Source of the DNA: Streptomycetaceae bacterium
GTDB taxonomy: Bacteria > Actinomycetota > Actinomycetes > Streptomycetales > Streptomycetaceae
Reading direction: 5' to 3'
DNA: 44,899 nt
Assembly: GCA_019243445.1 (NCBI GenBank)
Contig: JAFAUH010000095.1
Coordinates: forward strand, 1 to 44,899
In this document: positions 1 through 44,899 of the stretch, piece after piece
Layout: the number at the start of each line of letters is the position of its first letter
How positions within the stretch are numbered: the first letter of the stretch is position 1
The notes under the pieces: model-generated
The model's input: only the letters and a program-made list of their open reading frames with translations
Databases searched by the model: none
Told to the model about the DNA's origin: nothing
Program-made: the position numbers and the translations under genes

Positions 1-2
1 CC

Positions 3-3000
3 CTGGTCTATCTGCCGCGCGACCGCTACACCACGGCCATCCGACTGCGCCTCACCGAGATCCTCAAAGAGGAACTCCAGGGCTGCACTGTCGATTTCAC
101 CGCCTGGAACACCGAATCGGTGCTCTCCCGGCTGCACTTCGTCATCCGCGTCGCTCCCGGTACCGAGCTGCCGGAGCTGACCGACGCCCAAGCCGACCGT
201 ATCGAGGCGCGGCTGGTCGAGGCCGCCCGCTCCTGGGAGGACGGCTTCGCCGAGGCGCTGGGCGCCGAGTGCGGCGAGGAACGCGCGGCCGAGCTCTCCC
301 GCCGTTACGCGCACGGTTTCTCCGAGGGCTACAAGGCGGACTTCACACCGCGTACCGCCGTCGCCGACCTCCAGCACATCGAGCGGCTCGGCAAGGACGA
401 CTTCACCCTCAGCCTGTACGAGCCGGTCGGCGCGCCCGAGGGCGAGCGCCGCTTCAAGATCTACCGCACCGGCGCGCCCGTCTCGCTCTCCGCCGTCCTG
501 CCGGTACTGCAGGGCCTTGGTGTCGAGGTGGTCGACGAGCGGCCGTACGAGCTGAAGCGCACTGATGCGTCCATGGCGTGGGTGTACGACTTCGGGCTGC
601 GCGTCGACCGCTCGCTCGGTGCTCTCGGCGACGATGCCCGCGAGCGCTTCCAGGATGCCTTCGCGGCGGTGTGGACCGGCAATGCCGAGAACGACAAGTT
701 CAACTGCCTGGTACTGCGCGCTGGACTGACGTGGCGTCAGGCAATGGTGTTGCGCGCCTACGCCAAGTACCTGCGTCAGGCGGGCGCCCCCTTTAGTCAG
801 GACTACATGGAGGACACCCTCAGCACCAACGTCCACACCACCCGGCTGCTGATCAATCTCTTCCAGGCAGGCCTCTCCCCGGATCACCAGCGGGCCGGCT
901 CGGAGTTGACCGACGGCCTGCTGGAGGAGCTGGACGGCGCGCTCGACCAAGTGGCCTCGCTGGATGAGGACCGCATCCTGCGCTCCTTCCTCACTCTCAT
1001 CAAGGCCACTTTGCGCACCAACTACTTCCAGCGCGATGCCGACGGCAAGCCGCACCCGTACCTGTCGATGAAATTCGACCCGCAGGCACTCCCGGACTTG
1101 CCCGCGCCCCGCCCCGCGTACGAGATCTGGGTGTACTCGCCGCGCGTGGAAGGCGTGCACCTGCGCTTTGGCAAGGTCGCGCGCGGCGGCCTGCGCTGGT
1201 CCGACCGTCGTGAGGACTTCCGTACCGAGATCCTCGGCCTGGTCAAGGCGCAGATGGTGAAGAACACCGTCATCGTGCCGGTGGGCGCGAAGGGTGGCTT
1301 CGTCGGCAAGCGGCTGCCCGACCCGGCAGTCGATCGCGATGCATGGCTGACCGAAGGCATTGCCTGCTACAAGACCTTCATTTCCGGCTTGTTGGACATC
1401 ACCGACAACCTTGTCGGTGGTGAGGTCGTCCCACCGCACGACGTCGTCCGGCACGACGGGGACGACACCTATCTCGTCGTCGCTGCCGACAAGGGCACGG
1501 CGTCTTTCTCCGACATCGCCAACGAGGTCGCGAATTCCTACGGCTTCTGGCTCGGCGACGCCTTCGCCTCCGGCGGCTCGGTCGGCTACGACCACAAGAA
1601 GATGGGCATCACCGCCCGCGGGGCGTGGGAATCGGTCAAGCGGCACTTCCGCGAGATGGGGCGCAACACGCAGGAAGAGGACTTCACCGTCGTCGGCGTC
1701 GGCGACATGTCAGGCGACGTCTTCGGCAACGGCATGCTGCTGTCGGAGCACATCCGCTTGGTCGCTGCTTTCGACCACCGGCACATCTTCCTCGACCCTG
1801 ACCCGGACGCGGCTGTCTCGTATGCCGAGCGGCGCCGCATGTTCGAGCTGCCGCGCAGTAGCTGGGCCGATTACGACAGGAAGTTGATCTCGGCCGGCGG
1901 TGGCGTCTTCCTGCGCAGCGCCAAGTCGATCAACATCACCCCGCAGATCCGCAAGGCGCTCGGCATCGAAGCGAAGACCGCCAAGATGACACCGGCCGAG
2001 CTGATGAAGGCGATCCTGCAGGCCCCCGTCGACCTGTTGTGGAACGGTGGCATCGGCACGTACGTGAAGTCCTCGGTGGAGTCGCACGCCGATGTCGGCG
2101 ACAAGGCCAACGACGCCATCCGGGTCGACGGCCGCGACCTGCGAGTGCGGGTCGTCGGCGAGGGCGGCAACCTGGGGCTCACCCAGCTCGGCCGGATCGA
2201 GTTCGCCCTGCAGGGCGGGAAGATCAACACCGACGCGATCGACAACAGTGCCGGCGTGGACGCCTCTGACCACGAAGTCAACATCAAGATCCTGCTCAAC
2301 GCGGTAGTCGCCGACGGCGACATGACCGTCAAGCAGCGCAACCAACTGCTCGCCGAGATGACGGACGAGGTCGCCGCGCTGGTGCTGCGCAACAACTATG
2401 CGCAGAACGTGGCGCTCGCCAACAGCATGGCTCAGGCCCCGAGCCTGCTCCACGCACAGCAGCGCTACATGAGGCGGCTGGTGCGCGACGGCAAGCTCGA
2501 CCGTGCGTTGGAGTTCCTGCCCACCGATCGGCAGATCCGCGAACGGATGAACGCGGGCCTCGGCCTCACCCAGCCGGAGACCTCGGTGCTGCTCGCGTAC
2601 ACCAAGATCACGGCCGCTGAGGAACTGCTCAGCACCTCACTGCCGGATGACCCGTATCTGCTGCAGTTGCTGCACGCCTACTTCCCGGGGGCGCTGCGCG
2701 AGCGGTTCACCGCCCAGGTCGACGGGCACGCACTGCACCGCGAGATCATCACGACGATGCTGGTCAATGACACGATCAACACCGCGGGTACGACCTTCTT
2801 GCACCGTATGAAGGAGGAGACCGGGGCATCGACGGAAGAGATCCTCCGGGCACACACCGCAGCCCGTGCGATCTTCGATATGTCCTGCATCTGGGACGAG
2901 GTGGAAAACCTCGACAACATCGTGACCGCCGACGTGCAGACTCGCGTACGGCTGCACTCGCGCCGTCTTGTCGAACGCGGCACCCGCTGGTTGCTGGGCA

Positions 3001-3593
3001 ATCGGCCGCAGCCCCTGGAGATCGCCGAGACCATCGGCTTCTTCGGCGAGGGCGTGATGTCCGTCTGGTCGCAGCTTCCCAAGCTGCTGCGTGGTGCGGA
3101 GCTGGAGTGGTACCAGGGCATCCACGACGAGCTGACGGGCGCGGGTGTGCCGGAGGAACTGGCGACGCGAGTCGCCGGCTTCTCGTCCGTCTTCCCGGCG
3201 CTCGACATCGTCGCGGTCGCCGACCGGGTGAGGAAGGATCCGCTGGATGTCGCGGAGGTCTACTACGACCTCGCCGACCGGCTGCGGATCACCCAACTCC
3301 TCGACCGAATCATCGAACTGCCACGCACCGACCGGTGGCAGTCGATGGCTCGCGCGGCGATCCGCGAAGATCTCTTCGCGACGCACGCCGCGCTCACGCA
3401 GGACGTGCTGTCGGGGGGCGACGGCGCGGCGACGCCGGAGCAGCGGTTCGAGGCATGGGAGCGGAAGAACGCGGCCTTGCTCGGTCGCGCCCGCACGACG
3501 CTGGACGAGATTCAGGGATCGGAGTCGTTCGACTTGGCGAATCTGTCGGTCGCCATGCGCACGATGCGGACGCTGCTGCGTACGCATAGCTGA
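3..3593 (+). CDS. gdh: NAD-specific glutamate dehydrogenase, large type (5' end outside window)
   Basis: Oxidatively deaminates glutamate to 2-oxoglutarate with NAD in the cytoplasm. The frame is already open at base 3 and continues into the GTG at 120, so the gene starts upstream. About 1,196 residues are present; the large (about 180 kDa) actinobacterial family is near 1,650, so roughly the first 450 are missing. Family features visible are the GGLRWSDRREDFRTE segment with the following VPVGAKGGFVGK lysines, the DMSGDVFGNGML nucleotide-binding region and WNGGIGTYVKSS. A strong hairpin follows 8 bases after the stop, so the gene probably ends its own transcript. No frameshift was seen. Confidence 0.96.
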   Translation: MVYLPRDRYTTAIRLRLTEILKEELQGCTVDFTAWNTESVLSRLHFVIRVAPGTELPELTDAQADRIEARLVEAARSWEDGFAEALGAECGEERAAELSRRYAHGFSEGYKADFTPRTAVADLQHIERLGKDDFTLSLYEPVGAPEGERRFKIYRTGAPVSLSAVLPVLQGLGVEVVDERPYELKRTDASMAWVYDFGLRVDRSLGALGDDARERFQDAFAAVWTGNAENDKFNCLVLRAGLTWRQAMVLRAYAKYLRQAGAPFSQDYMEDTLSTNVHTTRLLINLFQAGLSPDHQRAGSELTDGLLEELDGALDQVASLDEDRILRSFLTLIKATLRTNYFQRDADGKPHPYLSMKFDPQALPDLPAPRPAYEIWVYSPRVEGVHLRFGKVARGGLRWSDRREDFRTEILGLVKAQMVKNTVIVPVGAKGGFVGKRLPDPAVDRDAWLTEGIACYKTFISGLLDITDNLVGGEVVPPHDVVRHDGDDTYLVVAADKGTASFSDIANEVANSYGFWLGDAFASGGSVGYDHKKMGITARGAWESVKRHFREMGRNTQEEDFTVVGVGDMSGDVFGNGMLLSEHIRLVAAFDHRHIFLDPDPDAAVSYAERRRMFELPRSSWADYDRKLISAGGGVFLRSAKSINITPQIRKALGIEAKTAKMTPAELMKAILQAPVDLLWNGGIGTYVKSSVESHADVGDKANDAIRVDGRDLRVRVVGEGGNLGLTQLGRIEFALQGGKINTDAIDNSAGVDASDHEVNIKILLNAVVADGDMTVKQRNQLLAEMTDEVAALVLRNNYAQNVALANSMAQAPSLLHAQQRYMRRLVRDGKLDRALEFLPTDRQIRERMNAGLGLTQPETSVLLAYTKITAAEELLSTSLPDDPYLLQLLHAYFPGALRERFTAQVDGHALHREIITTMLVNDTINTAGTTFLHRMKEETGASTEEILRAHTAARAIFDMSCIWDEVENLDNIVTADVQTRVRLHSRRLVERGTRWLLGNRPQPLEIAETIGFFGEGVMSVWSQLPKLLRGAELEWYQGIHDELTGAGVPEELATRVAGFSSVFPALDIVAVADRVRKDPLDVAEVYYDLADRLRITQLLDRIIELPRTDRWQSMARAAIREDLFATHAALTQDVLSGGDGAATPEQRFEAWERKNAALLGRARTTLDEIQGSESFDLANLSVAMRTMRTLLRTHS

Positions 3594-3600
3594 GCATGCG

Positions 3601-3630
3601 TCGGGTCCGGGGCAGTGGCCCCGGACCCGA
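3601..3630 (+). terminator. Terminator hairpin after gdh
   Basis: Perfect 13-base arms (3601-3613 and 3618-3630) with a 4-base loop, very GC rich, 8 bases after the gdh stop. There is no T-tract, which is common in Streptomyces. It sits inside the longest open frame of the next gene, which argues for the later start chosen there. Confidence 0.8.
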
Positions 3631-3754
3631 CGTGTTCAAGGCCAAAGCAAGGTCAGTTCCGCCCCGCTTTGTGACGGGAGTCATATCACCCATACGAGTT
3701 ACGCGGGTTTATCCGCTGGGAAACAGAGGGGAGGGGCTGACTACCGTCATCCCG

Positions 3755-4837
3755 ATGACCAGCGCCGAGATATCGACAGTGCAAAAGAGCAGGACCGTAC
3801 CGGGGCAGCGGGCGGCAACGGACAGCGCTCGTGCGAAGCGTGACCCGTTCTTCGACAATGCGAAATTTCTTCTGATCGTTCTGGTCGTCATCGGTCACAA
3901 CTGGTATCCGCTGATCGGTCAGTCGCGGGCGATCAAGGCCGCCTATATGGTCGTCTACGCCTTCCATATGCCGGCGTTCATACTGCTCTCCGGCTACTTC
4001 TCGCGCCATTTCGAGGCCACGCCCGTCCAGGTACGCAAGCTCATCCGCAGTGTCCTGCTGCCGTACGCCATCTTCGAGATCGCCTATCTGGCAGTCGTGG
4101 CGAAAGTAGACAGGCAGTCGTTCAGGCTCGATCTGTTCACCTATCCGAGCTTTTTGTGCTGGTTCCTGATTGCGCTGTTCGTATGGCGATTGACCACACC
4201 GGTCTGGCGGGCGGTGCCGAGACCAGTCCTCGTCTCCGTCCTCGTCTCGCTCGCCGCCGGTCTGATGAACATCAGCACCGACTTCGCGTTCTCACGGATC
4301 CTGCAGTTCCTACCGTGGTTCGTGGCCGGGCTCAGCGTGAAGCGCAAGCACTTCAGGTGGCTGCACCGGCGTGCTGTGCGCTTGTGGGCCGTGGCCGTCC
4401 TGGTCGTCGCGCTGCCGGTGTCATATCTGCTCGCCCCTTACGCCAACGCGGGCTGGTTGGACATGGCGGCCAACGCCGTGGGACTGGGCGTCGGGACCGT
4501 CGAGTACCTCGAGATCCGGCTGGGGCTGCTGGCAGTCGGCACGCTTCTCGTCGCCGCGGTGCTGGCCCTCATCCCGGAACGCAGGTTGTGGCTCACCGCG
4601 CTCGGCGCGTACACGATGTATCCCTTCCTGCTTCACGGTCTGTTCGTCAAGGCGGCCCAGGGACTCGGGCTTTACGGCAAGGTCGCCAACGGCGGGCCGC
4701 CGGCCGTGGTCACGCTCACCCTTGCCGCTGTCGCGCTCACACTGCTGCTGACGACCCCGCCGGTGCGGAAGGCCGCGGGGTGGGCAGTGGAACCGCAGTG
4801 GCCCCGGTTGCCGTGGCTGGAGCATGTCGAGCGCTGA
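3755..4837 (+). CDS. Acyltransferase-3 family integral membrane protein
   Basis: 360 residues. After a polar N-terminus of about 30 residues comes DPFFDNAKFLLIVLVVIGHNW, the first helix of the acyltransferase-3 (OafA/NodX-like) family, with the conserved membrane-face His in VIGHNW. About ten hydrophobic segments follow. Such enzymes O-acylate sugars or other surface molecules; the substrate here is unknown. The frame stays open back to 3596, but that start lies inside the gdh terminator, so the ATG at 3755 is preferred. A GA-rich stretch near 3727-3737 is rather far for a ribosome site. It is probably a single-gene transcript unrelated to the importer downstream. Confidence 0.8.
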   Translation: MTSAEISTVQKSRTVPGQRAATDSARAKRDPFFDNAKFLLIVLVVIGHNWYPLIGQSRAIKAAYMVVYAFHMPAFILLSGYFSRHFEATPVQVRKLIRSVLLPYAIFEIAYLAVVAKVDRQSFRLDLFTYPSFLCWFLIALFVWRLTTPVWRAVPRPVLVSVLVSLAAGLMNISTDFAFSRILQFLPWFVAGLSVKRKHFRWLHRRAVRLWAVAVLVVALPVSYLLAPYANAGWLDMAANAVGLGVGTVEYLEIRLGLLAVGTLLVAAVLALIPERRLWLTALGAYTMYPFLLHGLFVKAAQGLGLYGKVANGGPPAVVTLTLAAVALTLLLTTPPVRKAAGWAVEPQWPRLPWLEHVER

Positions 4838-4945
4838 ACGTGCCGAGGAGGCGCTGAGTGGGCGTCGGGCGATGCCAAGACAGGAGAGCGCTCCTCAGGC
4901 GACGCAGTCGAATGGTGATCTCATCTGCATACTGTGCGTGGGGGG

Positions 4946-4974
4946 TTGACGTCATGTCACATCTGGTCTTGATT
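4946..4974 (+). promoter_or_regulatory. Possible promoter or operator of the sugar importer
   Basis: A TTGACG -35-like hexamer at 4946 overlaps the perfect 8-base palindrome TGACGTCA (4947-4954). A weak -10 (TTGATT, 4969) lies 17 bases downstream. The palindrome could be a regulator site. This rests on position and sequence shape only. Confidence 0.3.
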
Positions 4975-5012
4975 GGGCCTACCGCAGGGAGGATGAGGAT
5001 GAGGAGATTGTC

Positions 5013-6338
5013 ATGTCAGTCTTAGCAAGGCGACTGGTGGCCACGGTCGGGGCGGCCATGGCTCTGGTCGCCGGAGCCACCGCGTGCTCTTCCGGTTCGT
5101 CGACCGGGACCGGCAAGCCCGCGCCTGTCGGGCCCGCGGCCGGGACGATCGACTGGGAGGCTCCGCCGATCACACAGGATGCGAACGATCCCCGTCAAAC
5201 GCTGATCCATGCCTTCGAAAAGGCATACCCAAAGATCACGGTGAATCTGATCTCGGGTGCGACCAACACCGATACGCTGCGCTCCACGCTGACGACGCAG
5301 ATCTCCGGTGGCTCCTCGACACCGGATGTGTACGACGGCGACGTGATCTGGCCCGCGCAGTTCGCCCACGCCGGGCTCGCCTCACCGCTGTCGGACTATC
5401 TGCCCGCCGACTACTGGCACCAGTTCGCACCGGGCCTGGTTTCGGGTGCCACCTACCAGGGCAAGGTCTACGGCTCCCCGCTCTACGCGGACGAGGGCTT
5501 CCTGTACTACCGCAAGGACCTGCTCGTCGAGGCGGGCCTGCCGGTGCCCACCACCTGGGAGCAGTTGGTCAGCGAGTCCAGGACACTGCAGTCCAAGGGC
5601 CTGGTCAAGTACGGCTTCGTCTGGCAAGGCGGCGCCTATGAGGGATTGACCTGCAACTGGACCGAGTTCATGAGCGACGCGGGCGGCGCCACGGTGAACT
5701 CCGACGCCAGCAAAGCCACCATCAACTCGGCCGCCTCGCTCAAGGCCCTCACCTTCATGCGGACGCTGGTCTCCAGCGGCGTGTCGCCCTCCTCGGTGAC
5801 AACGATGCAAGAGCCGCAGGCGATGTCGACCTTCGACGACGGCCAGGCGGCGTTCCTGCGTAACTGGGACTATGCCTATTCCAACGCCAACACACCGCAG
5901 AACTCGAAGGTCGTCGGCCAGGTCGGAGTCGCACTCCCGCCGACCTTCGCGGGCCGATCAGGGGCGGGCTACTCCACCGTGGGTGGGGGAAACGTTTATC
6001 TCAATCCGCACAGCAAGAACATCGGTGCGTCGCTCGCGTTCATCAAGTGGCTGGCGAGCCCGGCGGCGCAGGACATCCTCGCCGGGCAGTACTCAGAGAT
6101 CCCCACCAACCAATCGGTACGCACCGACCCGGCGATCCTGACGAAGAACTCGGTGCTCGCGGTGGCGGCCCACACCAAGCTGATCGCACGGCCCTCGCAG
6201 ACCCCGCAGTACCCGAAAGTCAGCCAGGCGGTGTACTCCACCATCAACGCCGCACTTTCGGGGTCGGTTTCCCCCTCCTCCGCGCTGTCGTCGGCGTCGA
6301 GCCAGATCAACACCGCCGTCTCCGGAGGCGGCCTGTAG
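5013..6338 (+). CDS. Sugar ABC transporter substrate-binding lipoprotein
   Basis: 441 residues. The N-terminus is a lipoprotein signal: MSVLARR, a hydrophobic stretch, then lipobox AGATAC with Cys25 followed by SSGSS. The rest resembles family-1 solute-binding proteins for maltose-, trehalose- or oligosaccharide-type sugars, with a TPDVYDGDVIWPAQFAHAG segment and a YGSPLYADEGFLYYRKDLL hinge region. It captures substrate outside the membrane for the two permeases that follow 27 bases later. GAGGAG at 5001-5006 is a good ribosome site for this ATG. The exact sugar cannot be told from the sequence. Confidence 0.9.
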   Translation: MSVLARRLVATVGAAMALVAGATACSSGSSTGTGKPAPVGPAAGTIDWEAPPITQDANDPRQTLIHAFEKAYPKITVNLISGATNTDTLRSTLTTQISGGSSTPDVYDGDVIWPAQFAHAGLASPLSDYLPADYWHQFAPGLVSGATYQGKVYGSPLYADEGFLYYRKDLLVEAGLPVPTTWEQLVSESRTLQSKGLVKYGFVWQGGAYEGLTCNWTEFMSDAGGATVNSDASKATINSAASLKALTFMRTLVSSGVSPSSVTTMQEPQAMSTFDDGQAAFLRNWDYAYSNANTPQNSKVVGQVGVALPPTFAGRSGAGYSTVGGGNVYLNPHSKNIGASLAFIKWLASPAAQDILAGQYSEIPTNQSVRTDPAILTKNSVLAVAAHTKLIARPSQTPQYPKVSQAVYSTINAALSGSVSPSSALSSASSQINTAVSGGGL

Positions 6339-6365
6339 CCGACCGGGCCACGATGGGGATGAATC

Positions 6366-7340
6366 ATGAGCATTGACAGCGCATCTGGCCTCACCGCACC
6401 GGAACCTTCCCCCGCGAGGGCAGTGCCCCGGCTGCCGGAAAGCAGCATCCGTCGCAACCAGCGACTGCTGATCCGGCTGGGATGGCTTTATTCAGCACCG
6501 GCGTTACTGCTCGTCGCCGCAGTAACGATTTTCCCGATCGTCTTCTCAGTGGTGATGAGCCTCAGCCATGTCACGCTGAGTAGTAGCGGATTCGCGCTCG
6601 GTGGATTCACCGGCAGTAACTACGCGGTGATGTTCGGCTCCCAACTGTGGCGCTACGCCCTCACATTCACGCTCGCCTACACCTTCGGCACGGTTCTCGT
6701 CGAGATCATTTTCGGTACGCTCGTTGCTCTCGTACTGGAGCGACTGACCATCGCACGCGGCTGGCTCATGGCGCTGTTGCTCATCCCATGGGCGATGGTC
6801 ACCGTCATCTCCGCGGAACTGTGGGACTACGTCTACAACGGCGTCTACGGTGCGGGCACGTCGATCCTGAACGATCTGGGCATGCACCAGCCGAACCTGC
6901 TGGGCACACCGACGGCCGCGATCATCTCCATGGCAGCCGCCGACATCTGGAAGACCACGCCATTTGTGTCGATCATCGTTGTCTCCGGTCTGGTGATGCT
7001 GTCTGTCGAGCTCACCGAGGCCGCGCGCATCGACGGCGCCAACGGCTGGCAGGTCTTCTGGCGCGTCACACTGCCGCAACTGCGGCCCACGCTGGCGCTG
7101 GCCGTGCTCTTTCGCATCCTTCAGGCGTTCGGCCTGTTCGACCTACCGTACGTGCTCACCGGCGGAGGTCCGGGCAACAAGACCGAGTCGTTGGCGCTGC
7201 TCGGCTGGCAGACGATCTTCTCCGACCTGGACTTCGGTCCGGGAGCAGCTGTCGCCGTCTCCACCGCGGCGCTGACGCTCATCGGCTGTCTGCTGTTTTT
7301 GAAGGTCTTCCGCAGCCAGGTCGGAAAGGAAGAACTTTGA
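6366..7340 (+). CDS. Sugar ABC transporter permease (MalF-type)
   Basis: 324 residues with six predicted membrane helices after a 40-residue cytoplasmic N-terminus. The binding-protein-dependent permease signature (EAA loop) is seen as ELTEAARIDGANGWQVFWRVT at about residues 217-237, and an FGLFDLPYVLTGGGPGN segment follows, typical of the MalF/UgpA side of carbohydrate importers. It pairs with the next gene to form the channel. The stop overlaps the next start. No ATPase gene is nearby; in Streptomyces one shared ATPase (MsiK) commonly serves many sugar importers, so this system may use it too. Confidence 0.93.
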   Translation: MSIDSASGLTAPEPSPARAVPRLPESSIRRNQRLLIRLGWLYSAPALLLVAAVTIFPIVFSVVMSLSHVTLSSSGFALGGFTGSNYAVMFGSQLWRYALTFTLAYTFGTVLVEIIFGTLVALVLERLTIARGWLMALLLIPWAMVTVISAELWDYVYNGVYGAGTSILNDLGMHQPNLLGTPTAAIISMAAADIWKTTPFVSIIVVSGLVMLSVELTEAARIDGANGWQVFWRVTLPQLRPTLALAVLFRILQAFGLFDLPYVLTGGGPGNKTESLALLGWQTIFSDLDFGPGAAVAVSTAALTLIGCLLFLKVFRSQVGKEEL

Positions 7341-8212
7341 ACCCTCTCCCATATGTTGTGGCCCCAAAGCGCACCGGCGGGCGCCGCCATGGCTGGCGGC
7401 GGTGGATCAACGGCGTCAACCTGGCCGCGCTGATCATCGCCGTCATCGTCGCGGCACCGCTGTACTGGATGATTATCAGCTCACTCAAGGACCCCAAGGA
7501 GATTGGCGGACCGCCCAGCGTCTGGCCGCATCGGCTCTCCGGCGCCAACTACCAATCGGCCTTCTCGCACTACCATTTCGAGACCTACCTGCTGAACTCG
7601 TTGATTGTCTCGGTATGCGCGACGATCATCGTGCTGGGACTCGGCATGTTCGCCGGCTACGCCCTGGCCCGGTTGCCGATGCGCGGCACGTTCACCATCA
7701 TGGTCATGCTGTTGATGATCTCGCTCTTCCCGGCGATTGCGATCGTCTCGCCGCTCTACCTGATCATGCGCGATCTCGGCTGGCTCAACAGCTATCAGGC
7801 GTTGATCATCCCGTACGCGGCGTTCAACCTGCCATTCGCGATCTGGATCCTACGGAACTTCTTCCTCGGCATCCCCCGCGAAATGGAGGAGGTCGCCCGC
7901 GTCGACGGCGCATCGCCCACCAGGACCGTGCTGTCGATCATCGTGCCGCAGGTGTTGCCCGGCCTGTTCACCGCGGGTGTGTTCACCTTCACCGCGTGCT
8001 GGACCGAGTTCCTGATGGCGCTCACCTTCAACAACTCCGACCGGTATCGCACTATCGCCGTCGGAATCGCCGAGTTCGGCAGTGAGTTCACCGTGCCCTA
8101 CGGCACCATTTTCGCCGCTGCGACGGTCGCGGTGGTGCCCATTGCCCTCCTTGTTCTTGTCTTTCGACGCTCCGTCATCTCCGGTCTCACCTCAGGAGCC
8201 GTCAAGGGCTGA
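7337..8212 (+). CDS. Sugar ABC transporter permease (MalG-type)
   Basis: 291 residues, six helices, with the EAA loop EMEEVARVDGASPTRTVLSI. A TTG start at 7337 overlaps the TGA of the first permease by 4 bases and has AAAGGAAG just upstream, so translation is probably coupled. A GTG at 7358 is the alternative. The last 21 bases overlap the end of the convergent FHA-FtsK gene on the minus strand, so there is no room for a terminator between them. Together with the two upstream genes it forms a complete importer apart from the ATPase. Confidence 0.9.
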   Translation: MNPLPYVVAPKRTGGRRHGWRRWINGVNLAALIIAVIVAAPLYWMIISSLKDPKEIGGPPSVWPHRLSGANYQSAFSHYHFETYLLNSLIVSVCATIIVLGLGMFAGYALARLPMRGTFTIMVMLLMISLFPAIAIVSPLYLIMRDLGWLNSYQALIIPYAAFNLPFAIWILRNFFLGIPREMEEVARVDGASPTRTVLSIIVPQVLPGLFTAGVFTFTACWTEFLMALTFNNSDRYRTIAVGIAEFGSEFTVPYGTIFAAATVAVVPIALLVLVFRRSVISGLTSGAVKG

Positions 8213-11200
8213 GCTTTCCAGCAGCGGCAGCGCGGGCTCGGCCGAGATCGACTCGGCTGCCCGTTGCAGGGCACTCGCCAGCAGCGCCAAGTCCGTCGGC
8301 CCGTTGCCGAGTTCGCGCAGCGGGCGGCGGGTCGGTGGATCGCCCATCCGTTCCCACTCCAGCGGCACCACGGTTGGCCGCAGCGTTGCCGTGCGCGGGA
8401 TGCGCCCGCTGACCCGGCCGGCCTGGAATGGTGTCACCGCGCCGTCGGGGCGCCGTAGATAGCCGCGACCCGGCACGGAGTCGTCAAGACTGGCCGGATC
8501 CTCGACGTGCACGAGCAGCGCTGCCGATTCCGGATCCTCCGTTCGCAGCGCGATCCGCAGCCGCGACCGCTCGTCGGCCTCTGTGCCCGCCGTACGCTCC
8601 GGGCGGCCCGTGGACGCCACCAGATGCATCCCGAGTTGTGTGCCGGCGCGTGCGACGGCTTCCACCGCCCGTATGACGGAACCGGCGGCGGGCCGTCCCG
8701 GACTGCCGAGCGCGGGCGCCACCAGCGCGTCGAGGTCGTCCACGACCACTACCAGACGCCGCTCGCCGTGCCAGGCGTCGAGCGCGTCATACGAGCTGTA
8801 TGGGCCGTACGAGTCGACAGGGCCCGTCCCCGGAAGGCAGGGGGAAGCCGATACCACTGCCTCGAGCAGCTCCTCACGGCGCTTGAGCTCGGCGGTGAGC
8901 GCCTGCGCGAACTCCCGCATCCGCGCCGGATCGGACGCCGCCAGATATGTCGAAACATGCGGCAGATCCGTACAGATCCGCAGCCCTTCACCTCGCTCCG
9001 GGGCACCGTCGAGCAGCACCAGCGCCAGCCGGTCCGGCCGCGCGGCGGCGGCCAGCGCCGCGGTGACGGAGCGCAGCAGCTCCGTCTTGCCCGAGCCCGC
9101 TGCGCCGCCGATGAACAGGTGCGGGCCCTCGGTGACGAGATCGACGTCCACCGGGCCCTCAGGACCGGCACCGAGCACGGCACGTACGGCGGAGGAAGCG
9201 GCCGTGCCCGTCGATTCCGCGGTTCCTGCGGTCTCTGTGGTTTTCGCGGTCTTTGCGGTTTTCGAGGTCTCTGTGGTCCAACGCTCGGAGATCTTCGCAG
9301 GGGTGGCGAGGGCGAGGTCCAACTCGTCGAGCAGCCGGGCGGTCGCGGGCAGCGAGCTGCGCGTGCGCCGCTCCGCACCGTCGGCTTCGCGTAGCGGCGC
9401 CAGCGCGCGGGCGAACCGTTCGGCCCACGCCGACGACACCGCGTCGACGGTGATCAGCGAGTCGGCGGAGCCGTCGTCAGGCGCCGGGTGAGGAGTCACG
9501 CTCAGCGTCGTCGCCACATCGCCCTCGAGCTGGGCCACCGTCCCGCACTCCGCTGCCAGCAGTTCGGACTGCTCGGCCAGGCACAGCAGATGGATGCCGA
9601 CAGTAGGACCCGCGTGCGCCAAGTGCGCCACGGTGTCGCGCAACGCCACGGAGCCGGGGTCACCGTCCACCACCACGACGGTGAACGGACCCGAGTGCTG
9701 GGCGGATGCGGCGGCGACCGCTTCCGGGGTGGCCGTTGCCCAACCCGGCCCGAGCGGCCCGTCGTCGAGGCGGCGCGTCAACTCGGCGGTACGTGCCTCT
9801 GCCTGCTCCCGGTCGAAGGCGAGCAGCAGTCGGCAGTCCTGACCGTGGGCGGGGCGCACATGTGGCAGCCAGTTGAGCCAGGTCCACTCGCCGGTCCGCT
9901 GGTCGGCAGGGTGGACGCGGTCCGCGCTGATCAGGACGAGTTCGAGCGCCGAGGGGGAGTGCAGCGCGCACAACTGGGCGACGACGGCGCGCGCCAGACC
10001 GGCGAGACGTGGCCGCGGTCCGGCAAGACCGAGCGACCCGGTACGCCGCAGATCGGCGGTGACCGGAACGGAGGGCAGCAGGCCCCCCTCGGTCAGGAGA
10101 TCGGTGGTGCCGAGCCGCACGCTCAATGCCTCGGCATGGCCGACGCCGCGCTCCCACAGGCGTGGGCCCGGCCCGAGCGCGGTGACCAGGATGGTTGCCG
10201 CATCGGGCGCGCGGTCGCGCAGCTCGGCGGCGCGGGCGGCGAGCCGTGCCGCCTCGGCAGCCTCGGATCCACCGTGGCCCATGCCGCGTCCGGCGCCGGT
10301 GGCGATGCGCCGTGCCCAGGCTCCTATGGCCCCTGACAGCCCCGCTCCGCGCCCGGAGGCGGCGGCCTGCGGCTGATGCGGTGAAGTCAATGAAGGAGTA
10401 TGGAGAGCTGTGGCATCGAGCCGCTGCGGTGTGGCAATCCTGCCGCCGCTCTCGTCCCCTTCGTCGTGCGCGGCTCCGGAAGGGCCATCGGCGCCGGTGC
10501 CGGTGCAGCGGGCGGTGGGCGCGCTGGGGAGAGCAGTGCTGCTGAGCTCCGCCGCACCGCCGAAGTGGTTCGTCGTCGGCCCTGCGGGCGGTCGCGGGGA
10601 GTTGCCCGGCCAACCCGGGGCGCCTCCGAGGGAATCGGGCCTCCTTGGACCCGGGACGTGCTCGGCCAGGCGTTTCGCGGATCCTGCCCGTCCCGCACCA
10701 TCCGCCTTCGCATGCGGCAGGCAGACGTGCAGGTGGCCTTCCGCGTCGGGGACCAACGGCAGGGTCGGTGACGGGGGCGCCGCGGGCACGGTGCCGTCCT
10801 CCGCCGCCTGTATGGCCGCTGCCTGTACAGCCGCTGCCTGTACAGCCGCCGGGCCGGGCTCCAGGCGCAAGGTGGACTCCCCGATCCGCAGCAGTGCCCC
10901 GGGCGGCAGTGGAACCGGCCGCTCCCCGACCGGGTGGCCGTCGACGCTCGTGCCATTGGTCGACCCGAAGTCGGTGACGGCGGCGTGCCGGGATTTCGGA
11001 TCGAGGGTCACCGTGCAGTGCAGCCGTGACACATCCGGGTCGTCGAGAGGTACGTCGGCCTCGGCCGACCGCCCGATCCGCACCTGGCCGCCGTGCAGCA
11101 GATGGACGCCGCCGGCGTCGGGGCCGCCGATGACGTGCAGTGCCGCGTGGGCGCTCGAGTCGTGATGGTGCTCGTCGTGGTGGCCGTGATCGGCCGGGGT

Positions 11201-11446
11201 GTGCAGTGAGAGCACCGCCCCGTCGACCAGAGGCGGCACACCGAGCATCGCGCTGCCCGGATCGAGCCGCTGGGCCCCCGCGTAGAGCGCCACGGCGGAG
11301 CCGGCGGAGCGTACGGGCTGTCCGGAGCCGGCGCTCGCCGCGAGCGCGCCTGCCACCGTGCCCAGTGCCGTCCCCGTTGGAGCGGTGACAAGCACGTCGC
11401 GGGCGAGGCCGCTGCGCGGCCCAAGGACGGTCAGCCGGATCTGCAT
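8192..11446 (-). CDS. FHA-domain FtsK/SpoIIIE (EccC-like) ATPase
   Basis: 1,084 residues. Order: a ubiquitin-like N-terminus (about 1-90); an FHA domain (about 115-190) with IGR, SRLHC and DFGSTNGT phosphothreonine-binding landmarks; a low-complexity Ala/Pro linker (190-370); a region resembling the degenerate first ATPase of EccC/EssC (LWER, WLNWLPHV); then one intact FtsK-type ATPase with Walker A GGAAGSGKTE near 780 and Walker B LVVVVDDLDAL near 900. I see no membrane helix, unlike typical EccC. It may move a protein or DNA in response to threonine phosphorylation. It is divergent from two Ser/Thr kinases and convergent with the permease. No WXG100 gene lies beside it. Confidence 0.85.
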   Translation of the reverse strand: MQIRLTVLGPRSGLARDVLVTAPTGTALGTVAGALAASAGSGQPVRSAGSAVALYAGAQRLDPGSAMLGVPPLVDGAVLSLHTPADHGHHDEHHHDSSAHAALHVIGGPDAGGVHLLHGGQVRIGRSAEADVPLDDPDVSRLHCTVTLDPKSRHAAVTDFGSTNGTSVDGHPVGERPVPLPPGALLRIGESTLRLEPGPAAVQAAAVQAAAIQAAEDGTVPAAPPSPTLPLVPDAEGHLHVCLPHAKADGAGRAGSAKRLAEHVPGPRRPDSLGGAPGWPGNSPRPPAGPTTNHFGGAAELSSTALPSAPTARCTGTGADGPSGAAHDEGDESGGRIATPQRLDATALHTPSLTSPHQPQAAASGRGAGLSGAIGAWARRIATGAGRGMGHGGSEAAEAARLAARAAELRDRAPDAATILVTALGPGPRLWERGVGHAEALSVRLGTTDLLTEGGLLPSVPVTADLRRTGSLGLAGPRPRLAGLARAVVAQLCALHSPSALELVLISADRVHPADQRTGEWTWLNWLPHVRPAHGQDCRLLLAFDREQAEARTAELTRRLDDGPLGPGWATATPEAVAAASAQHSGPFTVVVVDGDPGSVALRDTVAHLAHAGPTVGIHLLCLAEQSELLAAECGTVAQLEGDVATTLSVTPHPAPDDGSADSLITVDAVSSAWAERFARALAPLREADGAERRTRSSLPATARLLDELDLALATPAKISERWTTETSKTAKTAKTTETAGTAESTGTAASSAVRAVLGAGPEGPVDVDLVTEGPHLFIGGAAGSGKTELLRSVTAALAAAARPDRLALVLLDGAPERGEGLRICTDLPHVSTYLAASDPARMREFAQALTAELKRREELLEAVVSASPCLPGTGPVDSYGPYSSYDALDAWHGERRLVVVVDDLDALVAPALGSPGRPAAGSVIRAVEAVARAGTQLGMHLVASTGRPERTAGTEADERSRLRIALRTEDPESAALLVHVEDPASLDDSVPGRGYLRRPDGAVTPFQAGRVSGRIPRTATLRPTVVPLEWERMGDPPTRRPLRELGNGPTDLALLASALQRAAESISAEPALPLLESSALDGS
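10801..10845 (-). repeat. 15-base in-frame tandem repeat, three units
   Basis: Three 15-base units at 10801, 10816 and 10831; the last two are identical and the first differs at three bases. It encodes an AAVQA-type repeat in the linker of the FHA-FtsK protein, so gain or loss of a unit keeps the frame. Confidence 0.85.
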
Positions 11447-11555
11447 GGTGGTCGGCGTCCCTTCTGGGTCCCTTCGGGCTTCTTCTGTTCAGGGCCTGAG
11501 GCATCCTCCCACTCGTCACTGACAACGTGCCTCCGGCGTTCACACCAACGATCTT

Positions 11556-11570
11556 GATTGATCATCAATC
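11556..11570. promoter_or_regulatory. Palindrome in the divergent intergenic region
   Basis: Seven-base inverted arms (GATTGAT / ATCAATC) around a single central base, in the gap between the divergent FHA-FtsK gene and pkaA. This AT-rich palindrome stands out in the GC-rich context and could be a regulator site. No regulator family is implied. Confidence 0.35.
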
Positions 11571-11605
11571 GATCATCTAGAGCTGGAAACCGGACGAATT
11601 CCAGC

Positions 11606-11638
11606 ACTCGGGCCGGGCTGGACCAGCCCGGCCCGAGT
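11606..11638. other. Perfect 15-base hairpin in the 540-base divergent gap
   Basis: Arms 11606-11620 and 11624-11638 are exact complements around a 3-base loop. It looks like a terminator, yet the gap 11447-11987 lies between two genes that diverge from it, so no annotated transcript ends here. It may end a short leader or untranslated RNA, or protect an RNA end. Apart from this and the small palindrome, I find no convincing gene in the gap; the open frames there (for example 11710-12000) do not look coding. Confidence 0.6.
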
Positions 11639-11987
11639 AATCTGCGGACGCCGGGGCCACCGAGTGAACCGGCAAGGCCCTTCGCCGCGTCCTTCCCTCG
11701 GAGCCCCTCGTGAAGTGGGCGTCCGCTGTGGCATCAGCGCTCCGTGCCGAGGCCCTCATACCGGGTTGGACCTGGGCATTGCGTGGGCATCGCGACGATG
11801 AAGCCAGCCGGGGCAGCGGTGGCTGGCCGCTCCACAACGGGCAGGTGCCGCGGGAAGCCGGACACTTTCGGAGGCCGGCATTACAGTGGGGCGGAGGTGG
11901 CCTGCGAAGGCCTCCGCATGATGTTGACTACGACGATGATGTCGACCACGACGATCACGAGATGATCACGACCTGGGAGCGCATGCC

Positions 11988-13730
11988 GTGCGGCCGGTAG
12001 GCAGCAAGTACCTGCTCGAGGAGCCGCTCGGGCGCGGGGCGACAGGCACCGTGTGGCGTGCCCGAGTGCGCGAGGACACCGCAGCTCCCCTGGGCGCCGA
12101 GGGTGTCGAGAGCGCGTCCTCGCAGCCCGGCGACGTTGTGGCGATCAAGGTGCTCAAGGAAGAGCTCGCAAGCGATCCCGATATCGTGATGCGCTTCCTG
12201 CGCGAGCGCTCGGTGCTGCTGCGCCTCACCCATCCCAACATCGTGCGCACCCGCGACCTGGTGGTGGAGGGTGAACTGCTCGCCCTCGTCATGGACATGG
12301 TGAACGGCCCGGATCTCCGCTGCTATGTGCGCGACAACGGCCCGTTCACCCCGATGGCCGCCGCTCTGCTCACAGCCGCCATCGCCGACGCACTCGCAGC
12401 GAGCCACGCCGACGGCATCGTCCACCGTGACCTCAAACCTGCCAACGTCCTCCTCGCCAGCAGTGAGGACGGCTCGCAGATGCACCCGATGTTGACCGAT
12501 TTCGGCATCGCCCGTCTGGCGGACTCCCCAGGAGTCACTCGTACGCATGAATTCGTCGGTACGCCCGCGTATGTCGCACCGGAGTCCGCCGAGGGCCGGG
12601 AGCAGACCTCGGCCGTCGACATCTATGGCGCGGGCATCCTGATGTACGAGTTGGTCACCGGCGAGCCGCCGTTCCGCGGTGAGAGTGCGCTCGAAGTCCT
12701 CCACCAGCACCTCAGCCAGGAGCCGCGCCGCCCTTCCACCGTGCCTGATCCGCTGTGGACGGTCATCGAACGCTGCCTGCGCAAGAATCCCGAGGAGCGC
12801 CCCAGCGCCGAGAACCTCGCCCGTGCCCTGCGCGTTGTCGGCCACGGCATCGGCGCCCACGCCACGCCGCAGGCCGCCGAGGCCGCCCTGGGGGTGGCCG
12901 GCCTGCTCGCGCTCGATTCCGCCCCGACCCGCCTGCCCGGCACCGCAGCGGCGGCCGCAGTCACCGCTGCCGGAGCAGCAGCCATGGGCAGCGCCGACGC
13001 GACACAGGTGATGCAGGGCGGCAGCCATCCCGCGATCGACGCGTACGACCCCAACGCCGCCACGAGCGTCTTGCCGAACCGGGCACCCGACAGTACCCGT
13101 GTGATGCCGTCCGAGCCGCAGGGTCCGCAAGCTCCGCAGCGCCCGCACCCTTGGGAATCCCAGCTCAGCGCGGCGCGTGACCGCAACCAGCAGACCGAGA
13201 TCGCCTATCTCGACCCCAGCCAGGACCCCCTGCGCCACCGTCCACGCCGCCAGCCCCAACCCCAACCCGCACCCCCGGCGTCCGTCCGGCAGCAGTACGG
13301 CTCGCCCCAGCCCCAGCCCCAGCCCCAACCCCGACCCCGACCCGCACCTCCGGCGTCCGCCCGGCAGCAGCAGTACGGCTCGCCCCAGCCTCAGCCCCAA
13401 CCGCGCCCGCGCCCCGAGCCCCAGCCCGCGCGGTATGAGCCGCAGCGCCGCACCGAGCGCGAGCCCGCGCCACGCCGCGAGCGCAGCCAGCGCACCCCGA
13501 TGCGCATCCCCGGCCTCGGCTGCCTCAAGGGCTGCCTGTTCATGATCTTCACCATTGTGGTGATTTTCATCCTGGTGTGGAACTTCACGCCGGTACCGCA
13601 CTGGATCGCGCGGGGCGAGAACTGGTACCAGGCCACATCGAGCTGGATCAAGTCGGCTTATCACTGGGTCAGCACGATCGGCAACGCGAGTAAGGGCGTG
13701 CACATCCCGAAGAACGGCAGCTTCGGCTGA
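11988..13730 (+). CDS. pkaA: Membrane-anchored Ser/Thr protein kinase, PkaA-like
   Basis: 580 residues. Kinase domain about 1-285 with LGRGATGTVW glycine loop, VAIKVLK lysine, H146-R-D148-LKPAN catalytic loop, D171-FG and GTPAYVAPE, so it should be active. A Pro/Gln-rich region (about 415-500) has two copies of a 25-residue unit. A single membrane helix (about 515-535) is followed by a short 45-residue extracytoplasmic tail. S. coelicolor PkaA, known as a kinase with a Pro/Gln-rich region and encoded beside pkaB, is the evident counterpart. A GTG start with GGGAGC nine bases upstream is used. pkaB follows after 177 bases. Confidence 0.9.
   Translation: MRPVGSKYLLEEPLGRGATGTVWRARVREDTAAPLGAEGVESASSQPGDVVAIKVLKEELASDPDIVMRFLRERSVLLRLTHPNIVRTRDLVVEGELLALVMDMVNGPDLRCYVRDNGPFTPMAAALLTAAIADALAASHADGIVHRDLKPANVLLASSEDGSQMHPMLTDFGIARLADSPGVTRTHEFVGTPAYVAPESAEGREQTSAVDIYGAGILMYELVTGEPPFRGESALEVLHQHLSQEPRRPSTVPDPLWTVIERCLRKNPEERPSAENLARALRVVGHGIGAHATPQAAEAALGVAGLLALDSAPTRLPGTAAAAAVTAAGAAAMGSADATQVMQGGSHPAIDAYDPNAATSVLPNRAPDSTRVMPSEPQGPQAPQRPHPWESQLSAARDRNQQTEIAYLDPSQDPLRHRPRRQPQPQPAPPASVRQQYGSPQPQPQPQPRPRPAPPASARQQQYGSPQPQPQPRPRPEPQPARYEPQRRTEREPAPRRERSQRTPMRIPGLGCLKGCLFMIFTIVVIFILVWNFTPVPHWIARGENWYQATSSWIKSAYHWVSTIGNASKGVHIPKNGSFG
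13266..13415 (+). repeat. 75-base tandem duplication in pkaA with CCCCAG hexamers
   Basis: Two adjacent 75-base copies (13266-13340 and 13341-13415) encode the PAPPAS-RQQYGS-(PQ)n-RPRP unit. Inside each copy the PQ part consists of CCCCAG-type hexamers. Copies differ at a few bases, including one extra CAG codon in the second. All changes keep the frame, so the linker length can vary between strains. Confidence 0.85.
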
Positions 13731-13907
13731 CGACCAGTTCGGCTGCCGACTCCAAATCCCGTCCCGGACTGGAGATTTATCGACTTTCAGAGGGTGTTTT
13801 CTCCCGAAGAAGCCGTACTTACCCTCACCTGGTTCCCCCAACGGCCCGTCCTCCGCGTAGCTTTGTCGCCAACAGACCGTCGGATGGCGTGACATTGCGG
13901 AGCAGCC

Positions 13908-16130
13908 TTGGCACGGAAGATCGGCAGCCGGTACACCGCCCATCAGATCCTCGGGCGGGGTTCCGCCGGAACGGTATGGCTTGGCGAGGGGCCCGAGGGG
14001 CCGGTCGCCATCAAGCTGCTGCGTGAAGACCTCGCCTCGGACCAGGAGCTCGTCGGCCGCTTCGTCCAGGAGCGTACGGCGTTGCTCTCCCTCGACGACC
14101 CGCACATCGTCGGAATAAGAGATCTCGTCGTCGACGGCAGCGATCTGGCCTTGGTCATGGACCTCGTACGCGGTTCCGACCTGCGCTCACGTCTCGAACG
14201 TGACCACCGCCTCGCCCCCCAGGCCGCCGTCTCCATCGCTGCCGACGTCGCCGATGCGCTCGCCGCCGCGCATGCCGCGGGCGTCGTCCACCGCGATGTG
14301 AAACCGGAAAACGTCCTGCTCAACGCGGCTGCCCCGGCCGGGCCCGGCGGCGCGCCCCCGGCCATGCTCACCGATTTCGGCATTGCCCGGCTCGTCGACT
14401 CGCCCCGCCGCACACGGGCCACCCGCATCATCGGCACCCCGGACTACCTTGCCCCCGAGATCATTGAGGGCCTGCCGCCTCGCGCGAGTGTCGATATCTA
14501 CGCCCTCGCGACCGTTTTGTACGAACTCCTCACCGGCTTTACGCCCTTCGGCGGCGGCCACCCCGGCGCCGTCCTGCGGCGGCATGTGACCGAGACGGTC
14601 ACCCCGGTCCCCGGCATCCCCGAGGCGCTCTGGCAGATCCTCGCCCAGTGCCTCGCCAAGGCTCCTGCCTCCCGGCTCACCGCGGGTGAACTCGGTGAAC
14701 GGCTCCGCCAGGAACTACCGGGTCTCGCCGGAGTGCCCCCGCTGGAGGTGTCATCACCGCACGACTCATCACCGCATGACTCATCACCGCACGTCGGCCG
14801 TACCGATGCCGCCCAGACAGACGAAGAGGAGATGCCCGAGCCCGCAACGCCCGCCTCCCGCGCGAGGCGCGGCGCCGTCCCGCTGGTGCGCAGCCAGGCC
14901 CCGGACTCCAGCCGGGATACCCACACCAGCATCAAACTCCCCACTGCGGATGAACTCGCCGGCTACCCGCGCCGCGAAGGCGGGGCCCATTGGGCGAGCC
15001 CGGGCGTAGCCCGGTCCACCCGGGGCGCTGGTCGGGCGAGGGGCTGGCCGGGAGCCGGGGGCGGTGCGCGGCACCGAGCCGCCTCCGACTCGCTTCGCAG
15101 GCGCCGCATCAAGCTCGCCGCCGCAGCGGTGGCCGCCTTGGTCGCCGCAGGGATCGGCGGCTGGGCGCTCGCCTCCGGCGGCAACGACGCCAAGGCCAGC
15201 ACCCGCGAAGACCACCAGCCGGCCGACTCAACCACGACCGGCGCCGATGCCTCCCCGCAAGGCAGCATGGGCACGCCCGTCGCGCTGCCGCACTGGTCCG
15301 CCTTCCGGGACGCCCCGCGCCCGGGCGTGTCGCTCGTCGGTGGCCCACGCGCGATCGCCGTGTCCGGCACCACGTACGTCTTCACGCGCGGCACCGACCG
15401 ATGCGTCTGGTACGTCATCCGGGACGAGCGCAGTGGCCGGTACGGGGCATGGCAGCGGCTTGCCGGGCTACATGTCGGCGACGATCCCGCTGTGGTCACC
15501 GCGGAGCAGGGGCAGCTCGACGTATTCGCGCTCGGCACGGACGGACTGCTCTACCGCAGGACGATGGCGAGGGGCGCCTGGGGCGAGTGGTACCAGGCTG
15601 ACCAACGCACGCACTTCGATGCGGCACCCGCAGCCGCGTCCTCCGCGCCCGGGCGCATCGACCTCGTCGGGCTCACCGGAGGCCAACTGGTCACGGCGTC
15701 GTTCGCTGGCGGCCGCTGGAATGCGTGGGCCGTGGTGCCCACGGCTGGGCATGTGACGGCTGCGCCGGGGCTGGTCTCGCGCCGCGCGGGCACCCTTGAC
15801 GCGTTTGTCGTACGCAAGGCGGACGGTGCGATCGTACGGCTGCCATATGCGGACGGAGCTTGGCAGCCGGCGCAGGTCATCGCGCAGGTCGACGCGGTGG
15901 GGCGCCCCGAGGCGGTCGCTTCCGGTGAGCAGATGTACGTGATCGCTCCCGCGGAGCGGGGCGGCTTGACGGAGGCGTTGGTCCGCCCCGCGGGCGGTGA
16001 CCCGACCGTGACGCGGGTGGCGTCGCCCTCGGCGGGCGGCTCTGCGCCGGGCGTGGTGTCTGCTGCACACGGCCACGCCGAGCTATGGGTTCACACAGGG
16101 TCCGGTGGGCTCGCGATGGCCTTGCTGTGA
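13908..16130 (+). CDS. pkaB: Ser/Thr protein kinase PkaB-like, with extracytoplasmic propeller-like sensor
   Basis: 740 residues, TTG start with GGAG six bases upstream. Kinase domain 1-265: LGRGSAGTVW, VAIKLL, HRDVKPEN (Asp near 130), D156-FG and GTPDYLAPE. Residues 282-296 are an SSPHD tandem repeat, followed by an Arg/Gly-rich linker. One membrane helix spans about 402-424. The outer 300 residues are repeated W-x-x-W strands (for example YGAWQRLAG, WGEWYQADQ, WNAWAVVPT) alternating with DVFALGTDGLLYRR-like strands, like sialidase/PLL-type beta-propeller lectins. S. coelicolor PkaB is, from memory, much shorter (near 417), so this sensor may be a lineage-specific addition. Ligand unknown. 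Confidence 0.87.
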   Translation: MARKIGSRYTAHQILGRGSAGTVWLGEGPEGPVAIKLLREDLASDQELVGRFVQERTALLSLDDPHIVGIRDLVVDGSDLALVMDLVRGSDLRSRLERDHRLAPQAAVSIAADVADALAAAHAAGVVHRDVKPENVLLNAAAPAGPGGAPPAMLTDFGIARLVDSPRRTRATRIIGTPDYLAPEIIEGLPPRASVDIYALATVLYELLTGFTPFGGGHPGAVLRRHVTETVTPVPGIPEALWQILAQCLAKAPASRLTAGELGERLRQELPGLAGVPPLEVSSPHDSSPHDSSPHVGRTDAAQTDEEEMPEPATPASRARRGAVPLVRSQAPDSSRDTHTSIKLPTADELAGYPRREGGAHWASPGVARSTRGAGRARGWPGAGGGARHRAASDSLRRRRIKLAAAAVAALVAAGIGGWALASGGNDAKASTREDHQPADSTTTGADASPQGSMGTPVALPHWSAFRDAPRPGVSLVGGPRAIAVSGTTYVFTRGTDRCVWYVIRDERSGRYGAWQRLAGLHVGDDPAVVTAEQGQLDVFALGTDGLLYRRTMARGAWGEWYQADQRTHFDAAPAAASSAPGRIDLVGLTGGQLVTASFAGGRWNAWAVVPTAGHVTAAPGLVSRRAGTLDAFVVRKADGAIVRLPYADGAWQPAQVIAQVDAVGRPEAVASGEQMYVIAPAERGGLTEALVRPAGGDPTVTRVASPSAGGSAPGVVSAAHGHAELWVHTGSGGLAMALL
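14751..14795 (+). repeat. 15-base tandem repeat in pkaB, three units
   Basis: Units at 14751, 14766 and 14781, each starting TCATCACCGCA, encode SSPHD/SSPHD/SSPHV just after the kinase domain. The units are nearly identical and in frame. Confidence 0.9.
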
Positions 16131-16167
16131 GGGCTCGCGGACCAGCGGGAACACCGAGTCCAGCCGG

Positions 16168-16180
16168 TAGGCTGGTGTCG
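16168..16180 (+). promoter_or_regulatory. Probable leaderless promoter of prfB
   Basis: A TAGGCT -10 box at 16168-16173 is followed by six bases and then the GTG start at 16180, the spacing expected if transcription begins at the start codon. No Shine-Dalgarno is present. The box sits in a small hairpin with CCAGCC/GGCTGG arms (16160-16175). Confidence 0.45.
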
Positions 16181-17286
16181 TGGCAATCCTCGACGTATCC
16201 GAAGAGCTGAAGTCCCTCTCCTCCACCATGGAGTCGATCGAGGCCGTCCTCGACCTTGGCAAAATAAGGGCCGACATCGCCTCGCTCGAGGAGCAGGCGG
16301 CCGTCCCCTCATTGTGGGACGACCCCGAAAACGCGCAGAAGATCACCAGCCGCCTCTCCTACCTCCAGGGCGAGCTGCGCAAGGTCGAGGCGCTGCGCGG
16401 CCGGATCGAGGATGTCGGGGTGCTCTTCGAACTGGCCGATGCTGAGGACGATGCCGACACCCGTGCCGAGGCGGGGGCGGAACTGGCCACCGTCCGCAAG
16501 GCGGTCGACGAGATGGAGGTCCGCACCCTCCTCTCCGGTGAGTACGACGCCCGTGAGGCCCTGGTCAACATCCGCGCTGAGGCAGGTGGGGTGGACGCCG
16601 CCGACTTCGCCGAGCAGCTGCAGCGCATGTATCTGCGCTGGGCCGAGCGGCACGGCTATCCGACCGAGATCTTGGAGACCTCGTACGCGGAAGAGGCCGG
16701 CATCAAGTCGACGACCTTCGCCGTCAAGAGCCCGTACTCCTACGGCACGCTCTCGGTCGAGCAGGGCACGCACCGGCTGGTACGCATCTCGCCCTTTGAC
16801 AACCAGGGCCGCCGCCAGACTTCCTTCGCCGGCGTCGAGGTGCTGCCCGTGGTCGAGCAGAGCGACCACGTAGAGATCGACGAGTCGGAGTTGCGCATCG
16901 ACGTCTACCGCTCTTCGGGCCCTGGTGGCCAGGGCGTCAACACCACTGACTCGGCGGTGCGCATCACCCACCTGCCGACCGGCATCGTGGTCTCCTGCCA
17001 GAACGAGCGCTCACAGATCCAAAACCGCGCCTCCGCGATGACCGTTTTGCAGGCGAAGCTGCTGGAGCGGCGCCGCCAGGAGGAGCAGGCGAAGATGGAT
17101 GCGCTCAAGGGCGACGGTGGAAACTCCTGGGGTAACCAGATGCGTTCCTACGTCCTGCACCCGTACCAGATGGTCAAGGATCTGCGGACCGAGCACGAAG
17201 TCGGCAATCCTCAGGCGGTGCTTGACGGTGAGATCGACGGCTTCCTCGAGGCCGGTATCCGCTGGCGCAAGCAGCAGGAAAAGTAA
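16180..17286 (+). CDS. prfB: Peptide chain release factor 2
   Basis: 368 residues, normal length. Releases finished proteins at UGA and UAA. The stop-codon-reading tripeptide SPF is seen in [13 protein letters not shown], and the peptidyl-transferase GGQ in [15 protein letters not shown]. The N-terminus reads through without an internal TGA, so the programmed frameshift of E. coli prfB is absent. The GTG at 16180 lacks a Shine-Dalgarno and is probably leaderless. It lies 49 bases after pkaB on the same strand. Confidence 0.97.
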
Positions 17287-17498
17287 GAGACTGGCGAATA
17301 TTTATCACAGGCTTATACCCAACTGCCCGTCAAACGCTGTCGATTCGGGCATTTAGTGCACAATGCGCTTGACCGTGATGTGAAAACCGGGAAAGCTGAC
17401 GCCGGCATGCGTATGGCGGGGCAGGCGTGTGGACGGGGGCGGGTGGATCTGACTGTGATCTGCGACTCGAACGCCCCGGGGTGCCGCAGCCCTGTACA

Positions 17499-17529
17499 TA
17501 GCTGCTCCCTACTACAACTAAAGCAGCTA
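17499..17529 (+). promoter_or_regulatory. Leader hairpin before the LAETG surface protein
   Basis: Eight-base arms (17499-17506 and 17522-17529) with a 15-base loop, ending 17 bases before the ATG. CTGCT in the left arm can alternatively pair with AGCAG just before the start (17542-17546), so two structures may compete over the start region. The rest of the 260-base gap after prfB shows nothing else clear. Confidence 0.35.
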
Positions 17530-17546
17530 CTGGGGGTAGTTAGCAG

Positions 17547-18245
17547 ATGAAGCATCGTAAAAATCGGGCGCAGGTTGCGCGGATTGCCGCAGGTGCGGTG
17601 TTCGTGCTCGGCGCCTCGCTGACCGCCGTGGGCACGGCGCAGGCGGCCAGCACCAGCGGCGACAGTAGTTCGTCGCAGACTGGCCCCTGCCTCCTCATCG
17701 CTTGTGGGGCCGGTGACAACAGCGGCGGCAACGGTAATGGCAGCGGCGGCGGCACTGGCAGCGGCGGCAGCACTGGCAGCGGCGGCGGCACTGGCGTCGG
17801 CGCCGACCTCAAGGTCGGGGCCAACGTCGGCAATGGCACCGGTGGCTCGGACCAGGGTTCTGGGCTCCCGGGTCTGCTCGGCGGTCCTAGTCAGAATCCG
17901 GCCCCGAACCCGTCGCCGACCTTGCCTCAGAGCCCGCCCCAGGCGCCGCCCCAGAGCGGGGGTAACGCTGGTATCCCCGTGGGCGGTTCCAAAGTCGGCG
18001 GCAATGGCGGTGGCAGCACGTGCACGCTGGGCCAGGACAGTGTGAACTGCGGCGGTAACAACAACCTCAGCACTGACAACAACACCGCTCCGCAGGAGAT
18101 TTCCCAGGGGCAGGCGAAGCAGCAGCTGGCTGAGACCGGTTCCTCGGGCGCCGAGTTCCTGCTGATCGGAGCTGCGACGATGATCGCGGGTGGTGTCGCC
18201 TTCCGTCTGATGCCGCGTCTGGCCAACCGCCGCACGGCGGCCTGA
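17547..18245 (+). CDS. Secreted surface protein with LAETG sortase signal
   Basis: 232 residues. A signal peptide (about 1-33, ending AQA) is followed by a Gly/Ser/Asn-rich segment with an 18-base repeat, a Pro-rich stretch (about 115-137) and two cysteine pairs (C48/C53 and TCTLGQDSVNC). The C-terminus is a complete sorting signal: LAETG at 194-198, a hydrophobic helix, and a positive tail ending RLANRRTAA. LAxTG motifs are the substrate of class E sortases in Streptomyces, so the protein should be covalently attached to the cell wall. No sortase gene is in the window. Function unknown. Confidence 0.85.
   Translation: MKHRKNRAQVARIAAGAVFVLGASLTAVGTAQAASTSGDSSSSQTGPCLLIACGAGDNSGGNGNGSGGGTGSGGSTGSGGGTGVGADLKVGANVGNGTGGSDQGSGLPGLLGGPSQNPAPNPSPTLPQSPPQAPPQSGGNAGIPVGGSKVGGNGGGSTCTLGQDSVNCGGNNNLSTDNNTAPQEISQGQAKQQLAETGSSGAEFLLIGAATMIAGGVAFRLMPRLANRRTAA
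17739..17792 (+). repeat. 18-base tandem repeat, three units
   Basis: Units at 17739, 17757 and 17775; the first and third are identical and the middle has one change. They encode a Gly/Ser/Thr-rich six-residue repeat in the surface protein. Confidence 0.9.
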
Positions 18246-18286
18246 TCACGCCACTGAGCGCGATCGCGCTATAGCAGCGTAGAGCG

Positions 18287-18345
18287 AGGGGCCTGGGAAG
18301 TGCGCCCGCTGACTTCCGTCGGCTAATGCCACCTCCCAGGCCCCT
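18287..18345. terminator. Terminator hairpin between convergent genes
   Basis: Twelve-base exact arms (18287-18298 and 18334-18345), extended inward by three more pairs after a mismatch. It lies between the LAETG gene and the minus-strand zinc-ribbon gene and can serve both. Part of the right arm is echoed in an imperfect 22-base direct repeat through about 18378. Confidence 0.7.
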
Positions 18346-18426
18346 TGCGCACCCGTCCCAGGCTCCTTGTGCGCCCGTTCGATGGAATCAGCGGGAATCA
18401 AGAGCCCCAATGGACCACCAGAGGCC

Positions 18427-18606
18427 TCAATGGCCCACCAGAGCGATGGCGGCCAGCACCACGAGCAGGGCGATGAGCATCGCCGGCGTCAGCGCCCCGA
18501 ATGAATTCCCCTGGTGCAGTCGCTCACGGTGCGCCCGGCAGACGGCGCAGCGGCCTTCGGCGATGGGCCCGGCGCAGTTGGCGCATACCAGTCGGTCGCA
18601 CGTCAT
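18427..18606 (-). CDS. Small zinc-ribbon membrane protein
   Basis: 59 residues. The N-terminus carries two CxxC knuckles (C8-x2-C11 and C20-x2-C23) suggesting a zinc ribbon, followed by a basic segment and a single C-terminal membrane helix (about 38-57). The ATG at 18606 has a strong GGAGGAG ribosome site; the longer open frame to 18819 lacks such support. It is convergent with the LAETG gene and divergent from ftsE. Function is unknown; membrane attachment with a cytoplasmic zinc ribbon is the only inference I would make. Confidence 0.75.
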   Translation of the reverse strand: MTCDRLVCANCAGPIAEGRCAVCRAHRERLHQGNSFGALTPAMLIALLVVLAAIALVGH

Positions 18607-18883
18607 GCGATCTCCTCCTTGCCTTGCCCAACGCCGGGGTGTCTCCACCGGTTCCCCGATTCCAGTGTGCCCGCTGGGGACGCTGTCTGCGCGCCCCGAA
18701 GCTTTACCCACGGTAGCCGATGCTGCTGTTGCCGCGTTTGTCCCCGTATAGCTGGTGACGAAACCCACCATCCCCGATGGCGCCTGCACGCCTGCATCTG
18801 CTTCGCGTAAGGTCAGCAAATTGGGAGAGCCGCCCGCTGGCTGTCCGTTCCCCTAGTCCCCCTAGGTCGACCGTGGTGCAGCT

Positions 18884-19573
18884 GTGATCCGATTCGATAA
18901 TGTAAGCAAGACCTACCCCAAACAGAACCGTCCCGCACTCCGGAGCGTCTCCCTGGAGATCGAAAAGGGCGAGTTCGTCTTCCTGGTGGGCTCCTCAGGC
19001 TCCGGAAAGTCGACGTTCCTGCGGCTGCTGCTGCGCGAGGAGCGTAGCGACACCGGATCTGTGCATGTGCTCGGCAAGGATCTGAACCGGCTCTCCCACT
19101 GGAAGGTGCCGCAGATTCGTAGGCAATTGGGCACAGTTTTCCAGGATTTCCGGTTGCTGCCCAATAAGAGCGTTGCGCAAAATGTCGCATTTGCTCTAGA
19201 GGTTATCGGGAAGCCGCGCGGCACCATCCGCAAGACGGTTCCCGAAGTCCTCGACTTGGTCGGCCTGGCCGGCAAGGAAGACCGGATGCCCGGCGAGCTC
19301 TCCGGCGGTGAGCAGCAGCGCGTGGCGATCGCCCGCGCCTTCGTCAACCGTCCGCTGCTGCTGATCGCCGACGAGCCGACCGGAAACCTCGACCCCCAAA
19401 CCTCGGTCGGCATCATGAAGCTACTGGACCGGATCAACCGAACCGGGACAACGGTCGTCATGGCCACCCATGACCAGCAGATCGTGGACCAGATGCGCAA
19501 ACGGGTCATCGAGTTGGAACAAGGGCGGCTGGTCCGTGACCAGTCGCGCGGTGTCTACGGCTACCAGCACTGA
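18884..19573 (+). CDS. ftsE: Cell division ATP-binding protein FtsE
   Basis: 229 residues, the usual FtsE length. ABC ATPase landmarks are all present: Walker [11 protein letters not shown]-loop [13 protein letters not shown], signature LSGGEQQR, Walker [13 protein letters not shown] and switch His in MATHD. With FtsX it forms a transporter-like complex at the division site that activates cell-wall hydrolases rather than moving a solute. The GTG start has no clear ribosome site. ftsX follows after 42 bases, clearly one operon. The 277 bases upstream (18607-18883) show no further gene. Confidence 0.97.
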
Positions 19574-19615
19574 GATTCGCCCCCGACTGCCGCAGCCACC
19601 AGCAGAAAGGTCACC

Positions 19616-20533
19616 ATGCGCGCCCAGTTCGTCTTGTCGGAGATCGGCGTCGGTCTCCGGCGCAACCTCACTATGACATTCGCGGTGATCGTCTCCGTCG
19701 CCCTCTCGCTCGCCCTCGCCGGCGGCGCCTGGCTCGCCCGGGAACAGGTGAGCTCGATGAAGGGCTACTGGTACGACAAGGTCGAGGTTTCGATCTTCCT
19801 GTGCAACAAGTCGGACGGCACGGACACCGCCAACTGCTCCAAGGGCGCGGTCACCCAGCAGCAGATGGACTCCATCCAGTCGGACTTGGAGAAGCTCCCG
19901 GTCGTCGAGAAGACCTACTTGGAGACACCCGAGCAGGCATACCAGCGGTACAAGACGCAATTCTCAGGGCAGCCGGGCATCGATCTGCTGACACCAGATC
20001 AGATGCAGTACTCGTTCCGGGTCAAGCTGAAGGATCCGCAGCAGTACAACGTGATCTCCAGCGCTTTCGACGGCCGCCCCGGCGTGCAATCGGTGCAGGA
20101 CCAGCGCCAGTTGCTCGACAACCTCTTCGGCCTGCTCAACGGCATGACCTATGTCGCGCTCGCGGTCCTGGCGTTCATGCTCACCGTCGCGATGCTGCTC
20201 ATCGTCAACACGGTACGCGTCTCGGCATTCAGCCGACGGCGCGAGACCGGCATTATGCGGCTTGTCGGCGCGTCGAGCTTCTACATCCAGATGCCATTCA
20301 TCATGGAGGCGGCCTTCGCCGGGCTGATCGGCGGCGGGCTCGCCTGCGGAATGCTCCTCGCCGGACGGTACTTCCTCATCGACGGTGGTCTCGCCCTCCA
20401 GTCGAAGATCGCACTTATCCAGTTCATCGGATGGGGAGAGGTCTTCAAGGTGCTGCCGCTCGTGCTCGGCGTGGGTGTGCTGATGCCCGCCTTCGCCGCA
20501 TTCTTCACCCTGCGCAAGTATTTGAAGGTATGA
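19616..20533 (+). CDS. ftsX: Cell division permease FtsX
   Basis: 305 residues. One N-terminal helix (about 20-42), a large extracytoplasmic loop of about 130 residues containing a cysteine pair (FLCNKS / TANCSKG), then three helices, the standard FtsX topology. The outer loop normally binds a hydrolase regulator. The start ATG has AGAAAGGT upstream. It forms a two-gene unit with ftsE; the S41 protease gene downstream has its own likely promoter. Confidence 0.96.
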   Translation: MRAQFVLSEIGVGLRRNLTMTFAVIVSVALSLALAGGAWLAREQVSSMKGYWYDKVEVSIFLCNKSDGTDTANCSKGAVTQQQMDSIQSDLEKLPVVEKTYLETPEQAYQRYKTQFSGQPGIDLLTPDQMQYSFRVKLKDPQQYNVISSAFDGRPGVQSVQDQRQLLDNLFGLLNGMTYVALAVLAFMLTVAMLLIVNTVRVSAFSRRRETGIMRLVGASSFYIQMPFIMEAAFAGLIGGGLACGMLLAGRYFLIDGGLALQSKIALIQFIGWGEVFKVLPLVLGVGVLMPAFAAFFTLRKYLKV

Positions 20534-20622
20534 GGCATCGGAGGCATCGAAGGTATGACCTTTGAGGGGCGCCGCACAGCCGACCGGCCGCGCGGCGCCC
20601 GCTGCCCCTCCAGCCAGGTCGT

Positions 20623-20636
20623 TAGACTCATCCGCA
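20623..20636 (+). promoter_or_regulatory. Probable leaderless promoter of the S41 protease gene
   Basis: TAGACT at 20623-20628 is followed by seven bases and the ATG at 20636, with no Shine-Dalgarno. The arrangement matches those before prfB and the DUF3039 gene. Confidence 0.45.
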
Positions 20637-21844
20637 TGTCGGGGCAGGTGATGTTCGGGTCGCCCGAACATATCCGGCGCGGGGCGACCCTGACCGTCGT
20701 CTTCGGTGCCGTGCTGGCCATCGGAGTAGCCAGTGGAGCCTTTGGCGCCGCGACAAACCGCCTGCCGATGCATCCCAGGCAAGCCCCCGTGGACCAATCG
20801 CGCCCGGAGACCGCAGAGATCGCCGCCGCCATCGACGAGGGCAAGGTCGGGCCACAAGCCGCCGCCGAACTCGTGAGCCACAGCGGCGACCGCTGGTCCA
20901 CGTTCTACTCCGCACGCGAGTACGAGAGCCTTCAACAGGCGCTGGACGGGAAATACGTCGGCGTGGGCCTGTGGGTACGGCGCGAGCCCGACGGTGCCAT
21001 CGAGGTCTCGCGCGTCCAACCGGCAGGTCCGGCGCAAGGGGCCGGGATCGCGGTGGGCGACCGGCTGCTCACCGTCGACGGCAAGGGTGTCAGCGGCAGC
21101 CCGGTCACCGACGTGGTGGCCCGGCTGCGAGGCCTCGAACCCGATGATCCGCACGGCGATCCGCACGGTGACGACGCCGCTCCAGCGCCGCGCCCAGGCA
21201 GCGCCGTCGCACTCGGCCTGCAACGCGGGCACCACACCTGGGCACTCACCATACGGCGAGCGCTGCTGAGTACCGACACCGTCACCGTCACCCACCCCGC
21301 ACCCGGCGTCACCGACATCGCCCTCGACTCGTTCGTACACGGCGTCGGTGCTCAGGTGCGACAGGCACTCGCCACAGGCGACCACAGCCAGGGCGTCCTG
21401 CTCGACCTGCGCGGCAACTCCGGTGGCCTGGTAAGTGAGGCTGTTGCCGTCGCCTCCGACTTCCTCGACGGCGGCCTGGTAGCCACCTACGACATCCACG
21501 GCATGCAGGATGCGCTCTACGCCCAGGACGGCGGCGATGTCCGCACCCCGCTCGTCGTCCTCGTCGACGGCGGCACCATGAGCGCCGCCGAACTGCTCAC
21601 CGGCGCGCTGCAGGACCGGGGGCGCGCAGTGATCGTGGGCTGCCGCACCTTCGGCAAGGGCGCGGTCCAGATGCCGAGCGCCCTTCCGGACGGCTCGGCC
21701 GCCGAGCTCACCGTCGGCCACTACCGGACTCCCACCGGCCGCAGCGTCGACGGCCAGGGGATTCAGCCGGACCTGACGGTGGCAGACGACTCGGACACGC
21801 AGGCGCAGGCTCGCACAGTATTGAGTGGCCTGGGGGCCCGATAG
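20636..21844 (+). CDS. S41 family C-terminal processing peptidase
   Basis: 402 residues, membrane-anchored by an N-terminal helix (about 18-40), protease outside. A PDZ domain (about 95-190; VGVGLWVRR, GIAVGDRLLTVDG) precedes the tail-specific protease domain, which has the catalytic Ser316 in GTMSAAEL and Lys341 in TFGKGAVQ. It cleaves proteins from exposed C-termini. The frame is open to 20555, but a likely promoter overlaps that part and supports 20636. The gene sits between ftsX and smpB. It may clean up or activate exported proteins; targets unknown. Confidence 0.92.
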   Translation: MSGQVMFGSPEHIRRGATLTVVFGAVLAIGVASGAFGAATNRLPMHPRQAPVDQSRPETAEIAAAIDEGKVGPQAAAELVSHSGDRWSTFYSAREYESLQQALDGKYVGVGLWVRREPDGAIEVSRVQPAGPAQGAGIAVGDRLLTVDGKGVSGSPVTDVVARLRGLEPDDPHGDPHGDDAAPAPRPGSAVALGLQRGHHTWALTIRRALLSTDTVTVTHPAPGVTDIALDSFVHGVGAQVRQALATGDHSQGVLLDLRGNSGGLVSEAVAVASDFLDGGLVATYDIHGMQDALYAQDGGDVRTPLVVLVDGGTMSAAELLTGALQDRGRAVIVGCRTFGKGAVQMPSALPDGSAAELTVGHYRTPTGRSVDGQGIQPDLTVADDSDTQAQARTVLSGLGAR

Positions 21845-21865
21845 TAGTGCGAGAATGACCTCGTT

Positions 21866-22345
21866 ATGGCTAAAGAGACGGGTCGCAAACTGATCGCGCA
21901 GAACAAGAAGGCGCGGCACGACTACCACATCCTGGACACCTACGAGGCGGGTCTGGTACTGACCGGCACCGAGGTGAAGTCACTGCGCATCGGACGCGCC
22001 TCGCTCGTCGACGGCTTCGCGCAACTCGACGGCGGTGAGGCGTGGCTGCTGGGCGTGCACATCCCCGAGTACTCCCAGGGCACATGGACCAACCACGCGG
22101 CGCGCCGTAAGCGCAAACTGCTGCTGCACCGCGCCGAGATCGACAAGCTGATCGGCAAGACGCAGGAGAGCGGCCACACGCTGGTGCCGCTGCAGCTGTA
22201 CTTCAAGGACGGGCGCGCGAAGGTCGAGATCGCGCTCGCCAAAGGCAAGAAGGAGTACGACAAGCGGCAGACGCTGCGCGAGAAGCAGGACCGCCGCGAG
22301 GCCGATCGGGCAATGTCCGCGGCGCGCCGCCGAGGTCGCCGCTGA
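21866..22345 (+). CDS. smpB: SsrA-binding protein SmpB
   Basis: 159 residues, full length. Binds tmRNA and guides it into stalled ribosomes. Family landmarks are [15 protein letters not shown], the [13 protein letters not shown] segment, and the basic C-terminal tail ([20 protein letters not shown]) that fits the empty mRNA channel. It lies 21 bases after the S41 stop without an evident ribosome site. Its partner RNA is encoded 130 bases downstream, a common arrangement. Confidence 0.97.
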
Positions 22346-22376
22346 CGTGGCGGAGACGGAACACCAGCGGGAATCC

Positions 22377-22417
22377 GCTAGCTCCCAAGGGAGCTGATCA
22401 CGTATGCTGGAGCTAGC
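22377..22417 (+). promoter_or_regulatory. Competing hairpins between smpB and ssrA
   Basis: Exact 9-base arms GCTAGCTCC (22377-22385) and GGAGCTAGC (22409-22417) can pair across 23 bases. The left arm also pairs with the nearby GGGAGCT (22389-22395) in a tight hairpin. The two structures exclude each other. A TATGCT -10-like hexamer (22403-22408) lies between the arms, so this may hold the ssrA promoter, an smpB terminator, or both. Confidence 0.4.
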
Positions 22418-22474
22418 AACGTGGGGCTTGATGGTCCTGCGCTGTGGCGCTGCGCGCCTTTGATAAAAAAACAT

Positions 22475-22852
22475 GGGGATGATCGGTTTCGACTGCGATT
22501 GTCGAAGCAGGGGAAGCGAGCCGAGGAACGCGGCAATGATCTCGTAAACCACGTGCCGCAAAAAAATAATCGCCAACACCAAGAGCGATCACTTCGCCCT
22601 CGCTGCCTGATCTAACAGACAGCGACTTTGCGAAGCGTCAGCCCGGGGCTGTTCCCGACCCGGATCCTGGCGTCAGCTAGGGAACTCAACCACTAGACCC
22701 GGCCACGGGGGTTAGTGGAAAACCAAACAGTGGCTGAGCCCGTCGGCAGCTTGTCTGCGTGACTGCCGGGGCCGAGAAAAACACAGCAGACTGCGCTCGG
22801 AGAAGCCCTGGTTCCGCATCGTAGGACGCGGGTTCGATTCCCGCCATCTCCA
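22475..22852 (+). ncRNA. ssrA: Transfer-messenger RNA (tmRNA)
   Basis: Frees stalled ribosomes and tags the unfinished protein for degradation. The 5' end GGGGATG pairs with the 3' CATCTCC, including the G3-U70 wobble that alanyl-tRNA synthetase recognises. The T-arm GGGTTCGATTCCC precedes the 3' end. CCA is not encoded after the discriminator A at 22852. The tag frame runs 22572-22607 and ends in TGA (22608), giving ANTKSDHFALAA, which keeps the ANTK start and ALAA degradation end. The tag is shorter than the roughly 16-residue form I recall for S. coelicolor. Confidence 0.96.
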
Positions 22853-22870
22853 CTCCCTCTCCACCATGAT

Positions 22871-22916
22871 CAAAAGCCTCTTCCTTGCGAAAATCAAAGC
22901 AAGGCAGGGGCTTTTG
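22871..22916 (+). terminator. Terminator of ssrA
   Basis: Outer arms CAAAAGCC and GGGCTTTTG with inner arms CCTTGC/GCAAGG around an A-rich loop, 18 bases after the tmRNA 3' end. Confidence 0.8.
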
Positions 22917-22966
22917 TGTGTTGCACAGCCAACAGTGGCGCCCGGGAGGGGAAGGCACCCTCACCA

Positions 22967-22988
22967 ATGTAGTAACATGTAGTACATG
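22967..22988 (+). promoter_or_regulatory. Operator-like repeat over the start of the Phd/PIN pair
   Basis: ATGTAGTA occurs twice at 10-base spacing (22967 and 22977), and CATGTA-G-TACATG (22976-22988) is a palindrome that overlaps the ATG at 22986. A TAACAT -10-like box (22973) lies seven bases before the start, so the transcript could be leaderless. Phd-type antitoxins usually repress their own promoters at such palindromes. Confidence 0.5.
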
Positions 22989-23240
22989 AGTGCTGCTCAT
23001 GAAACTACTGCCCGTGAGTTCAACCAGAACTCTTCCAAGATCCTCGCTGCGGCTGAGCGCGGTGACGTGATCACCGTCACCAAGAACGGGCGCCCGGTGG
23101 CCCGAGTCGTACCCATAGGCGAGCAGGAAATCCCTCCATATCCGACTGACCCCATGGGGGAGATCGAACTGCCGGAGTTGGACTTGGTGGACCTCACCAA
23201 CGAGGAGATCGACGACACCCTCAAGGAGATGGGATCTTGA
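22986..23240 (+). CDS. Phd/YefM-type antitoxin
   Basis: 84 residues. The N-terminal 55 residues (REFNQNSSKILAAAERGDVITVTKNGRPVARVVPI) are the Phd/YefM DNA-binding fold; the acidic C-terminal third (ELPELDLVDLTNEEIDDTLKEMG) would wrap the toxin. It should neutralise the PIN toxin encoded next and repress the operon. The stop overlaps the toxin's TTG start by 4 bases, so the two are translationally coupled. No ordinary ribosome site precedes the ATG. Confidence 0.9.
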   Translation: MSAAHETTAREFNQNSSKILAAAERGDVITVTKNGRPVARVVPIGEQEIPPYPTDPMGEIELPELDLVDLTNEEIDDTLKEMGS

Positions 23241-23683
23241 GCCTTGTCGCCGTCGCCGATGCGAATGCTCTCTATCGCCTGTTGGACCCGAAGCTCACCG
23301 CGCACGCGGCGCACAAGAAAGCGCTGAGCAGCATCAGCCACCTCGTGATCTCTCCGCTGGTCGTCGCCGAACTCGACTATCTGCTCGTCAGCAGGTACGG
23401 GGCTCGCACGGCGCTCACCGCGGCGCGGTTCATCGAACGTAACACGGCCACCCGCAGATTCGAGATACCGGCCGTCGCTCCGCACTTCAGTGCGGCGATC
23501 GCCGTAGCCGAGGGATACGCGGACGCTGACGGCGGCAAGGGAATCGGGTTGACAGACGCGATGAATGTCGCACTGGCCGCCGCTTACGGAACTGACGCTA
23601 TCTTTACCATGGGCCGTCACTTCCGCATGGTCCGCCCGCTGACAGGCCATTCCACATTTCGCCTGCTGCCCGACGACATGTGA
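23237..23683 (+). CDS. PIN-domain ribonuclease toxin (VapC-like)
   Basis: 148 residues. The acidic PIN residues are in place: D8 in VADANALY, E45 in VVAELDYLL and D107 in GIGLTDAMNVALA, followed by the TDAIFTMGRHF C-terminal strand. VapC-type toxins cut RNA, often tRNA or rRNA, when free of antitoxin; the target here is unknown. A TTG start overlaps the antitoxin stop. The pair sits directly after the tmRNA gene, a frequent insertion spot, and looks intact, unlike the VapC remnant 1.2 kb further on. Confidence 0.88.
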   Translation: MSLVAVADANALYRLLDPKLTAHAAHKKALSSISHLVISPLVVAELDYLLVSRYGARTALTAARFIERNTATRRFEIPAVAPHFSAAIAVAEGYADADGGKGIGLTDAMNVALAAAYGTDAIFTMGRHFRMVRPLTGHSTFRLLPDDM

Positions 23684-23696
23684 TCAAGTACGCCTA

Positions 23697-23750
23697 AGAG
23701 ACCGCGCAGATAGGGCCTGCGGCGTCGCATGCCCTATCTGCGCGGTCTCT
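23697..23750. terminator. Long bidirectional terminator
   Basis: Exact 20-base arms (23697-23716 and 23731-23750), with a further TGCG/CGCA pairing inside the loop. It lies between the convergent PIN toxin and secreted-protein genes and can stop transcription from both sides. Confidence 0.85.
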
Positions 23751-23786
23751 CACTCACCTTGTTCCAGGCAATATCAGGAGAGCCGC

Positions 23787-24629
23787 TTAGTTGGGCGTGC
23801 AGGGCTTGTCGGTGGCTTGGTGCACTGTTCCGCTGCTCGTCTCGCGGATGCAGAGCGAGCTGGTCCCATCGAGATCGAAGTCAACGGTATGTGTGAATGC
23901 GGTTCCCGAGGGGTTGACGGAAACGTGCACCCAACTGCCCTTGGGGTTTACGTCGCCCGGCAACTGGGGCCGGAACACGTGATGGGCGTCGGCACCGACT
24001 CTCACGCACGTGTGCTCGTCCGGGGGCGCTGCAGTCCCATGGTTAGGAGTTGTCCCATTCGGCGGGACGGAGTTGTGTGCTACGACTCTTTGGCTCTTGT
24101 TGACGTCGCCGGCGTAGTAGGCGTACCACACGGAGAAACAGACATCCGGGACGCGTCCCGACCGGTTGCTGAACATGATGAACTGCTGGGTGCCCGGCTG
24201 TTGGGCCGAGTCAGTGACCGTCAGTGTGCCCGTTGGCGCTGAAGTGGTGTTGAGCCAGACGTTGTTCAGGTCACTGGGCTCGATGAACTCCTCGATGTGC
24301 CTGGAGCTGTAGTCACCCTGACTCTTGACCGTGGCACAGTCGGCGCTGTAGGTCTTGACGGTTACTGTGGCACTCGGCATGACTTGGATTCCGCTGCTCT
24401 GCCAGCCCGCCGTGTGGCCCGTCGAGATGTAATTCCCGGTAGAGCTGTCAACCAGGTCACCCACCCAGACGCAGCCGGTGCTCTGATCCGTGTAGACCAT
24501 CACGTTCTTCATGTCCTGCGCGGTCGCCTGCGTGGCTAAGAACGCACCCACGGCCGCGACGCCGGCACAGGCCGCGGCCCCTACCCTGACGGCACGGCGC
24601 CGCTGCCGTCCATCCCTGAAAAGACTCAC
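23787..24629 (-). CDS. Secreted protein of unknown function, six cysteines in the mature part
   Basis: 280 residues. GTG start with AGGAAG seven bases upstream. A twin-Arg-free signal peptide (RQRRRAVR, hydrophobic core, cut near ATQATAQ) is followed by an all-beta-looking mature region rich in Thr/Ser/Val with six cysteines (TGCVW, ADCATV, DVCFS, HTCVRV, LCIRE, KPCTP), enough for three disulfides. I do not recognise the family. Hand counts of three 60-base lines give 55-67% GC, lower than the core genes around it. It lies in the accessory patch after ssrA, convergent with the PIN toxin, so it was probably acquired. Confidence 0.7.
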   Translation of the reverse strand: MSLFRDGRQRRRAVRVGAAACAGVAAVGAFLATQATAQDMKNVMVYTDQSTGCVWVGDLVDSSTGNYISTGHTAGWQSSGIQVMPSATVTVKTYSADCATVKSQGDYSSRHIEEFIEPSDLNNVWLNTTSAPTGTLTVTDSAQQPGTQQFIMFSNRSGRVPDVCFSVWYAYYAGDVNKSQRVVAHNSVPPNGTTPNHGTAAPPDEHTCVRVGADAHHVFRPQLPGDVNPKGSWVHVSVNPSGTAFTHTVDFDLDGTSSLCIRETSSGTVHQATDKPCTPN

Positions 24630-24862
24630 GTCGCTGCTTCCTATTCCTTGAGTGCCCTACAACACAGAGACGTACGGGAGGGGTTGAAGAGTTCACCGCC
24701 ACCAAGCTGTCGGGGTACTCGTTTCACTAGGCATTGAGGGTAAGCGGCACCGCCCCGTCGATTGTCAGCGGATGCAGATGACCTTGATGCCGAAGCCGCT
24801 CATGAGGCGCTCGATCACCAGCCATGCGCGGTCGGTTGTCATAACCGGCGGCGCGTTCGAGA

Positions 24863-25123
24863 GTGGATCGTGAGCGGCTGAGGACCGAGCTCAGCGCGTA
24901 TTACTGCTGGTGCCCGATCCCGGACGGCGTCTACCGCCGAGCGCGCGTCGTGCAAGAACAGCTCACCGCCAAGGGTGAGCACCGCAGCGCCGGTCCCGTC
25001 GGCCTCCTGGTGGCCGCGGTGGCCGAGCAGTCCGATCTCACCCTGCTGCACTGCGACCGGGATTTCGAGGCGATCGCTCGTACCACGGGACAGCCGGTCC
25101 GCATGATTGACATCCGGGGCTGA
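24863..25123 (+). pseudogene. Truncated VapC/PIN toxin with changed active site
   Basis: The 86 residues match the C-terminal two-thirds of a VapC-type PIN toxin: VYRRARVVQEQL, KGEHRSAGPV, then LLVAAVAE and LLHCDRDFEAIARTTGQPV. The family usually reads PVDLLVAA; here the Asp is Gly (GGC for GAC), removing a metal ligand. The N-terminal part with the first catalytic Asp is missing; an in-frame stop lies at 24842-24844, 18 bases before the GTG. No antitoxin gene precedes it. I take it as a dead remnant. A short coding-like minus frame (24765-24842, 25 residues) beside it may be another scrap. Confidence 0.6.
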
Positions 25124-25130
25124 ACGTTGG

Positions 25131-25214
25131 TCAGGCGGAGGGGAGTTCGCCGCACTGCACGCTGGCGATGAAGGTGCCCCAGGCGTTTGCGGTGAACGCG
25201 CCCTTGCCAGGTGC
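25131..25214 (-). pseudogene. C-terminal scrap of a DUF397-like protein
   Basis: Minus-strand 27 residues ending FTANAWGTFIASVQCGELPSA resemble the end of DUF397 proteins, which in Streptomyces usually accompany an XRE-type regulator. A stop lies just upstream in frame, so only the tail is left. The match is short and therefore weak. Confidence 0.35.
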
Positions 25215-25217
25215 TCA

Positions 25218-25840
25218 TTACCGCAGCCCGCGCGCCGCTGCGACTGCTGCGGCGATCACGAAAGCCATCCCGAGCACCGAGCGTGGGAAGCAGCCCTGAG
25301 CCATGGGGATTCCAGAGCTTCTGAGCTGGGCCAGGCGGAACCCTTGGCCTCCGTCTGGGAAGGACGCCGAGCACACCACGCGCACGCGCTCTTGTGGAGC
25401 ATGGCGGCGTACGCTCTCCATGACGCAGTCGAGTGCCTCCGATGGGGCTGGGTTCTTGCCTTGCCCGGTGACATCGATGAGCAGGCCCGCCGGGCCGTTG
25501 GGGAGGCGGGCCCAGAAGGCCGCGGCGTCGCGAGCTCCGGCGGCTTTGGCCTGGGTCCGCGCCTCGGTGAGCATCGGCTGCAGGTGACGCGGGGCGGGCT
25601 GCAGCGACAGGTCGGATTCATTACCGCGAGGTGGCTGCGCACCCCGGAAGCCGTCCACTTGCTCGGCGCTGAGGGAGCGTTTACGCGTGGTGGCCGCATC
25701 GATGACGAGCCCGAATCCGCCAGGGACTTCGGTCAGCAGCGCTGCCCGGTCGGTGGCGTGCTCCGTGACAGCCGCCCCCCGAAGTCCTCCAACGCATCCA
25801 GATCCACCCGCAGATCAGCTATCGGATCCCCCGCTGTCAC
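25218..25840 (-). pseudogene. Unrecognised gene, apparently frameshifted near its start
   Basis: A GTG at 25840 opens a frame starting MTAGDPIADLRVDLDALEDF that stops at 25733. An overlapping second frame continues with EVPGGFGLVIDAAT and, from about residue 60, runs to 25218, ending PRSVLGMAFVIAAAVAAARG. Its codons and residue choice look genuinely coding (FWARLPNGPAGLLIDVTG, VVCSASFPDGGQGF), but there is no good start before the GTG at 25658. Either one gene was broken by a frameshift around 25740-25780, or a short ORF precedes a 146-residue gene (25218-25658). I do not recognise the family; the N-terminal scrap resembles WXG100-like helices only loosely. Confidence 0.4.
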
Positions 25841-25986
25841 TCGCTGTACGGCCAGAGCACGACCCCGCACAGCGCACAGCGCACAGCGGGCACAGGCGCA
25901 GGCGCGACTCGTGGGCCAGCAGGCTCGCGTGCGGCACTCACAGCACCTCTACATGCCGCGTGAGTTCACTGTTTCGCGTGTGTGAC

Positions 25987-26023
25987 GTTACGGCACGGGA
26001 TGGTAACCGGTCGTGTCTAGCTT
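25987..26023 (+). promoter_or_regulatory. Possible GlnR-type region upstream of narK
   Basis: GTTAC (25987) and GTAAC (26003) lie 11 bases apart as inverted half-sites, followed by a TAGCTT -10-like box at 26018. GlnR boxes in Streptomyces are GTnAC/GAAAC half-sites at similar spacing; the fit here is partial. A like GTCAC-N6-GGGAT element with GTTAC occurs before the NnaR gene (27549-27570). Confidence 0.27.
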
Positions 26024-26064
26024 CGATATCGGAAAAAGTATCTCAGGCCGGGAGGCGTGACGTG

Positions 26065-27471
26065 ATGACCACCGCGACCACAGAACCAGGCGTAGGAGCT
26101 GCGGGAGCCGCAGGAGGACGCAAAGGGAGTCGCTGGATCGATAGTTGGGATCCGGAGGACGAGCAGTTCTGGGAGAGCACCGGCAAGCGGGTCGCGCTGC
26201 GCAATCTCGTCGTCTCGATCCTCTCCGAGCACATTGGCTTCTCCATTTGGAGCCTGTGGTCGGTGATGGTGCTGTTCATGGGCCCGAAGTACCACGTAGA
26301 CCCGGCCGGGAAGTTCTTCCTGGTCGCCACGCCGACGCTGGTCGGCAGCATCCTCCGCGTCCCGTATACGTTCGCGGTGGCGCGCTTCGGCGGGCGCAAC
26401 TGGACGATCATCAGTGCGACCCTGTTGCTCGTACCGTCCATCACGGCTGCTTTCATCATGCACCCCGGCACCTCGTACACGACCTTCATGGTGGTCGCGG
26501 CGCTCACCGGTGTCGGTGGGGGTAACTTCGCCTCTTCCATGACCAACATCAACTCCTTCTACCCGCTGCGGAAGAAGGGCTGGGCACTCGGCCTCAACGC
26601 GGGCGGCGGCAATCTCGGCGTGGCCGTCATCCAACTGATCGCGCTACTGGTGATCGGCACCACAGGGGTGATGCACCCGAAGATCGTCCTCGCCGTCTAC
26701 ATTCCCCTGATCGTCGTCGCTGCCGTGTTCGCCGCGGCCTTCATGGACAACCTTGCGCCGGTACGGAACGACACCGGTGCGGCCAAGGAAGTGGCCCGCG
26801 ACGCCCACACCTGGATCGTGTCCTTCCTCTACCTCGGCGCCTTCGGGTCGTTCATCGGCTACAGCTTCGCCTTCGGGCTGGTGCTGCAGAACCAGTTCCA
26901 CCGCACCCCGCTGCAGGCCGCCGCACTCACCTTCATCGGTCCGCTGATCGGCTCGCTGATCCGCCCGGTCGGCGGGCGACTCGCCGACCGCGTCGGCGGC
27001 GCGAAGATCACCTTGTGTGCGTTCCTCGCCATGGCCGCGGTGACGCTGCTGGTCATTGTCGCCTCCCTGCAGAAGTCGCTGCCGCTCTTCCTCGTCGGTT
27101 TCATCGCCCTGTTCACGCTCAGCGGTCTCGCCAACGGCTCCACATACAAGATGATCCCCGGTATCTTCCAGGCGAAGGCTGTGGCTCGCGGGCTCGAAGG
27201 CGAGCAGGCCGCCGCGTACGGGCGGCGGCTCTCCGGCGCCTCGATGGGACTGATCGGCGCAGTCGGCGCACTCGGCGGCCTCGGCATCAACCTTGCTTTC
27301 CGTGAATCCTTCCTCACTGCCAAGAGCGGGGTGCCCGCCTTCGTCGCATTCCTGGTCTTCTACGCGCTGTGCTCTGCGGTGACCTGGGCCGTATACCTCC
27401 GTACCGCTTCCGCAGCCGATCCGGCCGATGCGGCCCAGCCGCAGCGGCAGCTCACTTACGTGGAGGTGTAA
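26065..27471 (+). CDS. narK: Nitrate/nitrite transporter, NarK family
   Basis: 468 residues, twelve predicted helices of the major facilitator superfamily. The cytoplasmic N-terminus RWIDSWDPEDEQFWESTGK leads into EHIGFSIWSLWSVMV. The nitrate signatures GGNFASSMTNINSFYP and LGLNAGGGNLGVA (helix 5) and GPLIGSLIRPVGGRLADRVGG (between helices 8 and 9) are present. GGAGG at 26051 serves the ATG at 26065 or the GTG at 26062. It imports nitrate or exports nitrite. A strong terminator follows at once, and a NnaR-like regulator gene lies next. Confidence 0.93.
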   Translation: MTTATTEPGVGAAGAAGGRKGSRWIDSWDPEDEQFWESTGKRVALRNLVVSILSEHIGFSIWSLWSVMVLFMGPKYHVDPAGKFFLVATPTLVGSILRVPYTFAVARFGGRNWTIISATLLLVPSITAAFIMHPGTSYTTFMVVAALTGVGGGNFASSMTNINSFYPLRKKGWALGLNAGGGNLGVAVIQLIALLVIGTTGVMHPKIVLAVYIPLIVVAAVFAAAFMDNLAPVRNDTGAAKEVARDAHTWIVSFLYLGAFGSFIGYSFAFGLVLQNQFHRTPLQAAALTFIGPLIGSLIRPVGGRLADRVGGAKITLCAFLAMAAVTLLVIVASLQKSLPLFLVGFIALFTLSGLANGSTYKMIPGIFQAKAVARGLEGEQAAAYGRRLSGASMGLIGAVGALGGLGINLAFRESFLTAKSGVPAFVAFLVFYALCSAVTWAVYLRTASAADPADAAQPQRQLTYVEV

Positions 27472-27515
27472 CGACCTGGGGCAATAGGGAGCGGGTTCCC
27501 TATTGCCCCAAGTCG
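27472..27515 (+). terminator. Terminator after narK
   Basis: Fourteen exact base pairs (27477-27490 with 27497-27510), extended by four more after one mismatch, with a 6-base loop, starting at the narK stop codon. Confidence 0.88.
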
Positions 27516-27640
27516 TCACCCATGATGGTCGCGCAACACTGCGGAAGCGTCACTGACCTGGGATCGTTACGTGGAGTTGGCACCATTGTCACCGTTGCAT
27601 GATGGCACCCGGTGGCACATGTCCTGAGCGAGGCAGGTAA

Positions 27641-28810
27641 ATGTACCAAGCGCAGCCAAGCACCAAGTCCGAGCAGGTACCTCCGCTTGCCGGATTCACC
27701 GTGGGCGTGACCGCTGCCCGGCGCGCTGACGAGCTGGCCGCGCTGCTGGAGCGACGCGGAGCCATCGTCCAGCGGGCACCGGCGCTCCGTATCGTCCCGC
27801 TGCCGGACGATGCGGAACTGCTCGCTGCCACAAAGCAGCTGATAGACCAAGGCCCCGACATCGCCGTCGCCACCACCGCGATCGGCTTTCGCGGCTGGAT
27901 CGAAGCCGCCGAGGGCTGGGGCCTCGGCAGCGGGCTGCTGGAGCGGCTGGACGCCGCGGAGTTGCTCGCCCGCGGGCCGAAGGTACGGGGCGCCATTCGG
28001 GCCGCCGGTCTGAAGGAGGCGTGGTCACCGGCGTCCGAGTCGCTCGCCGAAGTGCTGGACCGGCTTCTTGAGCAAGGAGTCTCGGGCACCAGGATCGCCG
28101 TTCAGCTGCACGGCGAGCCCCTGCCCGGTTTCATCGAGGCGCTGCGTGAGGCGGGTGCCGAAGTCGTCAGCATCCCCGTCTACCGCTGGATGGAGCCGGA
28201 GGACATCACCCCGCTCGACCGCCTCCTCGACGCGACGGTGGCCCGCGGCCTCGACGCCCTCACTTTCACCAGTGCGCCCGCCGCGGTCTCGCTCCTCGAC
28301 CGCGCCGAGCGGCGCGGCCTGCTCGATCCGTTCCTCGAAGCGCTCCAGCGCAATGTGCTTGTCGCCTGCGTCGGACCGGTGACGGCGATGCCGCTGGAGG
28401 CGTGTGAGGTGCCCACTGTCCAGCCGGAACGCTTTCGCCTCGGCCCGCTCGTCCAGCTGCTCACGGTCGAACTTCCGCTGCGCGCAAGGGTGTTGCCGGT
28501 CGCCGGACACCGGATGGAGATCCGCGGGCACGCGGTGCTTGTCGACGGCGAGCTGCGCTGCGTACCGCCGGCCGGGATGGCGTTGCTGCGTGCCTTGGCC
28601 CGGCGCCCCGGCTGGGTTGTTCCCCGCGCCGATCTGCTGCGGTCGCTGCCCGGGACGGGATGCGATGAGCACGCCGTGGAGACGGCGATGACCCGACTGC
28701 GGGGGGCATTGGGCGCGCCCAAGATCGTGCAGACCGTGGTCAAACGGGGTTACCGCCTGGCGCTCGATACGGGCGCTGAAGGCAAGTACGCGACGCCCTC
28801 AGCGCCCTGA
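27641..28810 (+). CDS. nnaR: HemD-like/winged-helix nitrate regulator, NnaR type
   Basis: 389 residues. Residues about 15-265 are a uroporphyrinogen-III synthase (HemD) fold (GVTAARRADELAALLERRG, VQLHGEPLPGFIEALREAG, FTSAPAAVSLLDRA). Residues about 290-380 are an OmpR-like winged helix (ELRCVPPAGMALLRAL, then VETAMTRLRGALG, VQTVVKRGYRL). In S. coelicolor a protein of this architecture, NnaR, helps GlnR activate nitrate-assimilation genes; its place next to narK supports the same role. Whether the HemD part keeps enzyme activity or senses a tetrapyrrole is open. It is often annotated simply as HemD. ATG with GAGGCAGG upstream. Confidence 0.87.
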   Translation: MYQAQPSTKSEQVPPLAGFTVGVTAARRADELAALLERRGAIVQRAPALRIVPLPDDAELLAATKQLIDQGPDIAVATTAIGFRGWIEAAEGWGLGSGLLERLDAAELLARGPKVRGAIRAAGLKEAWSPASESLAEVLDRLLEQGVSGTRIAVQLHGEPLPGFIEALREAGAEVVSIPVYRWMEPEDITPLDRLLDATVARGLDALTFTSAPAAVSLLDRAERRGLLDPFLEALQRNVLVACVGPVTAMPLEACEVPTVQPERFRLGPLVQLLTVELPLRARVLPVAGHRMEIRGHAVLVDGELRCVPPAGMALLRALARRPGWVVPRADLLRSLPGTGCDEHAVETAMTRLRGALGAPKIVQTVVKRGYRLALDTGAEGKYATPSAP

Positions 28811-28946
28811 CTGCCGCCGGGGCGGGCCCTCGCCCACCGCTGCCACGTGCACTCACCCGCCCCCTTCGATTACGGTTGCAGGCTGCTCCCCGCACGGAAC
28901 GGAACGGAGCAGAGCGGAACAACGTATGTCAGAAGGGGGAGCCCGC

Positions 28947-31298
28947 ATGGCCGCGCAAGAGGCGCAAGCCCGTACGCAGCCGGAGTCCGCAGCGCCCATC
29001 AAGGAGATCGCCGCCGAGCAGGTGCACCTCGACCGTGTCTACCGGCGGCTCGAGGAGAAGATTCACGAGGCCGAGTTCCTGGTGGACGACGCAGAAAAAC
29101 GCGGCCAGGTCGGCACGCCCGGCGCGCTGGCCGAGCGTGACGCGCAGGTGCACCAGGCCGCCGTGCATCTGCAGCGGCTCAACTCCGAGTTCGAGGACTT
29201 TCTCTTCGGCCGTATCGACCTGCTGCGCGGCAAGGGCGGCAAGCGCGGCCCGGATGGTGCTTTCACGGCCACTGAAGTCGCCGAGGACGCCATCGGTCCC
29301 GGCGATCGCGCTGAGATCGCCGAAACATTGCACATCGGCCGCCTCGGCGTCCTCGATGCCGATTACTCTCCCCTGGTCATCGACTGGCGTGCCCCAGCTG
29401 CCGCCCCCTTCTACCGCTCGACGCCCAAGAACCCCGGCCGGGTGGTGCGCCGCCGTGTCATCCGCAGCAAGGGGCGCCGCGTCCTCGGCGTGGAGGACGA
29501 CCTGATGCGCCCGGAGCTGACGGCCACCCTCGACGGTGAGGAGCTCTCCGTTATCGGCGACGGTGCGCTGATGGCGTCACTCGGCCGCGCCCGCAGCCAC
29601 ACCATGCGCGACATCGTGGCGAGCATCCAGGCCGAGCAGGACACCGTCATCCGTGCCCCCGCCCCCGGCGTCACCGAAGTCACCGGCGGCCCTGGCACCG
29701 GCAAGACCGCGGTCGCCTTGCATCGCGCTGCCTACCTGCTCTACCAGGACCGACGCCGCTACTCCGGCGGTATCCTGGTGGTCAGCCCCACCCCGCTGCT
29801 CGTCTCGTACACCGAGGGTGTGCTGCCGTCGCTCGGCGAGGAAGGGCAGGTCGCGATCCGTGCGGTCGGCTCGCTGGTGGAGGGTGCCCAGGCCGACACG
29901 TACGACGAACCGGCCGTCGCCCGGGTCAAGGGCTCCTCCCGGATGGTCTCCGTGCTGCGCCGGGCCGCCCGCGGCGCGCTCGAGCTGGGTGGCGAGGTGC
30001 CGAGGTCGCTGCGCGTGGTGGCGTTCGGCCGCCGTCTTGAGCTGGACGAACAAGAGCTCGAGCAGATTCGCCGCAGTGTGCTCGGCGGCACCGCCCCGCT
30101 GAATCTGATGCGTCCGCGCGCCCGCAGGCTGCTGCTGGACGCGCTGTGGGAGAAATCTGGACGGGGGCGGTGGGAGGAGTCTGCGCCGGGCCGCCATCTG
30201 GCCGATCCCGAGCTGATTGCCGAAGCGCGGGAAGGGTTCGACGAGGACGTCTCCACCGAGCAGGAGTTCATTGATTTTCTCGCGGCGTGGTGGCCGGTGC
30301 TCACCCCGCGCCGGGTACTCGCTGCGATGGTCGACGAGCGCAGGCTCGGCCGCTGGTCGCGCCGAGTGCTGACGCAGCGAGAGGTGCGGCAGGTGGCGCG
30401 CTCACTGAAGCGCCTCGACGAGCACGGCAGCGGCAGCTTGAGCGTGCATGACGTGGCGCTCCTCGACGAGCTGCGGGTGCTGCTCGGAACCCCGCCGGAG
30501 CCGGTCAAGCCACGTGACGTCGACCCGCTCGACGAGCTCACCGGCCTGGAGGAGGTGACGACATACGCCGAACGGATGTACGGCCATGGCCGTGGCCGCA
30601 GTCGCCTCGAAGCGCTGGAGCGGGAGCGTACCGAGTATGCCCATGTGATTGTCGACGAGGCGCAGGATCTGACGCCCATGCAGTGGCGCATGATCGCACG
30701 GCGCGGCACCAGCGCCACCTGGACGGTCGTCGGCGACCCTGCACAGAGTTCGTGGAGCGATCCGGAGGAGGCGGCGCGTGCGCGGGACGAGGCGCTCAGC
30801 TCGCGGGTACGGCGGCGTTTCACACTGACCGTCAACTACCGTAACCCTGCTGAGATCGCGAAGCTCGCCGACAAGGTGTTGCGGCTCGCGATGCCCGGTA
30901 TGCCCTCGCCCTCAGCTGTGCGCTCGACAGGCGTAGTGCCCCGATTCACCGCCACCAAAGGGGAGTTGGGGCCGGTGGTGCGGGATGCGGCGCAGCAGCT
31001 GCTCGCGGAAGTCGAGGGAACGGTCGGCGTCGTGGTGGCGATGGGGCGCCGTGCCGAGGCGCGCGAGTGGCTTTCGGGCCTCGGTGATCGCGTCGTGCCG
31101 CTCGGCAGCTTGGAGGCGAAGGGGCTGGAGTACGACGCGACGGTGGTGGTCTCGCCGGCTGAGATTGCCGACGAGAGCCCGGCCGGGCTGCGGGTGTTGT
31201 ACGTGGCGCTGACGCGTGCGACACAGCAGTTGACGGTGGTCTGCGGCGACCGCGACCAGCCGGACGCCAACGGCGTGCCGGACCTGCTGCGTGACTGA
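28947..31298 (+). CDS. HelD-like RNA polymerase-associated helicase
   Basis: 783 residues. N-terminal coiled coil (about 15-75), then UvrD/Rep-like ATPase: Walker A GGPGTGKTAV at about 247, DEAQD near 570, GDPAQSSW, and VNYRNPAEI. HelD proteins bind RNA polymerase and free it from stuck complexes; some actinobacterial forms (HelR) protect against rifamycins. I saw no rifamycin-associated element upstream, so HelR is not claimed. The ATG at 28947 has AAGGGGGAGC at good spacing; the ATG at 28926 is less well placed. A terminator follows at 31352. Confidence 0.85.
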   Translation: MAAQEAQARTQPESAAPIKEIAAEQVHLDRVYRRLEEKIHEAEFLVDDAEKRGQVGTPGALAERDAQVHQAAVHLQRLNSEFEDFLFGRIDLLRGKGGKRGPDGAFTATEVAEDAIGPGDRAEIAETLHIGRLGVLDADYSPLVIDWRAPAAAPFYRSTPKNPGRVVRRRVIRSKGRRVLGVEDDLMRPELTATLDGEELSVIGDGALMASLGRARSHTMRDIVASIQAEQDTVIRAPAPGVTEVTGGPGTGKTAVALHRAAYLLYQDRRRYSGGILVVSPTPLLVSYTEGVLPSLGEEGQVAIRAVGSLVEGAQADTYDEPAVARVKGSSRMVSVLRRAARGALELGGEVPRSLRVVAFGRRLELDEQELEQIRRSVLGGTAPLNLMRPRARRLLLDALWEKSGRGRWEESAPGRHLADPELIAEAREGFDEDVSTEQEFIDFLAAWWPVLTPRRVLAAMVDERRLGRWSRRVLTQREVRQVARSLKRLDEHGSGSLSVHDVALLDELRVLLGTPPEPVKPRDVDPLDELTGLEEVTTYAERMYGHGRGRSRLEALERERTEYAHVIVDEAQDLTPMQWRMIARRGTSATWTVVGDPAQSSWSDPEEAARARDEALSSRVRRRFTLTVNYRNPAEIAKLADKVLRLAMPGMPSPSAVRSTGVVPRFTATKGELGPVVRDAAQQLLAEVEGTVGVVVAMGRRAEAREWLSGLGDRVVPLGSLEAKGLEYDATVVVSPAEIADESPAGLRVLYVALTRATQQLTVVCGDRDQPDANGVPDLLRD

Positions 31299-31351
31299 AG
31301 TGGAGGAGGTTGCCCGCACCGTGTGGGCCTTCGAGCGCGTGGCAGAAGGTG

Positions 31352-31382
31352 AAGGGCTCCCTCCAGGAAGGAGAGAGCCCTT
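31352..31382 (+). terminator. Terminator after the HelD-like gene
   Basis: Eight-base arms AAGGGCTC/GAGCCCTT (31352-31359 and 31375-31382) with further CTCC/GGAG-type pairing inside. Confidence 0.7.
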
Positions 31383-31707
31383 GACGTTTGGTGACACCGA
31401 CCCGCCATGCTCGCCTCGCGGCTAGCGGTCGCTCGTAGCGACAATGGTTGGGCCCGGGGGCTTGGATCGAGCCGGTGCCGCAACCAGATTAACAAATGCC
31501 GCACGCCAACCATTCCCAGGACAGAAATTGCCGGGTCGCGCGTCGAGGTGTCAGGCCGCCCGCAGCGCACTCGCACCGCACTCGTATCGTGGAGGCATCT
31601 GTCCGCCGCTCGGGCCCGGTTATCGCCTACCCAGTGGTAGGCGGGATCATCGGATTGTCTCGTGGCCGCTCCATGGGCACGACACGGAAAAGCGGAGGAA
31701 TGTCGCC
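31383..31707 (+). promoter_or_regulatory. Leader region of the malic enzyme gene with a palindrome
   Basis: About 325 bases without a convincing gene. An exact hairpin or operator CGCCTACC-CAGT-GGTAGGCG lies at 31624-31643, about 65 bases before the malic enzyme start. A long-range 9-base inverted repeat (31443-31451 with 31506-31514) is also present. No clear promoter hexamers were recognised. Confidence 0.35.
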
Positions 31708-33162
31708 ATGGCAACGGCGCCGAGCGTCTCGTACTCGATCACGGTCCGACTGGAGGTCCCCGCGAGCGGGACCGCCGTCAGCCAGCTCACCACGGCAGTG
31801 GAGTCGTCCGGCGGGTCCGTGACCGGTCTCGACGTCACCGCTTCCGGTCACGAAAAGCTGCGCATCGACGTGACCATCGCCGCCACGTCCACCGCGCATG
31901 CCGACGAGATCGTGCACAAGCTGAACGACATCGACGGTCTGGTGATCGGGAAGGTCTCCGACCGTACGTTCCTGATGCACCTCGGCGGCAAGATCGAGAT
32001 GGCGTCCAAGCACCCCATCCGCAACCGCGACGACCTCTCCATGGTCTACACGCCCGGTGTCGCCCGGGTGTGCATGGCGATCGCCGCCAACCCGGAAGAC
32101 GCCCGTCGGCTCACCATCAAACGCAACAGCGTCGCCGTCGTGACCGACGGCTCGGCCGTCCTGGGCCTGGGCAACATCGGCCCTAAGGCCGCGCTGCCGG
32201 TGATGGAGGGCAAGGCGGCTCTCTTCAAGCGCTTTGCCGGGATCGACGCGTGGCCGATCTGCCTGGACACCCAGGACAGTGACGAAATCGTCGCCATCGT
32301 CAAGGCGATCGCCCCTGGCTTCGCCGGCATCAACCTCGAGGACATCTCCGCCCCGCGCTGCTTCGAGATCGAGGCGCGGCTGCGCGAGGCCCTCGACATC
32401 CCCGTCTTCCATGACGACCAGCACGGCACCGCAATCGTCGTACTCGCCGCGCTCACCAACGCGCTGCGCGTGGTCGGCAAGAAGATCGAGGATGTACGGA
32501 TCGTCATGTCCGGCGCAGGCGCGGCCGGTACCGCGATCCTGAAGCTGCTGATCGCGGCAGGCCTCAAGTACGCGGTCGTCGCCGACATCCACGGCGTCGT
32601 GCACAGCGGCCGTACCGATCTGGTGGACGCCTCCGCCGGTTCTGAGCAGGGCTCACAGCTTCGCTGGATCGCAGACAACACCAACCCCGAAAACATCACT
32701 GGCACCCTCCGTCAGGCCGTGCGCGGCGCGGATGTTTTCATCGGCGTCTCTGCGCCGAACGTCCTCGACGGGGAGGACGTGGCGGCCATGGCCGACGACG
32801 CGATCGTCTTCGCGCTCGCCAACCCCGACCCCGAGGTCGAGCCGAGTGTGGCCCGCGCGACGGCCGCCGTGGTCGCCACCGGCCGCAGCGACTTCCCCAA
32901 CCAGATCAACAACGTGCTGGTCTTCCCCGGGGTCTTCCGTGGCCTGCTGGACGCACAGTCGCGTACCGTGAATACCGACATGATGCTGGCCGCGGCGGGT
33001 GCGCTGGCCGATGTCGTGGCCGACGACGAGATCAATGCGAATTACATCATCCCCAGCGTCTTCAATGACAAGGTGGCGGGCGCTGTCGCCGGCGCGGTAC
33101 GTGAGGCCGCCAAGGCGTGCGGTCTCACGGCCCCGCACTCGGTCCCCAGTGCCGTCCAGTAG
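31708..33162 (+). CDS. ACT-domain malic enzyme
   Basis: 484 residues. Converts malate to pyruvate and CO2 with NAD(P). Residues 1-78 form an ACT domain (SYSITVRLEVPASG), usually a small-molecule sensor, joined to the catalytic part. That part shows MVYTPGVARV, DGSAVLGLGNIGP, EDISAPRCFEIE, FHDDQHGTA and the nucleotide-binding SGAGAAGTAI. This ACT-fused form is typical of actinobacteria. The ATG at 31708 has GGAGGA eight bases upstream; the open frame to 31444 is not supported. Cofactor choice cannot be read with certainty. Confidence 0.94.
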   Translation: MATAPSVSYSITVRLEVPASGTAVSQLTTAVESSGGSVTGLDVTASGHEKLRIDVTIAATSTAHADEIVHKLNDIDGLVIGKVSDRTFLMHLGGKIEMASKHPIRNRDDLSMVYTPGVARVCMAIAANPEDARRLTIKRNSVAVVTDGSAVLGLGNIGPKAALPVMEGKAALFKRFAGIDAWPICLDTQDSDEIVAIVKAIAPGFAGINLEDISAPRCFEIEARLREALDIPVFHDDQHGTAIVVLAALTNALRVVGKKIEDVRIVMSGAGAAGTAILKLLIAAGLKYAVVADIHGVVHSGRTDLVDASAGSEQGSQLRWIADNTNPENITGTLRQAVRGADVFIGVSAPNVLDGEDVAAMADDAIVFALANPDPEVEPSVARATAAVVATGRSDFPNQINNVLVFPGVFRGLLDAQSRTVNTDMMLAAAGALADVVADDEINANYIIPSVFNDKVAGAVAGAVREAAKACGLTAPHSVPSAVQ

Positions 33163-33179
33163 CGGGCCGTGACGGCCCG
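33163..33179 (+). terminator. Short hairpin after the malic enzyme gene
   Basis: Arms CGGGCCG/CGGCCCG right after the stop codon, loop of three bases. Small but in the right place for a terminator. Confidence 0.45.
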
Positions 33180-33567
33180 TCCACGGCGTAGTAGTCGGCG
33201 TGGGCAGTCGGCGTGGGCAGCCGGCGTGCCAGTGCGCCAAAACAGCTCGCGCGTCGCACGGACCGGGGCTGCCGGACGCCTTATGGTGAGCGGCAGCCAC
33301 GGCCTACAAACCTTTCGCTGCGCTGTCAGAAGCAGGCGGAGCGTCACCAAGCCGACGCAGTGGCGCTTTTCGTGTGACTCTCTCGGGTGCCGGATTGGCT
33401 TTCTCGCCGCAGGTAGGGGCAGGATGCGTATCCGGGCGAGAGGTTATTGCGGCAGCCCCGGGCCCGTGAGTGTCCGAGGGGCATGGCAGCATCGGCTTCA
33501 ACGTGCCCGACATGCGGTTCCACCGCGTGGCACGCCTCATCGGCAAGAAGAATACGGGAGTACGAAT
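33180..33567 (+). other. Non-coding gap before the HU gene, with a 13-base repeat
   Basis: Nearly 390 bases without a supported gene. Two exact 13-base units GTCGGCGTGGGCA (33194 and 33207) and a third diverged unit (33220) form a short tandem repeat. The frame open through this gap into the HU gene has no coding character. The promoter of the HU gene should lie here but I could not place it. Confidence 0.5.
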
Positions 33568-33849
33568 ATGAACCGCAGTGAGCTGGTGGCCGCTCTGTCC
33601 GAGCGCGCAGAGGTGACCCGCAAGGACGCCGACGCCGTTCTGGGCGCTTTCGCCGAGGTCGTGGGCGAGGTCGTCGCCAAGGGCGACGAGAAGGTCACCA
33701 TTCCCGGCTTCCTGACCTTCGAGCGCACCCACCGTGCCGCTCGCACCGCGCGCAACCCGCAGACCGGCGACCCGATCGACATCCCGGCCGGCTACAGCGT
33801 GAAGGTCGCCGCGGGCTCCAAGCTTAAGGAAGCCGCAAAGGGCGAATGA
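33568..33849 (+). CDS. hup: Nucleoid protein HU
   Basis: 93 residues, standard HU length. Binds and bends DNA as a dimer. MNRSELVAALSERAEVTRKDADAV, the GFLTFERTHRAARTARNPQTG arm and the final SKLKEAAKGE are all canonical, and there is no Lys/Ala-rich tail, so it is the short HU of Streptomyces (HupA type) rather than the long HupS. GGGAG eight bases before the ATG. A strong double hairpin follows. The likely promoter lies in the 390-base gap upstream. Confidence 0.96.
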   Translation: MNRSELVAALSERAEVTRKDADAVLGAFAEVVGEVVAKGDEKVTIPGFLTFERTHRAARTARNPQTGDPIDIPAGYSVKVAAGSKLKEAAKGE

Positions 33850-33855
33850 TCATCC

Positions 33856-33926
33856 GACGCCGGAGAGACACACGGCGTCAACGCCAGGGGCGGCCATCCC
33901 GATGGGGTGGCCGCCCCTGGCGTTTT
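33856..33926. terminator. Double terminator after hup
   Basis: First hairpin with GACGCCG/CGGCGTC arms (33856-33879). Second with exact 17-base arms (33880-33896 and 33908-33924) closed by CCC/GGG and followed by TT. It also lies downstream of the convergent murA. The remaining 160 bases to murA show nothing clear. Confidence 0.9.
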
Positions 33927-34085
33927 CTCGTTATTTCTTGCTCGCTTCTTTTCTTTGCCCGCTTCTCCGCCTGCTCGCAGGCTTCGCGGACCGCCGTCGT
34001 GCCGAAGGCGCGCCCCTCGATCGGAACTCTCGGCGGCCACTTCCGCCTGCTCGCGTGTGTCGCTCACGATCAGGCGTGCGTTTGG

Positions 34086-35435
34086 TCAGGCGCGCGTTTG
34101 GGCGGGGACGAGGGGGGCGGGGAGCTCCACCTGGCCGCCCAGGGCCGTGAGCTTGTCCAGGAAGTTCTCGTAGCCACGGTTGATCAGATCGATGCCGTGG
34201 ACTCGTGAGGTGCCCTGCGCGGCAAGGGCCGCGATCAGGTAGGAGAAGCCACCGCGCAGATCCGGGATGACCAGATCGGCGCCCTGCAGCTTCGTCGGGC
34301 CCGAGACGACCGCGGAGTGCAGGAAATTGCGCTGGCCGAAGCGGCACGGCGTACCGCCGAGGCACTCGCGGTAGAGCTGGATGTGCGCGCCCATCTGGTT
34401 GAGCGCCTCCGTGAAGCCCAGGCGCGACTCATACACCGTCTCGTGCACGATCGACAGGCCCGAAGCCTGTGTCAGGGCCACGACCAGCGGCTGCTGCCAG
34501 TCGGTCTGGAAGCCGGGGTGCACATCCGTCTCCAGCGCGATCGCGCTCAGCGCACCGCCCGGGTGCCAAAAGCGGATGCCTTCGTCGCCGATCTCAAAAG
34601 CGCCGCCGACCTTGCGGAAGGTGTTGAGGAACGTCATCATCTCGCGCTGGCCGGCGCCGCGCACGTAGACATTCCCCTTGGTCGCCAAGGCCGCACTCGC
34701 CCAGGAGGCCGCCTCCAGGCGATCGGGGAGCGCCCGGTGGGTGTAGCCGCTGAGATGGTCGACACCAGTGATCCGGATGGTCCGATCGGTATCCATGGAG
34801 ATGATCGCGCCCATTTTCTGCAGGACGCAGATCAAATCCTCGATCTCCGGCTCCACAGCCGCGTTCGACAGCTCGGTGACGCCCTCCGCGAGCACCGCGG
34901 TGAGCAGCACCTGCTCGGTCGCGCCGACCGAGGGGTAGGGCAGCCGGATCTTGGCACCGCGCAGCCGCTGCGGGGCTTCGAGGTATTGGCCCTCCGGGCG
35001 TTTCTCGATGATCGCGCCGAACTGTCGCAGCACCTCGAAGTGGAAGTCGATGGGGCGTCCGCCGATGTCGCAGCCGCCGAGGCCCGGGATGAACGCGTGC
35101 CCGAGCCGGTGCAGCAGCGGGCCGCAGAACAGGATCGGGATGCGCGAGGACCCGGCGTGCGTATCGATATCGGCGACGTTCGCGCTCTCCACATGCGACG
35201 GGTCGAGGACCAGCTCGCCCGGCTCCTCGCCGGGACCCACGGTGACGCCGTGCAACTGGAGTAGGCCACGCACCACGCGCACGTCGCGGATGTCAGGCAC
35301 ATTGCGCAGTCTGCTCGGCTCGCCGCCGAGCAAAGCGGCCACCATGGCTTTGGGTACGAGATTTTTCGCACCCCGGACGCGGATCTCGCCCTCGAGCGGG
35401 CTGCCGCCGTGGACAAGGAGGATGTCGTCGGTCAT
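34086..35435 (-). CDS. murA: UDP-N-acetylglucosamine 1-carboxyvinyltransferase
   Basis: 449 residues. First committed step of peptidoglycan synthesis: transfers enolpyruvyl from PEP to UDP-GlcNAc. Landmarks are the N-terminal GAKNLVPKAMVAALL and the loop LGGCDIGGRPIDFHF, whose Cys is the residue attacked by fosfomycin; it is present, so fosfomycin insensitivity by Cys-to-Asp change is not expected. DLRGGFSYLIAALAAQGTS is the family C-terminal signature. Convergent with hup and divergent from yqgE. Confidence 0.96.
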   Translation of the reverse strand: MTDDILLVHGGSPLEGEIRVRGAKNLVPKAMVAALLGGEPSRLRNVPDIRDVRVVRGLLQLHGVTVGPGEEPGELVLDPSHVESANVADIDTHAGSSRIPILFCGPLLHRLGHAFIPGLGGCDIGGRPIDFHFEVLRQFGAIIEKRPEGQYLEAPQRLRGAKIRLPYPSVGATEQVLLTAVLAEGVTELSNAAVEPEIEDLICVLQKMGAIISMDTDRTIRITGVDHLSGYTHRALPDRLEAASWASAALATKGNVYVRGAGQREMMTFLNTFRKVGGAFEIGDEGIRFWHPGGALSAIALETDVHPGFQTDWQQPLVVALTQASGLSIVHETVYESRLGFTEALNQMGAHIQLYRECLGGTPCRFGQRNFLHSAVVSGPTKLQGADLVIPDLRGGFSYLIAALAAQGTSRVHGIDLINRGYENFLDKLTALGGQVELPAPLVPAQTRA

Positions 35436-35658
35436 GGGGCTCGCGTTCCTGGAGACGGTCAGGACAGGAAGACGGGATAGCTACCGTCTCCGTACGGTCT
35501 ACGGCCCGCACACTGTGGATTCCGCAGCGGGTGCCGGGGAAATGTTAATGGGTTACACGACTGTCCCTGTCAAGACGAGCGCGCCTTCTGTCCGGGGTTG
35601 TCGCACTCGTCACGGGCGAGAACTCCCGTGATGCGTCAGGATGCGAGATCATGTGGTC

Positions 35659-36237
35659 ATGACGGAGGTGTCCTCGCTCACCGGACGGCTGCTCGTCGCG
35701 ACACCGGCCCTCGCGGACCCGAACTTCGACCGGGCGGTGGTCCTCCTCCTCGACCACGACGAGGAGGGCTCGCTCGGGGTCGTTCTCAACCGGCCGACGC
35801 CGGTGGGCGTCAGCGAGGTGCTGGAGTCGTGGGCGCAGCTCGCGGGCATCCCTCAGGTGGTGTTCCAGGGCGGACCCGTCTCGCTGGACTCGGCACTCGG
35901 CCTGGCCGTGGTGCCGGGAGATGCCCACAACGGCGAAGAGGACGAGCTGCTGGGCTGGCGGCGGGTACACGGCGCGATCGGCCTAGTGGACTTGGAGGCG
36001 CCGCCGGAGCTGCTCGCCGCCGAGCTCGGCTCCCTGCGGATCTTCGCGGGCTACTCGGGGTGGGGCCCCGGCCAGCTGGAGGACGAGTTGGTGGAAGGCG
36101 CGTGGTACGTGGTCGAGTCCGAGCCGGGGGATGTCTCCTCGCCGGATCCGGAGCAGCTGTGGCGCTCGGTGCTGCGACGACAGCGCAATGAGTTGGCGAT
36201 GGTCGCCACGTACCCGGATGATCCGTCCCTCAATTAG
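35659..36237 (+). CDS. YqgE/AlgH family protein
   Basis: 192 residues of the UPF0301 family: LTGRLLVATPALADPNFDRAV, LLDHDEEGSLGVVLNRP, VFQGGPVSLDSALG and IFAGYSGWGPGQLE are all conserved. Its biochemical role is unknown in any organism I can name. The frame starts at ATG 35641, which has AGGA directly upstream, but the family start MTEVSSLTG corresponds to 35659; either is possible. It is divergent from murA across about 220 bases in which I found no clear operator. Confidence 0.9.
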   Translation: MTEVSSLTGRLLVATPALADPNFDRAVVLLLDHDEEGSLGVVLNRPTPVGVSEVLESWAQLAGIPQVVFQGGPVSLDSALGLAVVPGDAHNGEEDELLGWRRVHGAIGLVDLEAPPELLAAELGSLRIFAGYSGWGPGQLEDELVEGAWYVVESEPGDVSSPDPEQLWRSVLRRQRNELAMVATYPDDPSLN

Positions 36238-36265
36238 TCATGTCCAATTAATCATGTCCGTCATT

Positions 36266-36280
36266 TAGGCTTGGTCGGCA
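36266..36280 (+). promoter_or_regulatory. Probable leaderless promoter of the DUF3039 gene
   Basis: TAGGCT at 36266-36271, eight bases before the ATG at 36280, no Shine-Dalgarno. The same hexamer precedes prfB. Confidence 0.42.
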
Positions 36281-36570
36281 TGAGCACTCTTGAGCCCGAG
36301 CGCGGGGCGGGAACCGGGACCCTGGTCGAGCCGACACCGCAGGTGTCGCACGGAGACGGGGATCACGAGCGCTTCGCTCACTACGTTCAGAAGGACAAGA
36401 TCATGGAGAGCGCGCTCTCCGGATCTCCAGTGGTCGCGCTGTGCGGCAAGGTCTGGGTCCCCGGCCGGGATCCGAAGAAGTTCCCGGTCTGCCCCATGTG
36501 CAAGGAGATCTTCGACTCGATGGGCGTCGGCGGCGGAGATGGTGGCAAGGACGGCAAGAGCGGCAAATAG
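36280..36570 (+). CDS. DUF3039 protein
   Basis: 96 residues. DUF3039 signature: HERFAHYVQKDKIMESALSG then VVALCGKVWVPGRDP and FPVCPMCKEIFD. One Cys in ALCGK plus the CPMC pair and the His could bind zinc. The Gly/Lys-rich tail is simple sequence. Widespread in actinobacteria next to yqgE; function unknown. The ATG is preferred to a TTG at 36271. Confidence 0.88.
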   Translation: MSTLEPERGAGTGTLVEPTPQVSHGDGDHERFAHYVQKDKIMESALSGSPVVALCGKVWVPGRDPKKFPVCPMCKEIFDSMGVGGGDGGKDGKSGK

Positions 36571-36575
36571 CAGCG

Positions 36576-36619
36576 AGGGCCTGTTCCGAGTTCTCGGCTG
36601 GGGACTCGGAACAGGCCCT
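36576..36619 (+). terminator. Terminator after the DUF3039 gene
   Basis: Exact 16-base arms (36576-36591 and 36604-36619), 12-base loop, five bases after the stop codon. Confidence 0.88.
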
Positions 36620-36954
36620 GGTCGTCGGACGCCCGATCGAAGGGGCGCCCCCGATCGTGTGAGCCGTGGCCTGCAGCGCCACGGCACCGCCCGCGGGGCT
36701 GGCACGGTGGCACAGTAGGAACACGGCAAACAGTGCAACGCACCTGAAGGGCGCTCCTCCCTCACCGGATCATCAGCCCTGACGGTGACAGAACCGTCCT
36801 TAACGGACCTGCAAGGTTATCGGGCCGGAATGTGTGCCAAAGTTGCCGTGACCAGGCTGTCAGCACGTACGGTACGGCGACAGGCCCGGGGTCCCCCAGT
36901 CGGAGACCGGGGGCACTACCGGGGACGCCGTGGGCGGCGTGGAAGGGAAGCTGC
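36620..36954 (+). other. Non-coding gap upstream of the molybdenum hydroxylase operon
   Basis: About 335 bases without a supported gene. A GC-rich stretch near 36889-36924 has several CCGGGG/CCCCC runs that can fold in more than one way. The open frame reaching back to 36832 is rejected because GGAAGGGA at 36941 fits the GTG at 36955. The operon promoter should lie here; I could not place it or a regulator site. Confidence 0.45.
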
Positions 36955-37827
36955 GTGAGCACGTACACACGGCAAGCGGGGAGCACGGTGACGTTGCCCA
37001 CCTCGCTCGACGAGGCGGTGGCGGCACTCGCCGCCATGCCCGCAGCCGTGCCGGTCGCCGGCGGTACCGATCTGATGTCGGCCGTCAACTCGGGCTTGCT
37101 GCGCCCGGCCGCGCTCGTCGGCCTGGGCAGGATCAGCGAGATTCGCGGCTGGCAGTACGCGGACGGGAACGCCCTGCTCGGCGCCTGTCTCACCCACGCA
37201 CGCATGGGACGCTCCGACTTCGCCGCGCTCATCCCGGCGCTTGCCATGGCCGCGCGCGCCGCGGGCCCGCCGCAGATCCGCAACGCCGGAACGCTGGGCG
37301 GCAACATCGCAAACGCCGCCCCGACCGGCGATGCATTGCCGGTGCTCGCCGCGCTCGAAGCGACAGTGGTGCTCGCGGGGCCCGACGGCACCCGGGAGAT
37401 CCCTGTCGGCCACCTGACGGCCGGGCACGACCCGTTGCGCCCGGGCGAACTACTCGCCTACGTACGGGCACCGCTGCTGCACGCCCCGCAGACCTTCCTC
37501 AAAGCGACCACGCGCACTGGCCCGGGCCGCGCCACGGCGTCGGTCGCGCTCGTCCTCGATCCGGCGCGGCGCGGCGTGCGCTGCGCGATCGGCGCGGTGG
37601 CGCCCATGCCACTGCGGCCACTGGAGGCGGAGCGCTGGGTCTCCGGGCTGATCGACTGGGACGGCTCGCGGGCGCTGGAGCCGGAGGCCTGTACCGCGTT
37701 CGGCGACTATGCCGCCATGAGCTGCATCCCGGATCCCGCTGAGGGCGAACTGCCGCTTGCCCTGGCCCACCTGCGGCGTACGGTGGCCGCACTGGCCCGC
37801 CGAGCATTGGAGAGGGCACTTTCGTGA
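36955..37827 (+). CDS. Molybdenum hydroxylase FAD-binding subunit (XDH/CoxM-like)
   Basis: 290 residues. FAD-binding PCMH fold with VPVAGGTDLMSAVNSG near 42 and QIRNAGTLGGNIANAAPTGD near 105, the two conserved loops that hold FAD; C-terminal CO-dehydrogenase-flavoprotein domain. It would pass electrons from the Fe-S subunit to NAD or another acceptor. First gene of a three-gene operon in the order FAD, Fe-S, Mo; its TGA overlaps the GTG of the next gene by 4 bases. Confidence 0.9.
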   Translation: MSTYTRQAGSTVTLPTSLDEAVAALAAMPAAVPVAGGTDLMSAVNSGLLRPAALVGLGRISEIRGWQYADGNALLGACLTHARMGRSDFAALIPALAMAARAAGPPQIRNAGTLGGNIANAAPTGDALPVLAALEATVVLAGPDGTREIPVGHLTAGHDPLRPGELLAYVRAPLLHAPQTFLKATTRTGPGRATASVALVLDPARRGVRCAIGAVAPMPLRPLEAERWVSGLIDWDGSRALEPEACTAFGDYAAMSCIPDPAEGELPLALAHLRRTVAALARRALERALS

Positions 37828-38786
37828 CGGACGACGGGATCGGTGGCATGACGGGTCAGCCCGATCAGGGCTTCGTGCCAGGAGACGGAATGTGGCACCA
37901 GGGCCCGGGCGGCGCACACGACGCCGGTATGACACCGGAGCCGGTGCAGGCGCGCACGGAAGGGGACGCCGCCGATCAGTGGGCGATCCCCTTCGTTGTC
38001 GAGGACGCGGCCGACGAAACCGGCGAGTATTCCCTCGGCGTACCCGGCGTACCCGTGGCAGATCCCACTGCTCCCGCCTTTGACCCTGCCCGGCCCGCGC
38101 CCCCGGCGGATGGCTCGGCCGAGGGCCAAGCAGAAGGCCAAGCCGAGGACCCGCGCAGCGAACACCCCACCACTTCTTACGTCCTGCACGTCAACGGCGT
38201 CGACCGGCCCGTCACCGACGCCTGGCTCGGCGAATCCCTGCTCTACGTGCTGCGCGAGCGCCTCGGTCTTGCGGGCGCCAAGGACGGCTGCGAGCAGGGC
38301 GAATGCGGCGCCTGCTCGGTCGGGGTCGACGGCCGGCTCATCGCGTCCTGCCTCATGCCTGCCGCGACAGTCGCGGGCTGCGAGATCGTCACTGTCGAGG
38401 GCCTCAGCTGCGACGGAGGGCCTTCGGACGTGCAGCGCGCGCTCGCCGCCTCCAGCGCGGTGCAGTGCGGCTTTTGCCTGCCGGGGATGGCGATGGCCAT
38501 CCACGATCTGCTCGAAGGCAACCACCAGCCTTCCGAGTTGGAGATGCGGCAGGCGCTGAGTGGGAACTTGTGCCGCTGCTCCGGCTATAGCGGTGTGCTC
38601 CACGCGGTCCGCGAAGTCATCGCCGCCCGCCAAGCCTCCCTGCCCGCCGCCGCGGACGTTGCAGATGCTCAGCAGGACGCTGCAGACGGTCGGCAGCACA
38701 CTGAGGCCACCCGGATACCGCCCCAGGGAACACCTCCTGCCGCAGGCAGAGGAAGCTCCGGCCAAGCGGACGGAGGTATGACATGA
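37824..38786 (+). CDS. Molybdenum hydroxylase 2Fe-2S subunit with long extra ends
   Basis: 320 residues, about twice the usual 160. The core (about 115-270) has both clusters: plant-type CEQGECGAC...C, and the all-helical CGFC...CRC. Before it lies a 110-residue acidic, Pro/Gly-rich extension, and after it about 45 residues of Gln/Ala/Gly-rich tail; neither is part of the known fold and both look disordered. They could be tethers to the partners or a late addition. It relays electrons between Mo and FAD. Coupled to the upstream gene by a GTGA overlap. Confidence 0.9.
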   Translation: MTDDGIGGMTGQPDQGFVPGDGMWHQGPGGAHDAGMTPEPVQARTEGDAADQWAIPFVVEDAADETGEYSLGVPGVPVADPTAPAFDPARPAPPADGSAEGQAEGQAEDPRSEHPTTSYVLHVNGVDRPVTDAWLGESLLYVLRERLGLAGAKDGCEQGECGACSVGVDGRLIASCLMPAATVAGCEIVTVEGLSCDGGPSDVQRALAASSAVQCGFCLPGMAMAIHDLLEGNHQPSELEMRQALSGNLCRCSGYSGVLHAVREVIAARQASLPAAADVADAQQDAADGRQHTEATRIPPQGTPPAAGRGSSGQADGGMT

Positions 38787-38835
38787 GCCGCGAGACGGTA
38801 GGTGCGATCGGCTGCGAGATCGGAGAGAAGGCTGC

Positions 38836-41178
38836 ATGACCGGACCCGATGCGGTGACCGCAACGCCGACCGCGACCGGCGGCGGCACGACGGCCACCAC
38901 CAATCCCGCCTCCGTAGCCGACAAGTCGTACGGCCTCGGCGCATCAGTGCCGCCCGCCGACGCGGACGCCAAGACGCAGGGCGTCTTTCCCTACGCAGCC
39001 GACCTGTGGGCCGAGGGCCTGCTGTGGGCCGCAGTCCTGCGCTCCCCGCACCCGCACGCCCGTATCGTCTCCGTCGACACCCACGCCGCTGCCGAGATGC
39101 CGGGCGTGCGCGCCGTCGTCACCCACGAGGACGTCCCCGGCGACCTCATGCACGGACGCTGGGTCGCCGACCGGCCGGTCTTCGCCAAGGACATCGTCCG
39201 CTACCACGGCGAGCCGATTGCCGCCGTCGCCGCCGACCATCCCGGCACCGCGCGACTCGCCGCCGCCGCCATCGCCGTCGAGTACGAACTGCTCGAACCC
39301 GTCACCGACCCGGAGCAGGCATTCTCCGCCGAGGCGTTGCACCCCGACGGCAACCTGATCCGGCACATCCCGCTGCAGTTCGGCGACCCTGAAGCCACCG
39401 GCGAGGTCGTCGTCGAGGGCGTGTACCGGATCGGACGCCAGGACCCGGCACCGATCGGCGCCGAGGCCGGCCTCGCCGTGCCGCGCCCCGACGGCGGTGT
39501 CGAGCTGTATCTCGCTTCCACCGACCCGCACGCCGACCGCGATCTCGCGAGCGCCTGCTTCGGTCTCGAACCCGACCGCGTCAAAGTCGTGGTCACCGGT
39601 GTGCCCGGCGCCATGGCCGACCGCGAAGACCCCAGTTTCGGGCTGACGTTGGGGCTGTTGGCGTTGAAGACCGGCTGCCCGGTGAAGCTGGTGGCCACCC
39701 GCGAGGAGTCGTTCCTCGGCCATGCACACCGCCATCCGGCGCTGCTGTGCTACCGCCACCACGCCGACGCCGAGGGGCGTCTGGTCAAGGTCGAGGCGCA
39801 GATCCTGCTGGATGCGGGTGCATACGCCGACGCTTCGTCCGATGCGCTCGCCGCCGCCGTCTCCTTCGCGGCCGGCCCCTACGCCGTTCCCCATGTCTTC
39901 GTCGAGGGGTGGGCAGTCCGTACCAACAACCCGCCCTCGGGGCATGTACGCGGTGAGGGCGCAATGCAGGTGTGCGCCGCCTATGAAGGGCAGATGGACA
40001 AACTCGCGGCCCGACTCGGCCTCGATCCGGCCGAGTTGCGTATGCGCAATGTGATGGCCACCGGCGATCTGCTGCCCATCGGCCAGACCGTCACCTGCCC
40101 GGCCCCCGTCGGTGAGCTGCTGAAGGCGGTGCGCGACGCCGACCTGCCGCCGCTGCCCGCCGACGACGACGAGGCCGAATGGCTGCTGCCCGACGGCCCG
40201 GCGGGCGCGGGCGAGCCGGGAGCGGTGCGCCGGGGCGTCGGCTACGCGCTGGGCATGGTGCACATGCTGGGCGCCGAGGGCTACGACGAGGTCTCCACAG
40301 CGACGGTGCGGGTGCAGGACGGCGTGGCGACGGTGATCTGCGCGGCCGTCGACACCGGTCAGGGTTTCGCCACACTGGCGCGGCAGATCGTGCAGGAGGT
40401 GCTCGGCGTCGACGAGGTGCGGGTGCTGCCGGCCGACACCGACCAGCCGCCTGCCGGCCCCGCGGCGCGCGGCCGTCACACCTGGGTGTCCGGAGGAGCG
40501 GTGGAGCGGGCCGCGAAGATGGTGCGCACCCAACTGCTGCAGCCGCTCGCCGCCAAGTTCGGCATGTCGGTCGAGCTGCTCACCATTGTGGAGGGGAAGA
40601 TCACCTCCTACGACGGGGTGTTGAGCACGACGGTCGTCGAGGCGCTCGACGGCAAGGAGTTGTGGGCGACGGCGCAGTGCCGTCCTCATCCGACCGAGCG
40701 ACTTGACGATTCGGGGCAGGGCGATGCGTTTGTAGGGCTCGCCTTCGCAGCGGTACGGGCCGTGGTCGATGTGGACATCGAGTTGGGCTCGGTACGCGTC
40801 GTGGAGATGACGGTGGCCCAGGACGTGGGACGAGTGCTCAACCCCCGCCAGGTGGAGGCGCGGATCGAGGCCGGGGTCACGCAGGGCGTCGGTATGGCGC
40901 TGATGGAGGATCTGCGTACCTCACGCGGCACAGTCAAGCGCCCGTCGCTGACGGGATACGCTCTGCCGACGGCGCTGGACGCGCCGCAGGTACGGATCGT
41001 CAAGCTGGTCGAGGAGCGGGATGTAGTGGCGTCCTTCGGGGCGAAGGCGGTGAGCGCGGTCCCGGTAGTGACCTCACCGGCTGCGGTCGCCGCCGCGGTA
41101 CGTGCCGCCACCGGCCGTCCGGTCAGCCGCCTGCCGATCCGCCCGCAAGCGGCGGTGGCGAAGCCCGCGGGGGCATAG
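38836..41178 (+). CDS. Molybdenum hydroxylase large subunit with atypical active site
   Basis: 780 residues, xanthine dehydrogenase/aldehyde oxidase type (closest in shape to bacterial XDH large subunits, with the TREESFLGHAHRHPA segment). GGAGAGAAGG precedes the ATG. Three active-site motifs differ from the usual: GGxFGGxED reads PGAMADRED (257-265), RGFGxxQ reads R372-GEGAMQ, and the C-terminal GVGEP reads VSAVP so that Ala741 stands where the catalytic Glu is expected. The loop does not read AYRCSFR, so it is not a form I CO dehydrogenase. Overall fold is intact and there is no frameshift, so it may act on another substrate or be inactive. Confidence 0.88.
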   Translation: MTGPDAVTATPTATGGGTTATTNPASVADKSYGLGASVPPADADAKTQGVFPYAADLWAEGLLWAAVLRSPHPHARIVSVDTHAAAEMPGVRAVVTHEDVPGDLMHGRWVADRPVFAKDIVRYHGEPIAAVAADHPGTARLAAAAIAVEYELLEPVTDPEQAFSAEALHPDGNLIRHIPLQFGDPEATGEVVVEGVYRIGRQDPAPIGAEAGLAVPRPDGGVELYLASTDPHADRDLASACFGLEPDRVKVVVTGVPGAMADREDPSFGLTLGLLALKTGCPVKLVATREESFLGHAHRHPALLCYRHHADAEGRLVKVEAQILLDAGAYADASSDALAAAVSFAAGPYAVPHVFVEGWAVRTNNPPSGHVRGEGAMQVCAAYEGQMDKLAARLGLDPAELRMRNVMATGDLLPIGQTVTCPAPVGELLKAVRDADLPPLPADDDEAEWLLPDGPAGAGEPGAVRRGVGYALGMVHMLGAEGYDEVSTATVRVQDGVATVICAAVDTGQGFATLARQIVQEVLGVDEVRVLPADTDQPPAGPAARGRHTWVSGGAVERAAKMVRTQLLQPLAAKFGMSVELLTIVEGKITSYDGVLSTTVVEALDGKELWATAQCRPHPTERLDDSGQGDAFVGLAFAAVRAVVDVDIELGSVRVVEMTVAQDVGRVLNPRQVEARIEAGVTQGVGMALMEDLRTSRGTVKRPSLTGYALPTALDAPQVRIVKLVEERDVVASFGAKAVSAVPVVTSPAAVAAAVRAATGRPVSRLPIRPQAAVAKPAGA

Positions 41179-41189
41179 GGGCGTTCACC

Positions 41190-41264
41190 TGGAGGCCGTG
41201 ACCGGAATCGAACCGGTGTCACTCGCTTTGCAGGCGAGTCCCTCAACCACTCGGGCACACGGCC
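41190..41264 (-). tRNA. tRNA-Cys (GCA)
   Basis: Minus strand. Acceptor GGCCGTG/CACGGCC, anticodon stem CTCGC/GCGAG with loop CTGCAAA giving anticodon GCA, T-arm ACCGG-TTCGATT-CCGGT, discriminator U73 as expected for Cys. The CCA end appears encoded (41190-41192). It lies just after the Mo subunit gene and before a toxin-antitoxin pair. Confidence 0.95.
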
Positions 41265-41382
41265 GTGTTGACACAACGACCATAGGCCAAGGTCCCGAGC
41301 CCTGGTCAATGGTCTCGCGCCGGTCGCAACACGACTGCCATACGGCGTTCATACGACTGGTGCGCAGCGTGCTCACGCACGG

Positions 41383-41410
41383 GTAATACTGGCCGGTACC
41401 GCGTGGTACC
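41383..41410 (+). promoter_or_regulatory. Promoter/operator of the Doc module
   Basis: A TAATACT -10-like sequence at 41384-41390 is followed by two GGTACC palindromes (41395-41400, 41405-41410) separated by GCGT, just before the antitoxin ATG at 41419. The layout suits autorepression by the antitoxin. Confidence 0.42.
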
Positions 41411-41418
41411 ATGGGCTT

Positions 41419-41616
41419 ATGGCTGCTTTGAATGTGCGCTTCACCGACGAAGAACTCGAGGCCCTGCGCGATCGCGCGGCGGCTGAGGGGCGGAGCATGC
41501 AGGTGTTCGCCCACGATGCCGTGATCCACGCGATCAGCGAACGCACGCGTCTTTTCGAAGACGCGGCAGTGCACGTGCTGCAGGTGAGTGCTGAGCTCAA
41601 TCGGAGGCTCGCCTGA
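41419..41616 (+). CDS. Ribbon-helix-helix antitoxin of a Doc pair
   Basis: 65 residues. N-terminal strand LNVRFTDEELEALRDRAAAEGRSMQVFAHDAVIHAI is a ribbon-helix-helix (Arc/CopG-like) DNA-binding fold; the helical C-terminus would bind the toxin. Its TGA overlaps the toxin ATG by one base (TGATG), so the pair is translationally coupled. It should both neutralise Doc and repress the operon through the GGTACC elements upstream. Confidence 0.82.
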   Translation: MAALNVRFTDEELEALRDRAAAEGRSMQVFAHDAVIHAISERTRLFEDAAVHVLQVSAELNRRLA

Positions 41617-41984
41617 TGCACTACCTCACGCTCCCCGAGCTATTGAACCTTGCGCAACGGCTCGGGGCTGAGGAGGTGCGCGATTATGGTCTGCTGGAGT
41701 CCGCACTCGCCCGTCCGAGGGCCAGCGTGTTCGGGCAGGACGCGTATCCCGACGTATGGCACAAGGCTGCGGCTCTGATGGAGTCCATTGCCCGCAACCA
41801 CGCCATGGTCGACGGAAACAAGCGTCTCGCCTGGTATGCGACGTGGGTTTTCCTGCAGATCAACGGGCACCCGCTCCATTCACGCTTCGATGTCGACGAA
41901 GCCGAGGCATTCGTGCTGGATGTCCGTCAGGGCTTGCTTGACCTTCCCAAGATCGCTGAGGCGTTGCCGCGGTTTGCGGCGTAG
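41616..41984 (+). CDS. Doc/Fic-type toxin
   Basis: 122 residues, the usual size for Doc. The Fic motif reads H62-AMV-D66-G67-N68-K69-R70; Doc toxins with this motif phosphorylate EF-Tu and stop translation. The second position of the motif is Ala instead of the usual Pro; the catalytic His and the D/GNKR loop are kept, so activity is likely. It ends shortly before the helicase gene. It was probably inserted near the tRNA-Cys gene. Confidence 0.88.
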   Translation: MHYLTLPELLNLAQRLGAEEVRDYGLLESALARPRASVFGQDAYPDVWHKAAALMESIARNHAMVDGNKRLAWYATWVFLQINGHPLHSRFDVDEAEAFVLDVRQGLLDLPKIAEALPRFAA

Positions 41985-42128
41985 TACTCCCATGTGACCT
42001 GCATCCCACGTCCGGTGGGTGCCGCTGCGCCCCCCGCCTCGCGGCGGGACGCAGCGATAAGCTGTCACGGTTTTCGTACCCGAAGCACCAGGCGGCTCTG
42101 CCGTTTGACGACAACCTGCCCGGAGACC

Positions 42129-43913
42129 GTGACTACTCCCGCTTCCCATCACCTCTCACCGGCCTTTCCCGGCCGTGCCCCCTGGGGGACAGCCGGGAAG
42201 CTGCGCGCATGGCAGCAGGGCGCGTTGGATGCATACCTCCAAAAGCAGCCGCGCGACTTCCTCGCCGTGGCGACGCCCGGCGCCGGCAAAACCACCTTCG
42301 CGCTCACCCTTGCCTCGTATCTGCTGCACCACCACGTCGTGCAGCAGATCACCGTCGTCGCACCGACCGAACACCTGAAGAAACAGTGGTCGGAAGCGGC
42401 GGCACGGGTAGGCATCAAGCTCGACCCGGACTACAGTGCAGGCCCCTTGCCCAAGGACTACCACGGTGCCGCCGTCACCTATGCGGGAGTGGGCGTACGC
42501 CCGATGCTGCACCGCAACCGCTGCGAGCAGCGCAAGACTCTTGTCATCCTCGATGAGATCCATCACGCGGGCGACAGCAAGTCGTGGGGCGAGGCATGCC
42601 TTGAGGCATTCGAACCGGCAACGCGGCGGCTGGCGTTGACGGGAACGCCGTTCCGTTCCGACACCAACCCCATCCCCTTCGTGACCTACGAAGAAGGCAA
42701 CGACGGCATCAGGCGCAGCTCCGCCGACTACACCTACGGCTACGGCAATGCACTCGCCGACGGCGTCGTCCGTCCCGTCATCTTCCTCTCCTACAGCGGC
42801 AATATGCGCTGGCGCACCAAGGCAGGCGACGAGGTCGCCGCCCGCCTCGGCGAGCCGATGACCAAGGACGCCATCGCCCAGGCATGGCGCACCGCGCTCG
42901 CGCCCACCGGTGAGTGGATCCCCAACGTGCTGCGCTCCGCGGACCAGCGGCTCACCGAAGTCAGAAAAGCCATCCCGGACGCCGGTGGGCTCGTCATCGC
43001 CTCCGACCAGGACTCGGCGCGCGCCTACGCCAAACTGATCCGCGAGATCACCGGCCACAAGGCGACCGTCGTGCTCTCCGACGACACCGGTGCCTCGAAG
43101 CGGATCGAGCAGTTCAGCGAGTCCGACGACCGGTGGATGGTCGCAGTCCGCATGGTGTCGGAGGGCGTGGACGTGCCCCGGCTCGCCGTCGGCGTCTATG
43201 CGACGACGATCTCGACGCCGCTGTTCTTTGCACAGGCGGTAGGCCGTTTCGTACGGTCACGGCGGCGCGGCGAGACTGCTTCCGTCTTCCTGCCGACCAT
43301 CCCGATGCTGCTCGGCTTCGCCGGTGAAATGGAAGTCGAGCGCGATCACGTCCTGGACCGGCCGAAGAAGACAGCGGGTGAGGAGGACATCTACGCCGAA
43401 GAGGAAAAACTCCTCGACGAGGCCAACAAGCAGCAGGACGAGGCGACCGACGACGAGCAGATGTCGTTCGAGGCACTGGAATCGGACGCCGTCTTCGACC
43501 GAGTGATGTACGACGGCGCCGAGTTCGGCATGCAGGCCCACACCGGCAGTGAGGAAGAACAGGATTACCTGGGCATTCCGGGCCTGCTTGAACCCGACCA
43601 GGTGCAACTGCTCCTGCAACGCCGCCAGGCCCGCCAGATCGCGCACAGCCGCAAGAAGCCGGACGCCGAGGCCGACCTGCTCGAACTCCCGGCAGAGCGC
43701 CGCCCGGTCGTCACCCACCGGGAGCTGCTGGAGCTGCGCAAGCGGCTCAACACGATGGTTTCGGCCTACACCCACCAGAGCGGCAAGCCGCACGGCGTCA
43801 TCCACAACGAACTGCGCAGGGTGTGCGGCGGCCCACCGAGCGCGGAGGCAACGGCCGGACAGATCGAGGCGCGCATCGCCAAGGTGCAGGAGTGGGCGAC
43901 GCGCATGCGCTGA
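42129..43913 (+). CDS. DEAD/DEAH-box (superfamily 2) helicase
   Basis: 594 residues. Superfamily 2 motifs in order: Walker A VATPGAGKTTF, Ib-like VVAPTEHLKKQW, DEIH box ILDEIHHAGDS, motif III LTGTPFRSD, and C-terminal VRMVSEGVDVPR and QAVGRFVRSRRRGE. Acidic Glu-rich linker near 430-480 and a basic C-terminus. It resembles a helicase conserved across Streptomyces; whether it acts on DNA or RNA is not known to me. The GTG at 42129 has GGAG upstream and fits the family N-terminus; the frame is open to 41994 but that part looks non-coding. Confidence 0.87.
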   Translation: MTTPASHHLSPAFPGRAPWGTAGKLRAWQQGALDAYLQKQPRDFLAVATPGAGKTTFALTLASYLLHHHVVQQITVVAPTEHLKKQWSEAAARVGIKLDPDYSAGPLPKDYHGAAVTYAGVGVRPMLHRNRCEQRKTLVILDEIHHAGDSKSWGEACLEAFEPATRRLALTGTPFRSDTNPIPFVTYEEGNDGIRRSSADYTYGYGNALADGVVRPVIFLSYSGNMRWRTKAGDEVAARLGEPMTKDAIAQAWRTALAPTGEWIPNVLRSADQRLTEVRKAIPDAGGLVIASDQDSARAYAKLIREITGHKATVVLSDDTGASKRIEQFSESDDRWMVAVRMVSEGVDVPRLAVGVYATTISTPLFFAQAVGRFVRSRRRGETASVFLPTIPMLLGFAGEMEVERDHVLDRPKKTAGEEDIYAEEEKLLDEANKQQDEATDDEQMSFEALESDAVFDRVMYDGAEFGMQAHTGSEEEQDYLGIPGLLEPDQVQLLLQRRQARQIAHSRKKPDAEADLLELPAERRPVVTHRELLELRKRLNTMVSAYTHQSGKPHGVIHNELRRVCGGPPSAEATAGQIEARIAKVQEWATRMR

Positions 43914-44009
43914 CGTGCGCCGTCTCGATGGCGTCTCGATGCCGCCCCGATGACGTCGTCCCGATAAAGGGGCATCCACGTCCTGACGTACCGCGCCCTC
44001 GTGATCCGT

Positions 44010-44023
44010 TTTAATTCCCTACG
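44010..44023 (+). promoter_or_regulatory. Possible leaderless promoter of the Lon-like gene
   Basis: TTTAAT at 44010-44015, seven bases before the GTG, in an unusually AT-rich spot; no Shine-Dalgarno. Confidence 0.38.
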
Positions 44024-44799
44024 TGACTTTTCGCGCCAGGATCCTCTCTGTCTGCTTCGCCCTCGTCGTCGCGCTGCTCGCGGTGGCCGCCCTCGCCCCG
44101 CTGCCGATCACGATCGCGGTGCCCGGCCTGACCGCGAACGTCCTCGGCTCCAACAACGGACAGCCGGTGATCACCATCACCGGCACCAAGACCCGCATGA
44201 CCAGCGGCCAGCTGCGGCTGGTCACCATCGCCGCCACCGAACCCGACGCATCCTTGCACCTCACGGACGCCATCGAGGCATGGTTTCGCACTGACGAGGC
44301 GGTCATGCCGCGCAGCGCCGTCTACCCGAGTGGCTCCCTGCAGCAGATCAAACGGCAGAACCAGGCCGAGATGAAGCAGTCCCAGGACGCCGCGACCGCC
44401 GCCGCCCTCGGGCACCTCCGCCTGTCACCCTTTCGGGTGAAGGTGGCGCTGAAACTCGCTGACGTCGGCGGACCCAGCGCGGGGCTGATGTTCACCCTGG
44501 GGATCATCGACTCGATCAACGGCAACGGCAAGGGCGGCGACCTCTCAGGCGGCCGGCGCATCGCCGGTACCGGAACGATCACTGCGGACGGTACGGTCGG
44601 CGCGGTCGGCGGCGTCCAGCTGAAGGAACAGGCCGCCCGGCGCGACGGCGCCACTGTCTTCCTCGTCCCGCAGTCCGAATGCGTCGACGCCAAGAGCAAC
44701 ACCCCCAAGGGGCTGCAAGTCATCCCGGTGACTTCGCTCAACAGCGCGATCGCCGCGCTGTCCGTACTGAACAGCGGCGGGAAGGTATCGACCTGCTGA
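44023..44799 (+). CDS. YlbL-like Lon-domain membrane protein without PDZ
   Basis: 258 residues. One N-terminal helix (about 5-27) anchors a Lon-type (S16) protease domain outside. The catalytic Ser152 lies in GPSAGLMF and Lys201 in VGGVQLKEQA, the Ser-Lys pair of Lon. Usual YlbL proteins (about 340 residues) have a PDZ domain between two parts of this fold; here it is missing, as the sequence runs from KVALKLADV straight into GGPSAG. Substrates unknown. GTG start, probably leaderless, 109 bases after the helicase. Confidence 0.82.
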   Translation: MTFRARILSVCFALVVALLAVAALAPLPITIAVPGLTANVLGSNNGQPVITITGTKTRMTSGQLRLVTIAATEPDASLHLTDAIEAWFRTDEAVMPRSAVYPSGSLQQIKRQNQAEMKQSQDAATAAALGHLRLSPFRVKVALKLADVGGPSAGLMFTLGIIDSINGNGKGGDLSGGRRIAGTGTITADGTVGAVGGVQLKEQAARRDGATVFLVPQSECVDAKSNTPKGLQVIPVTSLNSAIAALSVLNSGGKVSTC

Positions 44800-44844
44800 C
44801 CATTGTGGTCACTCCCGTGACGATCGTGATCAGTCTCGCCGTGA

Positions 44845-44899
44845 TCAGTCCCGCGACGCCTGCTCCACGAGCGGGATGATCCGAAGCGGAACCGGGTTT
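44845..44899 (-). CDS. 3' end of an unidentified minus-strand gene
   Basis: The minus frame reads NPVPLRIIPLVEQASRD then TGA at 44845 and is open to the window edge. Too short to assign a family. It converges with the Lon-like gene; no clear terminator lies in the 45 bases between them. Confidence 0.35.
   Translation of the reverse strand, partial: NPVPLRIIPLVEQASRD

Follow-up and report, generated by a model that had tools for sequence, protein, structure and literature searches.

A candidate phosphothreonine-dependent adaptor of the kinases PkaA and PkaB, related to the N-terminal half of FHA-bearing type VII secretion ATPases

We analysed a 44,899-nucleotide stretch of DNA (the window) from a Streptomycetaceae genome (assembly G000, 5.36 Mb in 414 contigs). 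In the window, a gene encoding a 1084-residue protein with an FHA domain and an EccC-like ATPase region (P0001; positions 8192..11446, minus strand) is divergent from the paired genes for the Ser/Thr kinases PkaA (11988..13730, plus strand) and PkaB (13908..16130, plus strand), and prfB comes next after the PkaB gene. The reading toward which the sequence evidence leans is that P0001 is a phosphothreonine-dependent adaptor of PkaA and PkaB made from the N-terminal half of an FHA-bearing type VII secretion ATPase. As part of this reading, the fragment is best seen as comprising a β-grasp-like domain, the FHA domain, the EccC DUF domain and ATPase 1, the membrane helices and ATPases 2 and 3 having been lost. 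If the reading is true, P0001 clearly exemplifies the conversion of a secretion motor into a signalling component; it also gives Streptomyces PkaA and PkaB a specific candidate reader, with residues to mutate and sites to look for.

The initial annotation of the window had described a minus-strand protein joining FHA and EccC-like ATPase domains, divergent from two kinases. The open reading frames lie where it had placed them, with Pfam matches to FHA (P0001 residues 122–189, E 3.6e-16), FtsK_SpoIIIE (residues 764–948, E 1.1e-16) and, for both kinases, Pkinase. The closest named relative among the best 80 of 279 relatives is from Streptomyces humicola (locus L030, 76% identity). By its gene order, P0001 matches S. 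coelicolor SCO2975, which is annotated as hypothetical in the available part of the source from which we also take the SCO numbering (PMC6767563). A literature search covering few subscription journals returned no paper on an SCO2975-type protein besides the table entry in that source.

The three-gene neighbourhood is conserved. In 79 loci of named genomes, drawn from the best 80 relatives in a sample that leans to near kin, PkaA lies close by on the opposite strand in 72, and the other seven start inside the FHA gene at a contig end. Within this sampling, L027 has its prfB match at the other side of the FHA gene, and the second kinase of L082 is only 33–35% alike. An even sample of the order (80 genomes) gave the FHA gene in 65/65 genomes of family f1, the window's included (counted by eye among the matches listed, each with a segment of at least 50% identity). 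PkaA is on the opposite strand in 60 of the 64 other f1 loci, 0.3–3.8 kb from the best matching FHA-gene segment in f1 loci, and four loci are cut by a contig end. Named-genome and evenly drawn loci may share some genomes, and the rows in all counts given here are related sequences, so the counts are not independent events.

Two sister families (f34 and f35) have the FHA gene, PkaA, PkaB and prfB together in nine of 12 loci examined, a prfB-locus sample that leaves out three f35 genomes (G063, G080 and G086); the remaining three loci show PkaB and prfB and then a contig end. In 24/24 loci from other orders of the class, the surroundings of prfB showed no FHA gene and no PkaA/PkaB; three of these loci have shorter flanks and two carry distant kinases (30–36% identity). 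In a search of 60 genomes of the class, the listed frames outside family f1 were all long (at least 1363 residues). Co-occurrence of the three genes had been proposed as a check on the initial annotation, and a lack of conservation as its refutation; the neighbourhood is conserved in all three sampled families, and so far as sampled the trio appears to be a trait of the order.

P0001 can be divided into an N-terminal domain, an FHA domain, a linker, two EccC-like domains and a tail, all encoded on the minus strand. Residues 1–82 (11201..11446) are probably a ubiquitin-like β-grasp domain, judging from the strand-strand-helix-strand order in an AlphaFold2 model of moderate confidence; none of the 50 Foldseek matches listed falls on these residues, and those matches cover the FHA part. 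The FHA domain (residues 101–198; 10853..11146), identified by Pfam, alignment and structure match, is followed by a variable low-complexity linker (residues 199–404; 10235..10852) that stands where full-length relatives have their membrane helices. Profile and structure matches assign residues 405–725 (9272..10234) to an EccC DUF-like, degenerate ATPase domain, which accounts for the degenerate partner region noted initially, and residues 758–1010 (8417..9175) to an EccC ATPase-1-like domain. The C-terminal tail (residues 1011–1065; 8252..8416) matches the EccC linker ahead of ATPase 2. It is the most conserved region, with 39/55 positions at least 97% identical over 72 aligned copies (FHA, 43/98; DUF, 102/321); the AlphaFold2 models have moderate confidence overall, and low confidence for the tail modelled alone.

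The window's genome encodes two full-length relatives, P0004 and P0005. These FHA-bearing EccC/EssC-type ATPases, like the EccC profile TIGR03924, have the same order of N-terminal domain, FHA-like domain, DUF, ATPase 1 and linker as P0001. In contrast, P0001 has neither membrane helices nor ATPases 2 and 3, ending where ATPase 2 begins in P0004 and P0005, and its family has lost catalytic residues (see below). The initial annotation had seen no membrane helix, and the region between FHA and DUF agrees: its best 19-residue Kyte-Doolittle mean is 0.68 in the window and at most 0.96 over the 72 copies, versus 1.89 and 1.97 in the two full-length relatives, where the same region holds membrane helices. 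Hydropathy of the whole protein was discarded as a test, since the best windows (1.61 in the window's protein, up to 1.95 in the family) match the relatives' helices in hydrophobicity yet lie within conserved folded domains, and do not separate the family from its membrane relatives; the region-by-region comparison does.

The phosphothreonine-binding site of the FHA domain is intact throughout the family. Our alignment contained 71 of the 79 loci plus the window (72 rows), eight loci (L016 and seven fragments) having been dropped since the start motif was not found. Residues G125, R126, S140, R141, H143, S162, T163, N164 and G165 are invariant in 72/72 copies, the window included, and the site is also intact in 9/9 readable sister-family copies. 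The Gly-Arg, Ser-x-x-His and Ser-Thr-Asn-Gly residues of phosphothreonine readers are thus all present, including the Arg and Ser whose absence was to have counted against the phospho-controlled machine of the initial annotation. The FHA domain of P0001 can probably recognise a phosphorylated kinase.

The ATPase domain has fared differently. The window copy retains the Walker A Lys (GGAAGSGKTE; 9080..9109, minus strand), and its Walker B (LVVVVDDLD; 8729..8755, minus strand) has Asp instead of the catalytic Glu. At the Walker A position (Lys787), 53/72 aligned copies have Arg and 19/72 have Lys; the evenly drawn f1 loci (n=64) have Arg in 53 and Lys in nine, with two unreadable. In f35 the residue is Val (six loci) or Ile (two loci) and Walker B reads DN or DG, and the single f34 locus has a deletion of the P-loop core. 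Across the 72-row alignment no readable copy (0/71) has the Walker B Glu, and all of them read DD. A Gln present in P0004 and P0005, at a position that we take to be the sensor motif of FtsK-type ATPases, is replaced by Ala, Gly or Ser in 72/72 copies. On a tree made by a quick method with a simple model, to be read with a warning about long branches, 86 family rows split with full support from five full-length relatives (the window's genome supplies two), and Lys versus not-Lys requires at least three changes among the coded rows, the deletion not being counted. The window copy and its near kin that keep the Lys may bind ATP, but ATP turnover has probably been lost in most lineages, the catalytic residues having gone by different routes.

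These losses bear on the proposal of the initial annotation that P0001 has one intact motor and is a soluble, phosphorylation-gated motor; on that reading, FHA docking would lead to ATP hydrolysis that moves a cargo. The Walker A of the window, the FtsK fold and the 19 copies that keep the Lys speak for such a motor. Against it, the Lys is gone from 53/72 copies and from 9/9 readable sister-family copies, the Glu is found in 0/71 and the Gln in 0/72, and the segment spanning residues 862–897 of the ATPase domain, 36 residues long in the window, ranges from 19 to 407 residues across the family (the 407-residue version occurs in other Streptomyces). Of the intact motor, then, the window's Walker A stands, whereas Walker B is DD rather than DE, the Gln is absent and the family has mostly lost the Lys, which rules out an intact motor as a family trait. 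Phospho-control is supported by the sequence and the motor is not. With the catalytic residues mostly lost and the FHA site invariant, a phosphorylation-gated cargo motor is very unlikely, and a non-motor adaptor fits better.

P0001 was also rejected as a type VII secretion ATPase proper: TIGR03924 matches residues 450–1015 at 177.8 bits, far below the cut-off of 509.15, the helices are absent, and no WXG100 gene was found in the window with one query. P0004 offers a point of reference. Its locus, elsewhere in the same genome, has the look of a genuine type VII locus: genes for a WXG100 protein, a WXG100-like protein, a deaminase-domain protein and a kinase-like protein lie with it. One query found no WXG100-like frame among the 423 reading frames of the window, in keeping with the earlier observation that no WXG100 gene is adjacent. 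We place P0001 outside the type VII secretion systems because membrane helices, ATPases 2 and 3, the catalytic residues and a WXG100 gene were each sought and found wanting.

A looser tie, in which the fragment is an inactive subunit within EccC/EssC hexamers and so couples secretion to the kinases, is unlikely. It draws on the common fold, with a DUF-ATPase 1-linker arrangement shared by both proteins, and on co-occurrence: 29 of 30 genomes of the order have EccC above the curated cut-off (27 genomes) or a long-frame relative below it (G065, and G001 with only the FHA type), and the one genome with neither (G128) has an FHA-gene copy that lies in more than one frame. However, EccC is widespread among these genomes in any case, the window has no WXG100-like frame by the same single query, and the locus is fixed beside the kinases and prfB. 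As a test, an EccC-free genome that carries the gene decides nothing here, since G128 is the only such case among the 30 and its disrupted copy may be a sequencing error. Frame changes in the FHA gene are also seen at loci L059 and L193.

Both kinases appear well formed, with HRD..KP.N and DFG both present in 135/136 PkaA copies and 134/134 PkaB copies. PkaA has a C-terminal membrane helix (13533–13586, plus strand), and its cytosolic linker carries in the window three Thr-x-Val-[ML] sites (13002–13013, 13062–13073 and 13095–13106, plus strand), which are candidate phospho-docking sites. Across the family the linker has a mean length of 219 residues and a mean of 2.97 Thr-x-[VI]-[LMFV] sites; shuffles, which here and for the kinase and promoter expectations below preserve letter composition only, give 0.03. 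At least two Thr-x-[VI]-hydrophobic sites occur in 127/135 PkaA linkers (0.0 expected); the Ser version of the pattern was found in 1/135 linkers and the reversed pattern in 0/135. FHA domains require phosphothreonine, and the preference for Thr over Ser therefore fits reading by an FHA domain. The phospho-site of GarA/OdhI resembles Thr-x-Val-Phe. The PkaA linker sites are a plausible docking array for the P0001 FHA domain.

Two observations limit how far this array can be taken. The eight PkaA linkers without it are all of the f35 copies examined, and they come from genomes with an intact FHA site, so the array cannot be the sole FHA target. In the window's genome, where 13 of 21 kinase matches are readable, PkaA is the richest with four TxV-hydrophobic sites, one of them inside the membrane helix; the other readable kinases have zero to two, and seven of these 12, PkaB included, have one or two. 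The sites may therefore be general kinase sites rather than private to PkaA.

PkaB has one membrane helix (about 15108–15170, plus strand) and a C-terminal region without a Pfam match, and the available part of a study in S. coelicolor describes it as an integral, tail-anchored protein (PMC3087755). Its linker lacks a TxV array (2/134 linkers, versus 5.8 expected). It has instead the motif DTHTSIKLP in the window (14916..14942, plus strand), with [DS]TH found in 126/134 linkers (2.6 expected). The spelling RDTH was dropped as a general PkaB motif, being rare as searched (18/134).

Upstream of PkaA we found a sigma-E-type promoter motif, GTGAAC-N18-CGTCC (11664..11692, plus strand), whose AAC lies 321 bp ahead of the gene. 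A motif of this type faces PkaA in 111/133 intergenic regions, the window included (3.6 expected). In the direction of the FHA gene the strict motif occurs in 0/133 regions and a loose one in 2/133, and on these counts we set aside regulation of that gene by sigma-E. The loose pattern occurs six times over the whole window against 6.57 expected, so it is conservation alone that lends the single site weight. In the accessible portion of a ChIP-seq study of sigma-E in S. coelicolor (PMC6767563), the target table has entries for sco2974 (pkaA) and sco2975, the site given for the latter departing from the consensus. It is also predicted there that 21 target promoters, that of pkaA being one, are conserved in at least nine of 19 species. 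PkaA also interacted with PkaI, a kinase acting on the spore wall complex, according to the part of that report at hand (PMC4416010). The sigma-E motif, the tail anchor of PkaB and the PkaA-PkaI interaction point to the cell envelope, and envelope stress is perhaps involved in this organism too.

In the adaptor model, whose phosphorylation, docking, partner and absence of ATPase activity are steps that we infer, envelope stress would raise PkaA through the sigma-E-type promoter. Membrane-tethered PkaA would phosphorylate the Thr-x-Val-hydrophobic sites of its own cytosolic linker, and perhaps also the [DS]TH site of PkaB, and the FHA domain of P0001 would dock on the phosphorylated linker sites. 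At the membrane, the DUF/ATPase-fold body and the very conserved C-terminal tail might then retain or block a partner. P0004 and P0005 are the reverse of P0001 in one respect: their GTTGSGKSE, DEF and Gln are intact, and the phosphothreonine residues of their FHA domains are gone, unlike the intact site of P0001. Somewhat tentatively, this could reflect a swap of function, the fragment having lost the motor and kept the reader and the full-length relatives having done the opposite. P0001 would then be a kinase partner found throughout the order, a pseudo-ATPase scaffold reading several phosphorylated sites in the linker of a sigma-E-controlled PkaA.

P0001 might instead act on the kinases as a negative regulator, sequestering or inhibiting them (for example by shielding them from a phosphatase or competing with other FHA proteins) and scaffolding no partner. 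Its divergent gene adjoins theirs, and the closest solved FHA structures to P0001 include GarA, OdhI and FhaA, with which it has the FHA fold and the binding residues in common. These proteins, to our knowledge, have no EccC-like body, and sequestration alone does not explain the conserved DUF, the ATPase fold or the near-invariant tail of P0001. We consider a purely negative role improbable.

The adaptor reading has parallels in two secretion systems. In the type VI PpkA-Fha pathway of Agrobacterium, according to the part of the source available (PMC3953482), a kinase phosphorylates a Thr that is read by an FHA protein; compared by family names, PkaA and P0001 would share this kinase-Thr-FHA scheme, and the machine differs. 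The type VII system T7SSd, as described in the accessible part of Garrett et al., 2024 (PMC11217815), has an ATPase with an FHA domain (TsdC) and a kinase (TsdD). A conserved FHA phosphothreonine motif on a TsxC-type ATPase, with a membrane Ser/Thr kinase encoded nearby, is the point of likeness; the P0001 locus differs in that it has no membrane TsxC ATPase and no WXG100 gene was found in the window by the single query, with the kinase pair and prfB in their stead. The same portion of that work already suggested phospho-control of FHA-bearing type VII ATPases, so a P0001 adaptor would be a variant of a known idea.

The long region of the Ser/Thr kinase PkaB beyond its single membrane helix (window 15132-16127) has no match in Pfam. 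Judged from the sequences, this region is gained or lost among PkaB copies, since 25 of 134 copies exceed 600 residues, whereas the median length over all copies is 416.

The C-terminal tail of the window's FHA and EccC-like protein (residues 1011-1065, EWERMGDPP...RELGNGPTDLALLASAL; window 8252-8416), which follows the EccC ATPase-1-like domain, is nearly invariant across Streptomycetaceae and likely serves as a binding surface. Within the ATPase domain of relatives from some Streptomyces (L041, L051 and other loci), two core parts of the fold are separated by a segment rich in repeats that can reach 407 residues, located at positions corresponding to residues 862-896 of the window protein. 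In the Streptomycetaceae genome G128 (two contigs, 100% complete), the FHA gene copy (L179) is spread over more than one frame, and no EccC of either kind was detected.

An FHA-type type VII locus lies elsewhere in the same assembly as the window (L088, C114:8000-22000; locus positions 2145-10876). It encodes a full-length ATPase with a degenerate FHA domain and contains a WXG100 gene; a deaminase-domain gene adjoins a WXG100-like gene. The membrane kinase-like protein of this locus appears pseudokinase-like from its motifs, with HRD replaced by HLD and DFG by DHG.

Follow-up and report, generated by a model that had tools for sequence, protein, structure and literature searches.

In the known members of the xanthine oxidase (XO) family of molybdenum hydroxylases, a glutamate takes a proton from Mo-OH and so starts hydroxylation. 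Both human XOR (PMC3509653) and mouse AOX1 (PMC2671166) lose their activity when this catalytic Glu is mutated. In Streptomyces coelicolor, SCO2940 is tabulated as 'putative oxidoreductase; xanthine dehydrogenase, putative' (PMC3770449), and a xanthine dehydrogenase cluster, not further specified, appears in a synteny survey from 2026 (PMC13118837); the passages of these two papers that concern them make no mention of an active-site change. SCO2940 is named by annotation alone in the open-access papers found, which report no function for it, and our search of the open-access literature returned no description of a complex or operon with such an altered active site. A further S. coelicolor gene, sco2939, is a sigma-E target recorded as a 'hypothetical protein' (PMC6767563) and is not drawn on here as evidence about the operon.

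Here, we describe an operon whose product resembles these enzymes but has an altered active site, located in a window of 44,899 nt (the whole stretch of DNA that was analysed) from a member of the Streptomycetaceae. Its three genes lie on the + strand in the order FAD, 2x[2Fe-2S], Mo subunit. The FAD-binding subunit (36832..37827; FAD_binding_5; start codon uncertain, conserved part from approximately residue 50) carries the motifs AGGTDLM and TLGGNI and overlaps by 4 bases the 2x[2Fe-2S] subunit (37824..38786; Fer2 and Fer2_2), in which 8/8 cluster cysteines are present. The molybdopterin-binding large subunit, P0001 (38836..41178), starts 49 bases past the Fe-S subunit and is encoded by an ORF of 780 aa with an ATG start and 0 internal stops, bearing out the earlier note, which had described a full-length, in-frame gene in a tight operon with intact FAD and Fe-S partners. 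Ald_Xan_dh_C (a/b hammerhead), MoCoBD_1 and MoCoBD_2 were all detected in P0001 above the Pfam gathering scores; the closest curated NCBIfam model was PucD (TIGR03196, xanthine dehydrogenase subunit D), for which P0001 scored 638.5 bits, below the cut-off of 783.65. An AlphaFold model of P0001 (46-sequence alignment, mean pLDDT 65.8, pTM 0.48) has the XO-family fold (VIA-align Z ~22-34 against XO-family structures); as its pLDDT is below 50 at nearly all active-site loops of interest, it was used for overall fold alone and not to judge pocket geometry. Together with these domains and this fold, the partner FAD subunit and eight-cysteine 2x[2Fe-2S] subunit place P0001 by descent in the xanthine oxidase (molybdenum hydroxylase) family.

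The Fe-S subunit also has a Pro/Gly/Glu-rich N-terminal extension (37824-38180, ~110 aa), which is partly conserved among the Streptomycetaceae and absent or unrelated in the orthologues of family f11. The genes flanking the operon, for which homology was computed and names were assigned by recognition, are presumably MurA (34086..35435, - strand) and a YqgE/AlgH-type gene (35641..36237, + strand) upstream and a helicase-like gene (41994..43913, + strand) downstream; all three are conserved neighbours and served as synteny anchors. A tRNA-Cys(gca) (41190..41264, - strand) adjoins the operon end here and in several other Streptomycetaceae, and just downstream is an ORF recognised as Doc/Fic-like (41616-41984). 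Further upstream, at 25687-28810, a nitrate/nitrite-transporter-like gene is followed by a uroporphyrinogen-III-synthase-like regulator, both named by recognition, a pair that we take to resemble narK-nnaR (SCO2959-SCO2958) of S. coelicolor.

Within P0001, four loops have been rewritten. The Mo/substrate loop GGxFGxRED (GGAFGxRED) reads PGAMADRED (codons 257-265, 39604..39630, + strand), RGFGxxQ (RGFGAVQ) reads RGEGAMQ (codons 372-378, 39949..39969, + strand), the pterin-side GSTSASRQTW reads GPAARGRHTW (codons 541-550, 40456..40485, + strand; SASRQTW to ARGRHTW) and KGVGEPP reads KAVSAVP (codons 737-743, 41044..41064, + strand), placing Ala741 at the position of the catalytic Glu. The earlier note had reported PGAMADRED at 257-265, RGEGAMQ at 372-378 and VSAVP with Ala741, all exactly where we find them (VSAVP at 739-743); it understated the extent of the active-site change, however, since the pterin-side segment and a further one (QDQAFLGPES to QDPAPIGAEA) are also altered. 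In a phmmer alignment to Desulfovibrio gigas aldehyde oxidoreductase (1SIJ), Met260/Ala261 correspond to Phe421/Gly422, Arg372 to Arg533, Glu374 to Tyr535 and Ala741 to Glu869; the bovine XO equivalents of sites 741 and 374 are presumably Glu1261 and Phe914. The catalytic Glu absent from site 741 is present in 29/29 intact homologues. A shifted or misaligned Glu was considered and rejected, as the alignment through the motif is ungapped, with no equivalent Glu one or two positions away and no acidic residue within ten positions of Ala741 (the nearest before it being Glu726, Glu727 and Asp729).

The altered gene is a fixture of the family. Our sample comprised 294 genomes of the order, and each of its 279 Streptomycetaceae genomes contained the altered large-subunit gene (279/279), 276 of them with a match at E = 0 and three draft assemblies (G047, G091 and G217) with weaker matches; in G047 the gene is visibly split across two contigs. 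Among 133 distinct Streptomycetaceae proteins, site 741 is Ala in 130, Ser in two and Thr in one, and never an acid. The replacements co-occur in 133/133 of these proteins, a pattern across the clade for which the earlier note had proposed to look. Pro257, Glu374, Arg547-His548-Thr549-Trp550 and Lys737 are invariant in all 133, and four residues that are new relative to the intact enzymes (His370, Glu374, His548 and Ser740) are likewise invariant in the family. The Phe-Gly of the FGG loop beside Mo is not kept (positions 260-261): site 260 is Thr in 113 proteins, Met in 16, Ser in two, Leu in one and Ala in one, site 261 is Ala, Gly or Ser, and the pterin-side SAS positions (543-545) vary as well. 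Overall, the Streptomycetaceae replace 44 of the 206 positions that are invariant or nearly so in the 29 intact homologues. At the same time, core identity across the 133 proteins averages 92%, with identity of 99% or more at 415/741 core positions, and the median dN/dS is 0.147 (Nei-Gojobori counting, 2994 pairs, dS 0.1-0.9), a value that we take to show purifying selection only, as dS is biased in GC-rich sequence and the pairs are non-independent. A search of viral contigs for more diverse homologues returned 0 matches.

Most of the genomes also contain an intact xanthine dehydrogenase paralogue, which, being only ~45% identical to the altered copy (G000:C192), is not readily confused with it. 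Fifteen Streptomycetaceae genomes showed a single match among the best three or fewer candidates scored per genome; in G040 and G041, where all candidates were scored, there was no second homologue at E<=1e-60. Some genomes thus keep the altered copy without an ordinary xanthine dehydrogenase.

The Fe-S ligands have been retained throughout. Each of the eight [2Fe-2S] cysteines occurs in 132-133 of the 133 Streptomycetaceae proteins, an unaligned end accounting for the missing cell, and 7/7 Catenulisporaceae have all eight. The Streptomycetaceae also retain the FAD motifs AGGTDLM and TLGGNI, which the Catenulisporaceae retain in part.

Gene order and phylogeny place the operon among intact relatives. 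The arrangement malate oxidoreductase - MurA - YqgE - (FAD-FeS-Mo) - helicase is common, in whole or in part, to the Streptomycetaceae, the Catenulisporaceae, G002 (the only genome from a further family of the order) and f11 genomes, with copies that are intact in two other actinobacterial families and still more altered in the Catenulisporaceae. In a maximum-likelihood tree, the Streptomycetaceae and Catenulisporaceae proteins grouped together (support 100/99) as sister to the G002 protein, L061 (100/99), and fell with the f11 proteins in one clade (99/99). L061 and its f11 relatives retain GGAFG and GxGEPP; the altered clade is nested inside an intact clade, its ancestor at this locus having been an intact enzyme. 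L061 itself keeps the Glu and the FGG loop, yet RGFG has become RGHG and SAS has become SVG. This partly changed orthologue (L061/L098: RGHG and SVGSRQ, but GAFG and GAGEPP retained) is a possible evolutionary intermediate; as L061 has His at the site of Glu374 while still encoding the Glu, its sequence suggests that change on the substrate side preceded loss of the base.

The Catenulisporaceae large subunits (L099, L100, L101, L102, L103, L109 and L113) are syntenic, far more altered and on very long branches. Their motifs read GGADTHRED or TGTRAGDDP and RGGG or PGGA, with Asp or Arg at site 741. A set of 28 intact enzymes shares 163 strictly invariant positions; of these, the Streptomycetaceae have altered 34, the Catenulisporaceae 76 and both families 27. 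A protein near-identical to one Catenulisporaceae copy (G003) comes from Catenulispora pinistramenti.

Taken together, these data suggest that the large subunit is probably no longer the annotated enzyme and has another conserved job. The explanation that we favour, with a probability of roughly 0.58, is that an ancient xanthine dehydrogenase-like complex lost its hydroxylase chemistry and has been maintained by selection as a redox complex whose pocket was remodelled. By position, the operon is orthologous to molybdenum hydroxylase complexes of the XDH/PucD type; in the Streptomycetaceae and Catenulisporaceae lineage, the catalytic Glu has disappeared from its large subunit and the Mo/substrate loops have been reshaped, while FAD and both [2Fe-2S] clusters have been retained. 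The fixed absence of the Glu, together with drift of the Phe-Gly beside Mo, argues against hydroxylation by the Mo-OH/Glu mechanism, which the complex would no longer perform. Purifying selection, perfect Fe-S ligands and the fixation of new charged residues speak for a new role rather than decay, and in that role the complex would act in flavin/iron-sulphur electron transfer, with the former Mo pocket housing a silent cofactor or another ligand and His370, Glu374 and His548 serving the new function. Tentatively, the complex might run without molybdenum altogether, with the Mo site swapped for another ligand or partner and with FAD and the clusters carrying electrons for some core process of the Streptomycetaceae and Catenulisporaceae. 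The earlier note had posed a choice between new substrate chemistry and a non-catalytic redox complex maintained by selection; its framing stands, with loss of the hydroxylase favoured and neither branch proven.

The first of these branches, in which the complex is still a Mo-cofactor enzyme of altered chemistry or substrate and draws its base from Glu374 or from the substrate, seems to us unlikely, though with evidence in its favour. Several predicted pterin contacts persist in the Streptomycetaceae (Arg372 and Gln683 are invariant and GQG is present in most large subunits), as does, in the Fe-S subunit, the Gln ahead of the second-cluster Cys (133/133 analysed; His in G041, L111), such that the complex may still bind the Mo-cofactor; it is this retention that keeps the explanation in contention. 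It would also fit the four new and invariant residues named above and the His that L061, with its Glu still in place, already has at the Glu374 site. Against it, the Streptomycetaceae show drift at the Phe/Gly of the FGG loop and in part of the Ser segment on the pterin side, and known enzymes are inactivated when the Glu at site 741 is substituted (PMC3509653, PMC2671166). The Catenulisporaceae, which have Gly or Pro in place of the Fe-S subunit Gln, have retained the complex despite a Gly at site 374; Glu374 is therefore no substitute base in general.

The distribution of Mo-cofactor genes did not separate these two explanations. MoaA was over the cut-off in 292/294 genomes, and the remaining two, both Streptomycetaceae (G142 and G252), had no MoaA match over the cut-off but did have MoaC and MoeA. 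MoaA, MoaC and MoeA are thus near-universal across the tested genomes, which include no naturally Mo-cofactor-free one; none demonstrates independence from Mo, and co-loss of the complex with cofactor synthesis is uninformative as evidence. The XdhC maturation factor in the window's genome adjoins the intact paralogue only; as the intact syntenic orthologues lack a neighbouring XdhC as well, its absence from the altered operon is weak evidence.

A non-redox pseudoenzyme, in which the Fe-S and FAD groups would be structural only and the complex would serve as a scaffold or regulator, is improbable. Such a role would accommodate a lost active site, the lack of a known substrate and universal retention, but purely structural clusters would be expected to have been lost in some lineages, and the eight cysteines survive even in the Catenulisporaceae, where 76/163 otherwise invariant positions have changed. 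Decay of a redundant XDH copy, to which the active-site replacements and the intact paralogue in most genomes might point, is already contradicted by the dN/dS of ~0.15, the open frame, the presence of the gene in 279/279 genomes, the strongly conserved core and its persistence where the paralogue is missing, none of which resembles a degraded pseudogene under relaxed selection. Finally, an ordinary xanthine dehydrogenase with a misaligned or shifted base, as the annotation and the best NCBIfam match (PucD) imply, is very hard to reconcile with an ungapped motif devoid of acids within ten positions in 133 like proteins and with a PucD score under the curated cut-off.

The preferred reading, loss of hydroxylase chemistry with retention as a redox complex, has consequences for annotation. 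A streptomycete protein annotated as xanthine dehydrogenase lacks the defining residue, yet all sampled genomes of the family encode it, and annotation transferred from the altered copy to purine catabolism and metabolic models is probably wrong. The locus is also a natural example of how a molybdenum hydroxylase complex can be repurposed with its electron-transfer chain kept, and its orthologues at a single syntenic site range from intact through intermediate and altered to strongly altered.

Among described systems, S. coelicolor offers a similar neighbourhood: in the relevant passages of two papers, SCO2940 lies near the malate oxidoreductase SCO2951 and SCO2958/nnaR (PMC3770449, PMC9739823), and it probably encodes one of the orthologous operon's subunits. 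In domain order, fold, partner subunits and operon form, the complex matches the PucD/XdhA-type three-subunit xanthine dehydrogenases (TIGR03196, NF043082), from which the window operon differs in lacking the catalytic Glu, the FGG Phe/Gly, the RGFG Phe, SASRQ and the Gly residues of GVGEPP, in its sub-threshold score and in having no adjacent XdhC, which the intact paralogue has. The large subunit has fold matches to nicotinate dehydrogenase (3HRD_A, Z 33.7 with the P0001 model) and to D. gigas aldehyde oxidoreductase (1SIJ, Z 24.7), whose Phe421, Gly422 and Glu869 are all replaced in P0001. The best phmmer match among solved structures is the alpha subunit of 4-hydroxybenzoyl-CoA reductase (1RM6), which likewise belongs to a three-subunit FAD/Fe-S/Mo complex and has His at the RGxG position, as in L061; however, there is no sign of its substrate pathway at the window, and 1RM6 retains both GGGFG and the Glu of ASEG.
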